43,651 bases of DNA from contig JAUSDY010000066.1 of assembly GCA_030650395.1 (NCBI GenBank), positions 1-43,651 on the forward strand. Reading direction: 5' to 3'. The DNA is from Acidobacteriota bacterium. Its GTDB lineage: Bacteria; Acidobacteriota; Vicinamibacteria; Vicinamibacterales; UBA2999. The translations under genes were made by a program, and so were the position numbers. Shown here piece after piece: positions 1 to 43,651 of the stretch. Each line of letters starts with the position of its first letter. Within the stretch, counting starts at the first letter, position 1. Below the pieces are notes generated by a model that saw only the letters and a program-made list of their open reading frames with translations, did no database searches and was not told where the DNA came from.

Positions 1-1780
1 GGCGCGGTGTGTTGAGCCACACGTCGGCGCCCTGGAGGAGCATGCGGGTGAGCGCGATGTCGTAGTCGTCGAGGAACACGAACCGGTGGCGCACCTGCGG
101 GTCGGACGAGAACGCGACGATCTGGCGGATCAGCTCCTTGCCGGCGTCGTCGGCCGGGTGGGCCTTGCCGGCGAACACGACCTGGACCGGACGATCGGTG
201 GCATTGAGGATGCGCGCCAGCCGATCGGGGTCGTGAAAGAGCAGCTCGGGCCGCTTGTACGCCGCGAAGCGGCGCGCGTAGCCGATGGTGATGACCTCGG
301 GATCGAGCATGCTGCCGGCGGCGGCAATGCGCGCCGGGCTGACCTGCTCGGCCATCCAGCGCAGGCGCCGGCGCTCGCGCATGAACGAGTGCAGGTCCGA
401 TCGCATCGACTGGCGCATGTCCCAGATCTCGGCGTCCGGGATGTCGAGCAGCCGCTCCCACATCGCCTCGTCGTCGACGTGATCGAGCCAGCCCGGACCG
501 AAGTGTTGATCCAGCAGCTCGAACACGTGTCCCGACATCCAGGTCGGCACGTGCACGCCGTTGGTGATGCTGCGGATCGGCAGCTGATCGGCCGGCGTGT
601 CGGGCCACATCGGCCGCCACATCGATCGCGTCACCTCGCCGTGCAGGGCGCTGACGCCGTTGATGTGCGCCGCGGTGCGAAGCGCGAGTGCGGTCATGTT
701 GAACTGCGACCCGCTGCCGTTGTCGTACTCGCCCAGCGCGAGGAAATCCGGGCGATGCTGCCCGATTTCGCCCCATGACCCCGCCAGGTGCTTCTCGACC
801 AGGTGGAACGGAAACGCGTCGTGTCCGGCCGGCACCGGCGTGTGCGTCGTGAACACCGTCGATTGCCGCACCTCGGTCAGGGCGTCCTGGAACGAGCGGC
901 CCTTCTCGATCAGCTCGCGGATGCGCTGCAGCGCGACGAAGGCGGCATGCCCCTCGTTCAAGTGCCACACCGTCGGCGTGATGCCGAGCGCGCGCAGCGC
1001 GCGGACGCCGCCGATGCCGAGCACGATTTCCTGCTGGATGCGGGTCTCGCGATCGCCGCCGTACAAGCGGGCCGACAGCTCGCGATCCCACGGCGCGTTT
1101 TCCGCGAGGTCAGTGTCGAGCAGGAACAACCGGACGCGGCCGAGCCGCACGCGCCACACCGCGGCCAGCACGGTGCGATCGCCGAGCGGCACCGCCGTCA
1201 TGCAGGGCCTGCCGTCCTTGGTCAGCGCCGCTTCGATCGGCGCGTCGTTCCAGCTGATGCGCTGGTTGCGCTCCTCCTGCCAACCGTCGTTCGTCATCCG
1301 CTGCAGGAAGTAGCCCTGCGGATACATGAAGCCGATGCCAACCAGCGGCACGCCGAGGTCGGCGGCTTCCTTGCAGTGATCGCCCGCCAGCACGCCGAGG
1401 CCGCCGGCATAAATCGGCAGCGACTGGTGCAGCGCGAACTCGGCGGAGAAATACGCGATGCTGCCGCCGTTGGTCATCGGCTCGCGCTCTTTCCACCATG
1501 GATGCGCGACGGTGCGCGCCTGGTCGAGCCCGAACATCGCCTGGTCGTAGGCCCGCAAGAACGCCGGATCGCTCGCCACGGCGGCAAGCTGCCCGGCCGT
1601 GATGCGCTGCAGCATTTGAACGGGGTTGTGCGCGGTGGCGCGCCACAACTGACGATCGAGGCGGCGAAAGACTTCGCGCGCGCGGCTATCCCAGCTCCAC
1701 CACAAATCGAGCGCCAGCTCGTGCAGCCGGTGAATGCGGTCCGGCAGAGGAGGCGCGGAGGAAAATCTTTCTTCAGACAT
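1..1780 (-). CDS. glgP: Alpha-glucan (glycogen/maltodextrin) phosphorylase, 5' part; gene runs off the left edge
   Basis: Releases glucose-1-phosphate from alpha-1,4-glucan ends (GT35 family). Reading minus from ATG at 1780 gives an open frame of 593 codons to the window edge. The N-terminus has the DUF3417-type start (LHELALDLWWSWDSRAREVF), followed by the family segment YFSAEFALHQSLPIYAGGLG near residues 107-126 and GVPLVGIGFMYPQGYF. The last codons read FLDDYDIALTRMLLQGADVW then LNTPR, just before the conserved phosphate/PLP-site region, so roughly the last 250 residues lie outside the window. The ATG follows directly on the TAA of the dehydratase gene (TAAATG), suggesting co-transcription. 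The PLP lysine cannot be seen because it is C-terminal. Confidence 0.93.
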   Translation of the reverse strand, partial: MSEERFSSAPPLPDRIHRLHELALDLWWSWDSRAREVFRRLDRQLWRATAHNPVQMLQRITAGQLAAVASDPAFLRAYDQAMFGLDQARTVAHPWWKEREPMTNGGSIAYFSAEFALHQSLPIYAGGLGVLAGDHCKEAADLGVPLVGIGFMYPQGYFLQRMTNDGWQEERNQRISWNDAPIEAALTKDGRPCMTAVPLGDRTVLAAVWRVRLGRVRLFLLDTDLAENAPWDRELSARLYGGDRETRIQQEIVLGIGGVRALRALGITPTVWHLNEGHAAFVALQRIRELIEKGRSFQDALTEVRQSTVFTTHTPVPAGHDAFPFHLVEKHLAGSWGEIGQHRPDFLALGEYDNGSGSQFNMTALALRTAAHINGVSALHGEVTRSMWRPMWPDTPADQLPIRSITNGVHVPTWMSGHVFELLDQHFGPGWLDHVDDEAMWERLLDIPDAEIWDMRQSMRSDLHSFMRERRRLRWMAEQVSPARIAAAGSMLDPEVITIGYARRFAAYKRPELLFHDPDRLARILNATDRPVQVVFAGKAHPADDAGKELIRQIVAFSSDPQVRHRFVFLDDYDIALTRMLLQGADVWLNTPR

Positions 1781-2800
1781 TTAAGCGGCTCCGACAACGT
1801 GCGCAAACTTCGAGAGGTCGATGTTGCCGCCCGACACGACCGCGACGATCTTACCCTGCCCACAGCGGCCGCTGAGCGCGGCCGCAATGGCGGTGCCGGC
1901 GGCGCCTTCGGCGATGACGTGCACGCGATCGGCGGCGTGACGCATGGCCGCCGCAATCTCGTCGAGCGGCATCACGATCGAATCGGTGATTATCTCCTTC
2001 AACAGCGGCCACATCGTCGGCAACACTGACTTGCCGCCGGCGCCGTCCACGAATGACGGCTGCCACGCGTCGAATCGGCACGCTTCACCCTTCGTAAGCG
2101 AGAGCTTCAGCGGCGCCGCCGTTTCCGGTTCGGCTGCATAGATGCGGACGCCCGGCGCACGCGCGCGCAGCACGGTGCCGACTCCTGCGAGCAGGCCGCC
2201 GCCGCCCAGCGCGGCGACCACCGCGTCGACGTCGGGCAGGTCTTCCAGGATTTCGAGCCCCGCGGTGCCGTTGCCCGCGATGAACCGATCGTCGTCAAAG
2301 GGATGGATGAAGTGGCCGCGCATGCGTGGCGAGCCGTGCGACTCCACGGTCTTCCAGCACTCGTCGTACGACGCGCGCACGATGGTGGCGCCGAGCGTTT
2401 CGATGGCGCGCAGCTTCGTGTCGGGCGCGGTTTCAATCACCATCACCGAGCAGCGCGTGCCGGCGCGTCTTGCCGCGAACGCCACACCCTGGGCCGCGTT
2501 GCCGGCGCTGACGGTCCACACACCCTCGCGCAGTTGGCTCGGCGATAGCTGGCGCACCGCGTTCCAGGCGCCGCGAATCTTGAACGACCCGATCGGTTGC
2601 AGCGACTCGAGCTTGAGGTAGACCTCCACCTTCGCGAAACGCGCTTCGGTGGACAAGTCGGCGGACAAGTCGGTGGACAAGTCGGGCGCGGCGCCGGCGG
2701 CGTCGAAGGGCAGGTCGAGGCGGATGAGCGGCGTGCGCACGGCGGCTTGATAGACATGCCGCGCGGCTTCAACAATTGCCTCTATCGGGATTTGCCGCAT
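1781..2800 (-). CDS. PLP-dependent threonine/serine dehydratase (TdcB/IlvA/serine racemase fold)
   Basis: 339 residues, close to the size of catabolic-type threonine dehydratases; no C-terminal regulatory ACT domain. The PLP-binding lysine is K74 in the motif GSFKIRGAWN, and the glycine loop is VVAALGGGGLLAGVG. Likely converts threonine to 2-oxobutanoate, which would feed isoleucine synthesis by the ilv genes 2 kb away, but serine dehydratase or racemase activity cannot be excluded. Residues 39-50 (DLSTDLSADLST) are encoded by a perfect-length 12 bp tandem repeat that looks like an expansion in a surface loop between the first strand and the EVYLKLESL segment. Start ATG at 2800; the next gene, glgP, begins immediately after the stop. 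Confidence 0.87.
   Translation of the reverse strand: MRQIPIEAIVEAARHVYQAAVRTPLIRLDLPFDAAGAAPDLSTDLSADLSTEARFAKVEVYLKLESLQPIGSFKIRGAWNAVRQLSPSQLREGVWTVSAGNAAQGVAFAARRAGTRCSVMVIETAPDTKLRAIETLGATIVRASYDECWKTVESHGSPRMRGHFIHPFDDDRFIAGNGTAGLEILEDLPDVDAVVAALGGGGLLAGVGTVLRARAPGVRIYAAEPETAAPLKLSLTKGEACRFDAWQPSFVDGAGGKSVLPTMWPLLKEIITDSIVMPLDEIAAAMRHAADRVHVIAEGAAGTAIAAALSGRCGQGKIVAVVSGGNIDLSKFAHVVGAA
2651..2686. repeat. 12 bp tandem repeat, 3 copies, inside the dehydratase gene
   Basis: Three consecutive units of GGACAAGTCGGN on the plus strand differ only at the last base. Read on the minus strand they encode a D-L-S-(T/A) tetrapeptide three times. The unit length is a multiple of three, so the frame is kept. 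Confidence 0.85.
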
Positions 2801-2832
2801 GCGAAACGCAAAATCGTATCACCCTCTTGCGA

Positions 2833-2903
2833 AAGTGCGTACAGTGCGTACAGTGCGAAGGGTGCGTAGGGTGCTTTTCCGTGCATAAGGTGCTTATGGT
2901 GCG
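2833..2903. repeat. 9 bp-period GTGC array running into the start of the S58 peptidase gene
   Basis: About eight units with consensus RGTGCGTAC/G follow one another with 9 bp spacing: AAGTGCGTAC, AGTGCGTAC, AGTGCGAAG, GGTGCGTAG, then more degenerate GTGCATAAG, GTGCTTATG, GTGCGATCG. It occupies the divergent gap between the dehydratase and the peptidase genes. The last units supply the ribosome-binding AAGG (2887-2890) and the ATG of the peptidase. The same word occurs as an inverted pair of arrays at 42272-42443. Confidence 0.8.
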
Positions 2904-4125
2904 ATCGACGATTGTTTTCGTGACGTTGGCCACTACGGTTGTGCTTTCGCAAGAGACGGCGCGGCCACGAGCTCGGGATCTCGGGCTCAAGCCCGGCGTG
3001 TTCGAGCCGGGCCCGCACAACGCCATCACGGATGTCGGCGGCGTCACCGTCGGTCACACGACGTTGAACCAGGGCGACCACATTCGCACCGGTGTCACCG
3101 TGGTGGTGCCGCACGGCGGAAACGTGTTTCAGGACAAAGTGCCGGGCGCAGTCTTCGTCGGCAATGCGTTCGGCAAGCTCGCCGGCTCGACGCAAGTCGA
3201 GGAGCTGGGCACGATCGAAACGCCGATCGCGCTCACCAACACCCTGAGCGTTGGCGCGGTGATGGACGGTCTCGTGCGCTGGACGCTCGATCAACCGGGC
3301 AACGGCAACGTGCGATCGGTCAACGCGGTCGTCGGCGAGACCAACGACGGCGGGCTGAACGACATTCGCGGGCAGCACGTGCGGCCGGAGCATGTGCTCG
3401 CGGCGATCAAAGCGGCGAAGAGCGGTCCGGTCGAAGAGGGCAGCGTCGGCGCTGGCACCGGCACGCAGGCTTTCGGCTGGAAGGGCGGCATCGGCACGGC
3501 ATCGCGCCAGCTGCCGGCCGCGCAGGGCGGCTACACGCTCGGCGTGATCGTGCAGTCGAACTTTGGCGGCGTGCTCACCATGGGCGGTGCGCCAGTCGGA
3601 AAGTTGCTGGGGCGGTATGCGTATCAGCCGCGTTCACAGGCGATGGACAAACCTAAAGGTTTGTCCCCACAAACCCCAGGTGGCGACAAACCTTCCTTGT
3701 CCGCCGAAGCGAAAAACGCGAAGGTGGAAGGTTTGTCGGAAGACCACGGCGACGGCTCCTGCATGATCGTCGTCGCCACCGACGCACCGATTGATGCGCA
3801 CGAGCTGAAGCGCGTCGCGGCGCGGGCGCTGTTTGGGCTGGCCCGGACCGGCTCGTCATTCAGCAACGGCAGCGGCGACTTCGCCATCGCGTTCTCGACC
3901 GCGCCGGAGCTGCGCACGCGCTTCGGCGCCGCCGCGCCCCAGTCGCGAACGCTGCTGCCGGCCGATGGCATCTCACCATTGTTCCAGGCCGCCCTCGAGG
4001 CGACCGAGGAGGCGGTGTACAACTCCCTGCTGCGTGCCACTGCGGTCAGCAGCCGCTCCGGTAAAGCCGATGCGCTCCCGATCGATCGCGTCCGCGAGAT
4101 CCTCCGCGGCTACCCTCAGCCCTAG
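2896..4125 (+). CDS. P1-family (S58, DmpA/BapA-like) self-processing aminopeptidase, secreted
   Basis: 409 residues from ATG 2896, chosen because AAGG lies 5 bp upstream and the product then begins with a signal peptide (MVRSTIVFVTLATTVVLSQE); a longer in-frame start at 2776 would translate the repeat array. S58 enzymes are made as a precursor that cuts itself before the nucleophile Ser; here the site is HGDG/SCMIVVATDAP with Ser288 as predicted nucleophile. Other family blocks: DVGGVTVGHTTL, ETNDGGLNDIRG, GSVGAGTGTQAFGWKGGIGT. Family members cleave N-terminal D- or beta-amino acids from peptides. Residues about 250-281, just before the cleavage site, are encoded by palindromic repeat DNA (see 3645-3738) and look like an insertion into the linker between the two chains. 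Confidence 0.9.
   Translation: MVRSTIVFVTLATTVVLSQETARPRARDLGLKPGVFEPGPHNAITDVGGVTVGHTTLNQGDHIRTGVTVVVPHGGNVFQDKVPGAVFVGNAFGKLAGSTQVEELGTIETPIALTNTLSVGAVMDGLVRWTLDQPGNGNVRSVNAVVGETNDGGLNDIRGQHVRPEHVLAAIKAAKSGPVEEGSVGAGTGTQAFGWKGGIGTASRQLPAAQGGYTLGVIVQSNFGGVLTMGGAPVGKLLGRYAYQPRSQAMDKPKGLSPQTPGGDKPSLSAEAKNAKVEGLSEDHGDGSCMIVVATDAPIDAHELKRVAARALFGLARTGSSFSNGSGDFAIAFSTAPELRTRFGAAAPQSRTLLPADGISPLFQAALEATEEAVYNSLLRATAVSSRSGKADALPIDRVREILRGYPQP
3645..3738. repeat. Palindromic ACAAACCT element inserted in frame in the S58 peptidase gene
   Basis: Two inverted repeats stand side by side. The first is GGACAAACCT (3645-3654), AA, AGGTTTGTCC (3657-3666), perfect. The second is CGACAAACCTTCC (3684-3696) paired with GGAAGGTTTGTCG (3726-3738), perfect over 13 bp. 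The first hairpin plus its flank (3645-3671) is identical over 27 bp to the mreB-mreC spacer at 34874-34900. The frame stays open across it. Confidence 0.88.
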
Positions 4126-4174
4126 GCCTAGGGTGACTTGACCGGTGAGCAGCCGCCCGATAAGCTTGACTGAC

Positions 4175-4270
4175 ATGAAGGCCATCGCCGTCGCCGCTCG
4201 CCGCTCCGCGCTGGGGCTTTGGCTGCTGATTAGCCTTATTAGCCTTGGACAGGCCGCCACCAGCGGATGA
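4175..4270 (+). CDS. Possible 31-residue hydrophobic peptide
   Basis: ATG at 4175 to TGA at 4268-4270. The peptide has a basic start (MKAIAVAARRS), a hydrophobic core (LGLWLLISLISL) and a small-residue tail (GQAATSG), like a lone signal peptide or single membrane segment. A strong terminator follows 26 bp later. No clear ribosome-binding site is present, and the ORF may be chance; it could also be the leftover N-terminus of a lost secreted protein. Confidence 0.25.
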   Translation: MKAIAVAARRSALGLWLLISLISLGQAATSG

Positions 4271-4296
4271 TGTAGCCCCTTCAGAAACAGGATCAC

Positions 4297-4334
4297 AAAG
4301 GGCCATCACCCGCAGGGGTGATGGCCCTTTTCAT
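4297..4334 (+). terminator. Rho-independent terminator
   Basis: Perfect 15 bp stem: AAAGGGCCATCACCC (4297-4311) and GGGTGATGGCCCTTT (4316-4330), 4 nt loop, followed by TTTTCATTT. It ends the peptidase transcript, and the A-run on its left would also let it act on the minus strand, though more weakly. Confidence 0.9.
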
Positions 4335-4337
4335 TTG

Positions 4338-4416
4338 TCCACCTTCGCGGCTCGAGATGGTGGGCCGCTACGGTGGACATCCACCGTAGCTCGGCGGCCG
4401 GTAATGCGAGCGTAGG
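4338..4416. repeat. Degenerate inverted repeats of the TCCRCC-GTAGC family
   Basis: Core inverted repeat GCTACGGTGGA (4367-4377), CA, TCCACCGTAGC (4380-4390), perfect over 11 bp. It is flanked by TCCACCTTCGC (from about 4338) and by GCGAGCGTAGGTGGA on the right. The words match the GTCCGCC-GTAGC-TTCGC element at 13385-13423, as if two copies were fused head to head. Together with the terminator this fills the 317 bp between the peptidase and the next credible gene. Confidence 0.6.
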
Positions 4417-4442
4417 TGGATGCCGATAAGAGGGAAAAGACC

Positions 4443-4715
4443 ATGGAAGCCAGTAGTAGTCACGCGAGAGTCTGGAAAGATGGCCGGTTGCAGGAGGCCG
4501 ACCGCGGCGACGCGGCACTGACGGCGCTGTGCCAGGCGGTCGAGCACGCGGTGCGTGCCAACCAGGGGGCCGGCGTGCGCGCCGTGATCCTGATGGTTGA
4601 CCAGCCGTCGCAGCGCCCGCTGGCGGCCGAGCCCACGCACACGCCGGTACCCGTGTACGTTGACGTGTTCGATTCGGGCTTCAGCCAGGACCCTGGCTAC
4701 GGTCACGGGATCTGA
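4443..4715 (+). CDS. Small protein of unknown function (90 residues)
   Basis: I do not recognise a family. Start ATG 4443 is preferred over ATG 4416 because AGAGGGA lies at the right distance upstream. The product (MEASSSHARVWKDGRLQEAD...) is polar, with one moderately hydrophobic strand (GVRAVILMVDQ) and a proline- and glycine-rich tail, no signal peptide. The stop codon is followed at once by a heptamer repeat array shared with the end of the convergent ilvC. Confidence 0.5.
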   Translation: MEASSSHARVWKDGRLQEADRGDAALTALCQAVEHAVRANQGAGVRAVILMVDQPSQRPLAAEPTHTPVPVYVDVFDSGFSQDPGYGHGI

Positions 4716-4718
4716 AGA

Positions 4719-4753
4719 ATCTCAGATTTCAGATCTCAGATCTCAGATTTCTA
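4719..4753. repeat. Heptamer array (ATCTCAG)n between convergent genes
   Basis: Units ATCTCAG, ATTTCAG, ATCTCAG, ATCTCAG, ATTTCTA at exact 7 bp spacing. The array fills the gap after the small gene and runs into ilvC, encoding its last residues (LEI) and its stop codon on the minus strand. Confidence 0.85.
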
Positions 4754-5765
4754 GAGCTGGTTCCTTCTCAGGCGTCGCCGCCGGCTCGAGGAACGGCATC
4801 CTCGCCCGCAGCGTCGCGCCGACCTGCTCGATCTGGTGATCGCGCAGCCGTTCGCGCTCGGCGGCGAACCACCCGCTCTTGGTTTCGCGCGCCAGCTTGT
4901 CGGCATAGGCGCCCGATCGGATCTCCGCGAGCATCTGCCGCATCATCTGTTTCGTCTCGTCGGTCACGAGGCGCGGCCCGCCCGTGTAATCGCCGTGCTC
5001 GGCGGTGTCGCTGACCGAGTAGCGCATGAAGTTCAGCCCGCCGCGATACATCAGGTCGACGATCAGCTTCAGCTCGTGCAGGCACTCGAAGTAGGCAATC
5101 TCCGGCTGGTACCCGGCCTCGACCAGCGTCTCGAATCCGGCCGTGACCAGCGCGCTGACGCCGCCGCATAACACCGCCTGCTCGCCAAATAGATCGGTCT
5201 CGGTCTCTTCCGAGAACGTCGTCTCGATCACCCCGGCGCGCGTGCAGCCGATCGCCTTCGCGTAGGCCAGCGTCGCGGGCCACGCCGTCCCCGTGGCATC
5301 GCGATGCACCGCGACCAGTCCGGGCACGCCCGCCCCTTCCTTGAACACTTCACGCACGCGATGGCCCGGCGCCTTCGGCGCGACCATCGAGACATCCACG
5401 CCCTCGGGCGGCGTGATCCAGCCGAAACGGATCGCGAAGCCGTGCGCGAACATCAGCATCTTGCCGGGTGTGAGGTTCGGTTCGATGTCGGACTTGAACA
5501 GGCCCGGCTGCACCAGGTCCGGCACGAGCACCATGATCACGTCGGCCCACGCCGCCGCGTCGGCCGGCGCGAGCGGCTTGAACCCCGCGGCCTCGGCGGC
5601 CTTCCAGCCGCGGCTGCCCGGTCGCACTCCGACGCGAACGTCGGCGCCGCTGTCTTTGAGGTTCAGCGCGTGCGCGTGTCCCTGCGATCCGTAGCCCAGG
5701 ACGGCGACGCGCCGCCCGAGTATCGCCGAGAGGTTGACGTCCGAGTCGTGAATCATCTTCGCCAT
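4743..5765 (-). CDS. ilvC: Ketol-acid reductoisomerase, class I
   Basis: Second common enzyme of valine/isoleucine synthesis: isomerises and reduces 2-acetolactate or 2-aceto-2-hydroxybutyrate. 340 residues, the normal class I length. NADPH fold [17 protein letters not shown] near the start; Mg/catalytic blocks [12 protein letters not shown] and [20 protein letters not shown]-terminal [16 protein letters not shown]. Start ATG 5765 ([12 protein letters not shown]) has GGAGGA upstream; an upstream in-frame ATG at 5864 would overlap ilvN and has no family support. Last gene of the leu-ilv operon, 19 bp after ilvN. The C-terminus lies within a heptamer repeat. Confidence 0.97.
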
Positions 5766-5784
5766 GTCTGCCTCGTTCCTCCAG

Positions 5785-6063
5785 TTACTCGTCCAGCGGA
5801 TCCTCGGTTGAGGTCCAATCTTCGACGGCGAGCACGCCCACCTGCCGGCCGAGCAGCGCGACAATGCGCGCCGCGGTCTTATCCGTGCTGTCGAACATGA
5901 TCGTGGCTTGTACCGTGGCGCGGTCTTGCGACGCCACCGCGGTGAACGCCTCGGCGCGCACCCGCTGCCGCCGCAGGATCGACGCCACGCGATCGAGCGC
6001 GTCGATTTCGTGCTGATAGCGGACGACGATGGTGCGCGGCTTCGACTCGGCCGGGGTGATCAC
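5785..6063 (-). CDS. ilvN: Acetolactate synthase small (regulatory) subunit, short form
   Basis: 92 residues with a single ACT domain ([20 protein letters not shown]...). Usual IlvH-type subunits are about 160 residues with a second C-terminal domain, which is absent; the length is like IlvM or IlvN of enterobacteria. It binds the large subunit and usually confers valine feedback and full activity. Starts with GTG in a GTGA overlap with the ilvB stop, indicating translational coupling. Assignment rests on ACT-like sequence and position. Confidence 0.88.
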
Positions 6064-7790
6064 AGGTCCGCTCCCGTTTCGGCCAGCGACGTCGATCCGG
6101 GCCGGCGGATCATGTCGTTCAGCGCCGCGCCGGGCGAGACCATCGGATACACCGTGTCTTCCTGCTCGACGCGGAAGTCCATCACCACGCTGCCGGCCGA
6201 TGCGCGCGCGTGCCGCAAGGCGTCATGCATGTCGGCCCGCGCCGTGACCCGAACGCCCGGCAGGCCGTGCGCGTCGGCCAGCTTGACGTAGTCGGGTGAG
6301 CTCATCGGCGTGGCCGAGTAGCGGCGATCGTGGAAGAACTGCTGCCACTGCCGCACCATGCCGAGGTAGCCGTTGTTGATGATCGCGACGTTGACCTTGA
6401 CGTTTTCCTGCACGATCGTCTGCAGCTCCGCCTGGGTCATCTGGAAGCCGCCGTCGCCGACGATCGCCCACACTTCGCGATCGGGACACGCGATCTTGGC
6501 GCCGATCGCCGCCGGCAGCCCGAAGCCCATCGTGCCAAGGCCGCCCGAGGTGATGAAGGTGCCCGCTTCGGCGACCTTGTAATACTGCGCCGCCCACATC
6601 TGGTGCTGGCCGACGTCGGTGACGATGATGGCGCGCCCTGCCGTGGCCTTCCAGATGTCGTGGATCACGTGCGCGGCGCACAGCCGGCCGTTGTCGGGGA
6701 GGTCGTCGATGTCGCGCACCGTCGGGCCGCCCGCCAGCGTCCCGATGCGCAGCAACCACTCCTCCTGGCGCGCCGATCGTACCTGGGGCAGCCACTGCTG
6801 CAGCACCGCGCGCAGGTCGCCGGCAATCGCCACATCCGCCCGCACGTTCTTGTGCAGCTCCGACGGGTCGATGTCGATGTGGATCTTCTTGGCGTGCACC
6901 GCGTACGACGCCAGCTTGCCGGTGACGCGATCGTCGAACCGCATGCCGAGCGCGATCAGCAGGTCGGCTTCCTGGATCGCATCGTTGACCCAGGCTTCGC
7001 CGTGCATGCCCATCATGCCGAGGTTGAGCGGGTGGTCGGCCGGCAGCGTGCCAATGCCGAGCAGGGTCATCGCGACCGGCACCTGCGCCAACTCGGCGAG
7101 CTGCCGCAGTTCGTCCATCGCGCCGCTCTTGAAGATGCCGTGGCCGGCGAGAATGACCGGCCGTTTCGCGGCGGCGAGCAGCGCCGTGGCGCTAGCGAGC
7201 GAATCGGCGATCGGCGCGGTCTTGTCGGGAGCGGCGCACCGGTCCGGGCAATTCTTGGTGCTGGTGACCGGCTGCAGTTCCCATTCCGCTTCTTCCTGCT
7301 GCGCGTTTTTCGTGATGTCGACGAGCACGGGCCCCGGCCGGCCCGAGGTCGCGATGCGGAACGCTTCGCGCAATGTCGGCGCAATGTCGGCCGCGTGCGT
7401 CACCAGGTAGTTGTGCTTGGTGATCGGCAGCGTGATGCCGGTGATGTCGGTTTCCTGGAACGCGTCCGACCCGAGCATCGCTTCGGCCACCTGGCCGGTG
7501 ATGCAGACGATCGGAATCGAATCCATCATCGCCGTGGCGATGCCGGTGACCAAGTTGGTCGCGCCGGGCCCGGACGTGGCGATCGCGACGCCGACCTTGC
7601 CGCTGGCGCGCGCGTAGCCGTCGGCCATGTGCGTGGCGCCCTGCTCGTGCCGCACCAGGACGTGGCGGATCGGGTGATCGAGTAGCGCGTCGTAGGCCGG
7701 GAGAATCGCCCCGCCCGGATAGCCGAAGACGGTGTCGACCCCTTGCTCGACCAGGCACGACCAGATGATGTGAGCGCCGCGTTGTTTCAT
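6060..7790 (-). CDS. ilvB: Acetolactate synthase large (catalytic) subunit
   Basis: Thiamine-diphosphate and FAD enzyme that condenses pyruvate with pyruvate or 2-oxobutanoate. 576 residues, full length. N-terminal block FGYPGGAILPAYDALL, catalytic glutamate in VRHEQGATHMADGYAR, and the ThDP motif from GDGGFQMTQAELQT to NN (about residues 444-470). The ATG overlaps the leuD stop by 4 bp (ATGA). Fed by the dehydratase-type gene at 1781 for the isoleucine branch. No dihydroxy-acid dehydratase (ilvD) or transaminase gene is in the window. Confidence 0.97.
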   Translation of the reverse strand: MKQRGAHIIWSCLVEQGVDTVFGYPGGAILPAYDALLDHPIRHVLVRHEQGATHMADGYARASGKVGVAIATSGPGATNLVTGIATAMMDSIPIVCITGQVAEAMLGSDAFQETDITGITLPITKHNYLVTHAADIAPTLREAFRIATSGRPGPVLVDITKNAQQEEAEWELQPVTSTKNCPDRCAAPDKTAPIADSLASATALLAAAKRPVILAGHGIFKSGAMDELRQLAELAQVPVAMTLLGIGTLPADHPLNLGMMGMHGEAWVNDAIQEADLLIALGMRFDDRVTGKLASYAVHAKKIHIDIDPSELHKNVRADVAIAGDLRAVLQQWLPQVRSARQEEWLLRIGTLAGGPTVRDIDDLPDNGRLCAAHVIHDIWKATAGRAIIVTDVGQHQMWAAQYYKVAEAGTFITSGGLGTMGFGLPAAIGAKIACPDREVWAIVGDGGFQMTQAELQTIVQENVKVNVAIINNGYLGMVRQWQQFFHDRRYSATPMSSPDYVKLADAHGLPGVRVTARADMHDALRHARASAGSVVMDFRVEQEDTVYPMVSPGAALNDMIRRPGSTSLAETGADL

Positions 7791-8386
7791 AAGTGTGTCC
7801 TGCGCTCGAAAGCCGCGATGTCCGGCTCGTGCGCGAGAATGAGATCGATTTCGTCTTTGCCCTCGAGCAGGCGCTGCCGCGACGCGGCGTCCATCGAGAA
7901 CGGCTCTGTCAGCCCCTGCGTGTCGCGAACGTCGAGACGCTCGAGGTCGATTTCCACCGCGTAGCCGTCTCCGCCTTCCGCGCGATCGAGAATGGTCGTC
8001 ACCGCCGCTTCGGGGAGCACCACGGGCAGCAGCCCGTTACCGATCGCGTTGAGCCGGAAGATGTCCGCGAACGACGGCGCGATCACGACGCGAAAGCCGG
8101 CGTCGCCCAGCGACCAGGCGGCGTGCTCGCGCGACGATCCGCAACCGAAGTTGGGTCCCGCCACCAGAACAGTGGCGCCGGCGTACTTCGCCTGGTTCAG
8201 GACGAACGACGGATCCAATTCGCCATCGGGCGTGCGCCGCCAGTCGTAAAACAGGAACGGGCCGAACCCGGTGCGTTCGATCCGCTTGAGAAACTGCTTC
8301 GGAATGATCTGATCGGTGTCGACGTGGTTCCGGCGCAGCGGCGCGACGCGGCCGCGATGCGCGCGGAAAGGCTCGCGTCCGGCCAT
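7787..8386 (-). CDS. leuD: 3-isopropylmalate dehydratase small subunit
   Basis: 199 residues, normal for LeuD. Partners LeuC to isomerise 2- to 3-isopropylmalate. Family blocks: RNHVDTDQIIPKQFLKRI, then GPNFGCGSSREHAAWSL and SFADIFRLNAIGNGLLPV. Start ATG 8386 shares one base with the leuC stop (TAATG); the frame stays open further upstream but that part is a shadow of leuC. Confidence 0.96.
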   Translation of the reverse strand: MAGREPFRAHRGRVAPLRRNHVDTDQIIPKQFLKRIERTGFGPFLFYDWRRTPDGELDPSFVLNQAKYAGATVLVAGPNFGCGSSREHAAWSLGDAGFRVVIAPSFADIFRLNAIGNGLLPVVLPEAAVTTILDRAEGGDGYAVEIDLERLDVRDTQGLTEPFSMDAASRQRLLEGKDEIDLILAHEPDIAAFERRTHL

Positions 8387-9816
8387 TACCGGTACTCCCA
8401 CTGGCGCACGTCGGTGAAATGGCCTTCGATCGCCGCCGCGGCCGCCATCGCCGGGCTCACCAGATGGGTGCGCCCGCCGCGGCCCTGCCGGCCCTCGAAA
8501 TTGCGATTGCTCGTCGACGCGCATCGCTCGCCTTCGCCCAGCACGTCGTCGTTCATCCCCAGGCACATCGAGCATCCCGGCTCGCGCCATTCGAAGCCCG
8601 CATCCGCAAACACGCGGTCCAGGCCTTCACGCTCGGCGTCGGCCTTCACTTGCTGCGATCCGGGGACCACCATCGCCCGCACGCTGGCGTGCACGTGATG
8701 TCCGCGTGCGACGTCGGCGGCGGCGCGCAGGTCGGCAAGCCGCGCGTTGGTGCAGGAACCGATGAAGACCCGATCGACCGGAACCGAATCGATGCGCGTG
8801 CCGGGCATCAGGCCCATATAAGCCAGGGCGCGCTCGATCGCTTTGGCGTCGCCTTCCGATGCGGCGCCGGCGGGTGAGGGGACGCTCCCCGTCACCGGCT
8901 GCACCATGTCGGGCCGCGTGCCCCAGGTGACGAGCGGCGCGAGCGACGTGACGTCGATCGTGATTTCAGAATCGAAGTGCGCGTCCGGGTCGCTCTTGAG
9001 ATCCGACCAGCGCGCCACCGCCTCGTGCCACTCGGCGCCCTTCGGGGCATGGAGCCGGCCGTTCAGATACGTGAAGGTGGTGTCGTCCGGCGCGACGATC
9101 GCCATGCGTGCGCCCGCTTCGATGCTCATGTTGCAGAGCGTCATGCGCTCGTCCATCGAGAATCCGGCGACGAGCGGACCCGCGATCTCGAGCGCGTAGC
9201 CGGTGCCGCCGCTGAACCCGAGCCGCGACACGATGGCGAGCGCCACATCCTTCGCGGTGACGCCCGGACTGAGCGTGCCGGTCATCGTCACTCGCATCGC
9301 CTTCGGCTTCTGCTGCACCAGGCACTGCGTCGCCAGCACGTGCTCGACTTCCGACGTGCCGATGCCAAAAGCCAGCGCGCCAAACGCGCCATGCGTGCTG
9401 GTGTGGCTGTCGCCGCAAACGATCGTCGTGCCCGGCAGCGTCAGGCCGAGCTCCGGACCGATCACGTGGACGATGCCCTGGCGTCCGCTGTTGAAGTCGA
9501 ATAGCGGCACGCCAAACGCCGTGGCGTTGCTTCGCATCGCCTCGACTTGCGCGCGCGCCAGCGGATCGGCGATCGGCAGGTGCCGCGCCGTCGTCGGCAC
9601 GTTGTGATCGACGGTGGCAAACGTCAGGTCCGGCCGGCGCACCGGGCGGCCGGTGAGGCGCAGGCCTTCGAACGCCTGCGGCGACGTCACCTCGTGAACG
9701 AGATGGCGATCGATATACAGCAGGGTACGGCCGTCATCGAGCGTGCGAACGACATGCGCGTCCCACACCTTGTCGAACAGGGTGCGGGCCCCGGTGCTCG
9801 GGTGCATTGGTGCCAT
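8386..9816 (-). CDS. leuC: 3-isopropylmalate dehydratase large subunit
   Basis: 476 residues from ATG 9816; 4Fe-4S aconitase-family enzyme. Start regions typical of LeuC ([12 protein letters not shown]); DNHVPT; cluster cysteines in [16 protein letters not shown] and [13 protein letters not shown]. Alternative starts are ATG 9831 (overlaps leuB) and ATG 9807; none has a convincing ribosome-binding site, so start choice is uncertain by a few codons. Lies between leuB and leuD in the operon. Confidence 0.95.
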
Positions 9817-9820
9817 GGAA

Positions 9821-10911
9821 TCAGACGGCATGATACGAATGCCGCCGATCGCGGACCTCCGCCAGCGCGTCTTCGATGGCGTGGCCCATCTCGTGAGTGG
9901 AGAGCACGCGCTCACCGGGACCGGCGAGGTCGCGAGTGCGGGCGCCGGACGCGAGCGCGTCTTCGATCGCGTGATCGATTTCCGCCGCTTCCTTCTCCAT
10001 GCCCGCCGTGAAGCGCAACAGCATCGCGGCGCTGGCGATCGCGCCGATCGGATTGGCCCAGCCCTTGCCCGCGATATCAGGCGCCGAGCCATGGACGGGC
10101 TCGTAGAGATCGACTGTCCCGCCGAGGGTCGCCGACGGCAGCAGGCCGAGCGAGCCGGCGATCGACGCCGCTTGATCGCTCAGGATGTCGCCGAACAGGT
10201 TGTCGCAGAGCATCACGTCGAAGCTGGTCGGCGTCGTCGCCAGGCGCATCGCGCAGGTGTCGACGTAGACGTGCTCGAGCGCGATATCCGGATACTCTTT
10301 CGCGACGTCGGAGACCACGGTGCGCCACAGACGCGAGGTCTCGAGGACGTTGGCCTTGTCGATTGATGCGACATGGCCGCGGCGCTCGCGCGCGCGCTCG
10401 AACGCCACCCGCGCCACCCGATCGATCTCGTGACGCGAATAGATCAGCGTGTTGAACGCGGTATCGCCCGAGGCCTCGAACCCGCGCGGCTCGCCGTAAT
10501 AGAGGCCGCCGAGCAGCTCGCGGATGATCAGCAGGTTGGCGCCGCGGACGCGCTCAGGTTGAAAAGCGGTTCGCTTGGCCAGCGGGGCATAGCAAATCGC
10601 CGGCCGCAGGTTGGCAAACCCGCCCAGCGCCTGTCGCAGCGCGAGCAGCGCCGCTTCGGGACGCTCCGACGGAAGCCGGCCGTCGAACTTCGGATGCCCG
10701 ACCGCGCCGAGCAGCACCGCGTCGGCCCCGAGACAGGCTTCGAGCGTGGCCTCTGGCAGGCCGGCGCCTTCGGCGTCGATGGCGACGCCACCGATGGCGT
10801 GCGTCGTAAAGGTGATCGGCGTCCCGGCATGCTCCGCCACGTTCTTGAGGATCCGGACGGCTTCCGCCGTCACCTCCGGACCAATGCCGTCGCCAGGCAG
10901 CAGGGCGATCT

Positions 10912-10915
<4 letters not shown>
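9821..10915 (-). CDS. leuB: 3-isopropylmalate dehydrogenase
   Basis: 364 residues. NAD-dependent oxidative decarboxylation of 3-isopropylmalate. Begins [15 protein letters not shown]; active-site tyrosine/lysine and Mg region in [20 protein letters not shown]-type segment and [19 protein letters not shown]-terminal NAD site [15 protein letters not shown]. The frame is open far upstream but that part is a shadow of leuA; ATG 10915 overlaps the leuA stop by 4 bp. Confidence 0.96.
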
Positions 10916-12123
<1,208 letters not shown>

Positions 12124-12212
12124 CGTGGATCTCAGCCATGCCAGTTTCGGGCCCACGACCAGAATAAGTCAAAGTAATAATATCTATGGCAGAGTAGAAC
12201 TTTGCTTATAGT
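12124..12212. promoter_or_regulatory. Divergent control region between leuA and the LysR gene
   Basis: An 89 bp spacer, AT-rich compared with its flanks. It holds an interrupted inverted repeat: ATAAG-TC-AAAGT (12164-12175) facing ACTTTGCTTAT (12199-12209), differing by one base of length. Such dyads beside a divergent LysR gene are the usual operator for LysR-type regulators. Specific -35/-10 boxes are not clear to me. Confidence 0.6.
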
Positions 12213-13139
12213 ATGAAGCCCGTGGAACTCTTCCAACTCGAAGCTTTTCTCGCCGTGGTCAGGGAAGGCAGCTTCTCGGCTGCCGCTAAAGCGCTCTATC
12301 GGACGCAACCCGCCATCAGCCAGACGATCAAGAAACTGGAAGACGAGATCGGCCGCCCCCTGTTCGACCGCTCGAGCCGCCGGGGCGTGCTGACCGACGC
12401 GGGCCGCGTGCTGGCCGACCATGCCGAGCGGCTGGTCAACCTCCGCCAGCGCACCCTGGCGGCCCTGGACGACGTCCGCCAGCTGAGGACCGGGCGGCTC
12501 AGGGTGGCGGCCAACGAGCTGACGTGTCTCTATCTGTTACCGATCCTGCACGAGTATCGCCGCCTCTACCCTGAAGTGCACATCACGGTGCAGCGCGCGC
12601 TCGGCAGCCGCGTGCCGGCGCAGGTACTCGACTACGGCGCCGACTTCGGCGTGGTGACGTTCCGGCCCGACACGGCGGCGCTGCACTCGACCGTCGTCTA
12701 TCACGACGAGCTCGCCTTCGTGGTGCCGCCCTCGCACCCGCTGGCGAGACGCGCGAAAGTTTCGATCGCGGAGCTCGCCAGCGAGTCGTTTGTCGCGCAT
12801 CACGTCTCGTCGCCGTACCGGCAAAAAGTGATCGACACGTTCCGCAAGCGGCGCATCGAGCTGCGCATGCCGGTCGAGATGCCGACCATCGACGCGATCA
12901 AGAAATTTGTGGCGATGGGCAACGGCGTCGCGCTGCTGCCGGCGATCACCGTGGAGCGGGAGCTCGCGCATAAGGAGCTCATACGCGTCCAGGTTCCCGA
13001 GCTCGCGTTCGATCGCAAGCTGCGATTGATTCACCGCCGCGAAGGCACGCTGTCGCATGCCGCCGAAGCCATGCTTGCGGTCGTCAAGGCGCAAAGCGCC
13101 CTTAAGAAAGGAAGGTTTGCGTTCGTCGCTGAGCCCTAA
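12213..13139 (+). CDS. LysR-family transcriptional regulator, probable regulator of the leu-ilv operon
   Basis: 308 residues, typical length. Winged helix-turn-helix at residues about 5-65 (FQLEAFLAVVREGSFSAAAK, then TQPAISQTIKKLEDEIGRPLFDR), followed by a periplasmic-binding-fold effector domain (GRLRVAANELTCLYLLPIL to residue 290). Transcribed away from leuA with an 89 bp shared control region, so regulation of the operon is the likely role. Which ligand it senses cannot be read from sequence. A C-terminal basic tail (KKGRFAFVAEP) follows the fold. Confidence 0.92.
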   Translation: MKPVELFQLEAFLAVVREGSFSAAAKALYRTQPAISQTIKKLEDEIGRPLFDRSSRRGVLTDAGRVLADHAERLVNLRQRTLAALDDVRQLRTGRLRVAANELTCLYLLPILHEYRRLYPEVHITVQRALGSRVPAQVLDYGADFGVVTFRPDTAALHSTVVYHDELAFVVPPSHPLARRAKVSIAELASESFVAHHVSSPYRQKVIDTFRKRRIELRMPVEMPTIDAIKKFVAMGNGVALLPAITVERELAHKELIRVQVPELAFDRKLRLIHRREGTLSHAAEAMLAVVKAQSALKKGRFAFVAEP

Positions 13140-13181
13140 CGTTGAGCTTGGCTGCGATCAGACGGCGCTATTGGCGTGCCA

Positions 13182-13211
13182 TTGGCGCCGATGTGGGTTG
13201 CTGGTTATACT
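13182..13211 (+). promoter_or_regulatory. Candidate sigma-70 promoter of tRNA-Leu
   Basis: TTGGCG (13182-13187), 18 bp spacer, TATACT (13206-13211), 44 bp before the mature tRNA 5' end. Reasonable boxes but not proven. Confidence 0.4.
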
Positions 13212-13255
13212 GATTGCTTACTGCCGGGAAGAAATACCCCTCCGTGCGGGAGTGG

Positions 13256-13332
13256 CGGAATTGGCAGACGCGCTAGCCTCAGGAGCTAGTCCGGGCAACC
13301 GGGTGGAGGTTCGAGTCCTCTCTTCCGCACCA
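13256..13332 (+). tRNA. tRNA-Leu, anticodon CAG
   Basis: Acceptor stem GCGGGAG pairs with CTTCCGC (one G-T pair). The D-arm contains GGAATTGGCAGACGC; the anticodon stem CTAGC/GCTAG encloses loop CTCAGGA, giving CAG. A long variable arm typical of class II tRNAs (TCCGGGCAACCGGG) is present; T-loop GGTTCGAGTCC. CCA is encoded (13330-13332). Reads the CUG codon, which this GC-rich genome uses heavily. Confidence 0.97.
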
Positions 13333-13384
13333 ACCTTCGCCGGCTTGCAAGTCCCTTCCCGGCTTCGGTTGGCAAGCCACTGAA

Positions 13385-13423
13385 GGTTGTCCGCCGTAGC
13401 TTTAGCGAAGGCGGACCACAACC
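13385..13423. repeat. Palindromic repeat, GTCCGCC-GTAGC family
   Basis: GGTTGTCCGCC (13385-13395) faces GGCGGAC-C-ACAACC (13410-13423); the centre GTAGCTTTAGCGAA has a smaller GCT/AGC pairing. The same centre words recur at 28834-28847 and, degenerate, at 4338-4416. Confidence 0.8.
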
Positions 13424-13459
13424 CAAACAAGCGGCTCAGAAGTTGCAACGCAAATCGGC

Positions 13460-14773
13460 ATGGCTGAGTCACGCCCTTCGACTCGCGAAACATCTAGCTC
13501 GCTCAGGACAGGCCGGCAGCGCCGCCGCTGGCCCTTTTGGGTCAGTCTCGCACTTGGCATCGTCGCCGCCCTGCTGTGGATCGCGCAGGACCAGGAAACT
13601 CTCCGCGTCAAGAGTCCCGTCGAAGCCTCGGATCCCGGGTTCGCCGACTATGTCGCGTCGCTGCTTGGTGCGCCGGTTGAAATCGGCGACGCCTACACGG
13701 TGCTCCGCAACGGCGATGAGGCCTTTCCAGCCATGCTCGACGCCATCGAGCGGGCGCGATCACGAATTGTCTTTGAGTCGTATGTCGTCAAGGACGGCGA
13801 GATTGGCGCGCGATGGGCGGCCGCGCTCGAGGCCGCGGCAAAACGCGGGGTGACGGTTCGTGTGGTGCTCGACAGTATCGGCTCGGCCCTGTCCGCGAAG
13901 ACTCAGGATCGCCTCGAGGCGGCGGGCGTCCAGGTCCTCTGGTTTAACCCGGTTCGGTTCTGGCAACTCGAAGAAACCAACTACCGGGATCACCGCAAGG
14001 TGCTGGTCGTCGACGGCGACGTCGGCTTCATCGGCGGCATGGGGATCGTCGATCAATGGCTGGGGCATGCGGAAGACAAGGCGCATTGGCGTGACACGCA
14101 GTTCAAGATCGTCGGCCCGGCGGTGCGTGCGCTCGAAGCGAGTTTCTACGAGAACTGGCTGGAATCAGGTGGCGAATCGGCGCCGGTCCTTGACCCCGAG
14201 CTGCCAGCCCAGGAGACCGGCGCCAGGTCCATTGTGGTGCGCAGCAATGCGATCAGCGGCGCCAGCAACATCAAGCTGCTATATCTGCTCGCCATCGCCG
14301 GCGCCAGAAAAACCATCGACATTCACTCGCCGTACGTGACGCTCGATCCGTCCTCGCGCTGGAGCCTGGAGGAAGCCCGGCGGCGGGGCGTGAGGGTGCG
14401 GCTCGTTGCCGAGAGCGAGGGTACCGACGCCATGCCGGTGAAGCACTCGATCCGGCATCAATATCAAGAGCTGCTCGACGCCGGCTTCGAGATCGCCGAG
14501 TACCAGCCCACCATGATGCACGTTAAGGCCTTGATCATCGACGGGGTCTTCAGCCTGATCGGCTCGGCCAACTTCGGCAACCGGTCGTTCGAGGTGAACG
14601 ACGAGCTGACCGTCGCCGCGGCGGACGCGGAGCTGGCCGCGACTTTGACCAGCCACTTCGAGGACGACCTGCGCCGCTCGAAGAAGCTCGACGCCAGGAC
14701 CTGGAAGGATCAGCGGTCGATCGTCGGCAAGGCGCAGGAATTCTTCTGGAGCTTCTTCGGCGAAATTTTCTAG
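13460..14773 (+). CDS. Phospholipase D / cardiolipin synthase-like membrane protein
   Basis: 437 residues, start ATG 13460. One N-terminal membrane anchor (residues about 25-41, PFWVSLALGIVAALLWIA). Two HKD active-site motifs, as needed for activity: HRKVLVVDGDVGFIGG and HVKALIIDGVFSLIGSANF, each followed by the usual GG or GSAN. Most likely joins or exchanges phospholipid head groups (cardiolipin synthesis), though other PLD activities are possible. Residues 5-19 (RPSTRETSSSLRTGR) are encoded by a dispersed palindromic element. Its stop overlaps that of a paralogous gene on the other strand. Confidence 0.88.
   Translation: MAESRPSTRETSSSLRTGRQRRRWPFWVSLALGIVAALLWIAQDQETLRVKSPVEASDPGFADYVASLLGAPVEIGDAYTVLRNGDEAFPAMLDAIERARSRIVFESYVVKDGEIGARWAAALEAAAKRGVTVRVVLDSIGSALSAKTQDRLEAAGVQVLWFNPVRFWQLEETNYRDHRKVLVVDGDVGFIGGMGIVDQWLGHAEDKAHWRDTQFKIVGPAVRALEASFYENWLESGGESAPVLDPELPAQETGARSIVVRSNAISGASNIKLLYLLAIAGARKTIDIHSPYVTLDPSSRWSLEEARRRGVRVRLVAESEGTDAMPVKHSIRHQYQELLDAGFEIAEYQPTMMHVKALIIDGVFSLIGSANFGNRSFEVNDELTVAAADAELAATLTSHFEDDLRRSKKLDARTWKDQRSIVGKAQEFFWSFFGEIF
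13473..13514. repeat. Dispersed element GCCCTTCGACT...GCTCAGGACAGGCC, inside a coding region
   Basis: Left end GCCCTTCGACTCGC (13473-13486), right end GCTCGCTCAGGACAGGCC (13497-13514), with a short non-conserved middle. The same two ends occur at 19622-19675 and, inverted, at 41562-41620. Here the reading frame passes straight through it. Confidence 0.8.
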
Positions 14774-16128
14774 ACCTGGTCCTGCACGAACGAGGCGAGC
14801 GCCTCGGCCACCTTTCCGAGAAACGGGCGCCGGCGCCAGGTCTCGAGGTCGACCCGATCGCACAACAAGGCGTCTTTCGCGAACATGTCGTTCAGCTCGC
14901 GCGCGATCTGTGCGTCGCACACACACACGTTGTTCTCCTCATTGTGGGAGAAGGATCGGTTGTCGAAATTCGTGGTGCCCACCGTGGCCCACAGCCCGTC
15001 GACGACCATGGTCTTGTGGTGCAGCAGCGTGCGGTTGTATTCCGACAGCTCGACGCCGGCCTCCAGCAGGGCACCGTAGAGACGCAGGCTATTCAGCCGC
15101 GCCATGAAGGTGTCGTTCGGCGTCCCGGCGACCATGACGCGCACGCGCACGCCGCGCTTGACGGCATCGCGGAACAAGTCGATCGACAGGTGGTCCGGCA
15201 CGAAATAGGGATTCGCGATTTCGATCGAGTGCCGGGCCGCCGAGATCGCGAGCACGTACATGACGCGCGCTGTCGAGGCGCCGGTCTCAGGGGAGCTCAT
15301 GATGGTCTGCACCGCAAGCCGGCCGACGGCCTTGGAATGCGGGTAGAAGTCGGGCCCGGTCACGAGCTCGCCGGTGCATTCGAGCCAGTTTTGCGCAAAC
15401 CCGGTTTGCAGCGGACGGACGGCAGGGCCCTCGACGCGGACCTGCAGATCACGCCAGTGCTTCTTGTCCTGGGCGTTGCCGGTCCACTGGTCGGCGATGC
15501 CGGCGCCGCCGGTAAAGCCGATGTAGCCATCGACGATCAGCGACTTGCGGTGCGTGCGATTGTTGATCCGCCGCAGCTTGTTCCAGCGAATCGGGTTGTA
15601 CCACGCGACGTGGGCGCCGCCGGCCTTGAGGATTTTCAGGATGTCGTCGCCGATGCTCGCCGAGCCCACGGCATCGAGCATGACCTTGACCTTGACGCCC
15701 TTCGATGCCCGCTCGGCGAGGGCGTGCGCGAACGTCATGCCGATCTCGCCGGCCCAGTAAATGTAGGCCTCGATGGTGATCGAGCGCTCGGCCTCGCGAA
15801 CCGCCTTCAGCATGGCGGGATAGAACGAGTCACCGTTGTTCAGCAATTCGAGCTTGTTGCCCGGCAGCAAAGGCACGCCAGCGGCGCCTTCCATCGTGTC
15901 GATGAATTCCTGCGAGCCGACCTCGAGGCCGTGGTCCAGGCCGTATTGCGGCGCAGACTCCATCGGCGTCGCGAGCGAACACACGCCGGCCCAGAGCCCG
16001 ACGCCGAACGCGGCCCACCATTCGCTGATGTTGATTAGGTAAACGGTATAGGCGGCCCACAGCCACCACGACCACAGGAGGCGGCGAACGCGCGTCCACA
16101 ATGTGGTCAGCCCTTTCGGGCGGGTCAT
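14770..16128 (-). CDS. Phospholipase D / cardiolipin synthase-like membrane protein (second, convergent paralogue)
   Basis: 452 residues from ATG 16128 (MTRPKGLTTLWTRVRRLLWS). Hydrophobic N-terminus at residues about 17-55, then two intact HKD motifs: HRKSLIVDGYIGFTGG and HHKTMVVDGLWATVGTTNF. Role as for its plus-strand neighbour. An in-frame GTG at 16227 overlaps the stop of the upstream UbiB-tail ORF (GTGA) and would add 33 arginine-rich residues; that start is possible but the added segment has no family look. The stops of the two paralogues overlap in the palindrome CTAG (14770-14773). Confidence 0.87.
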   Translation of the reverse strand: MTRPKGLTTLWTRVRRLLWSWWLWAAYTVYLINISEWWAAFGVGLWAGVCSLATPMESAPQYGLDHGLEVGSQEFIDTMEGAAGVPLLPGNKLELLNNGDSFYPAMLKAVREAERSITIEAYIYWAGEIGMTFAHALAERASKGVKVKVMLDAVGSASIGDDILKILKAGGAHVAWYNPIRWNKLRRINNRTHRKSLIVDGYIGFTGGAGIADQWTGNAQDKKHWRDLQVRVEGPAVRPLQTGFAQNWLECTGELVTGPDFYPHSKAVGRLAVQTIMSSPETGASTARVMYVLAISAARHSIEIANPYFVPDHLSIDLFRDAVKRGVRVRVMVAGTPNDTFMARLNSLRLYGALLEAGVELSEYNRTLLHHKTMVVDGLWATVGTTNFDNRSFSHNEENNVCVCDAQIARELNDMFAKDALLCDRVDLETWRRRPFLGKVAEALASFVQDQV

Positions 16129-16223
16129 TCGCGGATCGGGCGCGGGCCGGTAACTGCGCCGGCCGATCCTCGGACGGCGATGGAACGGCCCGGGTCGGCT
16201 GCGGGGACGCCGGATGCGAGCGC

Positions 16224-16415
16224 TCACCTGCGCTTCGGGACGCGGTCGTGCAGCAGAATCTGCACCGCCAGGTAACCCGCTCCGGTGGCGGCCAGGATGA
16301 ACAGGATCATGGCCACGCCCGGATAGCCCAGGATCCGGAAGGTCGTTTCGATGCGCATCATCATAGCAGCGCCGATGATTAGCGAGGCGAGGATCAGCCC
16401 GAGCGTGCTGCCGCC
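16224..16415 (-). pseudogene. Remnant of a UbiB/AarF (ABC1) kinase C-terminal membrane tail
   Basis: The frame reads GSTLGLILASLIIGAAMMMR, IETTFRILGYPGVAMILF, then a second hydrophobic stretch and LLHDRVPKRR-stop. This is the look of the two-helix tail of bacterial ABC1/UbiB proteins; the kinase domain is absent. It is in the same frame as the preceding 2TM gene, separated only by that gene's TAA. A free-standing 46-residue protein from ATG 16364 is possible. Confidence 0.55.
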
Positions 16416-16649
16416 TTAGCCCTGGCGGTTGCGGTTGAAGATGTAGGCGCCGAAGGCGGCAAGGCCGCCTAGCACGGCGATGTCGCGAATCAACTTGAAC
16501 AGGTTGATCACCCACGCGATGCCGATGCCGAGGGCAGCCCACTGGACCCACCACTCGCCCGGCGAGGTCATCAGGTTGATGACCACCAGCATGAGCAGGA
16601 TGAACGGCGCGGTGACGAGGAACTTGACGCGGCGCAGGGGTCCAAACAC
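16416..16649 (-). CDS. Small 2TM-domain membrane protein
   Basis: 77 residues starting at GTG 16649 with a strong AAGGAG upstream. Two hydrophobic segments (FLVTAPFILLMLVVINLM and WVQWAALGIGIAWVINLF) joined by TSPGEWW, which matches the 2TM domain pattern seen in small membrane proteins and next to some kinases and LytTR regulators. A third hydrophobic stretch (AVLGGLAAFGAYIF) leads into NRNRQG-stop. Function unknown. Confidence 0.7.
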   Translation of the reverse strand: MFGPLRRVKFLVTAPFILLMLVVINLMTSPGEWWVQWAALGIGIAWVINLFKLIRDIAVLGGLAAFGAYIFNRNRQG

Positions 16650-16697
16650 TATAGGCTCCTTATAGGAACATTACGAAGCCAGCCGACGAAGGTTCAG

Positions 16698-17168
16698 GTG
16701 AGCGCGATTCTACTCGGTCTTGTGGTTCCCCTGACGCTTGCCGCGCAGGACATCGCGCTGCCCGATGACGTGCGGCGCCAGATCGATGCCGCGCACGCCG
16801 GCTGGAAGCTGGCCGCGGTCATGCCGGAAGTCGAAAGCGAAATCCGCCAGCGCACGCCGTCGTGGCCGCCCAACCTGATCGTGGGCGATTTCGACGGTAA
16901 CAAACAGACCGACGTGGCCGTGCTCGTCGAATACCCGGCGCCGGCGCTCCCGGGCGGACGGGCTGTGCAGCTGCTGGCGTTTCTCGGCAACGGCACCGCG
17001 TTCACGAAGTTCGTGCTGGAACCGCCCGCGCCTCTTGACCCCCGCCAGTTTCTTCACCTGATTCGAGAGCGCGGCGCAGGCGATGCCATTGGCGTGGAGT
17101 ACGAAGCGATCGGCGGCCATGCGTGGAGCTATCGAAACGGAAAATGGCAGTCGAACCCGGCGCAATGA
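16698..17168 (+). CDS. Small secreted protein, FG-GAP-like segment, unknown function
   Basis: 156 residues from GTG 16698 with a signal peptide (SAILLGLVVPLTLAAQ, cleavage likely after LAA/AQ). The middle holds VGDFDGNKQTDVAVLV, resembling one calcium-binding FG-GAP/VCBS strand. The C-terminus ends YEAIGGHAWSYRNGKWQSNP. I cannot name a family. It is convergent with the DPP-IV-like gene, separated by 49 bp with a short hairpin. Confidence 0.75.
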   Translation: MSAILLGLVVPLTLAAQDIALPDDVRRQIDAAHAGWKLAAVMPEVESEIRQRTPSWPPNLIVGDFDGNKQTDVAVLVEYPAPALPGGRAVQLLAFLGNGTAFTKFVLEPPAPLDPRQFLHLIRERGAGDAIGVEYEAIGGHAWSYRNGKWQSNPAQ

Positions 17169-17180
17169 CAGCGCTCGTAG

Positions 17181-17200
17181 GGCACCCCTTTAGGGGTGCC
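17181..17200. terminator. Hairpin between convergent genes
   Basis: GGCACCCC, loop TTTA, GGGGTGCC: perfect 8 bp stem. No T-run follows on either strand, so terminator function is possible but not canonical. Confidence 0.45.
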
Positions 17201-17217
17201 GATGCAGCGGTGCCGAC

Positions 17218-19542
17218 TCAGGGTGTCGGGGCCGGCGTCGCCGTCGGCCCCTTCAACTCGAACCCCGCCGGCGGCTCCGCGCCGAGCAGGTGCTTCACGA
17301 AGTAATCCCACCGCCGCCTCACCATGTACGGCTCGCTTCCGAAGCCGTGGCCGCGGTTCGGGAAGATGATCAGATCGAAGTCCTTGTTGGCCTTGATCAG
17401 GGCGTCGACGACGAGCAGCGTGCTGTAGAAGGGCACGTTGTTGTCGATCGAGCCATGCGCGAGCAGCAGCTTGCCTTTCAGGTTCTTCGCGAAGTTCTGG
17501 TTGGCCTGGCTGTCGTAGTTGGTCGTGCCATCGGGCTTCTTCTCGAGCAGGCCCTGCCACTTTTCGGCCCAGTCGTCTTCGTAGACGCGGTTGTCGTGGT
17601 TGCCGGCTTGTGATACGCCGACCTTGAAGAAGTCGGGGTAGTGGAACATCGCGCCCGCCGTGGCGTAGCCGCCGCCCGAGTGTCCATAGATGCCGGCGCG
17701 ATCGATATCAATCCACGAGTAGCGCGACGCCAGCTCCTTCATGCCCGCCACCTGGTCGGGCAGCGTGTTGTCGCCCATGTCGCCGTAGTAGGCGGCGTGA
17801 AACCGCTTCGAGCGCCACGGCGTGCCCATGCCGTCGATTTCCACGACCACGAAGCCGAGCTCGGCGAGCGACTGCGAATCCGCGCGCGCGGCCGAGAAGC
17901 TGCGGCTGCCGACGCTGCCGGTCTGCGGGCCGGGATAGATGCGATTGACGATCGGATACTTCCTCGACGGGTCGAAGTTGGTCGGCCGATAGAGCAGGCC
18001 GTAGAGATCGCCGACGCCGCCGCGATCCTTCACCGTGATCGGCAGCGGCGGCTTCCAGCCCGTCGCCAGCAGACGGCTGATGTCCGCCTTCTGCAGTTGA
18101 AGCACCACCCGGCCGGTGGCGTCGCGAAGCACGGATGTCGGCGCGACGTCGGGCTTCGAATAGTTATCGACGAAGTACTGGCCGGAAGGCGACAGCGAGA
18201 CGTCGTGGTCGGCGTCTTCGGGCGTCAGCAGCTGTGCGCCCTTGCCGTCGAAGCCGGCCCGATAGAAATGGCGGAAGTACGGATCGCGGCCCTTCTCGCG
18301 GCCGACGCCATCGAAATAGACGACGCGGTTGTCTTCGTCGACTCGTTCGAGCTGCGTGACGTTGCCGTCGCCGCTGGTGATCGGATTCTTCAGCTGCCCG
18401 GTCTGGAAATCGTGCAGGTAGAGGTGGCCCCAGTTGTCCTTCTGCGAAAACCAGATGGCCTCGTTCGACTTGGGCAGGTAGCGCCAGTTGACCTTGCCGT
18501 TGCCGGATTCGAAAAAGGTCTCGGCCTTTTCGCTCAACACTTCGCGGAATGCGCCGGTCGCCGCGTTGGCCACCCGCAGCTGCGCCTCCTGATGGTTACG
18601 CGAGCTCGACACGAACGCGACTTCGCTGCCGTCCGGCTTCCACTGCACGTCGACCCATTCGCCGCCGCACTTCACATCGTCACAGATCGTCGAGCGGTGC
18701 TGATCCGCGGGCATCTGCAGCCGGATCACCTTCGGCCCGTCGACTTCGACGATCACGCGCTGAATGGTGGTGATCACGGCGTCGCCGGGTAGCGGGTACT
18801 TCCACGCCTGGAGCGTGGGATGTCCGGCCGTCGTGTTCACGAGGTACATCTCGCCGACACCGCGCTCGTCCTGCTGAAACGTCGCCACCTTCTTCGAGTC
18901 GGGCGACCACAACACGACCGGCCGATCGCTGCGGATCCAGCCGGCGTTGTCGGTGGCATAGCCAAAGTCCTGTACGCCGTCGGTCGTGAGCTGCGTGTCC
19001 GTGCCTGCTGCGAGGTCTCGCACCCACAGGTTGTAGTCGCGAATGAACGCGGCCAGCTTGCCGTCGGGAGACACCACGCTGTTGGGCGGCGTGGCCCGGC
19101 GATCGCCGCTCGCGCATTGCTTGCCCTGCACGTCGCACGTCCAGCGCTTGCCGTCGCTGTCGAACGAGAAATGCTGGCGGCTGTCGTCGAACGTGATCTG
19201 CACGAACGGAAACCGGGCCGCGTTGATGGGCCGCCCCAGCGCGGTCGTGAGCGCCGCCGCCACGGCGGCATGGTCGAATGCCGGCGCCTTGGTGCCGCCG
19301 GCCGCGTCTACCAGGATGAATTCGCTGCCGGTCGCGGTCGGGTTGCGGTACCAGAAGCGATCGCCGGGCAGCCAGTTCGGCCTGACGGCGCCGTGCGACA
19401 CCAGCGGCGTGGTGTTGTAGGTCATGAAGCGCTCGGCCCGCTCGTAGTCCGCGAGCGTCACGCGCGGTTGAGCGGTGGCAGACGCGGTGGCGACGAGGGT
19501 CAGGGCAACTGTGGCGAGCTGGGAGGTTGTGAACGTGCGCAT
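17218..19542 (-). CDS. Secreted dipeptidyl-peptidase IV-like serine peptidase (S9B)
   Basis: 774 residues from ATG 19542. Signal peptide MRTFTTSQLATVALTLVATA with cleavage near ASA/TAQ. An N-terminal beta-propeller (about residues 45-480; repeats such as SPDGKLAAF, LWSPDSKKVATFQQD) precedes an alpha/beta hydrolase domain. Catalytic triad: Ser622 in GHSGGGYAT, Asp in HGSIDNNVP and His in NRGHGF, all in the expected order. Removes dipeptides from peptide N-termini in the periplasm or outside. The open frame upstream of 19542 is a shadow of the divergent gene. Confidence 0.93.
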   Translation of the reverse strand: MRTFTTSQLATVALTLVATASATAQPRVTLADYERAERFMTYNTTPLVSHGAVRPNWLPGDRFWYRNPTATGSEFILVDAAGGTKAPAFDHAAVAAALTTALGRPINAARFPFVQITFDDSRQHFSFDSDGKRWTCDVQGKQCASGDRRATPPNSVVSPDGKLAAFIRDYNLWVRDLAAGTDTQLTTDGVQDFGYATDNAGWIRSDRPVVLWSPDSKKVATFQQDERGVGEMYLVNTTAGHPTLQAWKYPLPGDAVITTIQRVIVEVDGPKVIRLQMPADQHRSTICDDVKCGGEWVDVQWKPDGSEVAFVSSSRNHQEAQLRVANAATGAFREVLSEKAETFFESGNGKVNWRYLPKSNEAIWFSQKDNWGHLYLHDFQTGQLKNPITSGDGNVTQLERVDEDNRVVYFDGVGREKGRDPYFRHFYRAGFDGKGAQLLTPEDADHDVSLSPSGQYFVDNYSKPDVAPTSVLRDATGRVVLQLQKADISRLLATGWKPPLPITVKDRGGVGDLYGLLYRPTNFDPSRKYPIVNRIYPGPQTGSVGSRSFSAARADSQSLAELGFVVVEIDGMGTPWRSKRFHAAYYGDMGDNTLPDQVAGMKELASRYSWIDIDRAGIYGHSGGGYATAGAMFHYPDFFKVGVSQAGNHDNRVYEDDWAEKWQGLLEKKPDGTTNYDSQANQNFAKNLKGKLLLAHGSIDNNVPFYSTLLVVDALIKANKDFDLIIFPNRGHGFGSEPYMVRRRWDYFVKHLLGAEPPAGFELKGPTATPAPTP

Positions 19543-19576
19543 GGCAAAAAGTATCCTATATTCTCGCCATGCGCAC
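19535..19576. promoter_or_regulatory. Inverted repeat covering both start codons of a divergent gene pair
   Basis: GTGCGCATGGC (19535-19545) and GCCATGCGCAC (19566-19576) are perfect inverted copies. Only 26 bp lie between the two ATGs, and the 20 bp centre is AT-rich (AAAAAGTATCCTATATTCTC). Any two promoters here must overlap each other or lie inside the genes. Confidence 0.6.
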
Positions 19577-22500
19577 AGCAGCTCTTGCCGCCGCCGTTGT
19601 TCTTCTCCTGTCGGGTCCGTGGCCCTTCGACTCGCGCGTGAGCGCGAGCCCTCGCGCGCTCGCTCAGGGCGGGCCGGCGGGGTTCGATCCGGGTTTGTTT
19701 CGCGAAATGCAGTGGCGGAACATTGGCCCGCACCGTGCCAGCCGGACCAAGGCGCTCGACGGCGTGCCCGGGCAGCCTCACACGTTTTACATCGGCGTCG
19801 TGAACGGCGGGGTCTGGAAGACCACCGATGCCGGGCGCACCTGGATCCCGATTTTCGATGACCAGCCGACCGGTTCGATCGGCGCGCTGGCGGTCGCGCC
19901 TTCGAATCCCAACGTGATCTACGTCGGAACCGGCGAGGCGCAGCAGCGCCCGGACCTGGCCACCGGCGATGGCATCTACAAGTCCACCGACGCCGGCAAG
20001 ACCTGGACGCACCTCGGGCTCCGCGACACGCAACAAATCGCGCAGGTCGTGATCGATCCGAAGAATGCGGATCGCCTGTTCGTGGCTGCGCTCGGGCATC
20101 CCTACGGGCCCAACACCGAGCGCGGTATTTTCCGATCGGTTGACGGCGGCAAGAGCTTCGAACGCGTGCTCTACAAGGATGAGAACACCGGCGGCGTCGA
20201 CGTCCTGCTCGATCCATCCAACCCCAACGTGGTGTACGCGTCGATGTGGCAGGCGCGGCAGGGGCCCTGGGAAAACGGGGCCTTCAGCGGCCCGAACAGC
20301 GGCCTCTTCAAGTCCGGCGACGGTGGGACGACCTGGCGCCAGCTCACAACGGGCCTGCCGACCTGGGACGCCGATCGCATCGGCCGCATCGGCATCGGCA
20401 TTGCGCCGAGCCGCCCGTCGCGGTTGTTCGCCATCGTCGAGGCGCGCAGTCCCGGCGTGTTCCGATCGGATGACTCGGGCGAAACCTGGACGCGCGTCAA
20501 CAGCGACCCGCGCGTGCTCGCGCGCCCATCCGACGCGAGCGACGTCCGCGTGCACCCGACCAATCCCGACATCGTGATCGTGCCGACCATCGTGACCTGG
20601 AAGTCGACCGACGGCGGCCGGACGTTTACCGCTATTCGCGGGGCGCCGGGCGGCGACGACTATCAGAAGGCGTGGTTCAACCCGGCCAATCCGGACATCC
20701 TTGCCATGACATCAGATCAAGGTGCGGTGATCTCGTTGAACGGCGGCGAGTCGTGGAGCAGCTGGTACAACCAGCCGACCGCGGCGTTCTATCACGTCAG
20801 CACCGACAACGCGTTTCCGTACCGCGTCTGCAGCGGCCAGCAGGAGAGCGGCTCCGCGTGCGTGCAGAGCCGCGGCGATCACGGTCAGATCACGTTCCGC
20901 GAATGGTCGCCGGTTGGCGTCGAAGAGTACGGCTACGTCGCGCCCGACCCGCTGGATCCCGACATCGTCTACGGCGGCAAGGTTTCGAAGTGGGATCGAC
21001 GAACCGGGCAGGTCCAGCAGGTTGGCCCGAAGTTCGGCCGCGACCCCGGGTACCGCGTGGTCCGGACCATGCCTGTGTTGTTCTCGCCGGTTAATCCACG
21101 CAAGTTGTACTTCTCCTCCAACGTGTTGTGGCAGACGCTGAACGGTGGGCAGTCGTGGCAGCAGATCAGCCCCGACCTGACGCGCAAGACGTGGCAGATC
21201 CCGAAGAACGTCGGCATCTATACGAGCCTGCCCGAGGCCCAGGCCACGCAGCGAGGCGTGATCTATACGATCGCGCCGTCCTATACAGACGAACGCACGA
21301 TCTGGGTGGGGACCGACGATGGGCTGATTCACGTGACGCGCGATGGCGGGGGCACGTGGCAAGACGTCACGCCGCCGGCGCTGACGCCCTGGTCGAAGGT
21401 GTCGATCGTGGACGCATCACATTTCGATGCCAGCACCGCGTATGCGGCGATCAACACCATCCGGCTCGACGACCTGCGGCCGCATATCTATCGCACGCGC
21501 GACGGCGGCAAGTCGTGGTCGCACATCACGGCCGGCATCCCCGACGGCGCCATCATCAACGTGGTGCGCGAGGATCCGAAGCGGCGAGGCTTGTTGTTCG
21601 CGGGCGGCGAGCAGACCGTGTATGTCTCGTTCGACGACGGCGAGCATTGGCAGTCGCTGCGAAACAACCTGCCGGCCACCTCGGTGCGCGACCTGGTGAT
21701 CAAAGACGACGATCTGGTGATCGGCACGCACGGGCGGTCGTTTTACATTCTCGACGACATTACGCCGCTCCGGCAGATCGCCGCCGCGACGACGTCCGAG
21801 GATGTTCACTTGTTCGCGCCGCAACAGGCGTGGCGCTTCCGGTGGAACAAGAACACCGACACGCCGCTGCCGCCGGACGAGCCGGCGGGTCAGAATCCGC
21901 CTGATGGCGCGATCGTGCATTACTACCTGCGGAACGCGTCGCGGGCTCCAGTGATTCTGGAGATCCTCGATGCGAGTGGCGCGCTCGTGCGCCGGTACTC
22001 GAGTGCCGATCCGGTCGAGCCGCTCGTCGAGGGACGAAACACGCCCGACTACTGGATCCGCCCTCACCGCCCGCTGTCGAGCACCGCCGGGTTGCATCGA
22101 TTCGTGTGGGACGTGCACCACGATCGTCCGGCGGTGGGGAGCTTCAGTTATCCGATCTCCGCGGTGCTCGCGAACACGCCTCGCACGCCGGCGGGGTCAT
22201 GGGCAGTGCCGGGGACCTACACCGCGCGACTCACCGTAGATGGAAAGTCGGTGACGCAGCCGCTGGTAGTGAAGATCGATCCGCGAGTGAAGGCCACGGC
22301 CGCCGACCTCAAGCTGCAGTACGACACGTCGCGCGCGATCGACGCCGCCATGCGGCGCATCGCGGATGCGCTGAGAGAGATTCGGGCCGTGACGCCAAAG
22401 ACGCCGCAGCAGACGGAGATGGAACAGCGACTCACGCGCGCAAGCGCACCCCTCGGGCAATTGTTTGGTGCGGTGGAAGCAACCGATGCCCGGCCCATGC

Positions 22501-22589
22501 CGGTCTTGCTCGAGGCATGGAAGGCGGCCGCAGCCGCGGTGCAGGAAGCGACGGCGGCGTGGGAAAAAATGAAGGCCGGGCCCAGGTAG
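19569..22589 (+). CDS. Large secreted BNR/sortilin-like beta-propeller protein
   Basis: 1006 residues. Signal peptide of residues 1-33 (MRTAALAAAVVLLLSG...ALAQ). Many BNR/Asp-box repeats of the form GIYKSTDAGKTWTHL, GIFRSVDGGKSF, GLFKSGDGGTTW, VTRDGGGTWQDV, IYRTRDGGKSWSHI, spread over residues about 50-720, then a C-terminal region with a FlgD-like or FN3-like piece (PGTYTARLTVDGKSVTQPL). Databases often call such proteins glycosyl hydrolases; no hydrolase site is apparent, and binding or scaffolding of proteins or glycans is as likely. The signal-peptide end is encoded by a palindromic element. Confidence 0.88.
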   Translation: MRTAALAAAVVLLLSGPWPFDSRVSASPRALAQGGPAGFDPGLFREMQWRNIGPHRASRTKALDGVPGQPHTFYIGVVNGGVWKTTDAGRTWIPIFDDQPTGSIGALAVAPSNPNVIYVGTGEAQQRPDLATGDGIYKSTDAGKTWTHLGLRDTQQIAQVVIDPKNADRLFVAALGHPYGPNTERGIFRSVDGGKSFERVLYKDENTGGVDVLLDPSNPNVVYASMWQARQGPWENGAFSGPNSGLFKSGDGGTTWRQLTTGLPTWDADRIGRIGIGIAPSRPSRLFAIVEARSPGVFRSDDSGETWTRVNSDPRVLARPSDASDVRVHPTNPDIVIVPTIVTWKSTDGGRTFTAIRGAPGGDDYQKAWFNPANPDILAMTSDQGAVISLNGGESWSSWYNQPTAAFYHVSTDNAFPYRVCSGQQESGSACVQSRGDHGQITFREWSPVGVEEYGYVAPDPLDPDIVYGGKVSKWDRRTGQVQQVGPKFGRDPGYRVVRTMPVLFSPVNPRKLYFSSNVLWQTLNGGQSWQQISPDLTRKTWQIPKNVGIYTSLPEAQATQRGVIYTIAPSYTDERTIWVGTDDGLIHVTRDGGGTWQDVTPPALTPWSKVSIVDASHFDASTAYAAINTIRLDDLRPHIYRTRDGGKSWSHITAGIPDGAIINVVREDPKRRGLLFAGGEQTVYVSFDDGEHWQSLRNNLPATSVRDLVIKDDDLVIGTHGRSFYILDDITPLRQIAAATTSEDVHLFAPQQAWRFRWNKNTDTPLPPDEPAGQNPPDGAIVHYYLRNASRAPVILEILDASGALVRRYSSADPVEPLVEGRNTPDYWIRPHRPLSSTAGLHRFVWDVHHDRPAVGSFSYPISAVLANTPRTPAGSWAVPGTYTARLTVDGKSVTQPLVVKIDPRVKATAADLKLQYDTSRAIDAAMRRIADALREIRAVTPKTPQQTEMEQRLTRASAPLGQLFGAVEATDARPMPVLLEAWKAAAAAVQEATAAWEKMKAGPR
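19622..19675. repeat. Dispersed element GCCCTTCGACT...GCTCAGGGCGGGCC within a signal-peptide coding region
   Basis: Left end GCCCTTCGACTCGCG (19622-19636), internal GCGCGTGAGCGCG palindrome, right end GCGCTCGCTCAGGGCGGGCC (19656-19675). Related to 13473-13514 and 41562-41620. In frame it encodes residues 18-36, including the predicted cleavage sequence RALAQ. Confidence 0.78.
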
Positions 22590-22599
22590 CCCGGCCTTC
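22564..22599 (-). terminator. Intrinsic terminator for the minus-strand unit, embedded in the end of the BNR gene
   Basis: Perfect 11 bp stem GAAGGCCGGGC (22571-22581) / GCCCGGCCTTC (22589-22599) with a 7 nt loop. On the minus strand it is followed by a T6 run (22564-22569). The plus-strand stop codon TAG (22587-22589) sits in the loop edge. Confidence 0.8.
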
Positions 22600-22613
22600 G
22601 ACGAGGGAACTAG

Positions 22614-23552
22614 TTACTTGCTGCCACCGAACAGAATGCACGCGATAAAGCACATCTCGAGCATTGGTGGATAAGTACTTCCGCCCGCCGCCATTGCCGC
22701 GCTCGCACTGGTCGGATGCACATACGGCAGCTCGGTCGGCGGCACTTCGCGGCCGGTTGCGTCCGGGCACGCCGCAAGAACCGGCGAGGCGTCGACGAGG
22801 AACTGGAAGAACAGCTCACTGTGTTCCAGCCGTGTCGGATTGCTGGGGCGAGAGTCTGGCGTCGCCGCCGAGATCACCCACAGCTCGGCGGACTGGCCGG
22901 CCGGGACCGTGAGGGATCTGACGTCCGTTCCGCTCGTGAGGCGAATGGTGGTCGACTCTTCCGAGCGGAAGTTGACCGCATCGGTCAGGCGCTGCGAATA
23001 GGCGCCGAACGACCAGACCTTGCCCGCGTCGGGATGGCCGGCCGAATTCTCCAGCCGCCCGCCGCGGAGGGTCACCGTGGTGGCGGCCCACTTCTCGACA
23101 TTGCCGCGGACACGCTTGCCCGGAGCAATTTTCTGGAGCTGGGCCATCTGGGAGGCTTGGTTCTTCACGGCATCGGTGTTCCCGGCAATCACCTCGATCG
23201 CGGTGTTGTCGAGATTTCGGTAGACGAACTCGTCGGGGTTGGTGTTGGCGAGCTCACTATCGAAAGCCCCTGGCACGACGCCAGGCGCTTTGACCATACC
23301 AAGAGCCTTGGCGGCCGCGCTGCCGGCGCGGGCCATCAAGAAGGGCACGTGCGTCATGTGGTTCATGGCGTGTTGCCCCGGCGTGGCCACCAGGAACGAG
23401 TGGTCGGCACGTTCGATGAACGTCATCATGCCGACGAACCTGACGTTGAGCTTGGCGGCGGCCGCGGCGGCCGCCAGGGAAGGTTTAGCGAAGGTCGTAC
23501 ACGCGGCGACGGTGCCGAGCGAAACTCGACTGACGAACTGGCGACGATTCAT
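22614..23552 (-). CDS. Tat-exported protein of unknown function
   Basis: 312 residues from ATG 23552, with GGAG upstream. Starts MNRRQFVSRVSLGTVAACTT: twin-arginine signal (RRQFVS) and hydrophobic stretch, then an alanine run. The mature part has no family I know; it has segments such as RFVGMMTFIERADHSFLVAT near the start and ends with a cysteine-containing hydrophobic tail (PMLEMCFIACILFGG). It follows the CHAT gene by 23 bp on the same strand and is probably the third gene of that unit. Confidence 0.78.
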   Translation of the reverse strand: MNRRQFVSRVSLGTVAACTTFAKPSLAAAAAAAKLNVRFVGMMTFIERADHSFLVATPGQHAMNHMTHVPFLMARAGSAAAKALGMVKAPGVVPGAFDSELANTNPDEFVYRNLDNTAIEVIAGNTDAVKNQASQMAQLQKIAPGKRVRGNVEKWAATTVTLRGGRLENSAGHPDAGKVWSFGAYSQRLTDAVNFRSEESTTIRLTSGTDVRSLTVPAGQSAELWVISAATPDSRPSNPTRLEHSELFFQFLVDASPVLAACPDATGREVPPTELPYVHPTSASAAMAAGGSTYPPMLEMCFIACILFGGSK

Positions 23553-23575
23553 TTCGTGCTCCTGACGTTGGGGGG

Positions 23576-26500
23576 CTATCGATCGGAGCCGTACAGCACC
23601 AACGCACTCCAAGCGCCGAGTCGACGGCCGTTGCTCTGCAGTACGTTGCGTTGGAGATCGGTGAGCGCTTCCGCCGCTGACATCCCGGATGCCAGGCGGC
23701 GATGGAAGCCGACCATCAGGTCGCGAGTGGCCGTTTCGTCGGCGCCAGGCAACGTTCCGACGACGGCGGGAACGCCGGCAGCCATGAACGCGCGGGCCAA
23801 GTTCAACGTGCCCTCGCCTCGATTTGCACTGGTCACTTCAACTTCGTCGATCACGACCAGATTCGTGTCAGGCATAGACCGCGCCGCGATCTCGTGCCCA
23901 AGAACATCTCCTGAATGGCGTCGGCCACGCTCGTCAACGAGCCGGACGCGCGACAGTAACGGGTACGACGCATTTCTTGCCGTCGCGACCGAGAGGTGCA
24001 CCACTGAATGGCCTGGCGCCTCCGAGAACAACCGCGTTCGCGTGGCCGATGAGCCGGTCACGAGGGTCGGCTCAGGATACAGGGCGGCAATCGCATCGGC
24101 ATCGGCGGTTCGATCGGGGCCGCCCATAATCATCGGCCTGCCGGCGCGTGCGATTGCCGGAGTCGCTTGCAAGGCGGTGACAAGGGCGCCAACGCTGGGC
24201 GCCAGGCTCAACGTGACGTCCTCGACCAGGAACCGCTGCCGCGAACCGTCCCACAGCGCCGCGAATGCGGCATCTTCGTACGTGGCATCGGGCACGATGA
24301 CGAGCCTCGAGGCGCCCCGCAGTCGAATGCCAATCGGTCGAAGAATCTCGTTGTAAAGATCGCGGCCGGCCACAGGTGTTTCGGAGCCATGCCAAATCTC
24401 AGCCTGTTGACGGGCCACGAGCTTCTGCGCGTCAAGCCGGCTGATGGGCCGCATCAGCACATCGGTCTTGTCGTGGCGAATCACCCAGACGGCCAATTCA
24501 TCGTCAAACTGGCTGAGCGCGACGACCGCCTGTTCAGGGGCCAATGCGCGCTGCACGTCGCCCAGCGAGCGCTCCGGCATACGCCGGGCCTCTGCCAACG
24601 TCCGCGCCCGTGCCCGCTCGGCCATGGCGAATGCGCGCGGATAATCGCCCTTCCTGATCGACAGTTGCACCGATGTTTCAAATAGTTGCCAGGATTCATC
24701 GGTGGCCGCAATCCGGCCCTCATCGACCAGTGATGCGCGCTGTGTGTCAAACGCCTCGATACCCTTGTTCAGCGCAGCCTCGGCGTCCGAGTGATTGCCC
24801 CAGACGATGTTGGCCTTCGCCAGCCTCAAGTAGAGCTGCGGTAGACGGGTACGGTCGCCGCGTTGATCGCTCGTTTCAATCGCACGGGTCGCGGCGGCTG
24901 CGGCTGCCGCCGGATTCCGGCTCCGAGCGAGATCGCTCTCGGCCGCCAGGACAGGCAACTCGAGGAGACGGCGGTGCGATTCGTCTGGCAGATTCCGCAG
25001 GTGCCGGCGGGCCTCCTCTAAGTCACGCTCCGCTTCGGACGCCCGACCGAGGGCCAACAACGGCACACTCCGCTGGGCGAGTGCCTCAACGACAGCCGCA
25101 TCGCGTCCCGATTCTCGTGCGTTCGCAACCGCCAACTCGTAGATCGACAAGGCCGTTTCCGGACTCTCGGCCCTGACAGAAAACGCCGCCGTTGCCAGCA
25201 AACCGAATTTGAATCGTGCCGACCTGGAAATCGACAAGCCTTGAAGCGAGGCGGTCCGATGGCGCCACTCAGCGGCGCTGTCACCGAGATAGAAGTACAG
25301 CGATGCCAGGAGTGGGTGGGCTGCGGCAACCTGTTCGGCGTCACCCATACGCTCGAAGGTTGCGAGCGCATCCTCATAGTTCGCCTGCGCATCAGCCAAC
25401 CGGCCCTGCGCGAACGCCACCAAGCCGAGGAACCACTTGGCGCGGCCGCCGACGTACGCGTATCCATTGGCCGTCGCCGCCGAATGCACTTCTTCGAGCC
25501 CGATAATCGCGTTGACGTAATTGCTCTGCACGTAGGCGATTGCACCCAGATCGAGCGTTGGGCGGATCGCGAACGCGCTGCCGGCTGCCTTGAGTTGTGC
25601 GCGCGCCGCCGCCATGCCGGGACCGGCCTCGGCGAACCGATCTGCTGCGAAGAGCGACGCTGCGGTTGCGTAGACCGAGTGAGCGCGAGCGAGCGCGTGC
25701 AGCTTGTCGCCGGTGCCCGAGCGATCGATCGCCGCAACGGCATCGCGATAGAGATTGTCTCCGGCGACGCGAGCGAACGCATCGGCCATGTTGCGGACGT
25801 TCTCTAACTCCCGGGATGCGTCGCGGCCTGCGTCTACCGCCGCCGCCCACTTCGGCAAGAGATCGGTCTCGACGAACTTGCGGGCCTCGGTCATCTGCGT
25901 CCGCACGGCTTCGTCCGCGACTACGCTGGTGATGTTCCCGTGGAGGCGCTGCTCCACACTCGCCCACACAGCCGCCGCCGACGGCTTCGACAACTGCTCG
26001 AGCCGCGTACGCGCCTCGGTCGCCCACGGTGACGCGCTGTCGCGCGCGAGATACTCCGTCCACGCCTGCTTCGCCAGGTCGTTGAGCGAGAGCGCCGTGG
26101 CGGCCAACGCGCGATTGAACCAGGCTTCGCGCAATGTCGGATCCAGACGACGCGCGCGATCCGCCGAGGCCAGCGCGCGCGGCAGGTCGTCCGGCCGCAG
26201 ACCGCGGCGGGCGCGCTCGAGCTGCACAGTGGCGACGTCACTTACATAGCGCGCATTGTTCGGCTGCTCGCGCGCCGCCGCCAGTAACGATGCCGCCGCG
26301 TCGTCGTAGCGGCCGGCCAGCAGTTGCTCGACGCCGAGCGCGTGCAAGCGCGACGGTGTTTCACGTTCGCCGAATGACTCGCGAATCTTGCCGGCAATCA
26401 AGACGATACGATCGGCCTCGGCGGCACGGCCACCTTGCCCCCCAGCAGATGGCACACCCAGTGGGGCATGCGGGAACCCCCCGGTCAGCCGACCAAGGAC

Positions 26501-26857
26501 CGATCGTTCGCCTTCGACGGAATCAGCAAGACTCACGAGCCCCGTGTCGCGGTCCAGCCACGGCCTCACGAGCGAGGGCGCTGCCAGCACGACAAACACG
26601 GCAGCCGCGGCGGTCAGCATGCCTGCCACGAGTCGGCGATCGCTGCGGGAAGGAGTCTCCACCGCCACATCGCTTACGGGCAAGAATGCCGAGACTGCCT
26701 CGACCGTTCGCACGACCCCGGCCACCATTGCAATGCAATGCGGGCACGAGGCGAGATGGGCTTCCACGCGGGATCGTTCGGCCAGACTGAGACCGTGATC
26801 GACGTAGGCCGCCAGCACTTCTGGTTCCAGGCAGCCGGTGGTCTGTGAACTAACCAT
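23576..26857 (-). CDS. Anti-sigma-type zinc finger + TM + TPR + catalytically dead CHAT protein
   Basis: 1093 residues from ATG 26857, overlapping the sigma gene end by 8 bp. Order: zf-HC2-like finger (CLEPEVLAAYVDHGLS...HLASCPHC, residues about 9-42); one membrane helix (about 75-97); long helical TPR region (about 150-760); C-terminal CHAT (caspase-HetF-like) domain from about 790. CHAT proteases need His in HFAxHG and Cys in SACE. The matching segments are HLSVAT (His replaced by Ala958) and VVIDEVEV (Cys replaced by Val1006). So the fold is present (GEGTLNLARAFMAAGVPAVV follows as usual) but both catalytic residues are lost. Likely a membrane-bound sensor/anti-sigma partner rather than a protease. 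Confidence 0.88.
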   Translation of the reverse strand: MVSSQTTGCLEPEVLAAYVDHGLSLAERSRVEAHLASCPHCIAMVAGVVRTVEAVSAFLPVSDVAVETPSRSDRRLVAGMLTAAAAVFVVLAAPSLVRPWLDRDTGLVSLADSVEGERSVLGRLTGGFPHAPLGVPSAGGQGGRAAEADRIVLIAGKIRESFGERETPSRLHALGVEQLLAGRYDDAAASLLAAAREQPNNARYVSDVATVQLERARRGLRPDDLPRALASADRARRLDPTLREAWFNRALAATALSLNDLAKQAWTEYLARDSASPWATEARTRLEQLSKPSAAAVWASVEQRLHGNITSVVADEAVRTQMTEARKFVETDLLPKWAAAVDAGRDASRELENVRNMADAFARVAGDNLYRDAVAAIDRSGTGDKLHALARAHSVYATAASLFAADRFAEAGPGMAAARAQLKAAGSAFAIRPTLDLGAIAYVQSNYVNAIIGLEEVHSAATANGYAYVGGRAKWFLGLVAFAQGRLADAQANYEDALATFERMGDAEQVAAAHPLLASLYFYLGDSAAEWRHRTASLQGLSISRSARFKFGLLATAAFSVRAESPETALSIYELAVANARESGRDAAVVEALAQRSVPLLALGRASEAERDLEEARRHLRNLPDESHRRLLELPVLAAESDLARSRNPAAAAAAATRAIETSDQRGDRTRLPQLYLRLAKANIVWGNHSDAEAALNKGIEAFDTQRASLVDEGRIAATDESWQLFETSVQLSIRKGDYPRAFAMAERARARTLAEARRMPERSLGDVQRALAPEQAVVALSQFDDELAVWVIRHDKTDVLMRPISRLDAQKLVARQQAEIWHGSETPVAGRDLYNEILRPIGIRLRGASRLVIVPDATYEDAAFAALWDGSRQRFLVEDVTLSLAPSVGALVTALQATPAIARAGRPMIMGGPDRTADADAIAALYPEPTLVTGSSATRTRLFSEAPGHSVVHLSVATARNASYPLLSRVRLVDERGRRHSGDVLGHEIAARSMPDTNLVVIDEVEVTSANRGEGTLNLARAFMAAGVPAVVGTLPGADETATRDLMVGFHRRLASGMSAAEALTDLQRNVLQSNGRRLGAWSALVLYGSDR

Positions 26858-27683
26858 CTCGCTTGAATAGACGGACAGGCCCCAGAAACTTCTCAACCTC
26901 TTGGCGCAACAGCGGGGCCAGCGCAATTGAGGGATGCCCGATGAGCTCGATGATCTCGTGACGGTCGAGGCCGAGGTGCGACAACGATGCGCGCAACAGC
27001 TTGACCGCCTTTTCGAGCCGGCGATGCAGCGTCGGCACCGAACTGCCCGTGAGTTTGGCAATCTGGACCATCGAAAGGTCCTGATCGAATCGCAGCGCGA
27101 GCAACACTCGTTCCTGCGCGGAGCACTGGTTGAATGCGGCCTGCAGGGCGCGATCGACGCGCTCGATGTTTTCGTGCAACTCGGCAGCGTCGACATTCTC
27201 TTCGGAGTCTTCAGAGGACGGGACCGCGGCTGCCGCTTCTTCGCCGACGTCGGTGGTGCAGACCCGTAAGGGCAGTTGCCCCCAGATCTTCAGCAAATCA
27301 GCCGTGGCCATGCCGAGGTTGTGATTGGTGCGAATAATCTCGAGCGCTTCTTCGAGGGTGTGTCCGTCGCGCGAGACCAGCCGCTCGAGCACGACCGCAG
27401 CCGGGCCGAGCCGCTCGGCCATCGCCGACGGCCGCCATCGGCCCCACTTTTCGGCGCAGTAATCGAGCGACAGCCGATCGATCACGGCCGAGAGGTAGGT
27501 CCACAAACTACTCCGGTTTTGGAACTTGCGAAGAATGGCGTAGTCGTTCTCGATCAGCCGCAGCCGCACGAAACTGGAAAAATCCTCGAGCTCCGCTGCG
27601 GCCAAATGACGGCGCCGTCCGGTCGTCCGTACGATTTGATCCACCAGGGACAGGTGGTCGAGGAGCAACCGTTGGTAATTCAC
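26850..27683 (-). CDS. Sigma-70 family RNA polymerase sigma factor (ECF-like)
   Basis: About 277 residues from GTG 27683; the frame is open up to 27854 and no ribosome-binding site decides the start. Region 2 lies at YQRLLLDHLSLVDQIVRT through SLWTYLSAVIDRLSLDYCAE, region 4 at AFNQCSAQERVLLALRFDQD followed by LSMVQIAKLTGSSVPTLHRR (helix-turn-helix). A spacer of about 70 residues and an extra C-terminal tail (residues after SHLGLDRHEIIELIG) make it longer than classical ECF factors. It overlaps the zinc-finger/CHAT gene, the usual layout of a sigma factor with its membrane regulator. Confidence 0.85.
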   Translation of the reverse strand: MNYQRLLLDHLSLVDQIVRTTGRRRHLAAAELEDFSSFVRLRLIENDYAILRKFQNRSSLWTYLSAVIDRLSLDYCAEKWGRWRPSAMAERLGPAAVVLERLVSRDGHTLEEALEIIRTNHNLGMATADLLKIWGQLPLRVCTTDVGEEAAAAVPSSEDSEENVDAAELHENIERVDRALQAAFNQCSAQERVLLALRFDQDLSMVQIAKLTGSSVPTLHRRLEKAVKLLRASLSHLGLDRHEIIELIGHPSIALAPLLRQEVEKFLGPVRLFKRDG

Positions 27684-27920
27684 GCCAAATGCCGGGGGTG
27701 GGGTCCGCTCGATTATCGGGACGGCTGCATGCCAACACAAGGAGGTTGACGGCCCGCCGCAGAAATTGTTTGCGCAAACTGGTGAGAATTCTGACGGGCA
27801 TGGCCGTCTATATAACCAAAGACAACTGCCGCGGCCGGGCTGGTTCCATGGCACGGGTCCGTATTTCGAGGCTTTTTCGAGCGAAGGTGCGCCATCTGAA
27901 GGGACAGGAAGCGGGATAGT
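27684..27920. promoter_or_regulatory. Divergent region between the sigma unit and the response regulator
   Basis: 237 bp without a credible gene, AT-richer than its flanks around TATATAACC (27808-27816). It must hold promoters for both directions. AGGAAGCGGG (27906-27915) is the ribosome-binding site of the response regulator. No clear operator was found. Confidence 0.45.
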
Positions 27921-28793
27921 ATGGCTGTAAGCTTTTTCGGCGGCCCCTCCGGATCGGGCGGCCGCGTCTGGTCGGCATCAAGATTTGTGGGCGAAGATCT
28001 AGATCAGGAACAGCTGCTCGGGCGGATCCGCGAGCTGGAATTGCTGTGCACCGAGGTGCTCGTCGCCGGCGTCGATCTCGGCTTGCCGCAACGGCTGCTC
28101 AACCAGCTGTGGGGCGCCGTGGGACACGGTGAATTGCCGCACGCCTTCCACGTCGATCTGCCGCCTGCTCCGCCCAAACCGATGGCGTCAGCCGCACCGG
28201 CTGCGGCGCCGTTGCCGTTTGTGGCGCCGGCTCCCGCCCCGGCCGGGGTGAGCGTGAGCCCCGAAACCGAACTGTCGCTGCCGGATGCCGCCGCGCGCGG
28301 CGCCGCGCCGATGCCCATCCCTGACATTCCGCTGTCATCGAACCCGCTGGTATCTCCGAACCGGGACGAGTCGCGGCCAAAGCCGCCACAGGTCGAGCTG
28401 AAACCGCTCGGCGCCAAGAAGACGGTGGCGGTGGTTGACGACGATCCGATGATGCTGGACGTGTTGTCGCGGATCCTGCGGCGCGAGAACTTCCATCTGC
28501 TGATGGCGGGCGGCGGCCCCGAGATCATCCAGAAGCTGAGCGATCACGACGGCGACGTCGACCTGCTCGTCACCGATTACGCCATGCCCGACATGCAAGG
28601 TCGCGAGCTGGCCGACCACGTGCGTCAGCGGTTTCCAGCCATCAAGGTCTTGTACCAAACCGGCTTCGTCGACATGCTGTTCGGGGATCGCGTCGAGCTC
28701 GAAGAGGGCGCGGCGTTCCTCGAGAAGCCGTTTACCGCCCGCGGCCTTCGCGAAGCCGCCCGGCTCGTGCTGTTCGGCTCGCTCAACCCGTAA
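27921..28793 (+). CDS. Response regulator with C-terminal receiver domain
   Basis: 290 residues. The receiver domain is C-terminal (about residues 167-285): acidic pocket D173-D175 (VAVVDDDPM), phospho-acceptor Asp219 in LLVTDYAMPDMQG, Thr/Lys in YQTGF and FLEKPF. Before it lies a proline/alanine-rich linker (about 85-160), and an N-terminal segment of about 60 residues (DLDQEQLLGRIRELELLCTE...) that I do not recognise and which may mediate output or partner binding. No DNA-binding domain, so it acts through protein contacts. No histidine kinase in the window. Confidence 0.88.
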   Translation: MAVSFFGGPSGSGGRVWSASRFVGEDLDQEQLLGRIRELELLCTEVLVAGVDLGLPQRLLNQLWGAVGHGELPHAFHVDLPPAPPKPMASAAPAAAPLPFVAPAPAPAGVSVSPETELSLPDAAARGAAPMPIPDIPLSSNPLVSPNRDESRPKPPQVELKPLGAKKTVAVVDDDPMMLDVLSRILRRENFHLLMAGGGPEIIQKLSDHDGDVDLLVTDYAMPDMQGRELADHVRQRFPAIKVLYQTGFVDMLFGDRVELEEGAAFLEKPFTARGLREAARLVLFGSLNP

Positions 28794-28801
28794 GCCCCGC
28801 C

Positions 28802-28853
28802 GTTAGCCTTGGCGACACGCGGGCTCGTCCCCCGTAGCCTTGGCGAAGGGGGA
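28802..28853. repeat. GTAGCCTTGGCGAA palindromic repeat, one full and one partial copy
   Basis: Full copy: TCCCCC (28828-28833), GTAGCCTTGGCGAA (28834-28847), GGGGGA (28848-28853). A partial copy GTTAGCCTTGGCGA lies at 28803-28816. Same family as 13385-13423 (centre GTAGCTTTAGCGAA) but with different arms (C/G runs), so the arms changed together while pairing was kept. Confidence 0.8.
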
Positions 28854-28867
28854 TCTATACTGATCGG

Positions 28868-30628
28868 GTGAAACGTGGTGTCGGGTTCGTCCTCGGATTC
28901 CTGCTGATCGCGACGCTCGTCTCGATGACGGCGATGCTCGTCCTGTATTTCGCGGTCGGGTCCGAACCCGACGTCGCCGCGCATACCACCCTGGTGCTGC
29001 GGCCCGGCGGCGACCTTCCGGAAGTGCTGCCCGACATCGTGTTCGGCGCCGGCGACGACCTGACCATCCGCGCGTATGTCGAGCTGATCCGAAAGGCCAA
29101 GACCGACCAGCGCATCACCGGCATCCTGCTCAAGCCAGGCGGCCTCAACTCGCCGTTCTGGGCGAAGGTGCAGGAGCTGCGCGAGGCGCTCGACGACTTC
29201 AAGCGCAGCGGTAAATACGTCCACGCCTGGCTCGAGTACGCCGGTGACCGCGAATACTTTCTGGCCTCGGTGGCCGATCATGTCTACCTGCTGCCATCGG
29301 CGTCGCTCGACCTGACCGGCATCGCCAGTTATGAAGTGTTCCTGCGCGGCACGTTCGACTGGATCGGCACCTACCCGGATTTCCTGCACGTCGGCGACTA
29401 CAAGACCGCGGTCAATACGTATCTCGAAAAAGCGTTCACGCCGGCGCATCGCGAGATGAGCGAGTCGCTCAACCGCAGCCAATACCAGCAGCTCGTTCGC
29501 AGCATCGCTGACGGCCGCAAGAAGCGCGAAGACGAGGTGCGGGCGCTCATCGACCAGGGCCCCTTCCAGCCGCACGACGCGTTGCGGCTCGGGTTGATTG
29601 ACGACGTGGCGTACGAAGACGAGCTCGACGACCTCGAGCCGGACCTCGCCGGCGAAGACGACTACATCGACGCGGAAGACTACGCCGCGGTGTCGTGGGC
29701 GGCAGCCGGGGTCAGCCGGCGGTCGACCATTGCCGTGATCAACGCGGTGGGCGTGATCAACTCCGGCGGCAGCGGCTTCGATCCGCTGAATGGCCCGGTG
29801 GTCGGATCCGATTCGCTCGTCGAGTACATTCGCGAAGCCCGCGCGAACCGCGCGGTCAAGGCAATCGTGCTGCGCGTCGACAGTCCCGGCGGCTCGTCGA
29901 CCGCTTCCGATGTGATCTGGCGCGAGCTGTCGATCTCGCGCAACAAGGACAGACCGATCATTGTTTCGATGTCGGACCTGGCGGCCTCGGGCGGCTACTA
30001 CATCGCCCTCGCCGGCGACGCCATCGTCGCGCAGCCGGGCACCTTGACCGGATCGATCGGCGTCTACACCGGGAAGTTCGTGACCACCGGCTCGCTCGAC
30101 AAGATCGGCGCGAACATCGAAGTGACCAGCACCGGCACGCGCGCGGAGATGAATTCGCCAGACCGGCGATTCAACGCCGATGAGCGCGCCAAGATCCAGG
30201 AGTCGATGCAGGCCGTGTACGACCAGTTCGTCGAGCGCGCCGCCGCCGCCCGGCACATGACGCCGGAAAAGATCGACGAAGTGGGGCAGGGCCGGGTCTG
30301 GACGGGCGAGCAGGCGCGCGAGCTCGGGCTGGTCGATGAACTCGGCGGGCTGTATACGGCCATCGGGCTGGCGAAGCAGCGCGCGCGCATCCCGGCCGAC
30401 GAAGAAGTGCAGTTGATTGTCTACCCGCCCCACCGCAGTTTTTATGAAGTGCTGGCCGACCAGCTCCAGTCTCCGGTCGGCCGCATGAAAGACGCCTACA
30501 CGGCTGACGCCGTCATCCAGCTGCTCGGCCCGCGCGAGCGGCGCGCCCTGGCGGCGCTGCTGGCCCCGTCGCGGCTGTTCCGCTCGGGCCAGATCCTCGC
30601 GCACATGCCGTACGTATTCGTCAGATGA
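28868..30628 (+). CDS. sppA: Signal peptide peptidase SppA, long (67K) type
   Basis: 586 residues from GTG 28868. N-terminal membrane helix (VGFVLGFLLIATLVSMTAML, about residues 5-30). Two tandem ClpP-fold halves; the general-base lysine is Lys179 in VGDYKTAVNTYLEKAF, the nucleophile Ser374 in MSDLAASGGYYIALAGD, matching the spacing of the enterobacterial enzyme (Ser-Lys dyad across the two halves). Degrades cleaved signal peptides in the membrane, facing the periplasm. Between the halves is an acidic linker (EDELDDLEPDLAGEDDYIDA). Convergent with the PPIase gene, stops 13 bp apart. Confidence 0.94.
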   Translation: MKRGVGFVLGFLLIATLVSMTAMLVLYFAVGSEPDVAAHTTLVLRPGGDLPEVLPDIVFGAGDDLTIRAYVELIRKAKTDQRITGILLKPGGLNSPFWAKVQELREALDDFKRSGKYVHAWLEYAGDREYFLASVADHVYLLPSASLDLTGIASYEVFLRGTFDWIGTYPDFLHVGDYKTAVNTYLEKAFTPAHREMSESLNRSQYQQLVRSIADGRKKREDEVRALIDQGPFQPHDALRLGLIDDVAYEDELDDLEPDLAGEDDYIDAEDYAAVSWAAAGVSRRSTIAVINAVGVINSGGSGFDPLNGPVVGSDSLVEYIREARANRAVKAIVLRVDSPGGSSTASDVIWRELSISRNKDRPIIVSMSDLAASGGYYIALAGDAIVAQPGTLTGSIGVYTGKFVTTGSLDKIGANIEVTSTGTRAEMNSPDRRFNADERAKIQESMQAVYDQFVERAAAARHMTPEKIDEVGQGRVWTGEQARELGLVDELGGLYTAIGLAKQRARIPADEEVQLIVYPPHRSFYEVLADQLQSPVGRMKDAYTADAVIQLLGPRERRALAALLAPSRLFRSGQILAHMPYVFVR

Positions 30629-30636
30629 TGCTGCGA

Positions 30637-30651
30637 AGGGGTCAGACCCCT
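30637..30651. repeat. Palindrome AGGGGTC-A-GACCCCT at a stop codon
   Basis: Perfect 7 bp arms around one base. It lies between convergent sppA and the PPIase gene and supplies the PPIase stop codon (TGA on the minus strand, 30642-30644) at its centre. Confidence 0.75.
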
Positions 30652-32567
30652 CCGACGATGCGGGCGAGGGTGTCCTGGCGGATGTTGATCTTCAGCCCCT
30701 GCTTCGCCTTCTGCATGTAGGCGCCGAAGAACCGGTCGCGCCGCTGGTTGACGAGCTCGTCGCGCAGCTGATCGCGGCCGGCGGCGATCTCGGCGTCGGT
30801 CACGTCGACCTTTTCAGCCACGCGCACGATCGCGGTCCCCGTCGGTGTCGAAATGGCGTCGCTGACCCCGCCCACCGGCAGCGCGAACGCCGCCTGGTCG
30901 ATCGCTTCGCTGATCCCGAGGTCCGGAATCGCCGCGCCGCGGGCGATGAGCTCCGTCGTCTTCACTTCGAGGCCGGCCTTCTTGGCGGCGGTTGCGAAAT
31001 CCTTGGCGGCCTTGAGGTCGGCGGCAATGGCGGCGGCGCGCGTCTTGGCGAGCTCCGCGGCTTTCTCGGCCGCCACGTCATCGCGGACTTTGGCTGTTAC
31101 TTCTTCCAGCTTCGGAACGTAGGCGTCCTGACGGCCGGTGACCATCGCAAACGCCCAGCCGGCCGCCACGCGCAGGGCCGGCGTCACTTCGCCTTCCTTG
31201 GTGGCAAACACGCGCTGCGCCATCTCGGGCTGCGGGCCGAGCGCGCCGATCGGCTCGTCGGGGAGGAACAGTCCGGTCTCGGCGACCGTCAGGCCGCGCT
31301 CCTTGGCCGCCTTCTCGAGATCCGCCGGTGTCTTGGTCGTGGCCTCGATCGCCTTGGCGATGCGCTCGGCTTCGGCCTGCGCCTTCTGCCACTTCAACTG
31401 ATCTTCGATCTCGGCGCGCACGTCGGCCAGCGCCCGGGTCGTGTCGGGCTTGCTGTCGGTGACCTTGATGATGTGGAAGCCGAACGCGGTCTTCACCAGG
31501 TTGCTGATCTCGCCGGTCTTCATCGCGAAGGCCGCCGCATCAAACTCCGCCACCATGCGGCCGCGGCCAAAATAATCGAGGTCGCCGCCGTTGGTGTTGT
31601 TGCTGTCGTCTTCGGAGTACTGCTTGGCGAGGGCCGCGAAATCCGCACCGGGCGCCTTCGCTTTCTTCAACACGTCTTCCGCCAGCGCCTGCACCGCTTT
31701 CTCGTCCTTGCCTTCGAGCTTGAACAGGATGTGGCTGGCGCGGACCTGCGCGGGCGTCTGGTACTGCGGCAGGTTCTGCTGGTAGAAGGCGTTGATGTCG
31801 GCCTCGGGCACGGTGATGGTCTGGCGCACCTGGTCGACATTCAGGAGGGCGTACTTGATCTTGCGCTTCTCGCCGATGCGGTACTTGTCCTTGGCCTTTT
31901 CGAAGTACGGCACGAGCTCGGCGTCGGTGACGTTGACCTGGCTCTTGAAGGCCGCCGCGGTGACCGGCACCACGTCGAGCTTGATCTTCTCGTTGCGCTT
32001 CCGGAATTCGTCGGCCACGTCCTGATCGTTCACCGACATCCACGCGGTGAGGGCGGTGCGAAGTTTTTCGATCTGCAGCGCGCGCCGCAGGCTCGCTTCG
32101 AAATCGGTCGTCGTGAGCGGCGGATTCTGAAATTGCAGAATCTGGCGATAGCGCTGCTCGCCGACGAACGTGCCGTTTTCCTGGAAGCCGGGGAGGGCAA
32201 GAATGCGCTCGCGAATTTCGACGTCGCTCACCTTGATGCCCTGCTTGCGCGACTCCGCGACCATCGCTTCTTCGTCGACCAGCTGATTCAGGATTTGACG
32301 GTCGATGCCGAGCTGTTTAAGCAGCTGATCGTTCATCTGCCCGCCGTAGGCGTTGCGATAGTTGGTCAGCTGCGCGTTGTAACGGCGCGTGAACGTGCCG
32401 ACGGTGATCGGCTCGCCCTCGACTTCGGCGAGCACTTCGCTTGGCGCGGCGCCGGTGCTCGTCGTCAGGAAGTCGGGGATGTAAAAGACCACGAAGGTCA
32501 GGACGACCAGCGCCAGGCTCCATTTAAGCCACGCTTTGTGTCGCCGCATCCGGTCCAGCATCGTCAT
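30642..32567 (-). CDS. PpiD/SurA-type peptidyl-prolyl isomerase and periplasmic chaperone
   Basis: 641 residues from ATG 32567, which has AAAGG upstream; ATG 32603 is less likely. Membrane anchor at about residues 14-32 (LKWSLALVVLTFVVFYIPDF), a SurA-N chaperone segment, and a parvulin rotamase domain near residues 265-365 (RASHILFKLEG ... GGDLDYFGRGRMVAEFDAAA ... TAFGFHIIKV), then a second parvulin-like region. Assists folding of outer-membrane and exported proteins. The gene name ppiD fits its single anchor and domain order but is not certain. Confidence 0.88.
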   Translation of the reverse strand: MTMLDRMRRHKAWLKWSLALVVLTFVVFYIPDFLTTSTGAAPSEVLAEVEGEPITVGTFTRRYNAQLTNYRNAYGGQMNDQLLKQLGIDRQILNQLVDEEAMVAESRKQGIKVSDVEIRERILALPGFQENGTFVGEQRYRQILQFQNPPLTTTDFEASLRRALQIEKLRTALTAWMSVNDQDVADEFRKRNEKIKLDVVPVTAAAFKSQVNVTDAELVPYFEKAKDKYRIGEKRKIKYALLNVDQVRQTITVPEADINAFYQQNLPQYQTPAQVRASHILFKLEGKDEKAVQALAEDVLKKAKAPGADFAALAKQYSEDDSNNTNGGDLDYFGRGRMVAEFDAAAFAMKTGEISNLVKTAFGFHIIKVTDSKPDTTRALADVRAEIEDQLKWQKAQAEAERIAKAIEATTKTPADLEKAAKERGLTVAETGLFLPDEPIGALGPQPEMAQRVFATKEGEVTPALRVAAGWAFAMVTGRQDAYVPKLEEVTAKVRDDVAAEKAAELAKTRAAAIAADLKAAKDFATAAKKAGLEVKTTELIARGAAIPDLGISEAIDQAAFALPVGGVSDAISTPTGTAIVRVAEKVDVTDAEIAAGRDQLRDELVNQRRDRFFGAYMQKAKQGLKINIRQDTLARIVGGV

Positions 32568-32603
32568 CGGTCGAAATCCTTTGGGAAACTTTAATCGTAG
32601 CAT

Positions 32604-32736
32604 GGAGGTTCCTCACGGGGGTTCCCCACGGGGGTTCCAGACGAGGGTTCCAGACGAGGGTTCCAGAACTGCCGCGGAGAACCTTCGTGGGGAACCTTCG
32701 TGGGGAACCCCCGTGAGGAACCCGCGTGCGGAACCC
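32604..32736. repeat. 13 bp-period inverted array (GGTTCC units)
   Basis: Left half: four to five 13 bp units ending in GGTTCC (NNACGNGGGTTCC). Right half: the same units inverted (GGAACCNNCGTNN). The halves share a perfect 24 bp inverted repeat: 32607-32630 with 32699-32722, enclosing about 68 bp of further units. Together they can form one long hairpin in the divergent gap between the PPIase gene and the diguanylate cyclase gene. The remaining gap to 32766 has only a TATATT (32749-32754), a possible -10 box. Confidence 0.9.
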
Positions 32737-32765
32737 ATTTCCGCGTGATATATTCAGTCAGTTGA

Positions 32766-33818
32766 ATGACTTACGGCGGTTCTCGCCGTCCGGATCTGGC
32801 CGCTCGACTGCGTCGCAGCCAGCGCGCGCTCAAAGGCCGACTCGAACGGCCTGAGACGGTGCTGGCGCTGCTGCGCGCCGCACACGACACGCTCGATCCG
32901 GAAATCATCGGCGGACTGGTCGTGGAGTATGCCGACGAGTGGTTCAAGGCGCCGGCGTGCGGAGTGTTTGCGTCTGATCTTGATGGCCAAGTCGTGGGCC
33001 TGTCGTCACGGGGCATGGGGCCGGCATTGACGCCTGCTGCCATCGGTGTGGCGCGCTGGGTCATGGGCCACGGACGCGAGCTGGCGACCGCGGATCTCCG
33101 AAAAGATCCGCGCGCGACGGGCGCGGCCGGCGCGGTACTCGGGTGGCCGCTGCGGTGCCGCGGGCAAACGATTGGCGCCGTCGTCGTCGCGGAGCGGGAC
33201 GCCTCGACGCAGCCACCGCACATCACGCCCGCGGTGGGGCAGCTGCTCGGCGTAGCGCTCGAGGGCCCGGCACAGGCGCTCGACAACGCGTTGCGCTTGC
33301 GCCGGTCCGAGGCGCTGTCGGTCACGGATGACCTGACGCAGCTTTACAACTCGCGGTACTTGAACCAGGTACTGCGTCGCGAGTCCAAGCGGGCCTCGCG
33401 TTCGGGTCGTCCTCTGTCGCTCCTGTTCCTCGACCTCGATGGGTTCAAGGGCATCAACGACAACCACGGGCACCTGGCCGGCAGCCGGGCCCTGGTGGAA
33501 GCGGCGGCGGTGATTCGGCGGTGTGCACGTGAAACGGACGTGGTGGCGCGGTTTGGTGGCGATGAGTTTGCAATCATCCTCCCCGACACCGGTTCTGAAG
33601 GTGCCGCACAGGTAGGAGACCGCGTTCGTGAACGCCTGGCGGAGCATCCATTCCTGGCGGGGAACGGATTGAACCTCAGGCTCACGGCGTCGGTCGGGGT
33701 GGCCACGTTGCCCGATGTGGCGGCCTCCGCTGAAGAGTTGGTGCGTGCGGCCGATATGGCGATGTACCAGGTTAAGGATTCGGGCAAAAACGGGGTTCGC
33801 ATCGCCCAGGCCGAATAG
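32766..33818 (+). CDS. Diguanylate cyclase with GAF-like sensor
   Basis: 350 residues. N-terminal GAF-like region (about residues 25-175; [20 protein letters not shown] ... [16 protein letters not shown]) and a C-terminal GGDEF domain starting at [12 protein letters not shown]. Active-site GGDEF is residues 264-268 ([12 protein letters not shown]), and the product-inhibition I-site RxxD is present five residues before it (RETD, 255-258), so it should be an active, feedback-inhibited c-di-GMP synthase. No membrane helix. It ends 11 bp before mreB on the same strand, with no terminator between, so it may be co-transcribed with the cell-shape genes. Confidence 0.92.
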
Positions 33819-33829
33819 GCCGGGCGGGA

Positions 33830-34873
33830 ATGCACGGTTCTTCACAAATGGGTCTTGGTTCGCTCCTGTCGTTTCTCTCCACTGACTTGGCCATCGATCT
33901 TGGAACGGCCAACACCTGCGTGTACGCGAAGGGTCGCGGCATCGTGGTCAACGAGCCGTCGATGGTGGCCGTCAACAAAGTGACCGGCCGGGTCGAGGCC
34001 GTGGGCACGGGCGCGAAGGAAATGCTTGGCCGCACGCCCGGCAATATCGTCGCCATCAAACCGATGAAGGACGGCGTGATCGCCGACTTCGACATCACCG
34101 AGAAGATGCTGACGTACTTCATCAAGAAGGCCCACAACGGCAACGTCTGGGTGCGGCCGCGCATCATCATCGGCGTGCCGTCGGAGATCACGCAGGTCGA
34201 GAAACGCGCGGTCAAGGACTCGGCGTATCGCGCGAAGGCGAGCGAGGTCCACCTGATCGAAGAGGCCATGGCGGCCGCCATCGGCGCGGGTCTGCCGATC
34301 ACCGAACCGGCCGGCAGCATGATCGTCGACATCGGCGGCGGCACCACCGACATCGCCGTGATCTCGCTGGCGGGCATCGTCTACAGCAAGGCCGTGCGCG
34401 TCGCCGGCAACGAGATGGATGAGGCGATCACCCAGTACATCAAGAAGACCTACAACCTGCTGATCGGGGAGCGCACCTCGGAGGCGATCAAAATGGAGAT
34501 CGGCTCCGCGTATCCCCTCGAAGAGCGGATGACGATGGAGATTAAGGGGCGGCATTTGATCGAGGGCGTGCCGAAGACCATCACCATCAACGACGAAGAG
34601 ATCCGCGAGGCGCTGTCGGAGACCGTCAACGTGATCGTCGACGCGGTGCGGGTGGCGCTGGAGCGGACGCCCCCCGAGCTGTCGGCCGACATCGTCGACC
34701 GCGGCATCGTCATCACCGGCGGCGGCTCGCTGCTGAAGAACCTCGACAAGCGGCTGCGCGAAGAGACTGGCCTGCCCGTGTCAAGCGCCGAAGACCCGCT
34801 CTCGTCGGTCGTGCTCGGCGCCGGCAAGATGCTGGGCGAGTTCGATCTGCTCCGCAAAATCGCGATCGACTGA
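33830..34873 (+). CDS. mreB: Rod-shape-determining actin homologue MreB
   Basis: 347 residues from ATG 33830 (GGGCGGGA just upstream); ATG 33848 is an alternative seven codons... shorter by six residues. ATP-binding actin-fold motifs: [15 protein letters not shown] (from residue 23), [18 protein letters not shown], and [15 protein letters not shown] near the end. The N-terminus [13 protein letters not shown] is amphipathic, as expected for membrane attachment. Forms filaments that direct lateral wall synthesis with MreC, MreD, PBP2 and RodA encoded downstream. Confidence 0.98.
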
Positions 34874-34900
34874 GGACAAACCTAAAGGTTTGTCCCCACA
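34874..34900. repeat. ACAAACCT palindromic element between mreB and mreC
   Basis: GGACAAACCT (34874-34883), AA, AGGTTTGTCC (34886-34895), then CCACA. It begins with the base after the mreB stop codon and is identical over 27 bp to 3645-3671. As RNA it forms a 10 bp stem between two coding regions of the operon. No T-run follows. Confidence 0.85.
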
Positions 34901-34921
34901 TGCGTCCCGACATGCGCTGAC

Positions 34922-35767
34922 ATGGCCATCGCCGACATCAGACAACGGCCCGGCGTCCTGCTCGGCGCCGCGATTCTGCTCCACGTGGTGCTGATCTCGG
35001 CGCAGGTCAACACCAAGTCCGGCCTGCCGCTGCTGCAAGTGATCACCTTCGGCTCGTTCTCGGAAGTGCAGCGCGGCATGATGGCGGTGGTCGGCGGCAC
35101 GCGCGGCCTGTGGTCCGGTTACATCGGGCTGCAGAACGTGCAGGCCGAAAACAACGCGCTCAAGCAGGAAGTGCAATCGCTTCAGATCCGGCTCCAGGAG
35201 GAGCGGGCCGAGGCCCAGCGCACCGACAACCTGCGCCAGCTGCTCGAGCTGCGCGAACGCGCGGGCCTCGATACCACGGCGGCCGAAGTGATTGCCGCAG
35301 CGGCGAGCCCCGAGTTTCGCACGGTGACGATCGACAAGGGCTCGTCACACGGGCTGCAATCCGACATGGCGGTGATCTCCCCGGCGGGAGTCGTGGGGCG
35401 GGTGATCCTGCCTGGGCGCCGCGCCTCCAAGGTGCAGTTGCTGGTCGACCGGAACGCCGCCGCCGGCGCGCTGATCGAGCGCACGCGCGTGCAGGGCGTC
35501 GTGATCGGCTTTGGCGACGGCTCGCTGCGCATGCAGTACGTGCCCAACACCGCGGATGTGAAGACCGGCGACCTCGTCGTGACGTCGGGCATCGACGGGA
35601 TCTATCCCAAGGGATTCGTCATCGGCACCATCGACAACGTCAGCCGCGGCGTCGGCCAGTATCACGAGATCACGGTCCGCCCGACGGTGGACTTCTCGCG
35701 CCTGGAAGAAGTGCTGGTGGTGAAGACGCTGCCGGCGTCTCGCACGTTGCCTGAGGGTAGCGAGTGA
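34922..35767 (+). CDS. mreC: Rod-shape-determining protein MreC
   Basis: 281 residues. One N-terminal membrane helix (about 12-30), a coiled coil (about 63-105; NVQAENNALKQEVQSLQIRL), then the two-lobed beta-rich periplasmic domain (TIDKGSSHGLQSDMAVISPA, GVVGRVILPGRRASKVQLLV, GDLVVTSGIDGIYPKGFVIG), all typical. Scaffold that activates PBP2-RodA. Overlaps mreD by 4 bp. Confidence 0.96.
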   Translation: MAIADIRQRPGVLLGAAILLHVVLISAQVNTKSGLPLLQVITFGSFSEVQRGMMAVVGGTRGLWSGYIGLQNVQAENNALKQEVQSLQIRLQEERAEAQRTDNLRQLLELRERAGLDTTAAEVIAAAASPEFRTVTIDKGSSHGLQSDMAVISPAGVVGRVILPGRRASKVQLLVDRNAAAGALIERTRVQGVVIGFGDGSLRMQYVPNTADVKTGDLVVTSGIDGIYPKGFVIGTIDNVSRGVGQYHEITVRPTVDFSRLEEVLVVKTLPASRTLPEGSE

Positions 35768-36270
35768 GAAGCGCCGTCGCGCTGGCGGCCATCTTTGTCG
35801 CGCTCGCGCTGCAAACGACCCTCGCGGGCCTCGTGATCCGCGGCACCGCGGCGCTCGATCTGGTCCTGATCGTCGTCGTCTACATCGCGCTCAAGTCCGG
35901 GCCCGTGACCGGGTTACTGGCGGGCACCGTCGCGGGCCTGATCCAGGACGCGCTGTCGAACCCCATTCTCGGCATCGGCGGCCTGGCCAAGACGATGGTC
36001 GGCTTTCTGGCGGGGCTGCTGGCCACGCAGTTCATCCTGAATGGGCCACTGCCGAGGTTCGTGCTGATCGTGATGGCGACGGCGTTGCACGCCGCTATCT
36101 TCATGGGGCTCTACGTGTTGTTGGACCTCCGGCAGTTCCCGGACCCGATCCCGGCCGTGGTCGGCCAGGCCATCGGCAATGGCTTTGTCGGCGTGGTCGG
36201 ATTTCAGCTGCTGGAGTGGATCCCGGGTTTCGTCGACCGGCGCCGCGCCGGACGGTTTTTGAAGCGATAA
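35764..36270 (+). CDS. mreD: Rod-shape-determining membrane protein MreD
   Basis: 168 residues, hydrophobic throughout with about five membrane segments; GTG start in a GTGA overlap with mreC. MreD-like segments: TAALDLVLIVVVYIALKSGP, TGLLAGTVAGLIQDALSNPI, GIGGLAKTMVGFLAGLLA. Sequence alone is weakly conserved in this family; position between mreC and mrdA makes the call firm. Confidence 0.93.
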   Translation: MRSAVALAAIFVALALQTTLAGLVIRGTAALDLVLIVVVYIALKSGPVTGLLAGTVAGLIQDALSNPILGIGGLAKTMVGFLAGLLATQFILNGPLPRFVLIVMATALHAAIFMGLYVLLDLRQFPDPIPAVVGQAIGNGFVGVVGFQLLEWIPGFVDRRRAGRFLKR

Positions 36271-36275
36271 TGTTC

Positions 36276-36303
36276 TTAACTCTCAACTCGTAACTCTGCA
36301 CTC
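36276..36303. repeat. Heptamer array (NNAACTC)n between mreD and mrdA
   Basis: TTAACTC, TCAACTC, GTAACTC, TGCACTC at exact 7 bp spacing, then CTAATGG containing the mrdA start. It takes up nearly the whole 36 bp spacer, leaving no ribosome-binding site for mrdA. Words resemble the AACTTTC units at 41026-41053. Confidence 0.75.
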
Positions 36304-36306
36304 CTA

Positions 36307-38205
36307 ATGGCCATAGCTGAAGATCGCCGCCGCCTCGACATCCGGCTCACCGTACTCCAGGTGTCGATCGCCGTGGCGTTCGGGCTGCTCGTCTGCGGCT
36401 TCTGGTTCTTCCAGGTCGTCCAGCACCCCAAGTTCAAGGAGATGGCCGAGAACAACCATCAGCGGACGCTGACGCTGCGCGCGCCGCGCGGCATCATCTA
36501 CGACCGCACCGGCCGGCTGCTCGTCGAGAACCGCAACTCCTTCAACATCTCGATCGTCCGCAAGCACACCAAGGACATCGATCGCACCATCCGCGTGCTG
36601 GCGCAAGTTACCGGCGTGGAAGAGAAGATGGTGCGCGACATCGTCGATCGCAACCGGCGCGAGCCGAGTTACCGTCCGATTGTCGTCCTGACTGATGCGA
36701 CGCTGGCGCAGGTCGCCGCCGTCACGGCGCGACGGCTCGACTTCGAGCTGCCGGATGTGATCGTCCAGGAGGTCCCGACCCGGAGGTATCCCGACCAGTC
36801 GATGGCCGCGCACCTGATCGGCTACGTCGGCGAGGCCAGCGAAGATCAAATGGCGTCGGATCACGTGACGACCGGTTCGATCGTCGGCCAGTTCGGCATC
36901 GAGCGCGTTTACAACAAGCTGCTGATGGGCGAAGACGGCGCGCGCCGGGTGGTGGTCAACAGCGTCGGCCGCGAAATCCGCTCGCTCGAAGAACTGCCGC
37001 CGGTGCAGGGCCGCCGCGTGCAGCTGTCGATCAACTACGCCATGCAGAAGGCCGCGGAAGACGCGTTCCACGGTTACGGCTACTGGGGCTCGGCGATCGT
37101 GCTGGAGCCGAAGACAGGTGACGTGCTCGCTCTCACCAGCCTGCCGGCGTTCGATCCCAACGCGTTTGCCACCGGCATCGACCGCGCGACGTGGAATGCG
37201 CTCAACACCGATAAGCTCCGGCCGCTGCAGAACCGCGCCATCCAGGGCCGCTACTCACCGGGATCCACGTTCAAGATCGTCGTGGCCACGGCGGCCCTTG
37301 AGGAAGGGCTCATTACGCCGGAGCGGCAGATCTTCTGCCCGGGCGGCGGCACCTTCTACGGCCGCTTCTTCCAGTGCCACAAGGCCGGCGGTCACGGCTA
37401 CGTGGCAATGCGCGAGGCCATCGAAAAATCGTGCAACACCTACTTCTACACCGTCGGCAACATGCTCGGCGTCGACCGCATGCACAAGTGGTCCGAACGG
37501 CTCGGGCTCGCGCTAAAAAGCGGCATCGATCTGCCTAACGAAGTCGAGAGCATCGTGCCCTCGACGGAATGGAAACTGAAGCGGAACGGCGAACGCTGGT
37601 ATCCCGGCGAAACGATCTCGGTCGCAATCGGCCAGGGCCAGTTGTCGGTGACGCCGATGTCGATGGCGGTGATGATGGCGACCGTCGCCAACGGCGGCAC
37701 CCGCGTCGTGCCACGTCTGGTCACGGCGGTGGATGAAGGCAAGGGCTGGCAGCCCGTTGAGCAGCAGCCGTCGCCGTTCGCGCCGTTCGTGCTGAAGCCC
37801 GAGACGCTCTCGGCGGTGCGTGACGGGCTCTGGCTCGCCGTTAACGGCGCCGGCACCGCGGGTCGCGCGAGAATCGCCGGCCGCGACGTCGCGGGCAAGA
37901 CCGGGACCGCGCAGGTTATCTCCCTCCAGGGCAAGGAGCGGGCGCGTGGCTCAAAGGTGGACCTGCGCGACCACGGCTGGTTCGTATTCATGGTGCCCAA
38001 GGACAAACCCGAGCTGGCCGGCGTGATCTTTGTCGAGCACGGCGAACACGGCTACTACGGCGCCACGATCGCCAAGCACATCATCCAGACCTACTTCGCG
38101 CAGCGCGATGGGCTGCCGCTGCCGCCGTTGCCGCCGCCACCAGTGACCTCGCCCGCGCCCGTCAGGGCGGCCGTGGTCGCGACGCCGGTAGCCGAAGGGC
38201 GCTGA
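36307..38205 (+). CDS. mrdA: Penicillin-binding protein 2, peptidoglycan transpeptidase of the elongasome
   Basis: 632 residues. N-terminal membrane helix (VSIAVAFGLLVCGFWFFQVV), pedestal domain starting RAPRGIIYDRTGRLL, and transpeptidase domain with all three motifs: Ser320-x-x-Lys323 (GSTFK), Ser375-Cys-Asn (SCN), Lys531-Thr-Gly (KTGTAQ). Ends in a proline-rich tail (LPPLPPPPVTSPAP). Cross-links new wall with the RodA polymerase encoded next. Preceded by a heptamer repeat instead of a normal ribosome-binding site. Confidence 0.97.
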   Translation: MAIAEDRRRLDIRLTVLQVSIAVAFGLLVCGFWFFQVVQHPKFKEMAENNHQRTLTLRAPRGIIYDRTGRLLVENRNSFNISIVRKHTKDIDRTIRVLAQVTGVEEKMVRDIVDRNRREPSYRPIVVLTDATLAQVAAVTARRLDFELPDVIVQEVPTRRYPDQSMAAHLIGYVGEASEDQMASDHVTTGSIVGQFGIERVYNKLLMGEDGARRVVVNSVGREIRSLEELPPVQGRRVQLSINYAMQKAAEDAFHGYGYWGSAIVLEPKTGDVLALTSLPAFDPNAFATGIDRATWNALNTDKLRPLQNRAIQGRYSPGSTFKIVVATAALEEGLITPERQIFCPGGGTFYGRFFQCHKAGGHGYVAMREAIEKSCNTYFYTVGNMLGVDRMHKWSERLGLALKSGIDLPNEVESIVPSTEWKLKRNGERWYPGETISVAIGQGQLSVTPMSMAVMMATVANGGTRVVPRLVTAVDEGKGWQPVEQQPSPFAPFVLKPETLSAVRDGLWLAVNGAGTAGRARIAGRDVAGKTGTAQVISLQGKERARGSKVDLRDHGWFVFMVPKDKPELAGVIFVEHGEHGYYGATIAKHIIQTYFAQRDGLPLPPLPPPPVTSPAPVRAAVVATPVAEGR

Positions 38206-38206
38206 C

Positions 38207-39292
38207 ATGTTCGAGCGGCGCCTCTACTTCCACATCGACTGGCTGCTGATCGGCGCGGTGCTCGCGATCTGCGCGATGGGGCTGGCCATGATCTACAGCA
38301 CCACCGGCGGCGCCGGCCGCGTCTACTGGACGCAGGTCTACGCGCTCGGGCTCGGCCTGTTTGCGATGGCGGTGTGCCTGCTGTTCGACTACCGTTCGCT
38401 CGCCGACAAGTCGCATTGGCTGTACCTGGCGATGATCGCGGCGCTCATCGGCGTGCTGTTCTTCGGCTCCGTGCGCGGCGGGTCGCGGCGCTGGATCGAC
38501 CTTGGCTTCTTCAACCTGCAGCCCTCGGAGTTCGCCAAGGCCACCCTCGCGCTGATGCTCGCGAAGATGCTGGGCGAGAGCCGCCGCCCGGCGGTCACCA
38601 ACAACGATCTGCTGATCGCGGCCGGCCTGACCGCGCTGCCGCTGCTCATCATCGCCCGCCAACCCGACCTCGGCACGGCGGTCACGCTGCTCCCGATCCT
38701 GCTGGTGATCGCGTTTGTCGCCGGCATGCCGATGAAATACATCTACGCGATGGCGCTCGTCGCGGTGCTCGCCGCGCCGATCGGGTATAAGTTCGCCCTC
38801 CAGGACTATCAGCGCGAGCGCATTTCCACCTTCCTCGATCCGGCGCAAGACGCCAGGGGCGCCGGCTATCAGCAGATTCAGGCCCGCATTACCGTCGGCT
38901 CCGGCGGGGTGTGGGGCAAGGGATTCCTGAAGGGCACGCAGGGCCAGTTGCGGTTCCTTCCGGTCGCGCACAACGACTTCATCTTTTCAGTGCTCGCCGA
39001 AGAGCAGGGGCTGGTCGGTGTGCTCGTCGCGCTCGGGTTGTACCTGTTCGTGATTTTGCGCGCGCTCGATGCGGCCCGGCTGGCCAAGGATCGTCTCGGC
39101 GCCTATCTCGTCCTGGGCGTACTGTCGTCGTTTACGTTCCAGGTTATCTACAACATCACCATGTCGGCGGGTCTGGCGCCGGTCAAGGGGCTCACGCTGC
39201 CGCTGATGAGTTACGGCGGCTCCTCCCTGATCGCGACGCTGGCCGGGTTCGGGCTCATCCTCAACGTGCGGATGCGCCGCTTTACGAACTAG
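38207..39292 (+). CDS. rodA: Peptidoglycan glycosyltransferase RodA (SEDS family)
   Basis: 361 residues, about ten membrane helices. SEDS-family blocks: GGSRRWIDLGFFNLQPSEFA near residue 90, RQPDLGTAVTLLPI, the large-loop region ERISTFLDPAQDARGAGYQQ and the C-terminal block LTLPLMSYGGSSLIATLAGF. Polymerises lipid II with PBP2. Starts one base after the mrdA stop. Confidence 0.97.
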   Translation: MFERRLYFHIDWLLIGAVLAICAMGLAMIYSTTGGAGRVYWTQVYALGLGLFAMAVCLLFDYRSLADKSHWLYLAMIAALIGVLFFGSVRGGSRRWIDLGFFNLQPSEFAKATLALMLAKMLGESRRPAVTNNDLLIAAGLTALPLLIIARQPDLGTAVTLLPILLVIAFVAGMPMKYIYAMALVAVLAAPIGYKFALQDYQRERISTFLDPAQDARGAGYQQIQARITVGSGGVWGKGFLKGTQGQLRFLPVAHNDFIFSVLAEEQGLVGVLVALGLYLFVILRALDAARLAKDRLGAYLVLGVLSSFTFQVIYNITMSAGLAPVKGLTLPLMSYGGSSLIATLAGFGLILNVRMRRFTN

Positions 39293-39325
39293 GAGCGACG
39301 ATGCAACCCGCGTGGAGCTATCAGC

Positions 39326-40927
39326 ATGAACAAGGAGATGATCATCTCCTCGAACGGCCACGAAACACGTGTCGCCATCCTCGAGGACGACCTGCTCGCC
39401 GAGCTCTTCGTCGAGCGCGAGCAGAACCGTGGGGTCGTCGGTAACGTTTACAAGGGCCGGGTCTCGAAAGTCCTGCCCGGCATGCAGTCGTCGTTTGTCG
39501 ACATCGGCCTCGAGCGCGACGGCTTTCTGTACGTCTCGGACGTCATCGCCAGTCTCGACGAGTACGACAAGGACGATGACGAGGCCGCGCCGGCCGAGGC
39601 GGTAGCGGCGGTGAACGGCGAGGCCGCCGCGCCCGCCGGGACGCCGCCGGATCGGCGGGGCCGCGGCCGCGAGCGCGAGGAAGGCAAGGAGCGCGCGCCC
39701 GAGCCGAAGATCGAGGAGCTGCTCAAGGAGGGCCAGGACGTGATCGTCCAGGTTGCCAAGGAGCCGCTCGGCACCAAGGGCGCGCGCCTCACCTGTCATG
39801 TCACGCTGCCCGGGCGCTTCCTCGTGTTCATGCCGACGGTCGACCACATCGGCATCTCGAGGAAGATCGACAGCCGCGACGAGCGCTCGCGCCTGCGCGG
39901 CATCGTCCGCGAGTTCCGCGAGCAGCATCATTTCGGCGGCGGGGTGATCATCCGCACCGCGGCCTCGGGCCGCTCGAAGGACGACATCCTGTCGGACCTG
40001 AATTACTTCTACAAGATCTGGGTCGAGATGCGGCAGCGCGGCGAGCAGAAGCGCGCGCCGGTCACGGTCTACCAGGAGCCGAGCCTCGTGGCCAAGCTGC
40101 TGCGCGACCTGCTGACCGACGATTACTCGGCTATCCGGATCGACCACGCCCAGGAACATCAGCGCGCGCTCGAGTTCATCGGCCGCATCATGCCGGGCCT
40201 CGCGCCCCGCGTGACGCTCTACGACAAGGACTTCCCGATCTTCGAGGAGTACGGCGTGCAGGCCGAGCTCGACAAGGCGCTGCGCAGCAAGGTGTGGCTC
40301 AAGTCCGGCGGATCGATCGTCATCAACCAGACCGAGGCGCTGGTCGCAATCGACGTCAACACCGGGCGTTACGTCGGCAAGAAGACCGCGGGACGGCTCG
40401 AGGACACCATCATCAAGACCAACCTCGAGGCCGCCAAGGAGATCGTCCGCCAGATCCGCCTGCGCGACCTCGGCGGCATCATCGTCTGCGACTTCATCGA
40501 CATGGAAGAGAAGAAGAACCGCCAGAAGGTGTTCCAGGCGGTCGAGCAGGAGCTGCGCAAGGACCGCGCGCCGTCGAAGGCGCTGCAGGTGTCGGACTTC
40601 GGCCTGGTGATCGTGACGCGCAAGCGCGTCAAGCAGAGCCTCGAGCGGGTGCTGACCGAGCCGTGCCCGTATTGCTCGGGCGCCGGCACGATCAAGTCGA
40701 GTGCGACGGTGTGCTACGAGATCCTGTCGGAAGTGAAGAAGGTCGGTTCGGACCTCACCGGACCCGGCGTGCTGTTGCGTGTCAACCCCGACATCGCGCG
40801 AGCGCTGCAGGAAGAGGAGAGCGGCGTGCTCAAGGACCTCAAGGACATGCTGCGCCGCGATGTCATCGTCAAGCCTGACGTCCACCTGCATCACGAGCAA
40901 TTCGACGTGATGTCCATTGGCGGCTAG
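39326..40927 (+). CDS. rng: Ribonuclease G/E family endoribonuclease
   Basis: 533 residues, RNase G-like length without the long RNase E scaffold tail. S1 domain near residues 35-75 (GNVYKGRVSKVLPGMQSSFV) interrupted by a charged, proline-rich insert (about 78-130; rich in D/E, then RGRGRERE). Catalytic Mg ligands Asp343 (AIDVNTGR) and Asp389 (CDFIDMEEKKNR); zinc-link Cys447 and Cys450 in CPYCSGAG. Processes rRNA 5' ends and mRNAs. Sits at the end of the mre-rod operon, an arrangement also seen in Proteobacteria. Ribosome-binding GGAG lies upstream of ATG 39326. Confidence 0.95.
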   Translation: MNKEMIISSNGHETRVAILEDDLLAELFVEREQNRGVVGNVYKGRVSKVLPGMQSSFVDIGLERDGFLYVSDVIASLDEYDKDDDEAAPAEAVAAVNGEAAAPAGTPPDRRGRGREREEGKERAPEPKIEELLKEGQDVIVQVAKEPLGTKGARLTCHVTLPGRFLVFMPTVDHIGISRKIDSRDERSRLRGIVREFREQHHFGGGVIIRTAASGRSKDDILSDLNYFYKIWVEMRQRGEQKRAPVTVYQEPSLVAKLLRDLLTDDYSAIRIDHAQEHQRALEFIGRIMPGLAPRVTLYDKDFPIFEEYGVQAELDKALRSKVWLKSGGSIVINQTEALVAIDVNTGRYVGKKTAGRLEDTIIKTNLEAAKEIVRQIRLRDLGGIIVCDFIDMEEKKNRQKVFQAVEQELRKDRAPSKALQVSDFGLVIVTRKRVKQSLERVLTEPCPYCSGAGTIKSSATVCYEILSEVKKVGSDLTGPGVLLRVNPDIARALQEEESGVLKDLKDMLRRDVIVKPDVHLHHEQFDVMSIGG

Positions 40928-40935
40928 CGCCGGGC

Positions 40936-41053
40936 AAGTTGAAAGTTGGCAGTTGTAAGTTCGAAGTTTCAGTTTAGAGTTCCAAGACGAAAGGCCGGTG
41001 GCCTGAACTCAAAACTGAAACTTCCAACTTTCAACTTTCAACTTTCAACTCAC
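40936..41053. repeat. Long inverted heptamer array between convergent rng and a secreted-protein gene
   Basis: Left half has heptamers NNNAGTT; right half is the complement, ending in three exact AACTTTC units (41026-41046). Paired arms: AAGTTGAAAGTTGG (40936-40949) with 41024-41037 (perfect, 14 bp); 40964-40982 with 41005-41023 (18 of 19); core GGCC-GGT-GGCC (40993-41003). The whole forms a hairpin of about 100 nt. The right end touches the stop codon of the minus-strand gene. Confidence 0.9.
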
Positions 41054-41487
41054 TAAGCGGGAGGCATGTGGATGAGGTAGTTGACGCCGGCGCGGTTGAT
41101 CCAGACGCGCAGGTAGTCGTTGCCCTTCAACATCTCGACCTTCGAACCCGCGCGCGGCGAGGGCGGGGCGTCGGGACCCGGCTGCAGATCCTTCACTTCA
41201 GACGCGGGCACGATGCTGACGACTTCGCGTCCGGCGACCTTGCCGCCCTGCACGAACTCGACCCAGCGCTCCATCTGCTGGCCGGCCACGGCGGGCATGG
41301 CCGCCTGGGAGGTGAGGCGGACCTGGTAGGTGCCGGCCTTCAACGCCTTGCCATCGGCCATGACGGACCGCGGGATTCGGACCGAACCAAGGGCGGTCTC
41401 TCCAGCGGGTACCTGGCCGGTTTGAGCGGACACGACGCCCGCGGTGAGCACGGCAGCAAGGACGGCGATAAGGCATCTGACCTTCAT
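41053..41487 (-). CDS. Small secreted protein of unknown function
   Basis: 144 residues from ATG 41487 with GGAGG at good distance. Signal peptide MKVRCLIAVLAAVLTAGVVS with cleavage near SAQ. The mature part has strands such as LGSVRIPRSVMADGKALKAG and TYQVRLTSQ, then ends LRVWINRAGVNYLIHMPPA; the layout resembles small periplasmic beta-sandwich proteins. I do not know the family. Confidence 0.75.
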   Translation of the reverse strand: MKVRCLIAVLAAVLTAGVVSAQTGQVPAGETALGSVRIPRSVMADGKALKAGTYQVRLTSQAAMPAVAGQQMERWVEFVQGGKVAGREVVSIVPASEVKDLQPGPDAPPSPRAGSKVEMLKGNDYLRVWINRAGVNYLIHMPPA

Positions 41488-41561
41488 GAATATCCTCCAC
41501 ATTGGCGGCACCCAACTCCGCCATTCAGATCTCATTATGCCAGACCAAGCCGATCGGTCGG

Positions 41562-41620
41562 GGCCTGTCCTGAGCGAGGCGGAGGCCCGGCGAAGCCGGG
41601 CTTCCGCAGAGTCGAAGGGC
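41562..41620. repeat. Dispersed element GCCCTTCGACT...GCTCAGGACAGGCC, intergenic, inverted copy
   Basis: On the plus strand GGCCTGTCCTGAGCGA (41562-41577), an internal hairpin CCCGGCGAAGCCGGG, then GAGTCGAAGGGC (41609-41620). Its end meets the stop codon of the DUF4097 fragment. It is the intergenic relative of the coding copies at 13473 and 19622. Confidence 0.8.
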
Positions 41621-42055
41621 TACTTCTTGGTAATGACCACCGAGCCGCTGTGGCTGCGCACTTCGAGGATGGCGCTGGCGTCGCCGTAGGAGCCCCGGAT
41701 GGCGCGGGTGCTCGTGCCGCGCCCGCGGCCGGCCGCGCGGTTCTGGCGTCCCAACGAGCGCAGCGTGATCGGCAGGTCGGAGCGGACGCTGCCGCTGAAG
41801 GTATCGGCGTCGAGCTCGAAACCGGTGTTGCCGACGATCGCGATGCGGACGTCGCCTGAATGCGAGGTGAACTCGTAGCGGCCGCCCTTGCTGAGCGGCG
41901 AATCGAAATCGATGTTGCCCGAGACGCAGCTGGCTTCGACGCGCTCGATCTGGACGCCGGAAATCCTGACGTTGCCGCTGACCGTGCTGGCCTCGAGCGC
42001 GCGGACCTTGAGGCCGGAGGCGATCACGGTGCCGCTGACGGTGCTAAGCGCGAGC
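41620..42055 (-). pseudogene. C-terminal part of a DUF4097 (adhesin-like beta-repeat) protein
   Basis: The frame reads LSTVSGTVIASGLKVRALEA, STVSGNVRISGVQIERVEAS, CVSGNIDFDSP, SHSGDVRIAIVG, FSGSVRSDLP and ends HSGSVVITKK: repeated (S/T)xSGxV strands typical of DUF4097. The usual signal peptide and first half are missing; upstream the DNA switches into sigma-factor sequence. A GTG at 42084 could still start an ORF of 154 residues, but its first residues are sigma DNA in the wrong frame. Confidence 0.72.
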
Positions 42056-42253
42056 AGTGGTTCATCGCCAACCGATACAGCCACGTGCCGAGCGACGACT
42101 CGCCCCGGAAGCTTCCCAGCTTGCGATAGGCCAGCAGGAAGATGTCCTGCGGTATAACGCCTCGAAAGCCGACCCGTCGCCTTCGCGGATGCGTCCGACC
42201 AGCTCGAGATCGGCGCTTTTCACGTCACTAACAAGGTTAGACGGGGCCATCAC
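42050..42253 (-). pseudogene. ECF sigma factor remnant with an internal deletion
   Basis: From GTG 42253: MAPSNLVSDVKSADLELVGR, then IREGDGSAFEALYR, a normal ECF region-2 start. At about 42148 the frame breaks; in another frame follows QDIFLLAYRKLGSFRGESSL then GTWLYRLAMNHC, the later part of region 2. About 30 residues between are missing. After NHC the sequence changes to DUF4097. Region 4 and any anti-sigma gene are gone. Real deletion or assembly error cannot be told apart here. Confidence 0.75.
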
Positions 42254-42271
42254 AAGCTAGGTTGATGCTTG

Positions 42272-42443
42272 CCGGTGCCTAAAGTGCGTACGGTGCCTGA
42301 GGGTGCCAAGGGGTTGGTGCCAAGGGTGCCGATAGTGCCGGTAGCCACGCCCAAACAGACGTTCCTCGGACCCATATGGTTCGTTTTTCTAAGCACCACC
42401 CCCTCTAGGCACCCTTAGGCACTGTACGCACCGTACGCACTTT
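42272..42443. repeat. Inverted pair of 9 bp-period GTGC arrays
   Basis: Left array of GTGC units (GGTGCCTAA, AGTGCGTAC, GGTGCCTGA, then looser copies) from 42274 to about 42351; right array inverted from about 42393 to 42443. AAAGTGCGTACGGTGC (42281-42296) pairs perfectly with 42428-42443. The right end touches the stop codon of the alkyltransferase-like gene. The 189 bp between the sigma remnant and that gene hold nothing else visible. Confidence 0.88.
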
Positions 42444-42742
42444 CACTTGCCCTGCCAGCGAATGCGGGCGAACCCCATCACGCGTCCTGGGGTCACTGGG
42501 ACGCCCTCCGCAGCGAGCAGGGATCGCTTTAGGGCTAAGCTCGTATAGCCCCCCAGGCGGCCGCCGGCGGCGATCACGCGGTGATAGGGCAGGCCCGGCC
42601 TGTCGGCCTCGCGCAGGATGTTGCCGACCGCGCGCGCCGCGCGCGGCTTGCCCGCCAGCCGGGCGACGTCGCCATACGTCGCCACGCGGCCCGGAGGAAT
42701 GCGCGACACGACGGTGAGCACTTTCTTTTCGAACGGCGTCAC
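42443..42742 (-). CDS. Alkyltransferase-like (ATL/MGMT-fold) DNA-binding protein
   Basis: 99 residues from GTG 42742, the usual ATL length and start (TPFEKKVLTVVSRIPPGRVA); longer starts would overlap the upstream gene. MGMT family helix-turn-helix: ATYGDVARLAGKPRAARAVG, then LPYHRVIAAGGRLGGY. Active O6-alkylguanine transferases have PCHR; here Cys is Tyr, so no alkyl transfer is expected. ATL proteins instead bind O6-alkylguanine and hand lesions to nucleotide excision repair. Ends KRSLLAAEGVPVTPGRVMGF. Confidence 0.85.
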   Translation of the reverse strand: MTPFEKKVLTVVSRIPPGRVATYGDVARLAGKPRAARAVGNILREADRPGLPYHRVIAAGGRLGGYTSLALKRSLLAAEGVPVTPGRVMGFARIRWQGK

Positions 42743-42767
42743 GCTGACCCTGAGGTCGCTGGCATCG

Positions 42768-43439
42768 TTACCGGCCGACGGTGATCTTCGCGCGGAAGCT
42801 CGTGCCGCCGAGGTCATTCTCGCCAAATGCCTTCGACGCGCCGCCGGTGCCGATCGCATCGGGAATGGTCGTCCACGTCACCTCACCGCCGAGCCCGAGC
42901 CACCGCATCACTTTGTATTCGACGCCGCCCAGGATGTGGTACCCGTTGAAGCGCTCGTCGAGATCTTCCGCGGGCGTCGAGAAGGTTGACGTTTCTTTAA
43001 AGCCGTAGATCGTGACGCCGCCGCCCGCGTACGGAACCAGCCGGCTGTTGCGCCGGCGGAACTTCCACCCGCCCGTGATCTCCAGGGGCGTGATCGTGAC
43101 CGTCACCGGAATGCCAAGGTGAAAGACTTCACCGTTGTTGATGAACACGCGCTCGCCAACTTCCTTGAAACGCCACGCGCCGATGTCGACGAACAGGCCG
43201 CCAAGCGGCAGGCCGACCGTGCCGCCGCCGCCGTAAATGTTGCCGGACGGTTTGCCGAGCACGGCGTCGAACGTCTCGACCGCCGTGAAGTTGAAGAGAC
43301 CGAACATGCCGTAACCGCCGATCTGAATGCTGCGCGACTGCGGCGCGGGCCGCGGCCGCGGGCGCGATTGCGCGCCGGCCGGATCGGCCGCGACGACGAG
43401 CGCGAACACAGTGAGAGCGAGCGGCACGCCGCGCATCAT
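42768..43439 (-). CDS. Predicted outer-membrane beta-barrel protein
   Basis: 223 residues from ATG 43439. Signal peptide MMRGVPLALTVFALVVAADP with cleavage near AGAQ, then a basic proline stretch (SRPRPRPAPQSR). The mature part alternates glycine/aromatic strands (IQIGGYGMFGLFNFTAVETF, YGGGGTVGLPLGGLFVDIG, VPYAGGGVTIYGF, YHILGGVEYKVM) and ends ITVGR, like 8-stranded OmpA/OmpW-type barrels. Upstream in-frame ATG at 43460 is less likely. A heptamer repeat lies just upstream, where its promoter should be. Confidence 0.75.
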   Translation of the reverse strand: MMRGVPLALTVFALVVAADPAGAQSRPRPRPAPQSRSIQIGGYGMFGLFNFTAVETFDAVLGKPSGNIYGGGGTVGLPLGGLFVDIGAWRFKEVGERVFINNGEVFHLGIPVTVTITPLEITGGWKFRRRNSRLVPYAGGGVTIYGFKETSTFSTPAEDLDERFNGYHILGGVEYKVMRWLGLGGEVTWTTIPDAIGTGGASKAFGENDLGGTSFRAKITVGR

Positions 43440-43475
43440 TCGGCCGGAATCACAAATCATTCGTTATTATTCGTT

Positions 43476-43510
43476 ATTGGTAATTGGTAATTGGTTATTG
43501 GCTATTGGTT
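43476..43510. repeat. Heptamer array (ATTGGTW)n upstream of the beta-barrel gene
   Basis: ATTGGTA, ATTGGTA, ATTGGTT, ATTGGCT, ATTGGTT at exact 7 bp spacing, preceded by related ATTCGTT words. On the coding strand of the gene it reads as CCAAT boxes. AT-rich in a GC-rich genome. Confidence 0.85.
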
Positions 43511-43511
43511 A

Positions 43512-43651
43512 TCAGTGCTGTCCAAATTAGCCGTGGTCGCTGTTGAGCGCGCCGAGTTTTCCGCGGGAAACAGGGCGTGGTTGACGTCTGCTCAAACGAC
43601 ACCTTCCGTGATGCTGTCCCAATTACCTGAAGGCCAGCGCACCTTGGACAG
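43512..43651. repeat. TGCTGTCC repeats at the right edge, no gene visible
   Basis: TGCTGTCCAAATTA (43516-43529) and TGCTGTCCCAATTA (43612-43625) are direct repeats with one difference; TTGGACAG (43644-43651) is the inverse of CTGTCCAA (43518-43525). This looks like the edge of a REP-type or small mobile element that may continue outside the window. Confidence 0.5.

Follow-up and report, generated by a model that had tools for sequence, protein, structure and literature searches.

A palindromic element in frame in a Sortilin/Vps10-type gene of an acidobacterium belongs to a genome-wide family and probably supplies a signal-peptidase site

The window analyzed here, a stretch of 43,651 nucleotides from an Acidobacteriota bacterium of the order Vicinamibacterales, carries a gene for a Sortilin/Vps10-type BNR protein of 1006 amino acids (19569..22589, + strand), assigned from its open reading frame (ORF), from Pfam matches to PF15902 and PF02012, and from orthologues in congeners. 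Near the start of this gene lies a palindromic element (19623..19674, + strand), delimited by its sequence, by a genome-wide family of copies, and by the empty sites of the orthologues in two congeners, G008 and G007. It is made up of CC, a 44-nt core (19625-19668), and the 6-nt tail GCGGGC, and it encodes residues 19 to 35 of the protein, PFDSRVSASPRALAQGG. The first-pass annotation had described a dispersed element with two ends at 19622-19675, in frame at codons 18 to 36. Both end words are there and in frame in the BNR ORF (GCCCTTCGACT at 19622-19632 and GCTCAGGGC at 19662-19670), and their enrichment elsewhere in the genome is borne out by 95 copies against none for the reversed pattern; the claim of in-frame placement stands, while the limits are better set at 19623-19674 and residues 19 to 35. 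The stem of this copy is palindromic yet imperfect, less perfect than that of most copies.

Two further copies lie in the window, which thus holds 3 of the 95 (cores 13476-13507 and 19625-19668 on the + strand and 41569-41617 on the - strand). The second (13474..13513, +) is in the N-terminal tail of a PLD-domain protein, in the frame MAESRPSTRETSSSLRTGR; its host ORF (13406-14770) has a Pfam match to PLDc_2. The third (41563..41619, -) directly follows a TAG stop codon on its own strand and is probably not coding, being spanned only by an 87-amino-acid frame. Within the window, the left end word occurs six times with at most one mismatch, against 1.1 expected; GCTCAGGGC occurs once, in no excess over chance (at least one occurrence in 46 of 100 shuffles). 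Because the right word is only at chance level here, the case for the element rests on the genome and not on the window. The window also contains two copies (13391-13411 and 28829-28849) of a second palindromic family, CCRCCGTAGCYTYRGCGRAGG, which has 82 matches in the genome with at most two mismatches and none for the reversed control, as well as two large inverted repeats of short tandem words at 32600-32735 and 40936-41050 (GGTTCC..CACGGG and AGTTGAAAGTT..).

Comparison of the genome under study (G000; 5.41 Mb in 180 contigs) with its congeners G001, G005, G007, and G008 places the element at the end of a predicted signal peptide. The BNR protein of G000 begins MRTAALAAAVVLLLSGPW-PFDSRVSASPRALAQGG-PAGFDPGLF, with GPW directly before the element. 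Its G008 orthologue reads MRSALTLAAVVLATSMGW-PAAQAQG-PAAFDPGLF, an empty site with a native AQAQG and with MGW before PAAQAQG; in the alignment of orthologues that had been proposed as a check, the segment is accordingly absent from this protein. The G007 orthologue, MRKTIIAVAVAAASLTWPGVLAQGPLPDFREM, is likewise without the element. In G001 the protein reads MRKALLLGAVAVVAFAGW-PVAVAQG-PFDAAQDDAQGR-PAAFDPGLF, with another family copy directly after the native AVAQG; since this copy has the same right junction as that of G000, the insertion may predate G000, and loss of the native site would then be a later deletion. In G005 (...WLNARAQGPVGLDPGL-SSVALAKED-LFREL), a copy of the second palindromic family follows a few residues on; SSVALAKED is encoded in frame by a relative of that family (locus L033).

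The native AxAQG is missing from the G000 protein, where the element has ALAQG as its right end. Read from the sequence, the protein has the makeup of a Sec signal peptide, with a hydrophobic core (LAAAVVLLLSG) followed by the A-x-A-like sites VSA/S and ALA/Q (the slash marks the cleavage point), both inside the element. Under the (-3,-1) rule for signal-peptidase sites, MRTAALAAAVVLLLSGPW together with the element would form a predicted signal peptide at 19569..19664 (+), with proposed cleavage at ALA/Q after residue 32, inside the element. The right end of the element, read as ALAQG, would stand in for the lost native AxAQG, and the BNR protein should therefore still be exported and cut at a site encoded by the repeat. 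We consider it probable, from these sequence comparisons, that the element supplies the cleavage site. The LAQG peptide is general and not specific to this site, LAQG, FAQG, or VAQG being the usual ending of copies in this frame whose core length is 2 mod 3; what is special at the BNR site is that LAQG falls where the native AxAQG stood.

Other copies were also found at signal peptides. In an SGL-family protein of G000 (STAAVATG-PFDSLRENALLAQGGQ-PAPPVVAETTATA), PFDSLRENALLAQGGQ occupies the place of the native FAQ, LAQ, or AAQ ends of four congeners (AAAQGQPPPV, ALAQAPAAPV, FAQAPAPV, and FAQGQPPPA at the same site); the upstream AVA/T may still serve as a cleavage site in this protein. In an S9 peptidase the element lies directly after ALAQ (ALAQ-PFDSAANNGGVAQGRR-ATFDD, the G001 counterpart being ALAQNRAATFDD). 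Counted by eye, the ORFs in which a copy coincides with an N-terminal hydrophobic stretch or closely follows one number about eight. The idea, prompted by AQG at signal peptides, that insertion is targeted by likeness to the right end of the element was dropped: GCNCAGG-like words were found in the 30 nt to the left of 3 of the 95 copies, against 1.7 expected, and once on the right.

The genome-wide family was defined with the pattern CTTCGACT N2-32 TCGCTCAGG, which has 95 matches in the 5.41-Mb genome and none when reversed; the pattern CCCTTCGAC N5-34 GCTCAGGG has 76 matches in the same genome, again with none for its reverse. The consensus of the 95 copies is CC-CTTCGACTC-(7 to 31 nt)-TCGCTCAGG-RCAGGC. 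The search itself fixed only the inner ends and left free both the outer CC (95 and 92 of 95) and the final five tail letters (74 to 90 of 95, column by column). Cores measure 25 to 49 nt and insertions about 33 to 57 nt. The BNR segment is one of these copies and very probably a small, nonautonomous, mobile palindromic element inserted in frame. The element would have spread through this acidobacterial lineage, with copies inside genes surviving when the reading frame was kept.

Many copies lie inside protein genes, even essential ones. For 81 of the 95 copies, the ORF with the best score runs across the element, and 51 copies score as coding on either side within one open frame (37 in a stricter first pass). 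The first classifier missed the BNR copy; the second includes weak cases, such as the 87-amino-acid frame at 41569, and still omits the BNR copy on account of the negative score of its short upstream flank. Spanning ORFs were taken from stop to stop, so that N-terminal cases may precede the true start. Among the 50 spanning ORFs scanned (52 copies), 47 have a Pfam match at an E value of 0.001 or better; the hosts so recognized include PheS, PheT, GyrB, PriA, a RecN-like protein, Mfd, MetH, a MiaB-type enzyme, and MnmA, as well as an ETF subunit, a lipoyl ligase, an E2 acyltransferase, a nickel insertion protein, a penicillin amidase, and a P450. In 11 cases the element lies inside a single Pfam alignment above the cutoff, as in PheS (residues 290-303 within 124-404).

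When the joined flanks of copies were sought in six congeners, 53 copy-genome pairs involving 15 copies were obtained; judged by the text pattern, 8 are filled and 45 are without the element. Among the latter, 41 sites are at least 18 nt shorter than in G000, and the remaining four do not count as clean empty sites, one of them, the E2 site of G008, holding a decayed copy. As kept reading frames require, the difference in length is divisible by 3 in 41 of the 45 element-free pairs and in 47 of all 53. The PheS and MnmA copies are common to G000 and G001. Three simple accounts of these copies were rejected. A peptide selected in one frame does not fit the spread of the 51 coding copies, with 13, 12, and 10 in the forward frames and 16 in one reverse frame. 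A core length of 2 mod 3 is found in 41 of the 51 coding copies yet also in 29 of the 44 others, and coding alone thus does not explain it. Finally, no match that would indicate arms copied from the target gene was seen by eye at the PheS and RecN sites compared.

The most striking property of the family, missed by the first-pass annotation, is that stem letters differ between copies while pairing is kept. The 82 interiors of at least 18 nt are paired over a mean fraction of 0.873, compared with 0.431 for shuffles (at most 0.464 in 200) and 0.481 for chimeras whose halves were exchanged between copies; at 70% identity, these interiors fall into 57 clusters, the largest with 9 members. Longer copies from other acidobacterial genomes (52, hand-picked) are similarly paired, at 0.836 against 0.523 in shuffles. 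Such stems could reflect mutation and not selection, if template switching between the arms (quasi-palindrome correction) copied each change to the other arm, so that fixed copies drift but stay palindromes. This would account for the occurrence of all four Watson-Crick pairs at 10 of 13 stem positions among 26 distinct 47-nt copies. It would also account for the copies in the E2 linker of G000, G005, G007, and G008, which have the same length and frame and show changes on both sides at 6 of 13 tabulated pairs though they are, on a tentative reading, a single old insertion. Against it, fixed ends with free stems suit recognition of the ends by a protein, and arm-to-arm copying alone predicts no strand bias for the more stable mismatches, a bias that is seen here (see below). 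We regard template switching as less likely than not, though it is the strongest of the alternatives. A coding mobile hairpin recognized by its shape, through a constant foot, bulges, and tag, is put forward equally tentatively; each copy would have its upper stem either built anew or rebuilt by copying from one arm to the other. If it were true, the core proteins of such hosts would keep gaining peptides of 10 to 20 residues, ready-made signal-peptidase sites among them, with freely varied middles between fixed ends (PFDS...LAQG, LRL...RSGQ, and LSE...RVEG).

The two strands of the element are not equivalent. The reverse strand folds as GCCTG, a foot (CCCT/AGGG), a bulge, CGA/TCG, a second bulge, and a variable stem-loop. 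With DNA parameters it is the more stable strand in 53 of 80 distinct interiors and the less stable in 19 (51 and 15 with RNA parameters). Mismatches on the element strand are A.C in 44 cases and G.T in 13, the former being G.T on the reverse strand; counted by cluster, the bias is 25 to 7 with 25 ties (P = 0.002). The strand bias holds at 20 to 5 where the element strand codes and at 28 to 11 among copies without a coding score; for the 16 copies with the reverse strand as the coding one, it falls short of significance (6 to 3; P = 0.13). By analogy with REP and IS200/IS605 elements as described in PMC8266576, we read this bias as a possible sign of action on one single strand, with an effect through RNA as a less probable reading. 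The recognized form would be the single strand 5'-GCCTG-YCCTGAGCGA-(stem-loop)-GAGTCGAAGGG-3', with its conserved foot, bulges, and 5' tag; an enzyme acting on single-stranded DNA would read these and ignore the letters of the upper stem. Recognition of the element as single-stranded DNA is a reading to which we give slightly less than an even chance.

The same features could mark a true REP family whose tag class is new to description and whose copies depend for movement in trans on an ordinary RAYT of the genome (TnpA-REP, Y1 transposase). The one-strand foot, the bulge, and the 5' tag resemble the bulged REPs described in PMC8266576, and a search for PF01797 in 40 relatives found Y1 transposase genes in 31 of them, with a single one in G000. 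However, the tag GCCTG is neither GTAG nor CGTC, and the Y1 gene of G000 is flanked by long inverted repeats (TTGGGGTCAGG...) and not by the element. When element ends were sought at 30 matching loci, no link to a RAYT, and no mobilizing enzyme, emerged: a copy lay near the Y1 gene at one of them (L090), some 60 further Y1 matches being outside this count. Nor do Y1 and copy numbers go together, with 1 Y1 gene and 100 element copies in G000, 5 and 3 in G008, and 0 and 15 in G039. We consider this REP reading unlikely. The only Y1 gene of G000 (locus L074, about 1260-2400), framed by long inverted repeats TTGGGGTCAGGTCAAGAAAATCACAGTTTGGGATGA, resembles the TIR-flanked Y1 genes described in PMC3733652. 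Inspection of the compared insertion sites by eye showed no target-site duplication.

It is still less probable that the hairpins are kept as RNA structures, for mRNA stability or attenuation, and not for movement. The stems are indeed very stable under RNA parameters (on average -15.9 kcal/mol for one strand and -18.0 kcal/mol for the other, against -5.8 kcal/mol for random 27-mers), and the commonest loop is CTTCG (10 copies); on the other hand, the more stable strand is antisense for 35 of the 51 coding-scored copies, copies lie inside unrelated genes, and orthologues manage without them. An ordinary signal-peptide sequence resembling the element by chance can be excluded, even though AxAQ or AxAQG (coded GCNCAGGG or similar) is a frequent ending of signal peptides in this group, because the two ends with their spacing and inner hairpin are found 95 times, and never with the pattern reversed, and because PFDSRVSASPR is wholly absent from the nearest empty orthologue. 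Overall, the best explanation, and one we think fairly likely, is a mobile palindrome with single-strand DNA recognition, in-frame survival, and a cleavage site at the BNR gene.

Among known systems, the likeness to Rickettsia palindromic elements (RPEs) drawn by the first-pass annotation is apt with respect to in-frame insertion in many unrelated genes. The palindromic elements of Rickettsia and Wolbachia, short hairpin repeats, are described as joined in frame to numerous unrelated genes, conserved ones included, whose products apparently still function (PMC10969869, PMC2229807); the present element behaves likewise, as the 47 Pfam-matched ORFs among 50 and the element-free sites attest. Unlike RPEs, for which these sources give a length of 105 to 150 bp, it makes insertions of about 33 to 57 nt; its host phylum is a different one, and its sequence is presumably unrelated. 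In structure it is closer to REPs, being a hairpin of 20 to 50 nt in high copy number with one tagged end and strand asymmetry; some REPs are reported to lie inside genes, many of them repair genes (PMC3733652). Its tail, RCAGGC (GCCTGY on the reverse strand), nevertheless differs from the GTAG and CGTC tags of REPs, RPE-4 and RPE-6 being counted among the CGTC type. REPs are mostly intergenic, whereas about half of the present copies, or fewer, are outside coding frames, and no linked RAYT flanked by copies was found at the loci searched; the letters of the upper stem are free. The element thus works like RPEs and is structurally like REPs but does not qualify as a REP. As with MITEs, it is small, noncoding, dispersed, and presumably moved in trans; unlike MITEs, it has as terminal inverted repeats just a 4-bp foot and a 3-bp step, without a visible target-site duplication. 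The closest parallel for the BNR gene is YPO1552 of Yersinia, a YPAL/RU-2 fusion in which, according to PMC2229807, the repeat forms part of the predicted signal peptide of an exported protein; that is described as a putative new protein of 144 amino acids, whereas here the cleavage end of the signal peptide appears to be replaced in an old, widespread protein.

The strict pattern is patchily distributed, in 44 of 297 genomes of a phylum sample; a looser pattern, applied to 149 genomes of the order, turns up in 124 of them, in many cases with just one or two matches, which is close to the control level. At least 60 copies are present in G000 and in G330 (82), G186 (73), and G392 (68), the last three belonging to one other family. 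We found no paper describing this element family in the open-access literature, and searches for element words of 12 to 15 letters returned nothing on topic, as judged by title and the start of the abstract. Granulicella aggregans appears in the REP table of PMC12306157, so that copies of this kind may have been included in a survey. Rickettsia and Wolbachia, intracellular bacteria with small genomes, are the best-known hosts of in-frame palindromic elements; the acidobacterial family behaves alike in multimegabase genomes. It offers repeats within PheS, GyrB, PriA, and MnmA together with a probable case of a replaced working part of a protein, and its differing yet paired stems make it possible to test by what means these elements move and whether mutation keeps palindromes paired.

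Some copies have unusual arrangements. In an amidohydrolase gene of G000 (L116) and G001 (L304), copies at the same place have unrelated interiors, and the G001 gene has an extra short copy alongside, with GGGATCCGGGCTCC words around the copies. The genomes G132 and G040 show nested and tandem forms: in the former, the loop of one copy holds the short palindrome in reverse orientation (GCTCGTCCTGAGCCTGTCGAAGGACGAGC), and the latter consist of CCCTTCGA units.
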